From positions 124,001-188,000 of the forward strand of contig VIIQ02000006.1 in assembly GCA_007449985.2 (NCBI GenBank): a stretch of DNA of 64,000 nt. The letters run 5' to 3'. Position 1 is the first letter of the stretch. Each line of letters opens with the position of its first letter. The position numbers were made by a program, and so were the translations under genes. Positions 1-64,000 of this stretch are shown piece by piece. Source of the DNA: Desmodesmus armatus (taxonomy: Eukaryota > Chlorophyta > Chlorophyceae > Sphaeropleales > Scenedesmaceae). The notes below the pieces were generated by a model. That model was not told the origin of the DNA. It was given only the letters and a program-made list of their open reading frames with translations, and did not search any database.

Positions 1-150
1 ACTGGGCGTGCTTGACGATTGGGCCTGTGTGATGTTAGGCCCCTACATCAATCACCAGTGGTGGGTACTGGTGCACGCAGGCTGCACAGTAGCTGCCAGG
101 GCAGTGCCCCCCATCTCACCACTGCGCGCTTGTGCTGGCTGTCTGTGCAG

Positions 151-3100
151 GATGCACTCCCTGGAGCAGTCTTTTGCGGAGCCCCGTGTGCCTGGCGGCC
201 TGCAGTACATGAGCGTGGTGACACACCTGTCAACTGTGCAGATCGTGTTCATGAACAGGTTCCTTGTGGAGTTCCTGGACTACCTGGCAGGTGGGCCAAC
301 ATTACTGTTTGTGATGATGGCGTCAGTATGCTCTTGCTGTTGATGAAGGTTCAGCAGCTACAGCCTGACGTAGATCGCAAAATGCACGCCGTCGCTGGCA
401 ACGGCATGCGGGCAGCTTCCTGCTTAGCAGGGTGAATGCCTGGGGGCTTATGATTTAGTACACCATGTTCTCACATGTTGTTCCGTGTGCTCCATTGTCC
501 CTGCCGTGCAGCCATGCTGGCGATGCAGGCTCAGCCCAAACAGCTCCCCGAGGCACAGGCCGCCAGCAGCAGTGAGCCGGCCGCAGCCTCAACGCAGCAG
601 CCACAGGTGCAGCCCTCTGTTGCACCTGTGGCCGCCAGTCCAGCCACTCCTGCAGCTGACAAGCCGGTGGTGGTGCTGCTAGATGTTGTGCTGGAGGCCC
701 CTGTGCTGCTGATGCCGCTCAGCAGTGGATCTGATGATTTTATGGAGGTGGACCTGGGCACGCTGCAGCTGCAGAACCTGGTGGTGTGGGAGATGCGGTC
801 TGAGGACAAGGACAGGCAGAAGCTGCTGGTGGATGAGATGCAGGTGAGCACTGTACCGCTTTGCTATCACTAGTAATACCCTGTCTGAGGTTGAAGCATG
901 TGAGCCTGGAGTGCGCAATATTTCATGGGGATAGTAGTGCGTTTCTAGGGACAGCGTTCGTGAGTGGATAGTGCCGAACGCCGCTTTCAAGGTGGTCACA
1001 ACCAAGCAGGATGTCGTCCAAGCGTACAGGCAGCATAGTCAGCAAGGTCGTTGTAGCTCTGCAGGAGTGAGACGCCCTGTTTTGCAGCTTACTGCAAATG
1101 GTTTGTTGAACTAGCTGCACTTGCATCCAGCAGCCCTCCCTTCTGCTTTGCTGCTGCGGTCTTTTGGCTGCACTTGCAGATCACGCTGCAGAAGGTCAGC
1201 GGCTGCGTGGTGGCGGAAGGCGTCCGTGGCCGCAACATCATCCGGGAGATGGGCGGCGGCGTGAGCGTCTCTGTCCGACGCCCGCTCCTGGCAGATCCGC
1301 TGCCGCTGCCGCCCATCACAACCGCAGTCACTGTGCCGAAGCTGCGAGCGTCCATCCTGGATACAGAGTATGCCCTCATCCTGGCCATTTTGGCGGGAAA
1401 CTTTGCAGAGGCAGCGCACCTTCCTGCAGAGATTGCCTGGCTGCATTCAGGCCTCCTGCACAACCAGCCAGCAGCAGCAGGAACTAGCCAACAGCAGCAG
1501 CAGGGAGCTGGGGGTGAAAAGGGCGGGAAAGACACCGGCCTCAGCGCCGCCCCAGCGGTTGCAGCAGCAGCAGGAGCCACAGTGCTGGGCGAGGATGACG
1601 CAGAGATGGCAGACATGAAGCGGCAGGTCGTGTCAGACTTCACCTGCACTAGTGCCAGCCTCCTGGGCCTCCTGTGTGATACAATCACCACCAAGGTCAC
1701 TGTCAGCATCAACCAGGCCCAGCTGATGCTGTGGAATGCGCAGCCGCAGGGGCTGCCACCAGCCGCAGTCGGCTCCATCGAGCTGAAGAGCCTCTGGGTG
1801 GCCGTCAGCATGACGCAGCACGGCAACATGCTGCTGTGGCTGTCCTTGCCCAGTGTCTGTGCAAGGGACCTGCGGCCAGGGGTCCCCAAGGAGGCCTCTC
1901 TGGTGCTGTCGACAGCAGAGATTGGGTCGGGAGCAGACCTGGGTGGTGCGCTGTCAGGCACAGGCGCCACGCCGCTGCCCAAATCCTGCCCTAAGGATCG
2001 CAACACCCCCAGCAGCAGCAGCAGCAGCCAGGGGCCCGGCGGGCCGCTGCCGTCGCTGCTGACGCTGCAGTACCGTGCCGTGAACAGCATCGGTCCCGAG
2101 CCTGCTGCTGCCCTGCAGGTTCGCCTGCAGCGGCCCACCCTTGTGCTGGACGTGGGCTTCATCATGAAAGTCCTGCACTTTGTCGCGCCCCAGGCTGGGC
2201 TGCAGGGGCCGGTCCCTCGCCCCTATGCCACACATGAGGTCCACCTGGGCCCTGAGCTTTATGCAGCAGCTGACCACCTCTGGCTCAGCCCAGAGTACCG
2301 CATCATTGCAGATGCTCCGGGGCTCAAGGAGGCGGTGTTTGATGGGCAGGGGCATGCGCTGGTGCTGCCAGCGGCAGTGCCGAGTATAGAGCACGTGCCG
2401 CTGATTGTGGTGGGGCGTGGCGTGACGCTGCGGCTGCGCAATGTCAAGGTCATCAACCAGGGGAGCCTTGCTGGGGTGCTGTTGCTGGGGCCCGGTGGGA
2501 GGCTGGTGGCGGAGGAGTCTGATGGGGTCAGCTGGCATGGGCCGGAGGAGGCGCTGCGGCTCAGGAACAAGTCTGGCAGGTGGGGTGGGTCACCAACGAT
2601 TGGCGGAGCAGACTTAAGTATTTCTTTAACTGAGTGATCGGGTCTGAGCGTTCGTTGCATCAGCTGCTGTCGCAGTGGCTGCTGGCCGAATTCTTCGTTT
2701 ACGCATCATCAATGTAGAGGCCGCTCGCCAAATTCACGCGTCTGCATCACCGATGTTTTGATGTGTTTTGCTCATGCAGGCACATCCTCATCCAGGCCTC
2801 TCGAGCAGAGGCACAAGACGAGCCGGCTGCAACACCTGCAGGCAGCATGACAGTGGCAATGCATGCTATCGGGGCAGCGGTGTACCTCATAGATGCCCAT
2901 GCAGCAGCAGATGGTTCTGGCAGCCAGGCCAATCAAGGCGCAGCAGAAGCCACCCCAGGCATCAGCATACCTACGGGTCCTGCTGCCGCGGAAGCTGGAG
3001 CGTCAGCCGATGCTGCTGCAGCGGCAGCAGCAGAGGGTGATGCAAGCGAGGCGGGCGCTGCAGGGTCAGCAGCACAACAAGGTGGCCTGCTGCGCATGCT

Positions 3101-3865
3101 GGCACTGTACTTGGACTGTGGGCTTGACATGGAGATGAAGGTGAGTGTCATGCAATGATGTCAAGCGTTGGGGTATGATAATGCTGGAGGGGCCATGACA
3201 AGTGTGTTGTTTTTGCTGTCAGGCACAGCGTATGGTCAAGTGCTTTCGTGACACACAGTCTGGGGGATGGCGGCAGCAGCGTCTGATATTGCAGCACCTG
3301 GCTGTGTTTTTCTTTTTGGTGTCAGCTACAGAGGAGTGGAGTCCGTGTCAGCCTGTCTTGCAGAACAGCGGTACAGCCTGTGCTGCACTATCGTCGTCAC
3401 GTGTGGGTCTGCCTGTTGCGGCTGCAGGGGCCAAACTCCAAGATTGCTGCACAGCTATTGGGGCTGTCTGTCAAGGCACAAACACGGCTCTTGGAGGATG
3501 CACAAGCTGCTGCTGCTGCTGCAGCAGCAGCGGCGGCGGCTCCTGCTGCCCAGCAGAGCTCAGCACACGCTGCCACTGGCCAGCAGCAGCAGCAGCAGCA
3601 TGTGGCCCAAGATCAGCCTGTGCAGGGATTGCCGGCGCGGCAGCAGCAGGTGGCAACCAGCATCTTGGAGCCCTGTGACGTGCATGTGACGATGAAGACA
3701 GATGAGGCTGTGCAGGACATCACTGTGGATGTCAGCGCGCTGCAGCTGCGCATGTCCCCTGATGTCCTGCAGCTGCTCATGCACCTGCAGCAGGTGGGCG
3801 GTGCTCTTGCGCTGGCAAGCAGGCATGTCACCCCCCAACACATTCTATCCCAACCAGGACTGTAG
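151..3865 (+). other. VPS13 central region
   Basis: These exons encode the repeated beta-strand groove region of VPS13. The first visible exon (151-290) reads MSVVTHLSTVQIVFMNRFLV, the conserved strand before the mid-protein segment. The next exon has DVVLEAPVLLMPLSSGSDDF followed by DLGTLQLQN, matching the family pattern 'EAPhhhhP..S....hhhDLG.L...N'. A later exon (about 3640-3794) has ILEPCDVHVTMKTDE and DVSALQLRMSPDVLQLL, another family hallmark just before the VPS62 block. Long Gln/Ala-rich inserts (about 1480-1600 and 3505-3640) interrupt the fold and probably form disordered loops. The junction after 3138 is not resolved. Confidence 0.75.
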
Positions 3866-6800
3866 CCACCCTGCAACGCTGTTGCAACAGCTTGACACAG
3901 CACCCTACAGCCCTGAGGACGTATGTCTATGTTTGGGGCAGCACACCGTGACCAGCTGGTAGGGCATGGCTGGCTGTGAGACGGTTGCACAGTGGGACGC
4001 AGGGGCATGTCTGTTGGCTGTAAGCTTGCTCAACATGCATGCTCCGTACAACCAGTGTCCCGCTTGTGTCTGTGTGTGCAGGTGGTGATGGAGCCTCTGG
4101 CTGTGCCGCCTGCCTCCCAGCCCCTTGCACGTGTTGACAAGTTTGTACACATCTGGAGTAGCCATGGCGCTGCCGAGGGATGTGGTGTGGGGCCACCCTA
4201 CGCCACCGCAGGAGCTGGGGGAGTAGACGTCATTGGCAGCGACAAGGGCGTCACTGTCTGGCGGCCGCAGCCGCCTATGGGCTACGCACTGCTGGGTGAT
4301 GTGCTGTCTGCAGGTAAGCTGCCTCGGAGGGTGTCATGCAGTTGCTTCGGTGATGCAAGTATATGGCCAGCTTGAGGGGTCTGCTGCACAGAAGCTTGGC
4401 TTGCTTGATGACAAAGTCTTGAGGTGTGTCAACATGCCAGAATGTGCATGCCATGTAGCAAGTGCTGTGCGATCCACACAGGGTGTACTGTTTGTGTCTG
4501 TTCTGCCCTGCAGGTCACAGCCAGCCAGACCACCAGGTGGTTGCTGTGGCAATCAGCAGTGGCCTGGTCACCTACCCGCTTGGCTTCACTCGCGTCTGGG
4601 AGTCGCCAGGTGCGCAAGAGGGTGGCTTGGCCCGCCACAGGCGCCGGAGGCGTTCTTTTACAGTCTTGCGTACAGGCTGCAGCTGTTCCAGAAGCTTGTT
4701 TCACCGTTGTTGGCCGTTTGCTCCGCCCCAGCTGGGGCTTCAGCTGGCTGCAGTCAACCATGTGGACCCTCTCCTGCTTCCGCCCCTTCCATGTAGTATG
4801 AGCGTACATTGCTGTAACTGATGCTGTGTCAACCGCATCCGTCCCCGTGCAGGCATCAGCTTCTGGCGTCCAGTGCCGCCTACCGGCTACGTACCCATGG
4901 GCTGCATCGCCAGCACGGCCCAGCCTGACCGCAAGGCCTGTGTGGTGGTGGCCCAGCAGGCGGTTGTGACAGCCCTGCTGAGCGAGTGCATGATGCAGTG
5001 CACTAATGGCAACCTGTGGTGCATACAGAACAGCATGGGCACCTTTGAGGTGGCTGCTCCTGACACCCACCACCCAAAGGTGCGCAGCGTCCTGCCAGCA
5101 TACCCTGCTGTTGGGTGTTTCAACACATGCTGCCGGCCTACGTTTGTTGTGCGAAATTCAGTCGCTGTCAGATGCAGCAGACTGGCAGCTGTGTAGGTTG
5201 CGCGGCAGCCACAGTTCTCTCCCTGTATGCAGCCAAGAAACAACACAATCGACATAGGCAGAGTCAGCAACAAGTTGCTGTCCCCCTGCTGCTGCAGGTG
5301 CACTTGTACGACCTGAGGTCCCCGCTGGGTGTGGCACCAGCAGCGCTCACCACCACCCCACAGCCCCACCCGGCCCTTCCAGACCCTCATGCAGCAGCTG
5401 GCAGCCACCACCTGCTGCTGAACGCAGTGGGGGCACTGGCTGCGCAGCTGCCGCCCAGCCTGGTTGCTGCCAAGGCGTTTGCTGCCAGCAGGGCCCAGCT
5501 GAGGGCCAAGGTGGCCTCATCAGGCCAGGTGGGTGTGGTCATTGACAGCAGGGGCTGGTATGTTCAGGCATCTGACACCTCATCTGAGTCATGTATGGGT
5601 GTCCTGTGCTGGGATCCGTGGTTGTGGGGCAGCAGCGGTGGCCCGACCCGACAAGTGGTTGGGATGAGGGGGCGACCCTGGCAGGGCTGCACCAATACGT
5701 GCAGTGGGCGCTACCTAGGAGGGGTGAGGCTGCTGGTATTCTATCGTCACAGTTCACAAAGTGTTTTTGGTGTGACGTGATAGGCTGCTGTCAGGAGAGG
5801 AGCGTGACAGCATATGAATCAGGGGTAATCCAGGGGGGGGGGGAAGTCACGGGATGTTCACAGGGGAGGAACCACCCCATTGACTCCTCTCTCCTGCCCG
5901 CCTGCCTTCCTTGCTGGCACCCATATGCCGCTGCAGATCAGCAGCACTGTGGAGTTCCAGCGGATCTGGTGGGACAAGCACTCCAAGCACCCGTCCATGA
6001 CGCAAGTCAGCCTGTGGCGCCCGGTACCTCCTCCTGGCTATGTCTCCCTGGGCGACTGTATGGTCACCGGCATGTACTGCCCACCTAACAACGTGCTGGT
6101 GCTTAGGGACACGGACCCTTCTGAGCTTATGGATGGTCGGCCGCCGCTGCTGGCTCGGCCGCTGAGCTGCCTGATGGTAAGACTGCAGAGCGGGGTTGCA
6201 GTTGTTCGGCTGTTGCCTACCTAGCTATTGCAAGCAAACGTGTGACTGCTGCACTTCCTGCACGCATTGCTCACAACTACTGTGCAGGTCGTGCTCTTTC
6301 TCCTGCTGGGAGCTAGCAATGTCATCACTGTCACTGAGGTGTCAGGCAGGCATATCAAACTTGAAACATACGCTTGGCAGCTGCATGGCGTCGTTGAGAG
6401 CAGTGTGTGCCTTGCTCCCGCTGCTGTCTCAGGTGTGGAGTGATGGCCACAAGAAGGCGCGTGGTGACCCCAACTACCTGACCTTATGGAAGCCTGTTGC
6501 ACCTGCTGGTTATGTCACGATGGGGCTGCTGGCCAGCACAGGCAACAAGGAGCCGACAAGCTTCAACCAGGTCAGTTCAGTTGTCAGCGCTGATCACAAA
6601 ACATGCGATTTTGCTCCCACGATAAGATCACGGAGGTTTCCAACACTGTGTCATCTAGTTGCATTGTGCGGTGCGTGATTGTTGAGGCTGCATGTTCTGC
6701 AAAGTATAGCATGCGTGAAATGTTGTGCTGTGGGTGATGCGGTTGTAGGTGCGCTGTGTGCGTGCCGACCTTGCCACGCGCGTCGACTTCCAGCCAAACT

Positions 6801-9800
6801 CGCCAGCGCTGATCTTCTACCCGTACAAGCAGCGGGTCGCACTGGGAGGCTGGCTTGCGGATGAGCGGACGTCCACGTTTGTGGTCGTCAGTCACGATGG
6901 CAGCCAGCAGGTGCTGAAGGGATACCGGCTGAAGGAACCGGAGCAGATCAGGCGAGAGAAGCTGCAGCGGGAGGGAGTGCAGGAGGAGCAGACAGGTTGG
7001 TACCCTGCCCTGGCCTTGGGCTGCACCAAGGATAGTTCCGGCGAGCCCATGTTTGTCTGACCATTTGCTCACTCCCAGTGGACGATACAAAGATGCTGTC
7101 AGAGCAGAGGCACTGCTGTGTAGGGCCAATCAAGCTTGTTCAAATTGTGCTTCATGCTTGTTTGATGGGGGAAAGGTGGCGTAATCTGGTGTCTCAGCAC
7201 AAGCATCAGCTTTTTGCAACAAGCACTGGGCTGATGGCTGCCGTTGTGGGTGTGCAGGCACTGCCCGTGCCCTGCAGATGTCCCTGTCTGTGGGCAAGAC
7301 GAACCTGCTGCTGCGCAACCTGCTGCGCACACCCATTCTGGAGCTGGAGGCTTCCAAACTCAACCTGGGTAAGCACACAAGCAGGCAGGCAGGCGTAGGA
7401 TGCAGGCATTGCAGCGGGCATACCACAGCTGCAAGGGCATTGAACAAAATCAGTCGAAGATCTCACCACAGTTGGGGCAGGCACTGTGCGGCATACTGCA
7501 GCTGATGCTAGTAGCTGTGTAGTGCAGGGATCAAGCACTCTAGCCTTGTGATAGTGCCGAGGTTGGGACTATGTCCCCAATTATTGTACTGTTTCATCTG
7601 CCTTCCCCGCTTTGTTGTGCACTGCTTGGCGGCATCTGCCACATCAGAATTACCAAGGAAACACAAGGGCGACCCCTGTCTGACCATCTCTCATGATGCA
7701 CGTTGTTTGTTTGTCGTCCTTGCTGTGTGTTCCATTGCTGTCCCACAGGCCTATCGCAGGAGGTGTGTGGGGTCCGCCGCTGCTTTGCATACCTCACCAC
7801 CAGCCTGTGGTCCTACAACCAAAGCCTGGAGGTTTGGGAGCCCATCATGGAGCCCTGGCAGCTGCTGCTGCACATGGACGTCAACCCCAACCCACAGAGC
7901 AGCGCTGGCATCCAGCCGGGCAGCTGGCTGCGTTTGACCAGCCCCCACGGCTGCGTGCACGTCACCCTGGCTCAGGCGGCACTCAACTCCTGCCTGGACG
8001 CTCTCACAGATTGGCAGGCAGGCTCTGCGGCAGCAGCAGATGCATGGGATCCCACCAACAGCAGCAGCAAGGCAGGGCAGGGCCCAGGGAAGACGGGCCT
8101 TGCAGCAGCGGACGGCCTGCACGTCTACACCACCTTCACAAACACCCTGGATACAGCTGCATACCTGCAGCTGAACTATGGGGAGGGGCGCAAGCAGGTG
8201 GTGATGCTGCCGCCGCATGTGTCTACGCCGCTGACGCAGCCGCTGCCGGTGCCGCCTACCAGCCATGCACCTCTCACAGCTGGCCAGCCGCCGCCCGTGC
8301 GCCTTGTGATAGACGTCCTTGATGGCAGGCTGCTGTCGGAGCTGGGAGGCACTGGGTCAACGCCCGAGCTGTCAGTCAAGGTGCGCCTGAGTCTGAACAG
8401 GGAGGGCGTCCAGGGTCTGAGAAGGGGTCAGTGGGGGTGTCACTTGCCGATGGGGGGCTACACATTGCCCAGCCCAGGCTGATGATTTGATACAGCCAAG
8501 ATTCAAGCCAGGAGATGCATCATGCTGCAGCACGCACGGCCAGCACAGTTGAGAATGCTGAAGTATGCGCGGCGGACTCGTGAGGACTCTTTTTGCCCTG
8601 TCCTGCTTGTGTTGCTGGTCACAGGTGGCGGTCACCGGCAGGCTGGCAAAGCAGCTGTCAGCGGACACTCAAGGCATGGCCACTCGGGCAGTCCCTGTGC
8701 AGGTCCGGTTCAACCCTGCGGCTCAGGCCTCTCAGTCAGCCCAGCAGGGGCTGGTAGTCCAGCCCAGCCAGGACATTGCATGGAACGAGCGCTTCGTGCT
8801 GGCCCTGCCCTCAGAGCTCGCAGAGCAGCTACTGACCCCAGCCCCAGGGGACAACCCCTTTGAGGGTGTGGCTCTGCGCCTCAAGGTGACTGTGATGGAC
8901 GGCAGTGGGGAGAGGGGCCTGGGCCGGGTGCTGAGCAGCACCGAGGTGCCTGTCACCTTCAACTGGCTGCTGTCTCAGATCCAGGCGCTGCTCGCTGTCA
9001 GGGCAGATGCTGCTGCCGCTGCCACAGCCGCAGCAGCAGCTGCGTCGGGTCCTGCATCTGCTGTCTCCCAGCAGGGACAGCAGCAGGGTGGGGCGGAGAC
9101 AGGTCTACCTCCAGCCTCAGCGCAGGCCGCAGCTAAGGCTGGCGACAAAGCAGGGAAGGACGCCGCCACTAGGTCAGCCAGGGCTTACGGCCTTGGTATG
9201 CAGCAGACACTGCAGCTGTGGAAGGCTGGCACCGCACCCCCTGATGCCTCTCCCCAGGGGCCTACCCAACAGCCTGGCCCAGCCCAGCCCAGCAGCAGTA
9301 CTGCCTCTGCCATAGCAGCCGCCACTGCGGCTGCTGCTGCGGTAGCTGCGGGTGCAGAAGCTGCACCAGACGGAGACGAGGCAGCAGCGCCAGTCATGCA
9401 GCTGAAGATCAAGCTGTCGCTTGATGACTCGCAAGTCAGCAGCAGCTGGTACCCACACCAGCTGATGCGGCGGCGCCTGACACAGCTCCTGCGCAGCAGC
9501 GGCGGCAGCCCACAGCTGCAGCTGGCAAGGCCCTCCCGGCAAGGCAGCAGATCCTTGGGTACAGACTCTAGGTCTCCTCAAACTCAGCAGCAGCTGTCAG
9601 GGGCCTCTGCGCGCGGGTCAGGCGGTGGCAGCAGCACCAGGAATGCGCTGCGGTTGGAGGGGTCGGACGTGTGGAGCCCCTTTAGTTACACGTCTCTGCG
9701 GCGGCTGACCGGCGCGCTCGCGGGCACACCTCACTCGGGTGTGGTTCCTATCAGGGCAGGGCCAGGGCTGGTGCTGGAGCTGGCGTACCTAGGTAAGTCC

Positions 9801-12800
9801 TCCACCACTCCAGCATCAACTCCATTGAGAAAGAAAGGTGATATAGAGGGATAGTAGCTATAGATTGTACATGTTACATGCAGATGCAAGAGGCCCATAT
9901 GTAACGTCACATCTGGATGCAGGAGTCACGTCACGATCTGTCTCAGTTTTGGTGGTGCTTGTGCTGCTGCAGGGGGCAGCTACCAAGGCAGGATCCGCAG
10001 CTTGTGTCAATTCTTCAACTCCACAGACCTTGTGTTGGAGGTGGCCCTACTGCAGGTATGTATGCCGCTAGGCAATGAAGTGGCATTGCAAATGTGGACG
10101 TTTTAGACTCTTGAGTATGCATATGCATCCTCAACTGATCCAGACCGGCGGCAGGGGTCAGGAACACCAGGAGGTGTGCAAGTACCGTGGCAATATTTGG
10201 TGTTGCAGGGGAGGTTGTTGATCCACCGTGAATGATGTCACCACTGGGTGGTTTTGTCCCTTTTGCACTGCAGGACGATGATACATCATGGACCATGCTG
10301 CCCAGCACTGCTAGCCAGGGGCTAGGCAGGTCAGGCGGCCAAGGCAGTGTTGGTGAGGTCATGGAGGAGGAGGTGTTTGAGTATGAGAGGTACCTGCCGC
10401 TGCGGGGCTGGTCACCCAACCACCTCAGCTCCCTGGACCCCCACCAGTTCAGCAGGTACAGGAATGGATCACACAGCAGCAGCGCCTTCCCCAGGGTACC
10501 CCTGCCGCCGGTGAGTGCACCAGCAGCACATGTTGGGTGATCACCCTGGCTTGCAACAAGGTTGTGAGAGCCGGGCCAGTAGACCTAGTGTGGCTGATGC
10601 TGATGAGACTGTGTGACAGACCAACAGGTGCTCTCTAGGATGTCCCGCAATTCATTGCCGAGCAGCCCCCTGCTGGCCTGTACCAGCAAACATCAGCCCG
10701 CCCATATCATAACCACAAGCCTGCCTCAAGTGCTCTTGCACTGTATTGACCAGCCCAACTGGCCAGCTGTCAAGCAGCCCAACTGCTTGACAGCTGAGCT
10801 GACAGCAATGCTGCTGCGCACCTCACAAAGCATGTATGTCTGCCATGTGCTGCAGGGCTGGGAGTGGGAGGGCCAGTGGGAAGTGGAGCGCCACCCACAT
10901 GTGGACCCTGAGGGGTGGGACTATGCCTTTGACATCAACCAGTTCAAGTGGCCACCAGCACCAGGGGCTGGCATCAAGAAGGCACACGATTTCGTGCGGC
11001 GGTGAGTGCTGGGGGTGCGCCGGCGCTTGGCCCCTGGACAGCCACAAGCTAGTTTGGCCCCTGGACAGCCACACATCAGCCCCCACCTGTTGCTGAGGTA
11101 CAAATGTGTGCATGTCTTCTGCCACTGCGTTTGCCAACGTCACACTGCGGCGGCTAGCAGCACTTCCAGGGCTGCTGGTAGAATCAAGGTTGAGTCAAGT
11201 GCTGGCTGGTGGAATGGGTGTTTGCCACCGCTGACGGGTGTGGTTGGTTTCCCATTGCTTGCAAGCGCTGACTACTACTAGTGGGGTTTGGATTGCAATG
11301 CTGATGGTGGGGTGGGGGCTCTCCAATGTGTGCAAGCGGTGACGGGTTGGGTGTTGACTGCATCGCTTGCAGGCGTCGGTGGGTGCGCAAGAGGCGGCGC
11401 GTGGCGCTGCCGTCCAGCGTCCTGGACGTCACAGCAGCAGGTGACGAGCCAGCCGGACAGCTGCCACGCCGCATCCTGGGCCAAGTCCAGCCAGGTGGCA
11501 GCTTACCCCTCCCGCAGGACTGGCGTGCAGACAACAAGCAGCTGCAGATACGACCTCTGCTGCTTCCGCAGCAACAGCAGCAGCGGGGGCGGTCCCCCAG
11601 CCCTACAGCTGCTGCTCATGCCCCGGCTGAAGACCCTCCTTCACATGCGTGGAGCTATGGGGTCAGCAGCGGGCAGCAGAGTGTGCTGCTGGCTTCATTA
11701 GAGGATGGTGCATCACGGTTGCTGTGCTGTCCAACGCTGGGGCTGCAGAAAGCACCGGAAGATTATCAGGGGGCCAGGGCACCGGGGGCTACTGGGGCCG
11801 GCATCAGTCCGCGCAGCGCTGCAGCAGCAGCACCTGCCTGCTGGTTTACTGCTGTGTCGGAGGCCACAGAGCTGTCCCTACAGGTGCGGCCGGTGGTGCT
11901 GGCCTGCATGCTGATATCACGCATGTACCGTCTGTGTCTGATGAATGAATTGCGATTGACATGTTGTCTTGGCCCATTGGCAGAGTTGAGCAATGCTTTC
12001 TATACAAGACTCTCTCTTTGGCCTTTCATCTGCGGGTGATCAGGGAGGGGGCAGACCCAGTGTTCTGTGAAAGTGGTACTGTCTGCTGCTGAAACCTTTA
12101 AGCTGTGTGTTTTTCTGACATTTTATGGTATGCAGGGTGTTGGAGACGTGCTGACGGACTGGCGCATCACTGCGCAGCCGCCGCTGACCCTGCGCAACGA
12201 CCTGCCTGTGGCTGCTCACTACAACTTGTGGGAGCGGCCTGCAAGGGGTGGCAGCCTGGTGCTGCGGCAGCAGGGCAGGCTGGAGGGCTGGTCCAGCATC
12301 AACGTCTACTCAGTGGACATGAGGCAGCAGGTGCGGCGTGCTGTCAGCGCAAGGGACGTCATGTGTGATACATACATAATACTGAAGCGCTGAAGTTGAC
12401 TTGGGAATTTGTCAAGCCTCCCTTGCCATGGACAGCTGCAGCTGGCTGGGTGTGTTACTGCAACATGAGCGTGCTGAGGCTGTTGTGAGAGTTGCTCAGC
12501 AAACATAAGCAGCACACTTCAATTGACACAAGCTTTCGACGAGTGCAAGTCAGGTGGCTAGCCCAGCAGCTGAATCCGCCAGCATCGAAGGCAGCATGAC
12601 AGGGATGATGCCCTGCTTGTCGTGCCGTACTGCCAGGTGTGTTTGACTTTCCACCCCGAAGGTGCTGAGTGGGATGAGCCTGAGCCCGTGATTGTCAGCG
12701 AGGGCTTCCTGGGCAGCACTGCAGGTAAGGCAGTACTGCCTTTATGCTGCAGGACACCTTGAACAGTCAGTGCAGTGCATCTCAGCTCAGAACAGTTTTC

Positions 12801-15800
12801 GAGCTGTTCGCAACTGGTCAGAATAGTCCAGCATCAGAATTTTATCACTTGCAAAAGTGCCTGCCAATCAGTCAGCAAGCGGGGGCTCATCAGTCCAAGT
12901 GCTGCAGTGTACCCTAGCAACACCAAAAGGTGGAGCCGAATAGGCATGCGGCCCTCTTCAGAGTGACGGACCCCTCAATGCCAACACACACCCACACACT
13001 GCACCGTTGCTCACTTTTCAATGCACCACCACGCTTTCGCCGCAGGTGTGGAGTCCACTGCACGGCAGCTGCCGAGCAGCTTCTGCGTCAGCTACACCAA
13101 CAGCCAAGCCAGCAGGGGCCTCCAGCTGCGCATCAACATGCAGAAGCACATAGACACAGAGCTGCTCGCATCGCAGCGGCTGCGCGCCGCGGCCGCAAAG
13201 GCTGCCGCAGCAGGCGCCACCTCCACCGCCGCGGCCGCAGCAGTACTGAAGGACACCCCTCCAGAGGCCTGGAAAATGAGCTATGGAACAGCCCTGGCTC
13301 AGGGGAGGCCCCTTGTGCTGAGCCTGTCTGTGCCTGTATGGGTGGTTAACGGCACTCAGCTGCCGATAGCTGTCGGCATCGTGCCGTTCACTACAGCCGC
13401 AGGCGCGACAGGTGACACTGGGGTTCCTGTATCCGGAGACCCGGTCAGTGCGCCAGACAGCAGCAGCAGCAGCAGCCAGGGTGTGGGGCACCTGCGCGTC
13501 ATCGACACAGAGGCTTTCACCAGTGTCACTCGCCCCTCAGACCAGGTCACAATCATGGGCAACAGCATCGAGCTACTGTCATACCCGCCGGACCCCGTCG
13601 TGCAGGACAGTGGGCGCATGCAGGTCAGCGCAGAGCTCCCGGGCAGCAGCGGTTTAGTGACGCAGTGGGCGGCGGTGTTCAGCGTCATGGGCAGCCGCTG
13701 GAGCACGCCGCTGGTGCTAGCAGCAGTAGGAGCAGCACCGCCGGGAGTGTCTGGTGACAGCGCGCCTGTGGCTGAAGCTGTGGCACGGTTGCCGCGATAT
13801 GACCCTGTGCTGATCCGGGCCCGCTGCCGTGACGGCAGCGTGTATGAGGTCACAGTGCGCCTGGAGTCTGCGGGCACAGGACTGCCCTTGGCGACACTTG
13901 TGCGCTTGGACCCACACATGGTGGTGTCCAACCGCACGGGCTACTCGGTGCATATGCTGCAGCCAGAGCCAATCTGGAAGGCTATGGGCAGTGCGCCTGC
14001 AACATCCACCTGGTTGCTGTCGTCAGGGAGTGGTAGGGTTAGCAGTCAGGGAGGGGCCTGGATTGCGTCTGCTCCCTCTGGGGCTCCTGGCAGCTACGGC
14101 TCTAGCAGCAGCAGCGGCCGGGGTGCGGCTGGTGGCAGCAGCAGCGGCAGCAGCAGCCGGCAGCCTCCCTCAAGCTCTACTGCAGCTAGGGATGCCACCT
14201 TGGTCCTGCGGCCTGGCGCTCTTGCAGTGCCGCTGTCGTGGCCTGCTGGTGCATCCAAGCGTCTGTTAGTGCTCACGCTGCCGCCCAGGGTTGGTGGAAG
14301 TGGTGTTGGCGGTGCTGCAGCTGAGCTACCGCAGCAGACGGACCCGACCATGTGGTCGGAGCCCTTCAGGGTGTGTTACCCTGCCACTGGAGTGATGCAG
14401 GTGCTGCTGCCGCTGTATCAGCTGGGCACGCCGGGCGAGCCTGTACCTGTTACTGCCAACAGCATGTCTGCAGCCCTGGGAGTGTTCCGTCAGCTGTTCC
14501 AGCCCCTGCAGCAGGCCAAAGGCAGCAGCAGTGAGGCAGGCAAGCCACCAAGACCCCCTGCTGGCAGCCCCAGCAGGGGTGACAGCATACAGCAGCAGCT
14601 GCCAACACTGGGTGCCTCTGACAACCCGCCGATGCTGGTGCATGTTGCGAAGCAGACGGATGCAGGGCAGTTGGAGTACCTTGCAGTCACAGTGAATGTC
14701 TCGGTGGAGATGCCTACCCCGGGTGTTTGCACCTCGTACTGCAGTCCCTAGGGGGCGAGCCACAGCAGTGTCTGATGAACTGCTCACCGTCTGCTATCAG
14801 CTTCCGGCAGGCTACCCCCCGAGCAGCGTGGCAGCTCCTGCCAGCCTTCTCAGCGACAGCCCTGGTGCTGCAGCAGCCGCCGGCGGTGCTTTCTGGTATC
14901 GCAGCAAGCAGCATCGACCCTTCACAGCTGCCCAGCTGCTCAGAAGTCATCCTAAGGGACAGCAACCCAGCCACCAGCGGGTCAGCAGTGTGCACCTTTG
15001 ATACCGACAGCTCGGGGCTGCCGTCTGCGCAGGCCATGAAGCAGCGCGGTGGCAGCGGCAGTGGCAGTGGCAGTGGCGGCGGCAGCGGCAGCGTGCGCGG
15101 TGGCTCTGTCACTGTGGGCGATGCGCCGGCTGTGTTCCCTGTGCAGGGCGGTCATCAGCAGGCGTTGGCGCAGGTATGAACCCGTCACACAGGGGGTAAA
15201 TTTTTTTCTTGTGGCAGCTGGTATGACTCGTCGTGCCTGCTGGTGTGCTCTACAGTAGCTCTCAATACCTGGTTGATGTTGTGCGCTACAGGTTGCGTCT
15301 GTGCCGTGAGCAGCAGTGCAGTAGCATAAATTCAAATGAGATACACTATCAAGCAAGTTGAGGTGTGCTGGCTGCTGTCATCCCCTGCATGGCCGGCGTG
15401 CAGGTGTTGCCACTGCTTGAGGCTGTGATGGGCCCAGCAGGGCCTGCAGAGGTGCCGGGTGCAGGCAGTGTGTCCATGGGGCGCACGCAGTTGGACAGGC
15501 TGCTGCGTGTCATCCCCAAGCCTGCGAGTGTCAGCATGAATCAGCTGCGGCTGGCGGCCAACATTGCAGGGCAGGACCAGGTGCGATCAACAGGACTGAG
15601 GCTGGTGGCATGTTGAGTGTTGCGGGTTTGGGTAGCAGCTCAGGGCTGCCTCGCCTGCAGTTGTTGACAGTCGGCTCTGTGTGGCAGTCCAGTCCTTCAC
15701 AATCCAGAACGAGCTGCCACCCAGGCAATGTCTGCTGCTTGTTTCTGCGAGCGCATGCGAGGAACAGACAAGTCACACCAGTATATGTGACATGCTCCTG

Positions 15801-18800
15801 CACGGCGCATGACCCACCAGCTGTTGGCTGTCCTGGCTTTGCCTCCGCCTGCTGTCCTGTTGTGTGACTTACCTGCAGTCCCAGCTGTCGCTGTCATCAT
15901 CCCTTCATGTTGCACTGGAGATACCAGCACTGGATGTCTCCCTGGTGGACGGCAGGCCCCAGGAGCTGCTCCTGCTCAGCATGGATGGGCTCGTGGCAGA
16001 GTATCATGCTGGCAACAGCGCAGGCACTGCGTACACACAGGCAAGCAGGCAGCCAGCAGGACATTATACCATGCGCACGGAGCAGGCTTGAAAACTAGCA
16101 CCCACTAGCTTGGCCAAGCAACTGGCTCAGCTGAGCAACACAAGTACCTCATGCGGTCAACTTTGAGCAGGTTACATGCTGCAGGCTCTGCACAGTAACG
16201 CTACCGACCAGGCACGTGTTCTGCACCTCACTCCTATGACAAGCGCGTGCAAAGTTTACACCTTCCTGGGGGCTGCTGCTGTTTGGCGCAGGTGCTGCTG
16301 CGTCTCAACCTCGCCCAGCTTGACGACATGCAGCATGGCAGCAGCTGCCCAGTCGTGCTAGTGCCCACTGACAAGACCGTGGCAGAGGACTCAGCAGCAG
16401 ACCCGCTGCTGTTCTTCACACACGTCTCTCAGCCCTCCCGCTACAGGGGCGTGCTGTACACCCCAACCCTTGTGGGCCACATAGCTGCTCTCCGGCTGCA
16501 GCTCTCAGAGCCCCTTGTGTGGAGGCTGTACTCTTTCACACAGGGCCTGGCTGCTGGCCGCAGCAGCGGCAGCAGTGGCAGCAGTGACGTCAGCCGCCAG
16601 GCCAGCAGCAGTGCTGCCGCAGCAGCAGCAGCGTCTGCTCGTCTTCCTGCATCCAGCAGCAGGGGTCGCTTGGTGCAAGCTGGCAGCAGCAGCAACTTGG
16701 CGGCGGCAGCGCCAGGGGGCGGAGGGACTGGGAACGGCAATGGAGGGGCTAGGAGCTCGGCGGGTGATGTGCAGCAGGTGGCAAGTGCTGACCTGCCCCT
16801 GCAGGTGGGTGATCCCGCTAAAACTGCTGCTACATGGTGTCTGTCCGCTACCACCTGTTTTGAACTCATCATGTCAGTCCTTCTCTTCCTAGGCAGAGTG
16901 GGCTATGTACCGACAGAACAGCACTGCGGCACTAGTGCATGCAGCATTCACCACGCCGGTGACAGCTTGACGCACATGTGCAACAGAACAGCTGGTAACA
17001 GGGAGATGTTGCAACCAGCATCCGTTGCATCCAACCCTACAAAACTGCCTGACCAACATGTTTGCAGGTTGACCTGGTGGCACTGGACGAGGTCCCGCTG
17101 CTTGTCAGCTTCAAGACAGACCGTGCAGTGCGACCTCGCTGGGCCAACCAGATGTGGGTGTTCAACACCTTTGGCGACATGCTCGACCTGGATGCGTTGC
17201 AGCTGACGCTGCCGGGCATCGAGTTCGAAGGAATCAAGGCCCCGCGCAGTGCGATGGTGACGTATCTGCTCAAGCAGCTGCAGGCCCAGGCCCTCGCCAT
17301 CGCCTTCAACGTGTTCAGGTGCGACAAAAAACCGACCACTTTCGCGCACCTGTAGTGTTGGTTGCGGGGACGTGGATGATCAACGGAATGGGTTCCTTGT
17401 GCACGTTTTTCTGACTTTTTGTGCCCGCTCGTGCCTTATCGTTACCTCCCATGCCTCAGGTCCTATGGCGTGCTTGGCACTGCCACAAAGCTGCTCACTG
17501 TTGGCAGCAACATCACCTCAGCCATCACCGGCACCTCCACCTCCGCCATAGGCGGTGCTGGCAGCAGCAGCGCAGGAGAGCGCGTGGGCAACGTTGGCCA
17601 GGGTGTCATGAAGGGTGCCCTCACTTTTGGTGGCGGCCTGCTTAAGGGAGTGACCGGCATAGTGGCCGACCCTGTAGCTGGTGCCAAGCAGGGCGGCATG
17701 CTGGGCTTTATGACTGGTGTGGGCAAGGGTCTGGTGGGCGTGCCTGGCCAGATCATCGGTGGGGCGCTGTCAGCAGCATCGCAGGTCACAGAGGGCTTGG
17801 ACGCTTCAGTCAGCAAGGTAAGCATCGGGTGGCAGCAGAGCTGCAAATTACGTGAGGGCCTGCCATGGTTCTAGCTCTGTGCACTCACCGCTTGCTTCGT
17901 CGGCTGCGCGGTGTCATGACCAACACGTGTGTACATAATGACACACCTGCAAGGTGGCACCCTTTGCAGCAGCAACGCATCCGCCCCCTCCCATTCTGCC
18001 CCTGGTTCCTGCCGCCCTGCAGATGAAAGAGCAGATCACCGGTACAGATGCCCAAGTCCTGAGGCGCCGCCGGCTGCCGCGCTGCATTCGCGGCGACCGC
18101 ATCCTCACTCCCTTTGCTGCCGGCCCTGCACTGGGCCTCGCTCTCCTGCACAACAGTGGTGTAGGGCCCCTGGCCAGTCTGGTCAAGGGAGCAGGTGCAC
18201 CTCTCAGCCTTGCTTCTGGCAGCGGCGACGGCAGCAGCGGGGGAGATGGTGTTGGCGATGCGTACGAGGCGCACCTGACGCTGCCGATGGGGAACGTGGC
18301 CATCATCACAAACTACAGGCTGCTGATGCTGTCGGCACCTGAGTTTGCTGTGCTGGAGGCCGATGTGCTGTCAGGGCGCAGGACACATGTAAGTACCTTA
18401 TGTTTTGTGTGCGTATGTTTTGTGAGGATGGCAAGCTATAGTGGTGCAGTGCATGCCAGCACCGGCTGGCGATTTTGGCCGTGGGACAGCATGTTTAGTT
18501 GGCTATGACTACAGTAAATGCTGGGAGGTGTGCTCATGCACTGAGCAGGGCAGTGGTGGCAGATGGCAGATGCCTGCTTGACCTACGACAAGGAGTTTCC
18601 TGCAACTCTTTGGCAGATGTGAGGAGTGTGTGTGCCTCTTCTGCCTGTCCCTTCTGGTTTTGCTGCTCGCAGGTTGATTCGGTGCCGGCTGGCCGCCTTC
18701 TGTGGCAGCTGACATGGGATCAGATGCTGTGTGTGGAGCTGGCGTATCACTCTCAGCAGCGCAACGCGGCACCGGATGGTGTCATCGTGCACAGGAAGTA

Positions 18801-20671
18801 CCGCAGCGAGGGGGATGACGTGCTGGTGCACGATGTGCGCTGCAACCCCAACAGCAACCAGGTGAGGGTGCTGAGCATCTTCATTTCCCATGGTGTTTCC
18901 TTTCTTCAGCATAACAGGGAACTTAGTTGCGTAGGGCGTAGAAGGCAATGTTGGGGATGGTGTGTATTGCTGATGAGGCTGCCTGTGACCATACAACGAG
19001 AGCAGGGGCCCTTCATGGTGCTGCTCATCATGGCACCCTACGCTCACTGCCTCTCCATGCGTGGACAGGGTCACATCCTGTTGGGTGCATTGGCAGTGTT
19101 CTGCTGTATCGGAAACTGCTGCTGGCAACCCTTGGCGCTCCTCTTGATGTGTGTGGGCTGTATGTTTGCTTCTGCAGGCTGTGTGGCTGTTTGAGGCGGT
19201 CAGTGCAGCCCGGCACAAGTACTTTGTGGACCCCAGGAGGGAGGCACGGGGCTGGAGGGTGACACCAGTCATTGCAGCAGAACAGCAGGTGAGCAGGGTG
19301 GGCAACCACTGGTTGGCAGTGCCACAAGTTTGCTTTGGATGCCAGGTGGTGCATGCAGCTCACTGCATGCCATGTGTGTCCCTGTATCCAGCAGTGCAGC
19401 TCGCTGGGGTCCTTCGCAAGTGCTGTCGCAGTTGTTGCAGGGTGGGTACACGACTGTCTTCTGAAGGCAGGTGCTGCCGGTGTTTACATGTCCTTTTTCT
19501 TGCATGAAGCCTGCTGACTTGTACCATCCTATTGCTCTGGCGCATGTAGCGGCCTGTCAGCAGGTTGATTTCACGACAATCCTGCAGCTGTACTGAAGTG
19601 TTCCGAGCCCAGGGTGGTTCACCGGCTGGGTGCATAGTCAGGAGTTTTGGACAAACCAAGTTCTTGACCATATAGGCTTGGCACATGATGCTCAGCATAT
19701 GGTGTGCTGCTTGTTGACCCTCTGTTTTGTGCAGAGCAACCAGGAGATGCCAGATGTGATGCCTTCCATGGACTTCAAGCGTGTCTGGCAGTCCAACCCC
19801 ACAGCTGCAGGCGGTGCTGGCAGGGGTGGCCGTGAGTCACGTGTGCTGTCCATCTGGCGCCCTGTGGGCCCCCCTGGCTACTCATCACTGGGTGATGTGG
19901 CTGTTGCTGGCAGTGAGCCGCCCTCAGGCAAGCCTGTAAAGGTGTACAAGGATGTGATGGGGGCTGGCGATGCACCAGGGCAGGTAAGCAAGAGTTCCCT
20001 TCCTGGGGACAAGGGGGGCGGCCGCTTGCAGAAGTGCTGTGCCTGCTGCCTGCTTGCATGGCTGCAGGGCACGTGGCTGGTAATTTGAAGTTTGCGGAGG
20101 GAAATGTGTGCTGTGCCTGCTGCCTGAAGGCTCAACAGCATGGCTGCAGATTGTTGCATGTCTGGTGTGTATGGATGGCTGTGAGTTGACACCAGAGGTT
20201 GTGTCACGCACCTGCAGCTTGATGGAGGTCGTGTTGCGTGTGTCGTGCCGTTCAGGTTGGCCTGTCAAAGGACGGTCAGCCTCCCCTGGCCCTGCCGGAG
20301 CGCTTCCAGATCATGTACAGGGACAGCGGCATGAGCTGCCCACTGTCCATCTGGAGGCCCGTGCCGCCTCAAGGGTAAGTCAAGAGAAGCCGACATGGCA
20401 GCTTGGTTTGCGGACGGCTCCTTGATGTTAACAACGTTTTCACGCAGTTGTGTTGCTGTTGCCTTCACTAGATACACAAAAGCTCGGGGTGGCGGTTGGT
20501 AGGCTTGCATCTGTTGCTGGTGACTTGCGCATCAAACATGTGGTCTTGTAGGCGTCGTCACCTCTGGTTGCGCTGAATTCCATCCCGAGCATGTTGGAAG
20601 CAGAGTTAGGCTGTCAAAGTCAGTAATACAACCCTATGTTTTCACCGAGCTGGTACATTGATCACTGACTG

Positions 20672-20714
<43 letters not shown>

Positions 20715-20979
20715 GTAGGTACGTTGAGCTGGGGCATGTGGTGATGCCAGCCATAGAGGAGCCCCACTCAACATTGTGCGGGTGATGAGGGCAGACCTGG
20801 TAACACCCTCCAAGCTGTACCATGCGCCTGTGTGGTCCGGCACCAGCAGCGACAACATGTACTGGCAGTGCGACCTGTGGCAGGCGGACAACACCTGCAG
20901 CACGTTTGTGGCTATGCGGCACGATGGCAGCGGCAGTGCACGGCCGGACCCCAGTCAGGCCAGGCAGGCACGTTACTGA
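151..20979 (+). CDS. VPS13: VPS13-like lipid-transfer protein, 5'-partial
   Basis: Bridge-like lipid-transfer protein expected at organelle contact sites. The gene enters from the left edge; about 35 exons (roughly 4,000 codons) are visible. Approximate coding exons: 151-290, 512-843, 1180-2579, 2780-3138, 3321-3794, 4081-4313, 4513-4609, 4853-5078, 5297-5527, 5935-6176, 6433-6570, 6750-6994, 7258-7369, 7749-8380, 8624-9790, 9973-10056, 10274-10511, 10856-11002, 11372-11882, 12136-12330, 12637-12724, 13046-14691, 14746-15173, 15402-15580, about 15690-15760, 15885-16038, 16292-16803, 17069-18861 (four exons), 19179-19288, 19735-19983, 20255-20374, 20719-20979. Diagnostic stretches are VVFLxRF-like VQIVFMNRFLVEFLDYL, the WEPIMEPW motif, a dysferlin-like GWEWEGQW block, the SHR-BD region and the Gly-rich C-terminal segment. 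Three groups of VPS62 repeats are plant/algal traits. Weak points: the junctions at 3139-3380, 14692-14745 and 15580-15885, and a frame break at about 20762. The family call is firm; exon ends are approximate. Confidence 0.9.
4081..6994 (+). other. Internal VPS62 (DUF946) repeat block of VPS13
   Basis: Four copies of the VPS62 signature lie on separate exons: VWRPQPPMGYALLGDVLSAG (4258), FWRPVPPTGYVPMGCIAS (4864), LWRPVPPPGYVSLGDCMVTG (6015) and LWKPVAPAGYVTMGLLAS (6484). Each falls in a stretch beginning with a 'F.R.W.....' segment, as in FTRVWES and FQRIWWDKHS. The block ends with VRCVRADLATRV and a stretch ending YPYKQRVALGGWLADERTST. VPS62 modules are inserted at this position in plant VPS13 proteins; they form a beta-propeller-like addition of unsettled function. 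Intron 5528-5934 contains a G10 run at about 5829. Confidence 0.8.
7749..9790 (+). other. VPS13 WEP motif region and C2-like insert
   Basis: Exon 7749-8380 carries SYNQSLEVWEPIMEPWQLLL, the canonical VPS13 'YFN..... WEP.hEPW' motif. Exon 8624-9790 starts with VAVTGRLAKQLSADTQ and contains a stretch from about 8702 to 8985 (VQVRFNPAAQ ... IAWNERFVLALP ... VTVMDGSGERGLGRVLSSTE) that reads like a C2-type beta-sandwich with an 'hhW.E.F.h.l' strand. A long Ala/Gln/Ser-rich insert follows (9000-9370). The exon ends with WSPFSYTSLRRLTGALAGT, which leads into the next family block. Confidence 0.65.
9973..15173 (+). other. VPS13 SHR-BD region with dysferlin-like block
   Basis: Exon 9973-10056 encodes YQGRIRSLCQFFNSTDLVLE, matching 'hRSL..h.N.T..PLE'. 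Exon 10274-10511 has EEEVFEYERYLPLRGWSPN and exon 10856-11002 has GWEWEGQWEVERHPHVDPEG followed by WDYAFDI, the DysF-like pattern of plant VPS13. Exon 12136-12330 (DWRITAQPPLTLRNDLPVAA) starts the SHR-BD region, and exon 13046-14691 continues it with VPVWVVNGTQLPIAVG. The join to exon 14746-15173 (NCSPSAISFRQ) needs a frame change. An intron of about 54 nt from a GTGAAT donor at 14692 to an AG at 14745 restores it, but this is much shorter than the other introns. Confidence 0.7.
17069..18861 (+). other. VPS13 C-terminal domain (amphipathic and PH-like part)
   Basis: Exon 17069-17318 (LDALQLTLPGIEFEGIKAPR) joins in frame to 17460-17817, which has SYGVLGTATKLLTVGSNI followed by a Gly-rich stretch (GVMKGALTFGGGLLKGVTGI). 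This is the conserved ATG2/VPS13 C-terminal segment thought to bind lipid droplets or membranes. Exons 18024-18389 and 18674-18861 encode basic RRRRLPRCIRGDRILTPF, then LTLPMGNVAIITNYRLLML and RLLWQLTWDQMLCVELAY, which match the C-terminal PH-like domain (strand 'hhhT..Rlh.h' and 'W.h.w..h..h'). Confidence 0.8.
19735..20979 (+). other. Terminal VPS62 module of VPS13, with frame break
   Basis: Exon 19735-19983 has MDFKRVWQSNP and IWRPVGPPGYSSLGDVAVAG; exon 20255-20374 has MSCPLSIWRPVPPQG. The last exon starts at 20719 with YVELGHVVMPAIEEP. After a run of four C at 20762-20765 the conserved continuation (PLNIVRVMRADLVTPSKLYH, then WSGTSSDNMYWQCDLWQAD) is only readable in another frame, ending at 20979. 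Read without a shift, the exon stops a few codons later. One extra C would restore the frame, so this is either an assembly error, a natural frameshift, or an unrecognised splice. Confidence 0.75.
20678..20713 (+). repeat. (CTG)12 microsatellite at a 3' splice site
   Basis: Twelve perfect CTG triplets end five bases before the AG (20717-20718) of the last VPS13 intron. The run occupies the place of the polypyrimidine tract. Confidence 0.95.
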
Positions 20980-23414
20980 TTCAGCCTGGCAGGTCTAGAA
21001 CACTCGCCATAATTCTGAGCGCACGCGGCAATGAGCAGCAGCAGCAGGGCTTGATGTGTGGCCCCATGCAGCATATGTGCATGTTGAGCAGCTGCAGCGG
21101 GGGGTGAGACAGTGCCCGGAACCGGGGAGGTAGCGTGATTTCCTGTGGAGACACTGGGAACACACAAGATGGTAACACAATGTAGCTAGCACTGGGGTCC
21201 CCCACCGCCACCCCAGGCAACAAAAGCCTAACAAAGCAACCTCACAGTACAATAGAAGGCGTCCAGTCCAAAGCTGCGAGTCCAGCAGCCCCATCAAGCC
21301 TAACAGGATTACCTGCAAGCAGCACCACCACCGCAGCGGGGGGTGAGGGGGTGGGTGTATGATCTAGTTGACATCACAGTGGCCATGCACACTGCTGTAC
21401 AGCTGCAGTGTAGCCACCATTGGCAGCTAGTGTTCGTTCTTGTGCTGCTCGTGTGAGTTGATGTTGTTTGCAGTGTTGTAACTTGGGGAGTCTCTGTGCA
21501 ACCAGCTTTTTGTTTACCATCAGTTGACATCATGGTACTAATAGTAAGGTTGGCTTTGTGTTGTGGACGTTGGAACTGTCAAAATGGGCAGTTGAGGAAA
21601 CTGCAGGTGGTATACTTGTCCACTACTTTGAAACAGGGTCCCACCTTCGGTTGTTACAAGAGCTGTGCACTGATTGAGGACAGCTGCCACACATGCTGGC
21701 AAAGCCAATCACCCGAATGGGAGCTCAAACCCACGCAAAACACACAATGCTTATTAGAAAGATTGCGGCTGTGCAAGCGAGAACCACCAACGTCGGCATG
21801 TAGGGGAGCCTCAACACGTGCAGCAGCTGCACTCCTGCAGCTGCCTAGGTCGTTGACATTGCTGCTAGCTCACAGACCCGGGGACCAAACTCTGTGTCAG
21901 TCAAGGCTGCACAATTCTGAGCAGTTGCAAAGGATACAGCACAGCCACCGCTGCCCACCACTGGTTGAACAGGCCGGGCGAACAAGTCCCAACTACACGA
22001 CACACTCCTGCCTTCTGAAGGGGCTGCTGCAACAACATCTGCTGCACAAGCCTCTGTTTACGTAGAGCCCTGGAAAGCAACGCAGAACTAAGGGGCATTG
22101 CTGGAACCATGCACGAGTGCTGGGCAGCCTGGATGTACAACGGCAACACACTCGCCTGGCAACTGCAACAACCTATAGGCTCCACAACGATGCCAACAAT
22201 GGCCAAAGCATTGCCGCCCAGCGCAGCAGCGATCAGGGTTGCGCAGACAGGGCGCCACCCCCCCCCCCCAAGCAAATCACACTCACTCAAGTGGTGGCTC
22301 AGCCCTCCGCCCACAACGGGCACTGAACAGCCGCTGAATGCAGCCGCTGCAAGAGCTGACCCGCCCGCTATGCCCTGCTTCCATCCGATGCGATGCTCCC
22401 GTCCATTGCACTGCTTCCAGCGGCTGCACAGCCTCAGGCTGGCTGCTTGAGGCAGCCACGTGACAATCCTAGGAGGATTGTGCAGCCATAGTTTGACGCA
22501 TGTGTGCATACATGTGTGGCTGCTGCACTCGGCATGAAGCAGCAGCCTCCTCCATGACATGCGGTGCACGTAATACCTGACAAAGAAAAAGCAGACCCGA
22601 CTTGCTGTATGGTAATATGTCAGGTGCATCTTGACAGCCTATGACTGATCGAGTGATGCAGCAGCCTCTATGTTGCACAGCGCAAAGAGCCGGTGTTGCA
22701 AGCAAGAGGGACTCAGCCACAATCAGAAATCTTGTGGCACCCTCAGCCCATAGGCAACACCGAGCAAGCCGCAGGGCCTTATGGGGCTACCATGAACTGC
22801 CTGGCTGCCGCCTGTCCGTGCTGCCAGCTTCACTGCAACATGATGAGCGACACGCAGCAACCACGAGGGGTACTGCTGGTGCTGCCAGGCACCTTGCCTC
22901 TTGCACACACCAATTGCCTGCACCGCCACAGCGGACCCCTGGCCACTAAGCAGGAGCCTCAGGCTGGGCACCCAACCTGTGCTAGCCCTGTGGCACAGTG
23001 GGGTCGGCCCACACTCCAAACACACGGGTGAACACACTCACACATCTCATCAACCCTCAAGAGGTTTTGGTCAATTGAATCATTGGGAAAGACATACACG
23101 CAGACGCAAGAGGAGGCGCACCAACAACGCTGCTTGCTGGCCCTGCTGCGGGGTGGCAGCAGAGTGACATGCCTCGAGTGAAAAGAGGAAAGGAACAGAT
23201 GCTGCCGCTGCATGCGTCACAAACATACCAACAGCAACCTCAACTGCGACAGGCCTACACTCGGGCCAGGCAGCCCGAGCAGGCCTACACGGCACAGGAA
23301 CACGTCTAGGACATCAAGCAGCGAGCATCAAGACGCTGCAAAGAATCGTCCCCGCCAACCCCACCCCCACCCCCGCCCGCCAGACAGATGTGCTGAATGC
23401 TGGTAGCGTGGTTG
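20980..23414. other. Convergent intergenic region, VPS13 and kinase 3' ends
   Basis: This region holds the 3' UTRs of two converging genes. A TGTAA on the minus strand at 21654-21658 is the only candidate poly(A) signal I saw for the kinase, which would imply a 3' UTR of about 1.7 kb. A C-run of about 12 lies at 22257-22268. Open frames on both strands (for example a minus-strand frame at 21901-22629) show no recognisable domain and lack splice-bounded conservation. I see no gene I can support here. Confidence 0.5.
21477..21481 (+). promoter_or_regulatory. Candidate TGTAA poly(A) signal for VPS13
   Basis: TGTAA is the usual poly(A) signal of chlorophyte algae. This copy lies about 500 bp after the VPS13 stop codon and is the first I found downstream. 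Confidence 0.4.
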
Positions 23415-26400
23415 TTAGTCCTGGTATTCCAAGGATGCCTCATAGCTGTCCATGGCATCGTCGATGTAGTCATCCGTCTCCTGAAGGCCTGTGTAGGTGC
23501 CCACACCAGGGTGACGCGACTCCTGCAGCACAACAGCAGCGGAACACCAGCCAGCAACATAGCGCACAGCAGGTTTGTGACTGGTGCTGCTTGGACAGGG
23601 ACCAGCGACCCTGACAGCAGGCGCAACTGTGATGGATGTGTGTTGAAAGTAAGCTTGCAGACTCGCACACTGCTTCGCACGTGCCCCGGAGAGCCACCCG
23701 ATGCTGTTGGAGGAGTCGTGACACTGCAGAGGAATTACTGGCTGTTGTGGTTACTGCTATGAGCTGTGCTAGCTGTCAACACCAAGCAGCTGCTGCAACC
23801 CCACCCACTGCATTCTAGTCACGCCCCCTTCCACACCCACACAGCCAACCACTATCCTGCATCGTGTCGCTGGCTGGCTGGCAAGGGTTCCTGCAGCTAG
23901 CTGCAAGTATTCCGTGCAGTGTCATACCAGCCTGGCAGGGTGAAACAGCTCAGGTACTCACTGCCACGATCTTCTGGATCTCCTCCTGGCTCTGCAGGCC
24001 AGCAGGCAGCGGCTGCGGGTGGTCATTCATCTCCTTCACACCAGGCGGCAGGTTCTTGTTGTACCAGGGGTGGTCATAGATCTGGCGGCAGCAGGCGGCG
24101 GCGGCGGCAGGAGAGGAGGGAAGCAGAACGTCAAGCACACTGCTTGGCAACTTGCTAAAAGACCTAGCAAACTTTGCTAGCAACAACAGCGCATGCTCTC
24201 TTTGGGGTGATGCAGTCAGACAGTCATCAGCGAATGGCTTGGTTCAATGGCAGCAAGGCTGCACAAGTGGTTCGACAAAGTCAGCTACAGATGACGAGCA
24301 GCCAGTACCCATCACCCCTCCAACCTCCGAAGCATCTGCGCAACAACTTGAGATTTATCACAATGCATGTACACAGCAGCAGTCACGCAAATGCATGCTA
24401 GCAGTCACATGACACATGTGCCAGCAGCCAAAGCCTGCGCCATTCGCACCTGCTGTATGTTGATGCGTGAGCCTGGGTCTGCCACCAGCACCTTCTTCAG
24501 CAGGTCATGGCCCTCGGGCGACAGCTTGATGTGGCTGGGTATGTGGTAGTCGACCTTCAGGATGCGCTGCAGGACACAACCACACACACCCCAACATTCA
24601 TGAAAGTTGTGTGCCTGAACATGCATATATGAGCAACGTTCGTAGACATGCCTCACACCTGCCACTTCATTAAATTTTCATGCCAGGCGGACATGCCAGG
24701 CACACCATGGCTGCTGGGTCACGCCTCTGCAACCAATCTCCAACTAAACGCGCAACCCCGAGCTCCAAGTGCTGCATCATCTGTGACTTTTGAATTGAAA
24801 TCAGGACCGGCGAGCATTCAACCCAGCTGCCTGGTGACATCAACCAGCCAGCACTGTGGCTAAAGGTAGGGCACCCCAAGATACCTGAATCATCTTCTGC
24901 AGCTTTTGTGAGTCTGTCTTGTCCTCTGGCCGCTCAAAGGGATACGCCCCCACCAGCATCACGTACAGCATCACCCCGCAGCTCCATATGTCTGCCACCT
25001 GCACAGCAACACCCAGCAACAACAGCACCCCCGATAGCCTGATGCGCTGCCACTGTCACGTCTTCGTTGAAAGATGCATGGCTGCAGCACAACCATGAGT
25101 ACAACCAGCACTTTGGGAGCTCATGACAAATGAGACGTAGGCTAGTCCTGCTGGCATTGCAGCCTGGGATCTTGGCTTGTCAAGAGTGCCTGGAAGACAC
25201 CGCACACAACCAACATCCCAGGCTGCAATGCCTGCGGGAGAAGCCTACGCCTCCCGGGTCATAGGCTCCAAACATGCAGCTGCACAGGCAATGCTGTGAG
25301 CGACCACTGTGGGCGCCAACCTCAACCCAACATGCCATGTATGCACTGCATCTCCTGCACCCCCATGGTCGGCCTAGTGCCTCATTGCTGCCACAACTGG
25401 TGCCATAGCTGCTGCAACACTGCTGCTGCACAGGGCCCCATTGCTGCCCTCACCTTGCCATCATAGGTCTTCCCACGCGTTGTGAGGATGACCTCTGGTG
25501 CCAAGTAGGCTGGTGTGCCCACTCTGCTGCCTGGTGCTGACTGGAACTTCTCGTGCTGCGCAGTAAAACGGACGGAAACAACCACACAGCAACAGCAAGA
25601 AGGGTTTGCAACATCCACGTGTGACACCGCTGCCAACTGCCACACCATGTTCCACACCCCTAGACCCCCGGACCAGCCAACACCAACACTGTACTACCAT
25701 GATGCAGAGGGCTGTGCAACCCTTGTGATAGCCACCACACACCGTCTGGCAGACACTGACCCAGCGCAAGGTTTGTACTGAACACACTGACGCACAATGC
25801 AACAAACTGTGCATACCTTGGAGTAGCCAAAGTCACAGATCTTGACCAGTGGCCGAGGGCTGCTGTCCAGCAGCGTGTTTTCAAGCTTGATGTCGCGGTT
25901 CACCACACCCTGCAGGACACACCACAGGCAGACAGAGGTGGAGCACAACTGCAGGGCACCAACACTGTGCTTTTGATACTGCTGAAAAGCCTGGTTCCTA
26001 ATTTGACCCATCCATGCTGAGCCGCAGCCCGCACGCTGCTGTGCTGGCAGCGGCTGCAGGATGTCCTGGTGCTGGGGTGAGCGCTGCAGGGCTTGCCGGT
26101 CGCAGCAACTGCAGCTGGGGCCAGCACGCGCAGCATGCCAACAATGCGACTGCTAGCATGTTGCGGCTGCTGTCCATGTCCTGTTAATCACTGCTGCAGT
26201 GGTTAGCTGCTGGTTTCCTGCTGCTGTTCTGACGGAATGCATGTGACGTGCCCTAGCTGCACCACACCCGCGTTATCCCAGCGCACCATTCTGTGGCAAT
26301 AGTCCAGCCCCACAATCAGCTGCTGGAAGAACCACCGAGCCTCCTCCTCCCTGAGCCCGTTCTTCTTCACAACATACTCGAACATGTCGCCGCCTGACGC

Positions 26401-27124
26401 AAACTCCATGGCAATGCCAAGGTGCTGGGGGGTCAGGAACACCTGCGGCAGCAGGCGCCAGCACACCGCCATGCCATGCATGCATGCAGTCACCAGGTTG
26501 TCGTTGCAAGGTTTTTTGATCCTCTATCAGACCCTTCCATGCCGTGGGGATGCAGGAAATGCACCAGGCACAGCAGTATGTTCTGGTCAAGTCCCACAGC
26601 GCTGCAGCTGGGCGCGATCCAGCTCACCTCCTTGAACTGCACGATGTGAGGGTGCACCAGGCACCTGTGATTGAGAATCTCACGCTCCACATACTTTGTG
26701 ACCTGCAGCAGGAGGACCAAGGTGGCCAGACCCCAGCTGGGTGACTGTGGATCATGCCAGGTGAGGCCAAGGAAGGCCGTGGGGTGCAGGCCAGCACAGA
26801 TAATGCTCAAACATGCAGGTATGAATGAGTTACACACCTTGTCCCCGCGTTCAATGAACTTGCACGCAATGAGCTCCCCTGTCTGCTTGTCTTTTGCCAG
26901 CATCACGAAGCCGAACGTGCCACTGTTGAGGTCACGGATCTGCACAAATAGACGAGCATCGTTTCAAGCCGGGCCACAGCACATGACGTAGGGAGGCCTC
27001 GAGCTCTTGCTCAGCACATACGATCCTGCCCCTGTGCACATACGGCCCTTGGCAGCCAAGCCCTTGCCTTTTCATAGCGTGGATGTCCCGTCAAAGGCTC
27101 TGGTTTGGGCCCACGCCCCTGCAT
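23415..27124 (-). CDS. SnRK2-type Ser/Thr protein kinase
   Basis: Ten exons, all phase 0 (27124-27068, 26939-26838, 26702-26628, 26442-26287, 25909-25817, 25555-25454, 24998-24885, 24566-24450, 24081-23962, 23522-23415), give 347 residues, close to plant SnRK2 length. Seen: glycine loop [11 protein letters not shown] (23-33), Lys46 in ACKFIE, alpha-C Glu61, catalytic loop [14 protein letters not shown] (132-145), CDFGYSK (155-161), activation loop ending GTPAYLAPE (174-182) and [14 protein letters not shown]. The CDFGYSK and ENTLLD stretches are SnRK2/OST1 signatures. The tail is acidic ([10 protein letters not shown]), as in SnRK2 C-termini. The HRD histidine is Asn134. Known role of the family: osmotic, nutrient and sulfur-stress signalling. 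The ATG is the first in frame upstream of HPRYEK. Intron 1 starts with GC (AAG|GCAAGG), and the protein joins seamlessly as HPRYEK-IRDLNSG. The ten junctions all restore conserved sequence, so the model is strong. Confidence 0.92.
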
Positions 27125-29403
27125 TGTGCCGTACTTTGCTGCAAAGCTGACTTGCTGTGACTTGTTTCTGCCCAGCTGTGCTGGTGTGGCGACAAGATAC
27201 ACTGTAAACGTAAACGCATGTGACCGCGATGTCCTGGTTCAACCATGTTCACCATCGTGTACCATGCGTCACAGCACCAGGTTACACTTTTTTGTGTTGA
27301 GGTTGTAGCAAAAGAATGCCTCACTTCCAGCCGCAGGATGATCAGTGAGGGTCGGAAACCCTGTGAGCAGCAAGCATGTGCTGCACACTGGAAGCACCTG
27401 CTGGCCTAGAGACAAAAATCCAGGCAGGACCCTGATGCAGGGTGGCAGCACTCAAGGAGCCATAGCACACCAAACTAACAGCGCCTGCATGCTACAAACA
27501 CTGCAGCGCAAGGCTCAGCAGCGTCTGCTGCAGCAGGCTGCGGTTGCATTCACATTCAGCTGAAGTCACCCCAACAAATGCGACACACACAGCTACACAC
27601 TGCTGCGATCGGGCAGCAGTCGATTGTACTGTCAGGACAGGCAGCAAAGCTAGCCAATGCCAAGGCCTGTCAACACTACCAAACAGGTTGGTGTTGTATC
27701 TTGGCACTGCAATGCAATGCAAGCAGGGCCAGATACGTCCAACGCAAGCGATAACAACACAACAGCAAGTCAGGATTAGGCATGTCTGCAAAACCATCAG
27801 CTAAATGAACAGTGTTGGGGGGTATACCACACAGCGTTTGCTGGGGTACTGCCGTCAGGGCCAGGAGAGCCATCATCACCACTGCTACCCCACCGCCAAG
27901 GGAGTTGGTCACACGCTAGTGCACACAAACAGTGCTGTGTCACTCGCAGTGGCCCCACCTCCAACAGAGGCAGGGCCAACAGCACCACACCCCCCGCAAC
28001 CCAAGACAACAAGGCAAACTGACAAAGCCACACTTTTCAGCTCTCATCATTACTCTCACATGCTCAGCACACGCCGCAGTCTTGTACAGCACACACAGCA
28101 CACTCACCCCACGCATTGCTGACGGCTTCAGCTGTGCCCTCGCAAACACAGGGCTTCCAAGCTCAACCACGGCCCCAGCCTCTATCTAACACTGCTCAAG
28201 CCCAAGGTCCACCAACCTCATCACACCCAGGCTACAGGCCCTCTCTCACAGATTAGGTATGGCAGCAGCCAGCATTATCATAACGCATGCAAGAACCTCG
28301 CAACAACCCCCCTACACAAAACATCACACCGTCAGGTGCATTGACAGCTTAGACAGCTGTAATGCAAGGACAAGGCCAAGCAGCAAAGGGCTGCACATAC
28401 CACCACTGCAGCTGTAGCCACCTGACTGTCGGCCCACAAGCACAGCAGGCACACACAAGCGTGTGAGAGACATCCAAGCTGCGATGACACCACCCCACAT
28501 CGCAGACAGTGTGCAGATAGCACAACAGCCACAGAGGCACAAACAACACGACACCCCTTCAGCCAAAGAGCGGTGTTGCAGTCATGGCAGTCATGACAAG
28601 GCAAGGACCTTGCGCACCTTCCTGAGTCAGATAACACGCAGCGCACAAGCATGGCGCATATGTGGGCGTCGCCACAGCCTGCCATGTTGACCACACAAAC
28701 AACCCTGCACGACCATGTTCGTGGCCGTCCGCACCGCTGCTGGTCCCAATTGGCTCAGCCGCCACTCCTGCAGGGTACGGCCTAAAGCTGCGCAAGCAAA
28801 AAGTGCGATCCGACTAGCACAACAAGGTGTGACAAACAAGTACCTCACGATACGATGCCAAAGCGCACAGCGTATCACGCCGCTGCTGCACAGTGCGGTT
28901 GAATTGCAAACAGCCTCTTCAGGCCAAGCAACTTTGCCAAGCAGTCAAATCTACAGTGAGTAGTCTGTACAGACCAAGCAGTAAGCTCCGCAAGCCCGAG
29001 AAACAGCTTCAAAACGTGAGCAAGCGTCAGAGGGCCTCAAAGGCGGGCCAATAGCCCAGCCAGCCTCTGGTCACTGCAAGGTGTGCAGTGCATGTCCTCC
29101 AGACGCAACCACTGCACACAACCAAGTGCGCAAAACCCTGCGCGGGCACCCCATTCCCTGGTCGACCTCTGTGTAGGGCAACCCAACAGCAACATTCTTA
29201 CCCCCATGATGGGGGACACCACAGCGGCACCCAAAAGGGCCTCTGTGTTCGGCAAGCAAGAACTGCACCACCTGCATGTACGCAACGCACACACAGCGCG
29301 AGCTGCTCCAAACACCATACGTCACCAAGCTACATGCATGCTTCAAGAACAGGCATCCCAGGCCCAGGCCCAGTCACCCTACCCCAGCAGTGTGCCTGTG
29401 ACC
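27125..29403. other. Intergenic: kinase promoter and bZIP 3' UTR
   Basis: The kinase 5' flank and the bZIP 3' flank share this 2.3-kb stretch, both genes being on the minus strand. The sequence is rich in short CA/CAC runs. Open frames on both strands are short and unlike any family I know. A minus-strand TGTAA occurs at 27282-27286, far from the bZIP stop. No gene is supported. Confidence 0.5.
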
Positions 29404-31585
29404 TTACGCCCCATGCTCGCCGCCAGCAGCACTCTGTGGTGTGTGGGCAGCCCAGTTGCCACGGGCAGCCACCAGCCAGTTCACATTGGCCATGATCTCT
29501 GCAGAAACAGTCCCGCCAAGCTCTCCAACCTGCAGGACACAGACAGGCAATGGGCAAGACATAACATCAAGTGAGACGCACGTTGCAAGGACAACACTCA
29601 AAGGCTGTGCCACGGTCCAACATCATTATGCATAGCAGGGCATGCCTGCAGATCACGCCAGCCTGGCACCTGCACTGAGCGCACATTTGACAGCCAAAAG
29701 GGACACTGCCAAACTTCACCACATTGTGCAGCCTGTAACTAATCAACTGACAATCAAAGTGGAGAACCCACCTGTGCAGCCAGGGCAGAGGAGTCGCCTG
29801 CCATCATGTCGATGATGCTGCGCAGCTGCTGCACCTCAGCCTCCAGGGTGGCGTTCTTGGTTTGCAGTGCCCCTGCGGCAACCTCCAGGTCTCCCACACG
29901 GCGTGCCAACATGTTGGCCTCCTCGGCCTTGCGCTGACGGCTGCGGCGCGCTGACTCACGGTTGGACTGCTGGCGGCGCAGGCGCTTGATCTGCTGCTTG
30001 GTCTGCGGCAGGACGGCAAGAAACACAGTGGTGAGGACCTGTGCAGACGGTCAGTAGTACTGATGCACACAGCTGAACAGGGTATGCCATGCATGAGTGC
30101 CAAACCCTGCACAGCCTCTTGCTGCACACATGGCCAAGCTGACTGCAGGCTGACGGTCACGCATTCAGGAGCAACAAGCAGGCATGTGCAGAGGAGTAAC
30201 TAGTGGCGACCACACAACTGATCAACACTACATCAATGTTCGACCATCCAAGCAAAAAGGTTTGCACCTTTGCATAGTCGACATGCAGCACCACTGTCTA
30301 TTGATGGTAACTCACCAGTGGCTTGCCGTCCTCATTCACCAGTGGGAAGGACATGCCCAGGCTGTCACCCTCATCCGCGCCGCTGCTGCTGGGAGCTGGG
30401 GTGCGCTGGCGAGCCCTGCTGCCTCCCCTGGCGCCCCGGCCACCAGTGGCACCTGTCTCAGGCTGCACCGACAGAGCCCCACCCAGGCTGCCTGATGCAT
30501 AGGCTGCCAGCAGCATGCCCTGGTCCTGCTGCTGCTCCTGGTCTCCCAGCACAGGGTCGTCAAAGGACTCCTCCTCTGCCACTGCTGCTGCCAGGTTTGC
30601 CAGGTCTGTGAGGGAGGCGCTGGCAGGGACGTGCTGCATGGGCGCCTGGCTGTTGCGCCTCTTCTTGGCTGAGGGAGGGCGGCCCGCTGCTGCTGCTGCT
30701 GGAGACACTGCTGCTGCCGCCATTACTGCTGCTTCTTGAGAGTCCTGCTTGTACAAGCACATGGAGCAGGCAGCACAGCACAACGGAGTCCTTCAGCCGC
30801 CCATCAAAAACAGAGGGATGGCCCTGTCCCACCCGATCTTGTGATCTATTTCAAAAAGACAGCAATGGCAGAGGGTGACATGACATGGCGTGCATGCCCA
30901 GGTGACCACACACCAGCCCTGCACATTGGGATCTGCATCTATGCCCCGCTGCTAGTTGAAGCTGACCGCAAAGTCATCATTGCGGCAGTCATACCTGTGA
31001 TGAGCCTGCCTGGCGCTTCCTTGGGCGCCTGCTGCCAGGTGGACTGCGGGCAGCAGAGATCGACGGCTGCTGCGACTGCTGCACCACCTCCTCATCAGCT
31101 TGCTGCCCATAACCCTCATCTTCATCCTCTGCTTCTGCTGCCTCCTGCCCATTGGGGCCTAGGGCACTGGGATCCAGTGCAGCTGGTTGTTGAGCAGCCT
31201 TGAACAAAGGCCCCTCCAGCAGGCCCTGCAGACCCGACAGGACTGCTGCATAGGGGTTTGCAGACCCATCAGGCTGTGGTACACTCACCCCGTTGCCGCT
31301 GGCCTGCAGGAACACATGTGGAGCAGGAGCTGAGCTGTCAGCAGAAACAGCATGCTGACACCACCGCAGCTCGCGGGGAAAGCAGGAAAGCGCATCAAAT
31401 GATTCTACTTGACAGAATTTCACATGCATCAAATTGCGGCAAGCGCGCACCTGCTCTGCAATTCCTCTTGTCTCGCCTGGCAGTGGCTGCTGATGAGTCG
31501 CTAGGCCAGCCAGCTGAAATGCAGCTTTCCACTGAGCAAGATGTGACGAATACTCCACTGCAACAGTTTCCATCTCAACAGACAT
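29404..31585 (-). CDS. bZIP transcription factor, GBF-like
   Basis: Five phase-0 exons (31585-31451, 31303-30995, 30744-30316, 30002-29772, 29529-29404) give 409 residues. The DNA-binding region is on exon 4: KRLRRQQSNRESARRSRQRK, with Asn305 and Arg313 in the invariant N-x7-R spacing, and the first zipper leucine nine residues on at 323 (Leu-Val-Leu-Leu heptads to about 355). This is the plant G-box-binding (group G/A) type of basic region. Upstream lies a disordered, acidic-to-basic stretch (EAAEAEDEDEGYGQQADEE, then SRRPRKRQ) and a basic GRPPSAKKRRNS patch that could be a nuclear localisation signal. After the zipper, exon 5 encodes VGELGGTVSAEIMANVNWLV. Start: the ATG at 31585 (MSVEMETVAVEYSS) opens the frame; another in-frame ATG is four codons later. 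Likely a nuclear homo- or heterodimer binding ACGT-core elements (family knowledge). The target genes cannot be told from the sequence. Confidence 0.88.
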
Positions 31586-31979
31586 TTGTATTTGCGCCGC
31601 TGTCCCTGTCCTCCGTGGCGTTGCCTGGTGCAGGAGCCAACAACGACTTGTCCTCACTGTTTTCGTAGTTGCAATCGCAATACCAACGAAGTACCCTGTG
31701 AGGCCTGCTGCCTGGCATTCTCCAGCACAAGTGGGAGCTTAGGGCTTAGCTTGGGGCTTTGAGAAACAACTGACTGTGGTTGAACATTGAAGACCTCTGG
31801 ATGATTGTGTCACTTAGACGTTTCTTCTTGTAGACACCCACACTTGCTCTTGCCCCCTTGAGCCCTCAAATTGGTGCCAGCCTGTCACCCTCCAGTGACA
31901 GCTCACCCCACCCTCTGCACAGCCAAGGCTAGGTCACGTTTGCTGGGTGTTCTTCAGTGACATCGCCACACACTGTTGA
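31586..31979. promoter_or_regulatory. Divergent promoter, bZIP / CWC2-like
   Basis: Only 394 bp separate the two start codons, so both 5' UTRs and the core promoters lie here. I see no clear TATA box or ACGT-core G-box (CACGTG) inside it; a CACGTTT occurs near 31936. Co-regulation is possible but not shown. Confidence 0.6.
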
Positions 31980-34659
31980 ATGAATGATGAACAGGCTGCT
32001 GTGGACCCAAAGCAGGACCTGTCAAAGCCAGCAAGGAAGCAGGTGAGAACTGGCGGCAGGTGCTGGGGACCATCCTTATGATAAATCCCGAGGGAGTTTG
32101 TGACAGGGGTGGAAATTTGCTGCCTTGTTTCCAGTACCTCAGTCACAGAAACACGTCAGCTGCCGCTGCTTACATACCTGCTTGCCCCCACCACACCCTG
32201 TGCTGGCTTGTGCTGGCTTGTAATCACCGTTCCCTTACCACATCAGGTGCCTGGCCCAGTCACCACAGGGCCCCAGAGGAACTCCTCTGGGAAGGCTGAC
32301 GTGAACATATGGTCAGGCAGGCAGCTTGGGCCCAGAGGAGAGCGGGGCAGCAAGGAGGGGCGTCGGCAGCAGCCCTCGGCGTACCGTTGCAAGCCCGTCC
32401 TTGACAGCGGCAAGACCAAAGGAAGCCAGGGCAGTGTGGACACTTTTTGCATCTTCTTTGCAAAGTAGGTATTAGTAATCCTTTCTGCTGCAAGGCGTGT
32501 GTGCCATGGCCCAACACATACCAATTTTCTGGTCCTGATGACGTGTATCTGCTTGATGCAATGCAAGTCTGGTGCCCCAGTGTGACTACCACCCAATGCC
32601 TATTGCAGCATCTTTGCATCTCATTGTTTGACCTGCACACAACCCGGTGCATGCAAAGCCACAGCCTGCTGTGCAGCAGGTGCGCACATGACACAGGCTG
32701 TGCGTTTGCTGGTGCCGGTGCTGCTGCAGGGGGATGTGTTCCCAGGGCCCAGACTGTCCCTACCTGCACCGCCTACCCACCTCAGCAGACGACGCAGCCA
32801 TGGCCAGGAACATCAGCATGGACATCTTTGGGCGGGAAAAGACGCCGGCAGATTCCAGGTCATACAAAAAGGGTGCCGGTTCATACGAGCTGGACATGAC
32901 AACACTGTATGTCCACTATGGAGGAGCCGGCCATTATGCTGTGCCTCAGCTGCGGCACTTGCTCCTGCAGGTGGGCCATACAAGTGCTGTCTTGCCTAGT
33001 GCTCACCATGCGCACAATTGCTACGTGCTTTGCAGAACGCTGCCTGGGTTTGCATGCTGATACGAACAAGTGCTTGCATAAGACACCTCAACACCACCTG
33101 CAGGAGCACAAACCTGGGCGGATCATTGCTGGATGGATGGCTTGGCTTGATAGCGTGCACTTCCAAAGCTGCCTCAGCACCTGCATCACACCATGAAAGG
33201 CCTTGTCACAGCCACCCACCGAGTGACGTGGCTCCTGCTGGGCTGCTGCACTGCAGAACTTTGGCGAGTTTGGTCCCGTGCGTCACATCCACATCGTGCC
33301 TGCAAAGACGATTGCCTTCATCAGGTTCCACTGGCGTGTCAGTGCTGAGTTTGCCAGGGAGGCCATGGACCAGCAGCAGCTCACAGGATCAACACTCAAT
33401 GAGGTGGGTACTGACCGACCAACCGACCCATGTGTGGCCGTAAGCACGGGGAGACTGTGCTGCACAGTAGGCAAGATGTTCCAAGGTGCAATGAAATGGT
33501 GTTGGCTGAGGGTGTGCTGGCCCACTGCCTGCTGTGAACCTGTGTTTGGCACATTGGTTGCATGAACGGTCGGTTGTATGCATGACATGTTGGCTATTCT
33601 CAACAGGGCGGTCCAGCACGCACATGGGGGTCAACAGGTTGTGGCGATAGGCATCAGGGGACCTGTTTCACACTAAGATTGTACAAGCCACCCCCCTGAT
33701 CGGCGCCACTAGCATAGAGGCCAGGCCGCTGCTTGTCTTCGGTGGCTCCCTGAAGACAGCCGCACTCCTGCCTTGTGCCCCCACAGGTGCTGTCGGTGCG
33801 TTGGGCGTACGATGACCCCAACCCTGTAGCCGTCGTGGGGCGCAAGCGGCAGGCCCTGGATGCTATGGAGGCAGCTGCCATGTCAGCATGGGACGCACTG
33901 CCGCCAGAGGAGAAGCGTGCACGGCTGGCACTGGCTCACCAGGCACGAGCACAGCGCGTGTCAGCTGTTGCCAGCGCCCTCCCTGAGCCGCTGATGGCGG
34001 CATCTGCGGCAGGGGCAGGTGAATACGCAGCTGACGACAGCTTTGATGCCTGGAGGGCCCTTAGCAGCGGCAGCAGTGTACACCTGCAGGAGCAGGGCTG
34101 GCAGCAGCCAGCTGCAGCAGCAGCAGGTGCAGCGGGTGCGGCACACCCTGGGGCAGGCGTCTTGCAGCAGCAGCAGCAGGTGCAGGATGTTACACAGGGG
34201 ACATGTGCTGAGGGCGTTGTTGACGCCCAGGATGCTGCTGCGGCTTGGCAGGAGTACTATGCAAAGTGGGGTCAGCACCAGCAGCAGCAGGGAGAGCAGG
34301 AGGAGGGGCAAAGCGCTGCCGGGCACCAGGCAGTGGGGGCGCAGGCCTCGGGCCAGGGAGGCAGTTGGTTTCAGGGCTGGCGGCAGCGGCACAAGCCTCA
34401 CACATTTGCGGACGCCGTGGAAGCTGCTGCAGGGGCAGGTGGTGCTGCCGGCACGGCACCAGGAGGGGCCCAGCAGGGCGGCACTGCCCATGATTCTGGT
34501 GGCAGCGCTGGGGGTTTGGGGCTGCTGGCTGGCTATGGTAGTGACACTGACTCTGGTGATGCAGCGCCAGGCGTTCGCAGCTCTGAAAGCAGCAGGCAGC
34601 TGCCTGGTGCGGCTGCAGGCCCTGCACCTATACCTGAGCAGGTCCAGCAGCCTCCATAG
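31980..34659 (+). CDS. CWC2: CWC2-like pre-mRNA splicing factor (CCCH zinc finger plus RRM)
   Basis: Five exons (31980-32042, 32247-32464, 32730-32970, 33257-33403, 33787-34659) encode 513 residues. Order: a short N-terminus with the conserved NIW of the Torus domain; a CCCH finger FCIFFAKGMCSQGPDCPYLH with the exact C-x7-C-x5-C-x3-H spacing (finger completed by the junction GCA AA|G GGG ATG); IFGREK, the 'FGR.+' motif that follows the finger in Cwc2; an RRM with TTLYVHYGG as RNP2-like strand and IAFIRFHWRVSAEFAREAM as RNP1-like strand; then VRWAYDDPNPV, the family signature. Known role: Cwc2 contacts U6 snRNA and the intron in the catalytic spliceosome as part of the NineTeen complex. The C-terminal 250 residues are Gln/Ala/Gly-rich and probably disordered. 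Start: first exon ATG at 31980, chosen because its GTGAGA donor joins in frame. The plant equivalents are CCCH proteins with the same order. Confidence 0.9.
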
Positions 34660-36101
34660 CGCTTACCAGGGATAGGTACAGGTGGTAGCATTTGAAACAA
34701 AGGCTTGGTGCTCTGATAATTTCATGCAGCACCATGCTGCTGTCTGCACGACTGTTCAATTGCGCCTGCTGCCTGTAGGGGGTCTTGACTACCTGTGACA
34801 AGTGCTGTAGCAGAGGTCAACACCTGTGTATTCAAAATGTCTAGCTCGGCAGATATATTTTACTTGTCAGTGGGGCAAACTGTTATCCCCTTCAGTGTGC
34901 CAAACCCATTGAAATGCAGATGGATGCTCTACCACGGTAAGAGATGGCATGGTTGTGCTGCTGCAGGTACAGGTGGTGCAAGTACTTGTCATTCAAAATA
35001 GGGATCGAGTTCAGGAGAACGTGCACGTTATACAAGTGGCGGCCCCAAGGGCACATTTGATAATCGACGTCACCACATGCAATGCAGTGCCAATGCAGCA
35101 AATTCCCATATGTCATCCCCGTGCAGCTTTCTGGCCTGTTCCTCCTTGCCTAGACAGACTGGGGGTGTGGTTTCCTGTTGGAGGTACAGTAACATCGAGG
35201 CAGGAGGTTGAGGCTGTCTTGACAGGTCGAGAGGGCACACAGATCATACAGGTGGCGGCTCCTTGCATTCGTTTGCACGTCAGCATCCTCTGCTGAAGCT
35301 GTGTGTTTGGTGGGACTACTAGTGCGCCACTGCGGCCTTCTACTGTTTGCGCACCAGCGGGATCTCATAATTCTGAGTTACTTGTTGTCGGCAATGATTA
35401 ACCATCGCGGTTCATGGCGTTTCCTCCAACGGGTGGCAAGCCGCAAACCCCCCTGTTCGGATCAGGCTGATCCACTGGGTGTGTCGTACAGGTGTCATGA
35501 GGAACACAGCTCAGTCAGGCAGACAAGTTCATCAATACTTTGTTTCTCATAACCTTCCAAGTAGGTATGCATTGTATGGTCATCCGTCCTTGTCTCTTGC
35601 ACTGACATCACAGTCTGTACGGGCACACACCAACCCTCGAACTGTTAATATATTGTTGATTGCTGTTGAAATCTGAGTCTACTTGAGCAGCCGGACAAGC
35701 ACGGGATGCCACAAGTTCAAAGCAGCAGCAAGCAGCAAAGCAGCCATCATGGCGCCAGAGCTGCACATGTCGGACAGAGATGGTGATTCCACCATGTCCA
35801 GCCCAGGCCAACCACAGCCATCCAACGATCATGCTAGCATTGGGCTTCTGCTGCAGCTTCCTGGACACCTTGAGATACAGTGAGTTCGCTGTCAGCTTCC
35901 CTACTAGCCAGTGACCATGAACCCGCTGTCTCCTCACCCCACCCACCTGTCTCAAGTCAAGTCGTCTGCTACGATGCACCCCATGCCACCGTCAGGCAAT
36001 GCAGCCCCTGCCCAATCTCGTGTGTTCAACCTTTTCCAGCAGACTTGCAACTGCTGCCTAGCCAGCTATCTCAGTGGCAGTCCCAGCCTTGATCGCAAGC
36101 A
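34660..36101. other. Intergenic region after CWC2-like gene
   Basis: AT-richer than its surroundings. No conserved reading frame. Two loosely similar stretches (about 35026-35070 and 35236-35275, sharing a core ATACA.GTGGCGGC) may be a decayed duplication. I found no TGTAA near the CWC2-like stop, so its 3' end is undefined. Confidence 0.4.
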
Positions 36102-38110
36102 ATGACCAGGCTCACCTGGAGTGCATTTTTTGCCGTAAAAACTGCAGGTTTTGGTCTGCACCCGCCACCCAGAGCTTCCTGCGTGTCACAGACCTCATGG
36201 CGTGCTCCCTGCCGTTTCTCAACCTACCTGATGGTCAGCACGCGGCGCATCAAGGATGTCTCTGCACAAGTGCAGCTGCCAACTGGAGCCAAGCTCCTTC
36301 TGTTGATCTACTTGGCCATCAACCTGTTGACACTGGTGCTGGTGTTGGCATTCCCAAATCTGCACAAAAGGCATAGGTTCAAGCTCATGGTGTTTGATCG
36401 CACATACAGGCTGGTGAGTGCTGCTTCTTCTGCCATCGCAGCAGTCTCAGCCCTGGACCCGATTGCCAGCTCTAATACCATACTCACATAAACCATACAG
36501 TGGCACAGTGACCGTGATACATGCCTGCAAAGCGCCATGCGTTCAGACCCTCGCAGTGCAGGCACATGTCCAAAAGCGTGCGTTGGCGGAGAGTTTGGTG
36601 CACCAGCAGCAGTGGCAGCAGCCTACGTGTGCCTGCTCTAACCGCACTGCAACCATCAACCCACTCCCAGCATCATGATGCGATTAAAGCGCTGAGCCCC
36701 ATAAGCAGTCCCCAGGCTGTCAGGACAGGCTGCTTTTTCACTAACACCTTTGCTCACCCACCTGCCTTGTGCGGCCGTACTGGCTGGCTCTCCTGCAACA
36801 CGTTCCCACAATCTGTCTGCAACACCGCTGTGCTGCCGCGTGCGTGTTTCCATGACGCAGGTGACATCTGCGCTCCTGACCCACCCGCAAAGCGTGCTGG
36901 GCTACGGCTCGCAGACGCAAGCCGTCGCCAAGGCAGCCCTGGCAGGGCACATTGCCTGAGCATTGTCTATTGCTGTGTTTGCACCAAGCGCGATGCACTT
37001 GCAGCAGGCCAACCTCACCCTGCCCTTCAAGCTGCTGCTACCCTTCCAGCTGTGCCTGTACGCAGTCGCAGTCATGTGGGCGCAGGTGGGTGGGTGTCAG
37101 GACTGAAGGGGAGCTGCCCATGTAAAGATTGCAGTTGAGTATGTAGCTGTGCATTTGCGCCTGCTGCTGTCAGTCAAAGGGATCCCTGTCGGGGCGCTTG
37201 TCAACACAGTCTGTGACAGTGCAAACTGCATGCAGCGCCAGCATGCTTCTCAAGCCTGCATGCTTTCCAAGCCTGCTTCTCAACCCGACCAGCACTTTGA
37301 AGTGCTGGCCGGGTGAATTCACGCTGTTACGAGGTCATTGTACATCACACAACAGATTTCTCCGGGTGCCAGACATTGTATAGCATGGTCTGGCGATCAC
37401 AGCATGGTTGCAGCATGCCACACTCATGGACGGTGGTGTGTCCCTGCTTGCCATCACAGGGACTCCCTTGCTGGCTGTCACATGGGCAAGATCGGGCAGA
37501 GGCAGCCCATGCTTGCTCGAGTGTCTTTGGTGCCAACCTCTCCAGAGCCGACAGCAGCAGCTGCAGTGCGCCTGAGCCCGCTGTTGTAGCGGCATCAGCA
37601 GCGCTGCAGGCCGCTGCAGAGCAGGCCTGCAGCAAGCTTCACCTGGTGCACGTGCTGCTGTCACCCGTGCCAGCCAGCGGCAGCTTCTTCCAAACGCAAC
37701 AAATGTGCATGGGGCCAAGCTCATTTCAGATCTTGTACATGTATGTGGCTGGGCTGCTGCTGCTGGTGCTGCCGTTGACCTGTGGGTACTGCCTTGAGTA
37801 CTGGGCAAAGGCAACCTGGCTGAGGTCAAACTCTATCATTGAGGCCAAGCCGCCTTGGATACTCACCCTTCCTATATTTGGCAACCAGCCGTGCAGCAGC
37901 AGCAGTTGGCGGGAGTTGAGGGATGCAGCTACAGTCTCGCCGGCTGGTGCGCCCAAGGTTGCTGGCTATCAGTGGCACTGGTTGGGGCCAATGGCTGCAC
38001 TGCTGCTTGTGCATTTCCCTTGGGTGGGTGCGGAGCTGTTTGTGTCTCATATGGGTGGTGTTTGCGCCCCTGCATTGGCTGGGGCTGCCTGGATGCAGGG
38101 ATTGTTTTGA
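36102..38110 (+). CDS. Unrecognised multi-pass membrane protein
   Basis: I do not recognise the family. Four exons are supported by phase and hydrophobicity: 36102 or 36231 to 36413, 36861 to about 36932, 37005-37085 and 37460-38110. Exon 1 contains LLLLIYLAINLLTLVLVLAF, a clear transmembrane helix, followed by a basic NLHKRHRFK. Exon 3 is nearly all hydrophobic (LPFKLLLPFQLCLYAVAVMW). Exon 4 has an Ala/Ser-rich soluble loop, then ILYMYVAGLLLLVLPLTCGY and, near the end, WLGPMAALLLVHFPWVGAEL. That gives at least four helices. The start is uncertain: ATG 36102 opens the frame, ATG 36231 (MVSTRRIKD) would place the first helix nearer the N-terminus. The donor of exon 2 is not settled; candidates are a GC donor at 36933 (AAG|GCAGCC) and two GT sites earlier, all phase 0. 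Function cannot be inferred. Confidence 0.55.
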
Positions 38111-38202
38111 AGCCTGTAGCCTGGCGTGCTGTTCCCTTCAGCAGGAGGAGCCTATGGTTGGCTGTGTTTGAAATGAAGGTCGTGTCCGCACTGAACCTCT
38201 GC

Positions 38203-38207
38203 TGTAA
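38203..38207 (+). promoter_or_regulatory. Candidate TGTAA poly(A) signal for the membrane protein gene
   Basis: TGTAA 93 bp after the stop codon at 38110, a normal distance for algal 3' UTRs though on the short side. Confidence 0.45.
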
Positions 38208-38237
38208 GCTGCCCTCGCGCGGCTTTGGGGAGTCTCA

Positions 38238-38285
38238 GCACTCTGTTTGCATTGTGAGGCGGCACTCTGTTTGCATTGTGAGGCG
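38238..38285. repeat. Perfect 24-bp tandem duplication
   Basis: Two identical 24-bp units (starting GCACTCTGTTTGCATTG) lie head to tail with no mismatch. It looks like a recent slippage or duplication event in non-coding DNA. Confidence 0.95.
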
Positions 38286-38756
38286 CTGACTGCGCCAGCT
38301 TCAGGTGAATTGCAAGGAAACTCAAGGCTGGCTGTTTCTTGTGTGATTTTGGCGGTGTGTCGGGGCCACCATCAACAATTTGCTGGTGCTGTTGGTATCA
38401 GATGGTTGAGGGACTGTAGGCCTTGCTGACAGCCCTGCTGCGTGGTTTTGCAACATTTCTGAATGAAGCGCCATAGATCTTGCGGACATTGTGTAGGGGT
38501 CCCCGTGTCCCCGGCAGCACCTATCTTGAATCCGTCTTCGGAAGCTTGCTGCTCCGTTTTCACTGCTCCGTTTTTTTTGGCCTCCATATCACAGCAGGCC
38601 GGAGCAGGGTGGAGAAGGTGGCTTTGCATCCGTACCGCGTGTCACTTGAGCGTACGCTGCAGGGCTCATAACAGTGTTGTCAGCCATAGCTGAACGGGGT
38701 TGGGATTCACCTTGCACTGCAGGCTCATTTGCTGGCTGTGCTGCCGGTTTGATTTG

Positions 38757-38845
38757 TTCGTAGCACCGCTTGAGGTGCGTTCGTAGCAGCGCGTCATCTC
38801 TCTCTCTCTCTCTCTCTCTGAGGTGCGTTCGTAGCAGCGCTTGAG
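38757..38845. repeat. Imperfect minisatellite split by a (TC)11 run
   Basis: A unit of about 23 bp (TTCGTAGCACCGCTTGAGGT...) recurs at 38757, 38780 and 38828. The second and third copies are separated by a TC dinucleotide run at 38797-38819. Confidence 0.85.
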
Positions 38846-40689
38846 TAAGGTTCGTTCCTCACGCTCAGCAGGCAGCGTCCATCCGCGTCACCATCTGCCA
38901 GTACAGGGTTGTTTCAGTGCAGTTGCTCTTGCGGCGTCGCTGCCTCTGGCAGCTTGCACGGCTGAAGCAGCCACACCATCTTCCACACAGGCTGTTGCCG
39001 CAGCGCGTGAGGTGACATCATGTCGTTTGGTGACATGACATCATTTGTTATTCTGCATGACGGAGGTCAGCTGATTTTGCAATGGACTGCTCTGTCAGCT
39101 CAACGGCACAGAGCCCCTGCAGGCAGCAGGCAGCACTTTCAGGCATGTGGACATACTTGTGATCAAGAGTGGTGTGTCAGAGTGGTCACCATAGTTTCAA
39201 CGCCTGTCTGGATTGCCAGATAGCACTGATGTCTTTTGCATGCGCATTTGTTGGTAAGTGGTGGTGTATGCTTCTTGGTCTGTCACCAGCAAGACGTAGT
39301 CATTCTTGGCCGGTGGATCTGTGTTGTTTGAAAGCACATACATCCAGTCATTTCGTTATGTGAGCAGGGCCTGCTCATTGGGGGGTGAGTCACTTTTGGT
39401 GGCGCCCTATGGGTGTGTGCTGACATAGTGGTGTATGGGCCAATGTTTCGTGTTGGAGACGCCAACAGTAGCATGGACTGTGTGGGTGCGCAGCGCAACG
39501 GGTTCAGAATGCGCGTGGATGAATAGCATCTGGTGGTGTGTGAGTAGTGAGGTGTGAACAGTGAGCTGCAGGGTTTACAACTGCAGTCGAGATGCAGGGC
39601 TGGTGGGTGCAACTGACGCACTGTGGTGCATGCATCATGCTTGCTCGAGCCGTGTTGTTGTCACCACAGTGCCGTGGCAGGAAGTGTGCATCTACAGGGC
39701 CAGCCTAGGTAATGTCCAACAACCTGAGGTTCAGATTGTTTGTTTGTTGGGTGTGTAACGCGAAGGCGGGGCCATTCTATCAACTGCCTGAGGCGTACAT
39801 ACCGTTCTTATGCAGGTGAGCAAGGCCCCAGCAGGCACTACTGACAAGATCGTACCCTTGCAATACATGAGTGCAAGCTCATTCACCACCACCAACCTGT
39901 CCTGATTCCTGTGAACGGTTACATCGCCGTTTCATCAACAGATACGTCAGTGCGTGGCATGCACCAGCACTGACAGCAACCAGAAAAGTGGAGGCTCACA
40001 AGCAGGCCACCCTCCCAGACCACTCCACAAGTCCAATCAAAGAACATGCTGATGTGTCAGAGCATGCCCAGACAGCAACAGCAGGGAATGATGCAGCGTC
40101 AAGACAAGGGAGGTCTAGACCAACCCTTCAATCAGCTGGAGCATCACTTGGCTGAGTCCAGTCAATGGGGAGGGTCATCCTCCTCCTTGAATGCGTCTCA
40201 TGAAGCAGCCCGCACTCTATGCACACCACACAAGAGATGACTCACAGCATGGCACAGTCACACACCAGATGCTGCCCTCCTTCTCACACACATGACACTC
40301 TGCTCACTCACCCAGTGCTGAGAGAATCACTCACACATGCAGACACAGCATGCTCTGATGACATGACACACTGCAGCTCGTACCTCACACATGCTCTCAG
40401 GCCAATTAACCTGGCAATAAATACACACACAGAATGAATGCTGCTAAAATAAATCCCAGCACACATGCACACTCTTTGTGATCTACTGCAACACACTGGG
40501 CATACACACAACACACACTGCCGCCAGAAAAAGAGACCTATACATTGGCACAAATCAGTCCATTGCTGACCAAAAGACAGGCCACTACAAGAAACACACC
40601 ATCCAAGCTGGCATGTGTTTACCTGCTGCTGGTTGCTGCACACTGCAGCAAGCGATGGTACAAGCAGAGCAGCAACCTGGCTGGGGTGC

Positions 40690-40694
40690 TTACA
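40690..40694 (-). promoter_or_regulatory. Candidate TGTAA poly(A) signal for the cathepsin gene
   Basis: TTACA on the plus strand is TGTAA on the transcript, about 920 bp after the stop codon at 41612. Confidence 0.35.
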
Positions 40695-41573
40695 ACACCC
40701 CAGCCATCTATTGTACAGGAAAGGCGCTCTAAGGCGTGCGGCAGGAAACTCTGCCGCGGCCTACATGACCTTCCAGAAAAGAAATTTGTATGGTACACTG
40801 TTGCTGCACACACATCATAATAGCTGAAGCAACAGCATGGGCCACGGCAGAACAAGCCCAGCAAGCAGGGTCCAGCTGTCAAAACCCTGCAGAATCGAGG
40901 AGATGACTAGCTGCCTGATCAAGCTGCACCTCCCAGGGGAATTGAAAGGTGCCCAGTTAGACAGCCCTCCCCCAATTTGTGTCACGTGACACCAGTGCCA
41001 ACTGCCTCCAACTGCCTGCAACTACCCGCAACCGCCACACCCAACAGGGTTGGGTGCTGGAAGAGCAGTTGCACAACACAACAACAACCTCACACAAGCA
41101 GCTCTCCTAGGCCTGTAGCAAGGCAGGCGGTCGCAAGAGAGTTGTCCAGCAGCTACCTCACTTGAGCCTATGACCACAAAAGTGTGATCAGCAACACAAC
41201 AAGTGTAACCTGCTGGCATGCTGCAGACAGAGCACAATGGCTCGCCAACTACGCAGTGCCGGTGAGAGAGGTAATGAAACAAGCCTGCAGCCAGGTGCAC
41301 CTGGGACTTCGTGCCCGGGCATCAGGCAACCCCCAGAACACTAGAAGGCACACATAATACCCGTGTAGCACCTGCTTTCTGACACACACACTCAATGCGC
41401 TCTCGGTGTCAACACACCCCCCACAGAGGCACTCACACAGACAAACACCACACCAAACCACGCGCACTTGAAGCAGTACGCGCCATCAAACAAGGCACAC
41501 ACAGCCCCCTCAACTCAAACTGGGGCTCCAACAGCTGCTCAAGCCCCAACAGGGCCCCAACACAGTGACCATC

Positions 41574-41608
41574 CACACACACACACACACACCCGCGCGC
41601 GCGCGCGC
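41574..41608. repeat. (CA)n(CG)n microsatellite next to the cathepsin stop codon
   Basis: A CA run (41574-41592) is directly followed by a CG run (41594-41608). On the transcript the repeat starts a few bases after the TAA at 41614-41612. Confidence 0.95.
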
Positions 41609-41611
41609 AGC

Positions 41612-44371
41612 TTATGCGTTTGCAAGGCCACCCATGCGCCTGTGCACATCAGCTGCGCGCCCAAACAGCGCCCCAATCAGTCCGCTGCCGCTGTTGCTGC
41701 TGGCAGCAGGCTCGAGCTCCTCAGGCCCGTCAAAGATTCCAAGGTTTTCGGCATCCTCCCAGCCGGCCACAGCTCCAAAGGCACAGTCGGTCTCCAGACC
41801 CAGGTTGTAGTCGTCACCCTGGCCGTCCTTGAAGGTGCTGGTCACAATGCGGAAGAAGCCGTTCTCACCCCTGCGGCACACGCAAGCACGACACCAAAAT
41901 ACGTCACGATCAGCGGAGGGTACGTATACATCCAGGATGCTATGAGGCTTGGTAATGTACGTCGGCCGGACTGGGCGATGCTGACGCTGAGTGCAACGTC
42001 TAGCGCCTTGCCTGCAGACATGCCTTGTGTGTGCGCACTGCACTGGCAATTGTCTGGACGCACACACAGGGACACCAGGCACACCTGTGGTCAAGGAGCT
42101 AGAGCACACGGTGGCAGCATACACTAGGTGCTACATAGCTTCTGCCCTCCAAAACCCCATTGTGGGCAGGTTTGTCAAACCTGAGGCTCAGTGAGTGTCA
42201 CAACAGTGTGCTGCTCACCATGGCTCTCCCCAGCTGTTGCGCACAATCCAGGCCTCCACGCCGTTTTCAACAGTCCAGCCCACAACAGACACTGCGTGGT
42301 TCAGCTCAATGCGCTTTGACTTCTCTGCATAAACGCCACCTGCAGGGAGGCACACAGCAGACGAGCGGCAAACCTGCAGTCTCAGCAGCTGGGAGCCAAA
42401 CAAAGCACAGCACACTGCCGTAGTGGCATCTGCACTACTAGTAGTTGCTGGGATATGACAAATACGCATGCCTATGCAAACAGAACCCTCGTGCTGGCTG
42501 CGTGTGGGGGCTAACCCTGCATGACTGGAATAACAGTTCCAGCATACACACTACAGGCAGCCCAGGACACTTTGGCCGTTGCATGCTTGTTGCACAGCCA
42601 CAGGTGTGCTGCAGCAGAGGGGTGCTGGTGCCTCACCAGTGTAAGCATCCAGGCCAGCAGTTGCCATGATGCCACAGGTGATGGGCCCACGCGCAAAGAT
42701 CTCTGCCTTCATTTGGTGCCGGCCCTGCAGGAAGAAACACAAGCCACGTCATCTGCACAGCCCTTGGCAAGCTATGGTCACACTACACTAAGCCACTCAC
42801 ATCCAGTCAATGTGGGGTGCCTGAGGCTTGGTTGATGGCGCGAGACATCCTGAAGGGAGACCGCGTGGCAGCTGAATCAGCATATGCAGCCATCCGAGTT
42901 TTGTATCTTAGCAAACAATTGCCCACCCCATAGCAAACAAGTGCTCACCTGCAGTGTGCCGTGCTGTGACACGACGAGGCGCTGGTGGTGCTTCAGGGGG
43001 CTGCAGGCACCATCTGGCTCACAGGTGAAGCACTGGTGCTTGTGGTTGCACTGGGAGATACAGGAGGGTACCAGGCAGACAAGCAATCACACATCAGGTA
43101 ACTATCATGGAGGAGCCGCTGAAGCCCTGAGGGGGTGGGGACAGCACACTCGCTGGCTGCTGACCATCGCCGCTTGCAATGATATCAACAAAAAAGCCAC
43201 TCTGAGAATGCACCTGATCGTCACGGGTATCCGTGTTGCGCGGCTGCGCCACGTTTGTAAGTTGGCCCTGTTGCATAAGTGTACCGCCAAGCCAGCAGAC
43301 TGCAGATTTTGCCACAGCTGCAGCAGCAGCAACCCCTTACCTTCTGGTTTTGTGCCACGTATGTGTTGCAGGTATCCACTGGGATGCCGTGCTTGCTGGC
43401 ATACGCATACACTTCCTTGTCGTCACCGCCGTTGCAGCTACCCGCCCCAGCACAGTCAATCACACTCTGTACGGACAGCAGGGCTGAAGGCCAGGCTCCC
43501 TGGGAATTCAGACAGGCAGAAGACAAGGACCATTCACATGAGCTCAACCCAGGTTGTTTCATAAATGCCGGATGCCGCATTCATAGATGTGACATGTGTT
43601 GCTTACATGCCAAGGTGTCCATCCACATTGTACAAGTATGGCACATACTCATCCAGACTCCCGATGGAGGGGTGGCAGAGATGCCCAGCCTGCTCACCTT
43701 GCGAAGGATGTTGATCCTGTCGGCCAGTGCTGATGTTGAGGCGAAGGCCCAGCAGCTGCCACAGTACTGAGGAATGTGTTGGTTGCGGGTCACAGATAGG
43801 TAGGCTGTACCATCCACGTTGCGCCTGATGTAGAAAACATGGGGGCAGCAAAGACCAACATGAGGGGTACTGCACAGGCTTCTGCTCCAGAGTACAGCGT
43901 CAAGCACAGGGTTGCGTTGCTGCTCGTGAGAACCCCTGACGGTTGTTGAGTTGCCTCTCAACATGGCTGAAGCGGAAATGCGACAATGCACGTGCTTGCA
44001 AGGGTCAAAGTTGTTGTGTCAGCATGTGCATCACATGCATAACAGACACCTACCAGTCCCAGGTGGCAGGCAGGCCTTCCTCGGTCACCAGCTCGTGAGG
44101 ACGCTTGGCGGTGCTGCATGCACGTTGATTGATGTGTGGACAGCAGGTTAGCCTTCGCGGGTGGTGCAGATTGGCTAGTCTTTGGCAACAGTACCATCAG
44201 CAGCAAGCAAACTCACATCAACGGCTTGTAGTCCTGGCTGCGGACCAGTCCATGCTTGACGTATTTGCTGGTCCCAGTATATGCTTTGACGGTGAGACCC
44301 GCGACGAGCTGGTTCGACAAGACTCCCACCAACAGGAACAGGGCCACTGCAGGAGAGCCTTGACGAACCAT
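41612..44371 (-). CDS. Cathepsin X/Z-type papain-family cysteine peptidase
   Basis: Eight exons (44371-44217, 44113-44054, 43824-43698, 43499-43341, 43050-42949, 42724-42637, 42339-42219, 41870-41612) give 356 residues. The N-terminus [20 protein letters not shown] is a signal peptide, so the enzyme enters the secretory or vacuolar pathway. The mature part starts near LPATWDWRNVDG (66-77). Seen: [16 protein letters not shown] (86-101) with catalytic Cys96 and the His-Ile-Pro mini-loop that defines cathepsin X and gives it carboxypeptidase behaviour; His245 in [11 protein letters not shown]; Asn265 in [11 protein letters not shown]; and the cathepsin-X cysteine pattern in [14 protein letters not shown] and [11 protein letters not shown]. 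The propeptide is short, as in this family. After the usual end (LETDCAFG) there is a 50-residue extension, partly acidic, not found in animal cathepsin X. The (CA)n(CG)n tract follows the stop. All splice phases fit, including split codons for the two Trp residues. Confidence 0.93.
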
Positions 44372-45187
44372 AGCGTTTCAACCCTAATAGATGATGACGA
44401 GCAAGATGCTAGGTACAAGCACGTGCGTCCATACCCCCAATTAAGTGACGATGACGCTCAACTGTGACCTCGATCCAAAACCCTACCTGGTCTGCTGTCA
44501 AAGCGACCCAAAAAGGGTGGGATGCAAGAAAGGACATCATGTGTGATGGAGATGCACCCCTGGAATGGGGACAAACACAGGCAAACCTAAAAGTTGGTGT
44601 TGGCCGATCTCCTCTAAATCTCTAGTCAGGGCGCTTGCCCCTACCCCTAGCAGTGCATCTTGTTTCTATGTTGAAGTTGTTTCACGAGTATGGATGGGCT
44701 CCAGTGGACGGTGGTGGTTCTCTGCGTGAGGCATGGAGGGGTGTGATGTGCTGGGCCGGGTATTGCTGATCGATGCGCTACAAGGCATCTTCAAGCAATT
44801 TTGCTGTGGGCTTCTTACAAGTGACAAGGTGCCGCTTGCTGTAGCGCAAGCAGTCAAAGTACTGCTGCTTGCAGCAGTACGTTTGCCAACGACCTTTGAC
44901 CCCTTCTGCATCGACCAAAACAGTGAAGTTTTATATGCCACGTTCCAGCTATATCCACCTCCTTCGCTGTCATCCACCCTGTGCCTTCCTCCTTCTTACG
45001 CTCCGCGCCCATCAGTGGTGTCGTCATCCGCACACAACACAAGGTCTACCTGTAAGGATACAGACCTGAACAAAAGAAGTATCGTTTCTCTGAGATTCAG
45101 CATCGGACCCAGCCCCCGCCACACATGCGGCAGTAGAGCTGCCACCTTAGTGCTGCACAGCAAGACAAGCTTTGCTCTGTGGGACCC
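44372..45187. promoter_or_regulatory. Divergent promoter, cathepsin X / GH1
   Basis: 816 bp between two start codons pointing away from each other. It contains the 10-bp perfect inverted repeat listed separately. A plus-strand open frame of 162 codons (44733-45221) runs through it but resembles no protein and overlaps the GH1 start, so I treat it as chance. Confidence 0.55.
44859..44880. repeat. Perfect inverted repeat, 10-bp arms, 2-bp spacer
   Basis: GTACTGCTGC-TT-GCAGCAGTAC. A second, weaker hairpin (GCTTGC...GCAAGC) lies just upstream at 44834-44851. It could be a dimeric transcription-factor site; 308 bp before the GH1 ATG. Confidence 0.8.
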
Positions 45188-47870
45188 ATGCCTGGCATCC
45201 TACATGCCTTGGGTCTGCTAGTAGCAGTTTCAGCACTAGTACGTGCGCAGCAGAACGATGCAGGCCTGCAGGGCTGTCCCGGCTGGGCACCAGCGGTGGC
45301 AGAGGACCTGGAACTCGCAGCTACCATCGATGTGTCCAAGGCACCTAAGACATGCAGACCGGAGATTCTGAGCAAGATCGACTTTGGTGTCGCAACTGCA
45401 GCTTACCAGGCAAGTCAGTGCCGGTCAGCAGTACTGAGCAGCAGAGTCAGCAACCGATCTCAGGGTCTGCAGGGCAGCAGCACATACGTCCCCAGTAGGC
45501 TCAGTCCGCTTCCATTACTCACAGATTGAGGGAGCTATTGACCGTGGAGGCAAGAGCCCGTCAATTTGGGACACCTTCGTAAAAATCCCTGGCAAGATCA
45601 GGGGTGGTGGGACAGGCGACACCGCCGACAACTTTTTCCACACATTCAAGGATGACATCGCCCTCATGAAGCAGATGGGGATTAAGATGCACAGGTACTG
45701 ATACACTCCTGTGCGTGGCTAGGCTGTCGAGACAAGTATAGTGCGCTGCAGCAGTGGCGTTGGCGTTGGTGCAGCTGGTGTGCCTGGCAACACTGGCATG
45801 GCAGCGACAAACTGCACACACTGCGACAGTATGAACTTTAGGTCGGTCGATTCACCTTAGCGTGACAGCACCGCACTCAAGGACAACCGCGTGCGGAGGA
45901 GCAACGCTGAGGACCATAAGCTGACAAGCATAAGCCTGTTTTTGCTTGCTCCAGGTTTTCCTTGGCGTGGACGCGTATCATCCCAGGTGGCAAGGCAGGC
46001 AGTCCTGTCAACCCCAGGGGTGTGGCCTTCTACAACAACCTCATAAATGAGATGCTGGCGGCTGGCATCGAGCCTGTTGCAACAATCTGTGAGTGCCCGA
46101 GCATGTACACAGCAGCGGTCATTGGGCTGATCTGCTGCTGCTGGGCAGTTGTTGGCACAGCAGGGCGGTACTGCTTGCACACATGCAACCAGCTGTTGGA
46201 GGGTTGTCGGCTGACCAAGACAGCTGACGTGGGTTGTGCCTGTGGCCAACATGGTTGTTGACTCCCTGAGTGACATTGGAAGCATGTTCCTGCCATGCCG
46301 TCACCTTGGTGGGGGGTATTGCTACATGCTGTGCCAGTAAGCAGCGGCTGCCCTGACTGTTGCTGACATGCTGGTGCTGCTGGTGGTGGTGCTGCTGCTG
46401 CTGCTGCTGCTGCTGCTACGAATGCATCGCAGATCACTGGGACTTGCCTCAGGTGCGGTGAAAGATGGCAAGGCTGCCAACGCACAGCTTCGTGACAGGG
46501 ATGCCGCTAGCACCCTGACATAGCACACAACTCAGGTGGCCTGCTCGTTGGATACTGCAGCGGTTATCCCCTGCACCTGGCAGAAACACAACAGTACAAA
46601 CTGACAAGCAGTCATACACACATCAGGGTGAGGCATGCCATTCCATCCCATGCCATGCCATGCCATGCTATGACGTAATGTGTCCTGTGTCTGCAGGTGC
46701 TTCAAGATGAGTACGGAGGGTTTATGAGCGAGCAGATCGTCACTGACTATGAGCACTATGCTGCAACAGTGTTTAAACTATTTGGCGACAGGGTGAGTTT
46801 GCAGCATTAGAGGCAGCGCCAGGCAAAGCACTCTGACCCAAAGCATGTGACAGTATCCACAGCTTGCTTGGGAGTTGGGCAGTCAGAGCTCATGCAACTG
46901 GCGTGTTGATGGCGGCTGCTCTGCCGCCATCTGCATGACGTGATAGTCAGCAGTTTTGCCAACTCAGGTGTCCAGTCCGGTTTTGAGATGGTGCTGCCAT
47001 GCTTTGTGTTGCAGGTCAAGAACTGGATTACGTTCAATGAGCCCCCTATGGTTTGTGAGGGCTACAATGCTGTCAAATTTGCCCCTGGTGTCGGTGGTGG
47101 AAGGAAGTACTACTACGGGTAAGTAACCCTGCTGCAAGCTAGGGCAGCATGACAACCCTGCTGCACCTGCCTGCTTGTGCAGCTGCTGTGCTGCTTCTGC
47201 AAGAGGCATTGTGGCTTGTACCCCACGCTTCTTCGCTGGCTGTGCAGCTCTCATGCACGCTGTGTCCTGTTGACACAAGACGTTTTGTGCGTTGTATGTT
47301 GTGTGTTGCAGGGCCTGCCACAACCTGCTGAAGGCCCATGCAGCAGCAGTGAAGACATACAGGGCGTGGTACCAACCCAGCCAGAAGGGCAAGATCGGAC
47401 TCACCACCAACGTGGTGTGGGCAGAGCCACTCACAAACTCAGAAGAGGGTACGCTGCCGGCTGACAAGCAGCTTGCTTGCTGTGTGTTGGATGGATACCA
47501 TGTGGTGCAGGCCAGGCAACTAGACACATTTGCACTCAATTGAGTGCAAGTGGAACCTGTGCAGTGCTAGCAGCCACAGCAGCTTGCAGCCCTTATCAGG
47601 CCTAGTAGTACTACCTGAGACGTTGATGGGGTTGCTGCAGAGCCTGCGCCTCAAGTGAGGCTCACTGCACCCTGGCCTCCTCATGCGCCCTCACTGCAGA
47701 GTCGCACTGTGGCATCAACACAGGGAGTGACGTTTGGCAAGGACCCCAGCTGCCCGGGCCACCCACATGCTAAGCTGCCAGCCAACTTGTAGCTCCCAGT
47801 GTCTGTAGAAAAGCCAGCTGTACAACCGCTGTACCTCTGGGCTGCGTTAGGCAGTTTTGGCTGAGGCTCC

Positions 47871-47911
<41 letters not shown>

Positions 47912-50065
47912 GCAGACAAGCGTGCTGCGCGCAACAAGATGGAGCGTGAGTTTGGGTGGCTGCTGGATCCTGTCACGCGGGGTGACTACCCAGAGGCCCT
48001 AAAGGTGACAGTACGGCATGGCTGGCATGAGCCCGAGCCACTTGATGGTGGCAAACTATCAGATCAGTACATGTATTAGACATCACACAGGGCATGTGTG
48101 GCAGCAGCGGGAGTGTGGGAGACTCTGTGTGTGATCATGTGTGTGTTTCTGATCTCTCTGCACAGGTGCCCATGGGTGAGGACCTGCCAGCCTTCACAGA
48201 GGCGGAGAAGGCAGACCTCAAGGGGTCCATCGACTTTATTGGCGTCAATGTCTACACTGCAAGGTGAGGCAGCAGCTGCGGCAAAGTCCTCCCGGTGGGC
48301 CCGCCACCACAAATAAGTCGCGCCTGAGCACAGCATTGATGAATGCTCCCTCTACAGTATGCACATGAGCACAGGCAGCTGGTGCAGCAAGTGTTGAGTA
48401 GGAGTGGCAGTCGGAGCTGTGGACGCTGCATTGATCAGTAGTAGCAGGACACAGACGTTGCGTGTCAGCGAATCCTCGCTGTACATTGACAGAACCACAG
48501 AACATTGCACACTGCACAAATCAAGCAATGCATTGTATGCTTCTGTGTGTGCGCCTGGTCAGGTATGTGTTTGCCAACCCAGACAAGCCATACGGTTTCA
48601 AGCAGACCACCATGCGGAACGGCAAGGTGATCGGCTTCCAGACCAATGAATGGTGAGTTTGGATTGGATCCACCCTGCCTCTGCATTGCATCATGCCTCT
48701 GCATTGCATCAGATGTTGGAGGAGAGGCATGTTACAAGTGGATGCTAGGCAGTACTCTCAGCTCCTGATGGACCAAGCATGCACATGCCTGATGCAGACC
48801 TGCAGCAAAACTTTGAGGGAAACAACAAACAACAAAACTGCCCCTTGGAAATGGTTATGATATGCCAGACATGTCTGCGCTGGCGACAGCGCATATGCTA
48901 TCTGCACGCAGCTTCCAGCACAGCCAACCATCCAGCCAGGCAATCTGGCGGTTGCTTTGAAAAAAGGGCTGCCACGTATTGAGTATGCTATTGGTGTGCG
49001 CAGGTTGTACGCTGCTCCTGGAGCGTTAGGTGGTGTGCTGGCGTATGTGGGCCTTAACTACAACAAGCTGGAGACATGGGTGACTGAGTTTGGCACCAAC
49101 ATGAAGGACGAGCAGCTGCTGGATGACGAGGCGGTGAGTAATCAGCACGGGACTGCTGCTGAGTGCTTGCTAGCACGTGCCACGTGGCAATGGCATTGAT
49201 TGTTGAGTTGAACATCTCCATGTGGCCCACTTGTGAATGCTGGTGGTCTTGCTTTGCAAGGCCTGCTGGCCCAGTGACTATCTCAGGAGGCATCCGCAAG
49301 CAGGCCTTGCGCAGCAAGTTCATCAGAGCTGGGGACTGGGTGCATCTGCTGCAGTTGTGTTGTACTGTTCGAGTATCCCTGTCGATGCCCCGTTGCAAGT
49401 TCGGCGTTGGCCCAGCCCAGCTCAGCATCTGTTGCCCGCCAGTAAGATCCCCGGGGCAGGATTACACGTCAGCAAGCAGGCGCTGCTACACCTGGGCTGC
49501 CATGTTGAATGCACCTGAACTGGTGTGCTTCAATGCTGGTGTTGGCTCTCTGCAGGCACTCCACGATCAGTACCGCATTCAGTTCTACCACGCCTACCTC
49601 AACAATGCCTGCCAAGCCATTGAGCGCTACGACCTCAATGTCAAGAAGATGTTTGCATGGACATTCCTGGACAACTTTGAGTGGTGCGCATTTGCTGAGC
49701 AGTGATGGGTCGGTGTTGCCTGTGCACCGAATGGCTTTCTTGTCTTTTTGCAGCAGTCCCTTCACTTATCTGCGTGCTGTCGATCTGACACTGGGCAGCT
49801 GCCACATGCACACGGCTTTCCTGTATGAGGCACACGCACAGTTGTCCATATTCTCTGTATACAGAGATAGCTCACGTACGTATTGCAAATGCTTGCTGCT
49901 GCTGCCACCGACCGTTGCTGTTGCCGCAGGGTGGAGGGATACGATGTGCCCTATGGCCTCATCCATGTGGACTTCAAGGGGGGCAGCTTGAAGCGCCGGC
50001 AGAAGGACTCAGCTGTCTGGTGGTCTGAGAACTTTTTCAAACAGCTGGTGTCGGAGCAGCAGTGA
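45188..50065 (+). CDS. Secreted glycoside hydrolase family 1 (beta-glucosidase-like)
   Basis: Thirteen exons: 45188-45409, 45525-45694, 45955-46088, 46433-46452, 46697-46792, 47015-47118, 47312-47448, 47916-48004, 48166-48263, 48563-48652, 49004-49133, 49556-49683, 49930-50065; 517 residues, the normal GH1 length. A signal peptide ([20 protein letters not shown]) precedes [20 protein letters not shown], the conserved GH1 start. Seen: YHWDLPQ (176-182), acid/base Glu223 in [12 protein letters not shown], substrate-pocket Tyr in [11 protein letters not shown], nucleophile Glu415 in WVTEFGTN, and the C-terminal [16 protein letters not shown] with VDF. The nucleophile motif is TEFG instead of the usual TENG. 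Intron 1 uses a GC donor (CAG|GCAAGT), and exon 4 is only 20 nt. Retaining hydrolysis of beta-glucosides or beta-galactosides outside the cell or in the vacuole is expected; the exact sugar cannot be read from the sequence. The start ATG at 45188 is preferred because it begins the signal peptide. Confidence 0.94.
46392..46417 (+). repeat. (CTG)8 microsatellite at a 3' splice site
   Basis: Eight CTG triplets end about 15 bases before the AG (46431-46432) that opens the 20-nt GH1 exon 4. It is preceded by a GTG run. Confidence 0.9.
46634..46668. repeat. CATGC pentanucleotide repeat
   Basis: Imperfect (CATGC)n in GH1 intron 4, about seven units. Confidence 0.8.
47875..47910 (+). repeat. (CTG)12 microsatellite at a 3' splice site
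   Basis: Twelve CTG triplets directly abut TGCAG, the acceptor of GH1 exon 8 at 47916. Confidence 0.95.
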
Positions 50066-50740
50066 TTTGTGCTGTTAGGGTGCAGTCACCCAGTGCATTG
50101 TTGGGAGGACAACATTTTTTCAACGTAATCCATGTTGCATATGATTTGCTGGCGGCTCAGCCGCCCAGCGAGTCAAATTCATGCATACAGGCAGGACTCT
50201 GACACAATGATGCAGTGTGTCCTGCCAGCAGAGATGAGCAATGCATGAAACCCGGGGACGCAATGATCTGGCTTGGTGCGTGGCAGTTTGCAGAGTGACT
50301 CAGACGGTGGTGCTGACGCAGCGCTTGGCAGGCGCATTGACGCTGATACACTGTAACACTTTACGGATCCAACGAGTGTGGTTTTATTGTGCAGTTCAAG
50401 GCACAGTAGGGTGGAACGTCTTGCGGGGTGAAACCTCCTTGGACCGCGACCGTTACTTTACCTGTGCGCATCTTCGACGCAACACTGAAGGCATTCAAAC
50501 CGTATGCAGCATTTCTTGTGAACAAGACGGTTTTGCTTGATCGGCTCTCAAGCAGTGGTCCTGCAGCATGCTGATGTGCAAACCTAGGCCGTGTGGGCTC
50601 TCGTGGCTCAGTGCAAACAGAGGTGCGTGCACAGCGCTGTACCTGCCTGAATGCAGGTGCACAGTAGACACTGCAAGGTGACAGCTACTCTCGCCAGCAG
50701 TTTCCATCTCCTGTGACTGATGCTGAGCCGTATCCGGCAG
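50066..50740. other. GH1 3' end and unresolved 5' part of the next gene
   Basis: After the GH1 poly(A) signal a plus-strand frame at 50409-50575 reads like coding sequence (TLPVRIFDATLKAFKPYAAF, then VNKTVLLDRLSS) although it has no ATG. It may be a 5' exon of the PAZ-OAS gene that follows, whose first supported exon also lacks a start codon. I could not link the two. Confidence 0.4.
50352..50356 (+). promoter_or_regulatory. Candidate TGTAA poly(A) signal for the GH1 gene
   Basis: TGTAA 287 bp after the stop codon, a typical distance for algal transcripts. Confidence 0.55.
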
Positions 50741-53700
50741 GTTTTGCCTGTCCAAGGGCAGTCAGGGCATGCGTGCACCGGCGCAGCGTGCTGCGGCGTT
50801 GTGTCACCCTCAAGGAAACAGAGGTGAAGCAGCCACTGCAGCAGCCACCACTAGGATGGCGCTTCCTGCTTGACGAGGTGGTTGATCAGATCATTGCCTA
50901 CGAGAGGGACAGAACTGGCAGAGAAGTTGATGAAGATGCAGCAAGGGACTTGCTGCAGCACTTGGCTGAGCACCTGGACTTGCTTGAACACTTGAACAGC
51001 AAGTTCAGGCAACGAAAGGTGAGTGAGTGAGGCAACAGTACAATGTGCGTGCATTGTCTCCTGCTGGCGGCCAGATCATCTTTTGCTTTTAAACAATGAC
51101 TGCTTCTGTGCTGCCTTGCTTTTTTGGGGGTGCACAGGGCATGCGGCTCTTGAGGGGGCCCAGCCCCATGATGTCAGCTGTCATACATCCAACCACCGAA
51201 CCCTGCGCTGTGTGGGTTGGTTCGTGCAGGAACCAACCCATCGATCTGCAGGCCTGCAGATTGATGTCATCTTTGGTAATCCCTCTGAATACAAACACAT
51301 GCCTGCCAAGCTCGGGTTTTCCTTCTTTGACTTTAGGTATGTACGGAAGTGAGAACAATCATTGCTGGCAGCATGTGCTGCAGGCAGGCGCGGTGACCAA
51401 CATGATTGGCAGGCTCGCTGGAGCACCTCCATACTCAACCACCCACTCACCGACTCTGACTGCATTGGTAGTGCCTCCAGTCAGTCTGCTTGTGGTATAC
51501 ACCTCCCCTGCAGGGGGGGCAGGCAACATCATCCACCCAAGTCACGATGACATGGCCAGTGGCGTGCCTTTCCAGAGCGCCAGACGCATCACATGTGCCC
51601 AAGCAGCTGCTGACGCAGGCTCTCAGCTACTGTTCCCTGGCTTGCCCTGCGTGGCTGTCTTCCAGCGCAAATGGGCTGATCCAAACAGCCCACAGTACAG
51701 ACCGGGCCCTGAAAATCACTACAAGACTTATCCGCTGGAGCTCTGCATGTGAGTGTGCAGGCCTACACAGCCGTTTCAAAGGCCAAAGGTGCATTTGAAA
51801 CTGCTGCTGTCATCAGCACGGCGACTCCCCTATAGGAGTGTGCTAGCTAGTAGGTAGCCAAAGCTGTTGATGCTGACACAGCCACAAAACACACTTGCGG
51901 CCCTACATGTGAACTACAATATGACAGCTGCAAGAGGACAACTTGAGAATTCAACAGCATATGTTGTTTGTGCCATCCTGGCACTTTGTTGTTTCTGCCT
52001 ATTTAGCTGCCAAATGCATGCCCACGGGAGGCACTGTGGTGGTAGCCCAGCGTAGCACCACCACGTGCCCCTTGGCAATCAAATCAGCTCCAACTGGGTC
52101 ATGCTCACTGATCTGCAGCATTCAACCCACTGACGGTATGTGCCTTGCTGTTTGTGTCATGCTTGCGCGCAGCTACAAACTGGACGGCAACCGATTGAAA
52201 GCCACTGGGGATGCTGACTGGCCTGATGTAGCACACAAGCTGGGCTCATTGGTGTCACCTGGCCAGCAGGTGCACATGCCTGAATGGCTGGTGGATTGGT
52301 GCCTAGAGCCAGGCGCAGCTAGCAGTGCCCATACCGCCACTCGTTGCCAGGTTGGCACAAGCACCAGCACCAGCAATAACTCCAGCACCAGCAACAGCAC
52401 CAGCAACAGCGCCAGCACAAGCAGTAGCTCTAGCGATAGCGGCACCGACAGCAATAGCAGCAGCAACAGCAACAGCTCTGACAGCAACCAAGCGAAGGCC
52501 CAGATTATTCAGGGGTTCAAAACATGGACTGACCGACTCATCCCCACCAAGGAGGAGAAGGCAGACCTGAAGGGCACCATGGAGGCAGTGGTTGCAGTGC
52601 TGCAGGACGCCTGCAAGAACCAGACCTGGACTGTGGAGGTCCAGCCTGTTGGCAGCTGCAGAAAGAAGACATCACTGCGAGGCTCGTAAGTGTGTCCATG
52701 TCTGTTGTAGCTAGGCACCTGGCTACAGGTACACCTATGGCTGTCGCTGGCCCAGCTGAGTCAGCACATCCCCCAGATTTCAAATCAGTGTGTTCCGAAA
52801 GGACTGATTTACATAGGGTACGCGTTTCGATGCTCTTCGCATCATCATCAGGCCACTGAATCAAGTCCAAACACACACAATCTAGCCATCATAAAGCCAA
52901 GCTCAGGGTACAAGGTTTCAGGGTGAGAGCACCAGCAAATTCTGCTCAGTGGCCGGACCCTATGTGTCTATTCAATCCAGGTATACCTATAGGTTTAACT
53001 ACGTAGTTGCCAATCAGTTTTGTAGCAGGCAGTTGCATATAGTGTGTGTTGTAGCTAGATTCTGTAGCTACAGGTACACCTATATAGCTATATATAGCTG
53101 CGGGGTGTTGCTTCTTAATCGGCTTGTACCTGGCTTGCTGTCAGGGAGTGGTGCAAGTCCATGTTTGCCTGTGCCTGAAAGTAGGGAGTGTAGGGAGTGT
53201 TGCGGTCCCTGCACGGTGCTGAGACCCAAACTCATAGCATGTCAATCAACTGAACTATCTGCTGGAACACTGCATGATGCCTGCCCTGCAAATCTGTGCA
53301 TGGCCCTGTCAACAGGAGAGAGCTTGACATCCAGGTGCAGCTGCACACGGAAGGCAACTTTGTGCAGGATCGGTCGGCCTGTCTGGGGCTCATTTGCCAC
53401 AGCCTCACGGCACAGTCTAGCAGCCAGCAGGATGCTGGAAACCAAGAAACAGACTTGTTGTCAGGTTGGGAGCGAAGGCGGCTAATTCCCCACTACCTGC
53501 ACCTCCACCACCGCCAGAAGCAAATCCACCTGGACGTTCAGGTCAGTCACCGGGCCGGAGTGTGGGCGCAGTGTGTACTACCTGGCAGGCGCGACTCAAC
53601 TGGCGCCTAGTGATCCTGCTGTGCAGCTGCACCATGCTGACTGTCCAACAGTGCGAGCGCAGCCATGGCAGCGGAATATATTCACATGCACCTTCATACA

Positions 53701-54742
53701 ACCTACATAAATGCACACCGGGGCATGAATAAACCCAACCTGCAGCCTGCAGGTGGACCATGGCATGGTCCAGCCAAACCTTTGAGCTGGGGTGCTGCAT
53801 CGCTAGGCTTGTACAGCGGCGTGGATCGTACTGTCCAAATCTCCAACTGAACGCTGCTATGCTGTATGTATGGCGTGATATCACACGGCACCGCAGGCTG
53901 CACCTGACTTGCGGCCGTACCTGCCTAATGCTGTCAATGGGCAGTGGCATAAAGCACTACTGGAGCTCATGCTGCAGCGAGCCCGTGACGACCCCAGCAC
54001 GATGTCACTGAGCAAGCAGCTTGACGCGTTCTCCGACCCATCCAAATCCAGCAGGGACCGCACGGCAGCACTGACCCCTATGCTGACAGACTGGCTGGCT
54101 GGTTTGCAGAGCAGGTTTCAGATGCAGTACGGGCAGCACGGTGCTACAGCCTTAGCCATTACTGTTGTCAGGGCGGTCAAGGCATGGGTGAAGTACGGCT
54201 TGGAGGAGCAGCTGAAGATTCCAACGACTGACAGCCACAATAAAGACAGCACAGCAGCCTCAATCCTGCCAGGGTACATTGTGGAGATACTTGTGGTGTA
54301 CATTCTTGAGAAGCGGCTGGCAGCAGGACAGCTGTATGCACACAGCCGGGTCGGGGAGCTTCAGTTGTTCATGGATGTCCTGCAGGAAATGTCACAGCTG
54401 CTGCGGCCCACAGCAGCAGACAGTGATCAGCCCACAAAGCCCATTGCTGTCTTCCACTTCTACACTGAGGCCCAGTGTGAGCAGTTTAGGGGCTGCTGGG
54501 GTGAGATGTACTGCTACACCCCCTACATCATTCACCCGGCCGACCCAAGCTACAACTGCACGACAGGTTTTGAGCGTTGGGAGGCGCTAGCAGACGCAGC
54601 AGGGGAGCTGCACCAGCAGTTGCAGCAGCTGACGCAGCAGCAGGGGGATGGGTATGCCTGGGAGGGTGTACTTGAGGGCACTTCCTTAGGGCGAGCTGTG
54701 AAGGCTTTGAGAAAGCAGCAGACAGCTGCTGCAGCTCAGTGA
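50741..54742 (+). CDS. PAZ-OAS fusion protein A (5' end unresolved)
   Basis: Supported exons: 50741-51018, 51230-51336, 51485-51748, 52173-52685, 53316-53541, 53897-54742. Exon 1 has no ATG, so at least one 5' exon is missing. Exons 2-3 encode a PAZ-like domain: GLQIDVIFGNPSEYKHMPAK, then ITCAQAAADAG...FPGLPCVAVFQ and HYKTYPLELC, in the order of the Argonaute PAZ segments (GLKVEV..., VAQYF...YP.LPCLQVG, YLPLEVC). A Ser/Asn/Thr-rich linker follows (52357-52488). The nucleotidyltransferase starts on exon 4: VQPVGSCRKKTSLRGS, continued by RELDIQVQL (exon 5), a third Asp in QIHLDVQ, then an OAS-C-like region with TVVRAVKAWVKYGL, LPGYIVEILVVYILE and IIHPADPSYN. OAS enzymes join ATP into 2'-5' oligomers when bound to dsRNA. 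Here the first acidic residue is Glu, conservative for metal binding. The acceptor of exon 3 is ambiguous (51485 keeps the frame; the stronger AG at 51513 does not). Confidence 0.82.
52703..53091. repeat. Possible small mobile-element remnant in an intron
   Basis: The intron 52686-53315 contains two similar segments about 345 bp apart (52703-52739 and 53046-53091) sharing GTTGTAGCTAG and CTACAGGTACACCTAT. Between them the base composition is more AT-rich than in nearby introns, and there are short hairpins (AAATCAGT...ACTGATTT at 52782-52810, GATGC...GCATC near 52829). No coding sequence. The outline resembles a MITE-like or solo-repeat insertion, but terminal inverted repeats and a target duplication are not clear. 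Confidence 0.4.
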
Positions 54743-55775
54743 GGTCTGCGACGCTCTGTGCAGGTTGCTGTTGCGCGGTTGGCATCAATTGCGTCACAAC
54801 TTGTGCTGCGGCAGCTGGAACAAACAGCCTGTTGTTGTCTGTGGGTGACATGTCGAGGCGGCACTACGTTATTCAGCCTGAGATGGTGTGATGGTGTAAG
54901 ATCTGCTTGCTGATGGTGTATGGTTGCTTGGTGAAAGCCTAAAGCCTACTATTGACTAGCGGTTGTCAAGTACATATGCAACTCCTTGTGACTTGTTGCT
55001 GCACATGTGTGCAGCCTGAGTGTGATGGTAATTGCCAGCATGTGAACCAAGCAAGTCAAGAACTGGGGCTTCCATACAGCATCATCAGAATCAACGTGTT
55101 TGCTGTACAGCACACCAGAAGATTCCAGTCATATGGTAGCAGTACATTGGGCAGTACAAAGGCAGAGCACACATGCAAAACATTGATCGTCTGGGGGCCA
55201 TGACACCAGACTCCGAGTTGAGTGGTTTGAACATCAAATGCCAGAGCAACTGTTGGAGTACCACTGCCAATCTCACAGGAGGAGGTCGGGCGCACTTGCA
55301 CCACCAGTTTCTTTTGCCACACGATGTTGCATTTGTAGCATCGTCACTGGGGGAAGAAGCTGTCCTAGCAAAAGCCTGGCCGAACAGCATGTAGGGGACA
55401 TAATCACTGGTGCAGCTGCCTGCAAGTACAAGCTGACACTACACAAAGCAGGCTGCCTTGATCATGAGGCAACCAACAAGTCATGGCCAAGGTGCATGCA
55501 ACGCACACCCACCACTCCGCTAGTCATTTTTGCCAGCAGGACCTCTGACCACTTGGCAGTAGCGCCAAGAAAAAAATGCCAACTGATGACCCGCCTGGCA
55601 GTGCCTCAAACCAGTCTGCCCTAGATGCAGTTCGACCAAACCCTGAACAATGGCCTGACGACCACCAACAATTGCTAGCCTAGCCTTGCCCGGCCTGACA
55701 TAGCCCAACCTGACGCAGCCTAGCCCAGCCTATCCTATCCTAGCAGGTGGGCTCAGTTGAACGCATGCTACCCTG
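54743..55775. other. Tail-to-tail intergenic region between the PAZ-OAS paralogues
   Basis: 1.03 kb holding both 3' UTRs. A degenerate array of short units (variants of TAGCCCAGCCTA) lies at 55672-55745. I found no minus-strand TGTAA for the second gene. No further gene. Confidence 0.55.
54895..54899 (+). promoter_or_regulatory. Candidate TGTAA poly(A) signal for PAZ-OAS A
   Basis: TGTAA 153 bp after the stop codon. Confidence 0.5.
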
Positions 55776-58700
55776 CTATAGCTGGTTGGCATCCGGAGTG
55801 AAAGCAGCCACTGCTAGTCCCAGGGAGCTCCCACTCAGCAGCTGCTGCCACACCTGCTCCCCGCCCCCAACCTGAGGACTCCCCACATGCTGGCCGGCGG
55901 CTGCGCCAGCCGCCGCCGCAGCCGCCGCTGCTGCTGTGTCACTGCTGCCACCCATGGCCTGAATCATCTGCCCATATAGCTCCCCCGCTGCGTCTGTAAC
56001 AGCAGCCCAGCCCTTGAAGGGACTGTTCTCTGTGCAGTTGTAGCTAGGGTCAACAGGGCTGATGATGTAAGGTGTGCACAGCAGCCCTGGAGGGCCCCAC
56101 AACCCCCTGAACAACTCACACTGCTCCCGTGTGTACAGGCTATACACTGCGATGGGGTCTGCAGTGGAGCCTGGTGCAGCAGGGCGCAGGAGCTGCGATG
56201 CTGCATGCAGGACATCTAGGAAGAGGTACAGGGTCCTGGTCTGCGTGGGGTACAGCTCTGAGGGTGGTGTGCCTTCCGAGGCAGCTTGCTGCAGCTTGCT
56301 GTGCAGGACGTGCAGCACAAACACCTCCCACATGTAGCCGGGAGGCTGCTTGGTGAAGTCGTGGGACTGATCCCCTGCAGGTCGCACCCACATCTGCGCT
56401 GCTGGAGAGCTCCTGGGCACCCCTGACACCCCTGGCGCTGCTGCTGCTGATGCCCCTGCTGTTGCGTCCACGCCATCTGGCACACTGCTGGTCAAGGCGT
56501 GAGGCAGCCCAAACTTTGACCACGCCTTGACTGCCCGTATCACATCTGTCACCATGCTGTCAGTGTCATACCCGTACATCCTGCTGCACTGCTGGGGTAC
56601 ACCCTTGATGATATCTGTCATAAGGGGTGTCAGCAAGACTGTCCTGAGCTTGTTAGGTTCTGAAGGGCAGGTGAAGAAGTCTGTAGTGCTGCTGCTGGTG
56701 GTGGTGGCAGCAGCAGCGCCACTGGGTGAGGCTGGTGGAGAGGGCAGCTGTCCTGCAGCGTGCTGTGCGCGTTGAATCATGTGCTGCAGGAGCTGCCTGC
56801 GGGGCTCACCATGGCAGCTGTCAAAGGCCTTGGGGGACTGGCACACCTGCAGTGCAGCCGCCATAAAGAGTGAGACAATTGTATCAATTTTAAGAAGGAA
56901 AACCCAGAGCTTGAGAGCTCGGTTGAACATTGGCCATCAAGGGATGCCCATGGGGCAGGCAAACGCATTCCTGAAGGTAACAGCAGCCACCGCAGATCTA
57001 GAGGAGCAGGCCACTTCCATGAGCAATTGCAACAGCCTGCTGCCACTGACCAGAAAGACTCCAGCCAACCACAAATGCTACAGCAGAAGCACCCACCCAC
57101 CTGCACATCCAACTGCAGCTTGAGCACTGGGTGGTACAGCCGCAGCCAGTGGGGCCAGTGGGAGTCCAGCTGCCAGCCACACTCCACCACAGAGCCACCA
57201 CCACCACCACCACCACCAGCTGCAGGCCCAGTGCCTGATGGGCCTTGACACAAGACTGTGCAGATGGCGTTGAGGCAGTCAGTCCTGCAGGCCTTGAAGT
57301 GGCCTCGTGAGGCAGTGTCCACATTGAGCTCCACCAATAGGTCCAAGTCATGCCTGGTCAGCACAAACAATATGCATGCAGCAGCACAGGAAGAGGTTTA
57401 CAAAGGCCACAGTGTGCGTACGCGCGTTCCAGGGGAATCCGTGAGGCAATCACGCTGCTGAAGCCCACGATAAGATGGCTGGTTGCATGGCTTGACAGAA
57501 GAAGGGGGCTGCTCTCCTGCCGCTAGCCTCAGGATGAGCTAGCTGAAAGAATGCCTCCGTCTGCCTAGTAGCCCTCACCACCCCCCCCCCTTGCCCCCAA
57601 ACAGGGGAGCAGATGAAGAAGGCTGCTGAGGAGGTGGGGCGTGCTGTGCTGTGACACCAACAGTCAAAAAACGTAATGTACTACATGGCCTGAGCACCTC
57701 AGGTGCTCATGCATCCTGGCTCACACATCAAGGTCTTGCTACTGAAGTCAATCGACGTCACTGTTATTGCACCTTACACCGCCATTTGAATTCTGCACCA
57801 GCTGGACGTGTGTGCAATGCAGCATGTAGGGCTGGCATGGTGCATGGAGAAGCTGAGTGACTAAAGAACTTCAGCACTCCAGAGGACTCCTCTCTCGAGG
57901 AAGCCTGTTGTGACACTCACGATCCTCTGAGGGATGTCGCCCTGATGTAGCTGCCCACAGGCCGCACTGCAGCAACCGTCCACAGCTGGCTCCTGGCCCG
58001 CTCCACCAGCACCTGCCGCACTGCCTCCACCGTTGCCGGCATCACCTCATTCTCTGACTTGGTGGGGTACAGCCGGCTGACCCAGGAGTGAAACTGGCTG
58101 TTGATGGTGTAGAATGCTGGCCCCTGCAAGCCCCGGTGGTTTGCCGCAAAGGCAGCTGGTGCAGGGGTCAGGGATGAGGTGTAGGCAGGGTGTTTGCTGT
58201 CTGTATCGCCAGCTCCATGGCTGCTGCAGCTGCTGTTGCTGTCACTGGGGGATGCGTCTGAAGGCAGGAGCTGCAGGGCTGAGGGCTGCTGCCTGTGCTG
58301 TGGGCTGCTTCCTGTTCGGAGAACAGCCGAGGGTGCTGAACCTGCCAGATGCCCTGGGGCCATTGGACTGCCAGTGCTGTTCACGCCTGCTCGTGTGCCT
58401 GTGGCTGCTGGTGCCCTTGTTTCTGCTCCTGTCACTGCTGCCGTTCCTGCAGACTGTACAGCATGCACCAGGGACGGCTCAGACCTGCCAGGCCCGGCAG
58501 GCTGCTGCTCTTCTCCTGGGTGTGCAGCTGCAGTTGGCTGCGACCCTGCAGGCGCTGTGCCAGCACCTGCTGCTGGGGCTTCCTGCTCGATGACTGCAGG
58601 GGATGCATCTGCTGAGGATGGCTGTTGTGGAGCTGCTGGCATCACAGGAGCAGGCTGTGAACCTGCAGGACTGCTGACCTCCCCCTCAGCACCCGCTGCT

Positions 58701-61016
58701 GTGCTTGCACCTGCTGCCCCAACCATGCTCCCGGAGTGACTGATAGTGGCAGCCTCAACCCCATGGGGGCCAGCTGCTACTGCAGACCCCACCCCAGCCC
58801 CAGCAGCAGGTGTTACATCTGCGGCAGCTGCCTTCTGCTGCTGTTCAAACAGGGCAGCAACCCAAGGAGGCATCCTACCCCGCTGTACACCTCCCATGGT
58901 ATCAGGCACGTCACACAGGTCCCAGTCCCCATCCCCCGCTGGTTTGCGGGCACCACCTGGCACACTGACATCAATCCTGCAGGCCAGCAGCACAGGGTAT
59001 AGTCAGCTTCAAGCAAGCTGTTGTTCCTTGGACTCCCACCGGCTGGCCGCACACAGCACAATCAGGCAAACCCAACTGCCGGGAGCCCAAGGCAAAGCCT
59101 CACCAGTGAGATACGCCCAACACTAGGCAGCTGGTTGTCCAATCTAGGAGTGGCGTAACAGTGACAGCGAGCCAGACGAAAGCTTAAGACATGCAAATTG
59201 AACTGATGGATGATCATCCATATCATGAGATACAAGCCTGCATGCTGCATCATACTCACAGCACAGTCTCCACCGGGAAGCTCTTGTAGCGCCTGCTGCC
59301 CTGCTGCTCCTCCTTGACCAGCCTGTTGTCCAGGACCTCCACGCATGGCAGTTCCGGGTGACGCAGTGTGTGGCCCAAGTGTGCCAGGTACTGCGCACAG
59401 GTGGTGTCTGCTCCTGGGTTGAACGGGTCACTGTGGATGATGTCACAAGGGCAACTGCAAGTACAGGACATGCCATGTCCCCAGTGGGGTCAGCAGCAGC
59501 CTGATATCGGCGGCAATGCTAGTATTGGACCACTGGCAGTTGCGCACTCAACTTTGTTGAACAAATTGCAGACAAAGGACGTCTAAGGAGGGCTTTGTAC
59601 GGCCATAAAGGTGGGGATCATCCAGGGTCAGCACCTCCATGAAGTACACTCAACAGACCTGTCATAGTGAACTGCCTTGACCCATGCATTGAGTTTGTGT
59701 ACATCAGGCCTGATGGTACCTAGGTAGCAGCCACCGATGTGATGACAGCCCAAGGTGGTGGCACTGTGGGCTGATCACCAGATGGACTAGGCAAGTCCGA
59801 GTGTCTAGCTAGTAGCAGCGCTGCTAGTCACATTCAGACTTTGGGCTTGGACAGCCCCACAAGGCTGTGCAATGTTGTGGCACTTTCACAACTTAGCAGG
59901 CGCTGCTGGGGGGCATGAAAGCCTGGTACATACCTGATCCCCAGGTGTGAGATGCCATGCCTCTGGTCCCGTGCCTTCAATCCATCCAGCTGGGTGCGCA
60001 CCTGTGCACACCCGTGCAACAACAAGCCAGCAGCAGGATTCCAGGTTGCGGTCAGTGAGGGTATGTATGTAAACACTGAGTTAAAACGCATGTGTACAAC
60101 AAGTACAACATGATGAAGCGGTCTTGTGAAAGGTGAAATCCTAATGCAGTCCTGTACCATGAAGCCTTACGTAAGGTAGTACACTTGTTGCAAATCTCAA
60201 TTTGGTTCAGTACGGTACCAAACCATGCCTCGCAATGCGCAGGATGTGTGTGGCTTCTGAGGAAGTTTTTCAGGGATGCAGCTGTCTGTGGTCCTTGCCA
60301 TTGCAGACTCCACTCACCTTCTTGTGCCTCAGCACATCATTGAGGAAGATGTAGATGTTGGGGTAACACACCAGGTTGCGCACAGCCAGCACTTCCAAGG
60401 CCTCCTCCTTTGAAGGTGCTCCACAACATCTCACCAGAAGCTGCGCAACATGATCCAGCAGAGGCACCCACTCTGCTGCTGACCCCCCTGGGCTTGGTGA
60501 GGGGCTGGGGCTGCTGCGTGCTGCTGCGGGTGACAGCTGTAGCTGGGGTGTGGGGGAGGCAGCCGCTGATGCTGTAGGAACATCAGGAGGCTCTCTGCTG
60601 CCGCGAGGGCCTGGTGTGCTGGATGATGGCATGACTGTTTCTGTGTCCATGCCTGCCACTGAGGTCACCAGTGTGGATAGATCAGCTGGTTGTGAGCTCG
60701 CTGCTGCTGCTGCTGCTGCATGTGCTCCTGGCACCATGGCAAGGTACTGCTGTGCTGCCGGAAGGTGGTGACTCGCAGGCGCAGTGCTGCCAGGGGCAAG
60801 CTGCTGCTGCCTGTCTGCCTGCGCCTCATTGCACCCTGGCCTAGTGCTGCCCCCAACATCACCTTCTGGCAGCACCGGTGCATCGATGGCAGGGGCGTGG
60901 TTGACTGTGATGGGAGCCCTAGCGCATTGCTGCTGGGCCAACAGCTCCTGCAGCAGAGACTGTGCTGCTGCGTTGAGTGTCCCTCCCTTCTTCATGCGCT
61001 TGGTCGGTAAACTCAT
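55776..61016 (-). CDS. PAZ-OAS fusion protein B, complete
   Basis: Six exons with matching phases (61016-60318, 60001-59934, 59454-59260, 58976-57921, 57353-57101, 56846-55776) give 1,113 residues. 1-180: disordered. 182-233: WVPLLDHVAQLLVRCC... then IYIFLNDVLRHKK, placed like the strand before PAZ. 234-321: PAZ-like, with LDGLKARDQRHGISHLGIS, TTCAQYLAHLGHTLRHPELP-CVEVL (273-297) and YKSFPVET. 322-600: Ala/Pro/Ser-rich linker. About 610-757: OAS-type nucleotidyltransferase core with PVGSYIRATSLRGS (660-673), DLD (675-677) and Asp755. 758-1113: OAS-C-like helical domain with VIRAVKAWSKFGL, PPGYMWEVFVLHVLH and YIISPVDPSYN (Asp1023-Pro1024). All three acidic residues are present, so catalysis is plausible. 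A run of eight Gly sits inside the core. Start: ATG at 61016, the first in the open frame (MSLPTKRMKK). The role is inference: a sensor of RNA ends or small-RNA duplexes that makes an oligonucleotide, or an RNA 3'-tailing enzyme. Confidence 0.87.
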
Positions 61017-61236
61017 CTTTGACTGGCGAGCGTTGATCTGTCAGTCCAGAGTGCAGGCCAGATGCTCGCAGGTACACCGGACAGGTTGCAACCGTCGACC
61101 AAGGTTTCGGGTCGGGGTATTTTGCCACACGTGTTGATCAAGATGAATTATGTTGAATATCACTGTATGATCGTGTGAAAGCTTCGTGTCAGTGAAGAGG
61201 TCGCAGTTGGTCGCTGATTCAGCTGCACTCAGCGCC
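61017..61236. promoter_or_regulatory. 220-bp divergent promoter, PAZ-OAS B / CotH-like
   Basis: The two ATGs point away from each other with 220 bp between, so the genes must share a bidirectional promoter. The middle (about 61130-61175) is AT-rich (GAATTATGTTGAATATCA). No canonical TATA box is evident. Confidence 0.6.
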
Positions 61237-64000
61237 ATGGTCGGACAGCAACGAACACGGCGAACGAAGCTTGTTTCGGCCCTTTTCTTGCTGTCGGTGT
61301 GCATCATCAGCGCAGCAGCGCAGCAGACTGACGGTGCACCCGATGCACCAGGTTCCACAGCAGTTGAAAGCAACCAGTCCCCAGCTCCACAGACAGACAC
61401 ACCACCCAGCTCTCCAGCTGCCTCAAACCTGTCAGTATCATGCCAAGAACGGCTGCAGAAGCTGCAGTTCAGCAGCAACCTGCCTGTCGTGCTGATTCAG
61501 CTGCAGAACCTCAACCAAGTTGCAGGCGCTAGAGCAGCGGAACTGCAGTTGATGGCCAAAGGTATGCACAGCAGCGCTGGACTGTACTAAACTGCACGCA
61601 GTGATGCGACTAACGTGCCAGCAATCAATTTTGCCTTCTCTTGTATGCAGGGCCTCACCTGCCGGGAGTGATGACCACCTGTGGAGGCCCAGGTGCGCAG
61701 GCCTTCAAGTGCAGGCTGGAGGTTCAGAACCACCCGGTTGTGCACCAGAAGAGAAACGAGTGCAAAGCCATGCCTATGATATATCCACAAGAGAGCCAAC
61801 GCCTTTGGGGTTTCGCAACCTGCCAGGGTGGCCTACTGGCAGCAAAACTTGTGCAAACACCACCTGTTGATTGCTGCTGTTTATTGCAGACGGAAGTGAT
61901 GTCACTGACCAGCCGATTCGCATGCGCGTACGAGGGTCCTCCTCCGCTGTGGAGTATGCCAAGAAGAGCTTCAGCCTTGACCCTGTGGACCAGATCACCA
62001 ACTTTGCTGAGGCGAATACTGAGGGCATCTCTTTCTTAGGTGGGTAGCCGCGCTGTGCTTCCTGCTCCAGCTGGTTGCGCATGTCGCAACCATCTGCAGC
62101 TGACCCCTTGCACCAGCTCTTACATCACCATCGGATGACAGGCGGTCTACACTGCAGCTGAGAGTCAAAGTGCATGATTGCGCGCTGAGTGTAAGATGCC
62201 TAAAGTGCCTGAAAGATTCTTAGCCTTAGCCAGTTTGAAACAAACTGGGATGTGCCTGGGATGTGCCACGAGCGCTTCTCAGCACAGCTCTGTGCAGTGC
62301 TCCCACCTCTAAATCATGGACGATTACGTCTTCTGTGATGCATGCCTGGCTGCAGCAGCATGTCTGTCATGGACAAGTTGTGCTGGGCTGCAACACTTTT
62401 GATATCGTAGTGTGCCACAACAGCTGCATTGCATTGTGGCGACCGAGTTGAGACTTCACCGCTTGAAACCTATGCAAGAGCTGTGCATGCATGTACATGC
62501 GCTAGGAAGCCTTCCTTTGAAAGAGTGTGTCCTTCCTGCCCCTATTCCTGCAGGCTTTCCAAAAGATAAAGACTGGGTGCTGCATGGCCCGGAGAATGAC
62601 AGGACGCTGGGCATGCGCAACTGGCTGGGATACAACATGGCGCGCTGGATGGGCAGATACGCCAGCAGGACGCAGTACTGTGAACTGTTCCTCAACACAG
62701 TAAGCACCCTGCTTCAGAGCGGGCACATTTTCGCATGGCGCTGAAGGGGCGGCTCTCATGCATCTCCTGTAAAATTAGAGCACTTGCTGTCAGCACAGAC
62801 TGCATGCAGCCAATGAAACACCACTTGCTGTGCATTGTGCCATGCGTGGGACAGGAACTTATCTTGGCCTCAGGCCAATGCATGCCAGTTTGCCTTGGCC
62901 CAAGGCCAAATGGGATGCAATGCCAGAGCTTGGCAAGCTCTGATCATGAGGCTGAGGTTAGCAGCAACAGGATGGTGGAGCACTGAGCATCGTGTGTCCT
63001 TCTGTCATATGTTGTTCCTGCATTTTCCATATGCACAAGTTGTGCCCAGACCCCACATTCCATTCACTTTGACACTGGACTCTGACACGTCACACACCTT
63101 TCCCTTTTCTGCCTTGCAGGATCCTGCTGCACCTCTCTCAATGGAGCACTACCGGGGGATATACATGCTGCAAGAGAAGGTTTCAAGGGACAAAAACAGG
63201 GTCAACGTCACAAAGTTTGATGCTGCTGCTGACATGTCGGGTGAGCATTCCATCACCATAGGCATAGTCTGCTCAGCATGGTCCACCATCGTGTGAATTC
63301 AAGACCAACTCCTACCACAGCATTCGACCGCCACAGGCTGCCGGGGCATGTCACACTGTGGCAGAGTGGCATGTTCAGTAGAGGCTGGATCAAAGATGGC
63401 TTGACACTAACCAAGGTCTAGGTTACTGGAAGGGCATACTCTGACAGGCTTACGTTCAATTTCAGCGCTGGCCAGCGCTGTGAAAGCATGGGGTCAGCCC
63501 CATGGGGTCAGCCAGGTCACCCTAGTGTGACAGCTATCAGCGTTCATGCTGCGCTTGTTGGTGCTGCAGGTGGCTACCTGTTGGCCTATGAGAATGACAA
63601 TATTGAAGCCGGCGAAGCACTACTGGTTACGCGCCTGTCCAAGCTGACATTCCTAATGGAGTACCCCAAGCAAACAGATGCCATCGTCATGTGGATCCAA
63701 CAGTAAGCGACATTGAATCATGAGCCTTTGTATGTACTGTGGATTCGATCTGACTTGCGTTACTTGGCACCTGCCAGTACTAGTTGGATGGGGTACTCAA
63801 TGAGCTGCACTTTGGCTGACGATGCTGTAGGACCCGTTGATGCATGTGTGCATCCCGTCAAACCGGGCTCTCACAAGACAGCCATCCAAAGCTGAGTTGC
63901 AGGCGGCTGTGGTGCTTCAAGCTGCAGGTCACAGGGCCAGACCAACATGTCACTGTCATGTGGGTTCATGCAGGTGGATGAACGACTTTGAAGCCAACCT
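61237..64000 (+). CDS. CotH-kinase-like secreted protein, 3'-partial
   Basis: Visible exons: 61237-61561, from 61652 with unresolved donor, 61890-62039, 62554-62699, 63120-63240, 63570-63702 and 63974 to beyond the edge. The N-terminus MVGQQRTRRTKLVSALFLLS is a signal peptide or anchor, followed by a Ser/Pro/Thr linker and NLPVVLIQLQNLNQ, matching the 'LPhVhI.T' opening of CotH. Exon 3 has IRMRVRGSSSAVEYAKKSFS, the 'RG.SS...KKS' motif. Exon 4 has DWVLHGPENDRTLGMRNWLG, YNMARWMGRYASRTQYCELF and LN. Exon 5 has YRGIYMLQEKVSRDKNRVNV, the family 'Y.GVY.L.EKI...RV.h'. CotH proteins are atypical protein kinases of spore coats and secreted proteins; the catalytic part lies partly beyond the window. 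The algal substrate is unknown. Exon 2 could end at 61697 (phase 1, CCA G|GTGCGC), which would join in frame to DGSDVTDQP, but the longer open frame also looks coding. Confidence 0.85.

Follow-up and report, generated by a model that had tools for sequence, protein, structure and literature searches.

Oligoadenylate synthetases (OAS) make 2'-5' oligoadenylate on double-stranded RNA, an antiviral alarm molecule in animals, and their catalytic core belongs to a nucleotidyltransferase superfamily. The core described here shares its superfamily with the archaeal CCA-adding enzymes and with RNA-tailing enzymes of the MUT68/HESO1 type. In Argonaute proteins, the 3' end of the guide RNA is held by the PAZ domain, in a pocket that is lined by two tyrosines. 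Within antiviral defence, RNA interference is regarded as a branch apart from nucleotide second-messenger immunity. A survey of eukaryotic CD-NTases (PMC10732462) places OAS-like genes in 8 of 12 eukaryotic supergroups and presents the OAS superfamily as ancient and widespread; the word "PAZ" does not occur in its main text, and a PAZ-OAS architecture would extend the superfamily.

The window analyzed here is a stretch of 64,000 nucleotides from the green alga Desmodesmus armatus (contig VIIQ02000006.1, positions 124,001 to 188,000). A first-pass annotation had proposed that two of its genes, here called A and B, each encode a PAZ-like segment followed by an OAS-like part, and knew of no described protein joining the two. 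It suggested either an RNA-end sensor with a nucleotide signal as its output or a small-RNA-tailing enzyme, acting in algal defence against viruses or transposons. The lack of a described fusion is consistent with the literature search, in which none of the open-access matches listed (titles and abstract starts) describes a PAZ-OAS protein.

Structure of genes A and B

Splice sites of both genes were picked by eye, and the models are built from sequence only. By GT-AG splicing, gene B runs on the minus strand from 61016 to 55776, its six exons forming one frame of 1113 residues, and gene A runs on the plus strand from 50719 (or further upstream) to 54742, with six exons and at least 732 residues. 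The genes are convergent, and their stop codons lie 1033 bases apart. Each has five introns, all ten of which are GT-AG, with phases 0, 2, 2, 2, 0 in A and in B.

In gene B (minus strand), exon 1 (60318..61016) carries the start codon, a low-complexity N-terminus and the first PAZ-region helices (EWVPLLDH...VLRHKK), and ends at a phase-0 intron; its homologues are present in A and in the further family members L009 and L010, introduced below. Exon 2 (59934..60001) continues the PAZ segment with VRTQLDGLKARDQRHGISHLGI and has matching exons in L009, L010 and L011. The PAZ core, TTCAQYLAH...HPELPCVEV...YKSFPVETV, which aligns with Argonaute PAZ in hhalign, occupies exon 3 (59260..59454), followed by a phase-2 intron. 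Exon 4 (57921..58976) contains a conserved W...RMPxWV motif, a long low-complexity linker and the start of the nucleotidyltransferase core up to VGSYIRATSLRGS, with Pfam matches to SMODS and NTP_transf_2, while the catalytic HDLDLLVEL lies in exon 5 (57101..57353) together with the third acidic residue (LQLDVQ). An OAS C-terminal-like helical domain makes up exon 6 (55776..56846), the predicted model of which has a pTM of 0.70; it ends in PYIISPVDPSYN...W and the stop codon.

Gene A (plus strand) has the same plan. The first PAZ-region helices (GWRFLLDEV...FRQRK) are located in exon 1 (50719..51018), which lacks an in-frame ATG and is of uncertain 5' limit, and the PAZ segment continues as GLQIDVIFGNPSEYK...FFDF in exon 2 (51230..51336). 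Exon 3 (51542..51748) holds the PAZ core, RITCAQAAADAGSQLLFPGLPCVAVF...YKTYPLELC, again aligned with Argonaute PAZ by hhalign; its acceptor at 51542 was chosen by frame and by similarity to B, and other acceptors are possible. Exon 4 (52173..52685) comprises a DADWP...HMPEWLV motif, a Ser-rich linker and the start of the nucleotidyltransferase core up to VGSCRKKTSLRGS. In exon 5 (53316..53541), the catalytic stretch reads RELDIQVQL, where E replaces the first catalytic D; IHLDVQ follows. Exon 6 (53897..54742) encodes an OAS1_C-type domain (PF10421, 20.2 bits against a cut-off of 19.9) with PYIIHPADPSYN...W and the stop codon. The peptides quoted in the first-pass annotation are in frame after splicing in both genes, including ELD as the catalytic pair of gene A.

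Comparison of the two proteins showed 165 identical residues in 498 columns of the OAS part (pair E 2e-64), and the PAZ part aligned as a separate segment, with 57 of 204 identical (55.1 bits, E 1e-11).

The gene family and its relatives

A six-frame search of the genome (115.8 Mb in 831 contigs) with the last exon of B as query revealed three further loci, C548, C71 and C230, where a PAZ-type exon is followed by OAS exons on one strand. The PAZ-OAS family of this genome comprises at least five genes, namely A, B, L009, L010 and L011, which show 37-60% identity to L010. Their order, strand and the phase in which the PAZ and OAS parts are joined are identical at the five loci, and most have a low-complexity linker between the two parts. 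All of them but L011 yielded a first PAZ exon; the L011 gene model also has two additional introns within the OAS part.

The public protein set contains seven relatives of these genes. Over the aligned parts, identity is 75.5% between P0003 and B, 58% between P0006 and A and 71% between P0002 and L010, which suggests that the paralogues predate the species. A further relative, P0007, is an annotated protein of Scenedesmus sp. NREL 46B-D3 (a chlorophyte of the Scenedesmaceae), with a PAZ-type segment at its start and an OAS C-domain at its end, in a gene model that is without part of the catalytic core and part of the helical domain. In P0007, the PAZ-OAS fusion was called independently of the models built here.

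The nucleotidyltransferase half

The profile of the OAS part gave 14 matches against the PDB at E ≤ 10. OAS or OASL account for six of these (E 6.2e-6 to 0.0045), and the others are five bacterial CD-NTases (0.027 to 0.99) and three ribosomal L32 proteins (1.3 to 1.7). The PDB includes structures of CCA enzymes, poly(A) polymerases and TUTases, none of which is among the 14. By profile, the best solved-structure match of the predicted enzyme half is OAS. When segments were searched singly, that of L011 matched OAS at E 0.025 to 0.24, and that of A returned one unrelated match and no OAS.

Pfam scans of single members matched SMODS in four of the five, NTP_transf_2 in four and OAS1_C in two. 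The OAS1_C model (PF10421) was above its cut-off in A and L011 and gave no match in B, L010 and L009, the motif being common to all by alignment. Invariant in all five are G-S, TSLR, LD, the third D, R..KAW, PGY..E and P.DP..N. The catalytic pair is D.D in B, L009, L010 and L011 and E.D in gene A, which may be weak or regulatory given this E at the predicted first metal-binding position. The third D, present in 5/5, was paired with the OAS residue by eye, the alignment printed by HMMER being two columns off. These results, from Pfam and from solved structures, bear out the earlier assignment of an OAS core and C-domain.

Matches to other nucleotidyltransferases were also found. The archaeal CCA-enzyme model of NCBIfam (cca_archaeal) matched every member, with a best E of 4.9e-9, the match being confined to the first part of the core; MTPAP-like (best 0.014) and DZF_N (best 0.053) models each gave weak matches in two of the five. 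NCBIfam probably has no OAS model, since its models are bacterial and archaeal. A Foldseek search with the C-domain model returned nothing significant.

The PAZ half

The Pfam PAZ model matched none of the five members when each was scanned singly, and the three places that it matched in the genome are not PAZ-OAS loci. A profile of the five members, searched against 177,635 PDB sequences, gave three matches at E ≤ 10, all of them Argonaute PAZ and weak (E 0.3 to 0.59). In hhalign, an Argonaute PAZ alignment of seven segments, four of them from the PDB and three from this genome, matched the alignment of six PAZ-OAS segments over 81 columns with a probability of 95.5%, an E of 1.4e-8 and a score of 50.8, against at most 20.6 for 200 column shuffles, 8.6 for the reversed alignment and 17.5 for the OAS alignment. 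The score was 35.6 (82.9%, 38 columns) with the four PDB Argonautes only, 48.2 without P0007, 46.7 (31 columns) with A and B alone, 31.1 with L009, L010 and L011 alone, and 23.0 with P0007 alone. According to these comparisons, the predicted PAZ domain of the PAZ-OAS genes is real but diverged.

The divergence extends to the pocket. In the merged alignment, B alone among the five genes keeps the first pocket tyrosine, as does P0007, and no gene of the five has the second, whereas both are present in the alga's own aligned Argonautes (L012, L013 and L014). Such a loss of most pocket tyrosines counts against RNA-end sensing, and binding of RNA ends by PAZ-OAS proteins is not to be assumed. An L.C and P.E core is invariant in the PAZ of the five paralogues and P0007. 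Mean column identity among the paralogues is 48% for the PAZ-side segments vs 56% for the OAS segments, and the AlphaFold model of P0007 has a pLDDT of 41. The contigs of the PAZ-OAS genes carry no Piwi match, all ten PF02171 matches in the genome (E ≤ 0.1) being on C329, C545 and C666.

Intron positions further relate this segment to Argonaute genes. In L012 and L014, a phase-0 intron interrupts KG[LA]K/VQV at the slash and a phase-2 intron lies in the codon right after the C of [LM]ELC. In the PAZ-OAS genes, a phase-0 intron falls at LK/V (KK/VRT in B, RK/EPT in A), and a phase-2 intron directly follows VECC, VEAC, LECC, LELC or VETV. Positions were paired for L010 by the hhalign profile alignment, which was built ignoring introns, and for the rest by the merged alignment. 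Both sites are thus common, in place and phase, to two of the four own Argonaute loci. L012 and L014 carry the phase-0 site, which precedes the V of the first PAZ strand; L013 lacks it, and the C666 locus showed only its acceptor side; the phase-2 site, after ELC, is found in L012, L013 and L014, and not in C666. For the intron between exons 2 and 3 of the PAZ-OAS genes, no counterpart was seen in the four Argonaute loci, the C666 intron being some residues off. In our judgement, two agreeing positions in about 90 codons are unlikely to be due to chance. From this agreement of the flanking introns in both site and phase, we strongly infer that the PAZ exons derived from an Argonaute gene via exon shuffling. 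Together, the profile comparison and the introns uphold the PAZ assignment of the first-pass annotation.

Interpretation of the fusion

According to the predicted gene models, at least five genes in one green alga encode a divergent Argonaute-type PAZ together with an OAS-superfamily nucleotidyltransferase. The best overall explanation, to which we give about an even chance, is that PAZ-OAS proteins are RNA-triggered nucleotidyltransferases making an oligoadenylate-type signal. Through its PAZ, the protein would dock on RNA or the RNA-silencing machinery; docking would switch on the OAS core in the members with catalytic residues (B, L009, L010 and L011), and the activated core would polymerize ATP into a small nucleotide signal. 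A bolder version is less likely: an Argonaute PAZ shuffled onto OAS may have produced an algal sensor of small-RNA ends or silencing complexes that answers with a nucleotide second messenger. If true, this would tie RNA interference directly to OAS-type immunity in green algae; with an Argonaute PAZ and an OAS core physically joined in one gene family, such a link from RNAi to nucleotide signal would become testable. The RNase L/Ire1-type nuclease model (PF06479) has a single match in the genome, at C63, and a clear 2-5A receptor of the RNase L kind is therefore not evident.

A signal-making enzyme is ranked first, followed by two other readings that we consider rather unlikely. One, a serious rival, is RNA tailing, in which small or cleaved RNAs would be gripped at their 3' end by the PAZ and extended there by the nucleotidyltransferase, as is done by MUT68, HESO1 and URT1, enzymes of other architectures. 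PAZ domains hold RNA 3' ends, and the match of the archaeal CCA-adding model to all five cores also fits tailing. So does the role of Chlamydomonas MUT68 in small-RNA decay, as given in a paper on plant tailing enzymes (PMC13030794). However, OAS leads the PDB profile matches at E ≤ 10, from which CCA, poly(A)-polymerase and TUTase structures are absent; the C-domain of A and L011 exceeds the OAS1_C cut-off, and the PAZ pocket residues that would grip the RNA are mostly lost. This loss, together with the greater divergence of the PAZ-side segments, speaks instead for the other reading, similarly doubtful, in which the PAZ no longer binds RNA but serves as a protein-contact or structural module, with the OAS part answering dsRNA or another ligand alone. 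Against it stands the retention of the domain, with its invariant L.C and P.E core, in five paralogues and P0007. A joining error, by which the PAZ and OAS exons would belong to two adjoining genes, is very improbable: the parts do meet across an intron (exons 3/4) in models drawn from letters alone, but they do so in the same order, strand and phase at five loci, and one annotated Scenedesmus protein contains both.

Comparison with known systems

The algal genes resemble the bacterial CD-NTases of CBASS (SMODS) in that SMODS matched four of the five and CdnE-type enzymes and CdnG are among the weaker PDB matches, but these score below OAS, and the algal genes carry introns and the PAZ fusion. 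The archaeal CCA-adding enzyme model matches them in the first part of their core; unlike CCA and MUT68/HESO1-type enzymes, whose structures are absent from the PDB profile matches, two members have a C-domain that matches OAS1_C. The resemblance to Argonaute PAZ (PF02170) consists of a colinear 81-column profile match, the L.C and P.E core and two intron sites found in two of the four own Argonaute loci, whereas the PAZ-OAS loci show no Piwi match, have lost most pocket aromatics, carry an insert before the last strand and are missed by the Pfam model. With the OAS superfamily (eukaryotic CD-NTases, PF10421), the genes have in common the palm core GS...LR...D.D, the third Asp and a helical C-domain with R..K, P.Y..E and P.DP..N; they differ in that PPQY of OAS1 reads PGY and in that the algal genes add an N-terminal PAZ and low-complexity linkers.

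Motif downstream of PAZ

Downstream of PAZ, a P-x-W-[VLI] motif was found at 58859-58936 (minus strand), with counterpart exons in the other PAZ-OAS genes. The motif follows PAZ in all five genes of the family, as RMPPWV, HMPEWL, RMPVWV, RMPSWV, and QAPPWL, and its version in P0007, the annotated Scenedesmus sp. NREL 46B-D3 protein joining a PAZ-type segment to an OAS C-domain, is QVPPWI.

By eye, frames directly upstream of gene A (49163-50065, plus strand) resemble the terminal part of a beta-glucosidase of glycosyl hydrolase family 1.

Related loci in the genome

An additional OAS1_C-type gene, L015, lies at and around C159:131744-131803 (VVLDPADPTNNV); no D.D pair was seen by eye beside its GS motif, and contig C159 gave no match when the genome was searched for Pfam PAZ. 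Across the whole genome, an Ire1/RNase L-type nuclease domain (PF06479) was matched only once at E<=0.1, at C63:75436-75690.

Piwi-domain matches were located on contigs C329, C545, and C666 and look like four Argonaute loci, with C329 apparently holding two. The PAZ of the C666 locus was not picked up by the genome-wide Pfam PAZ search, and its intron positions are mostly different.
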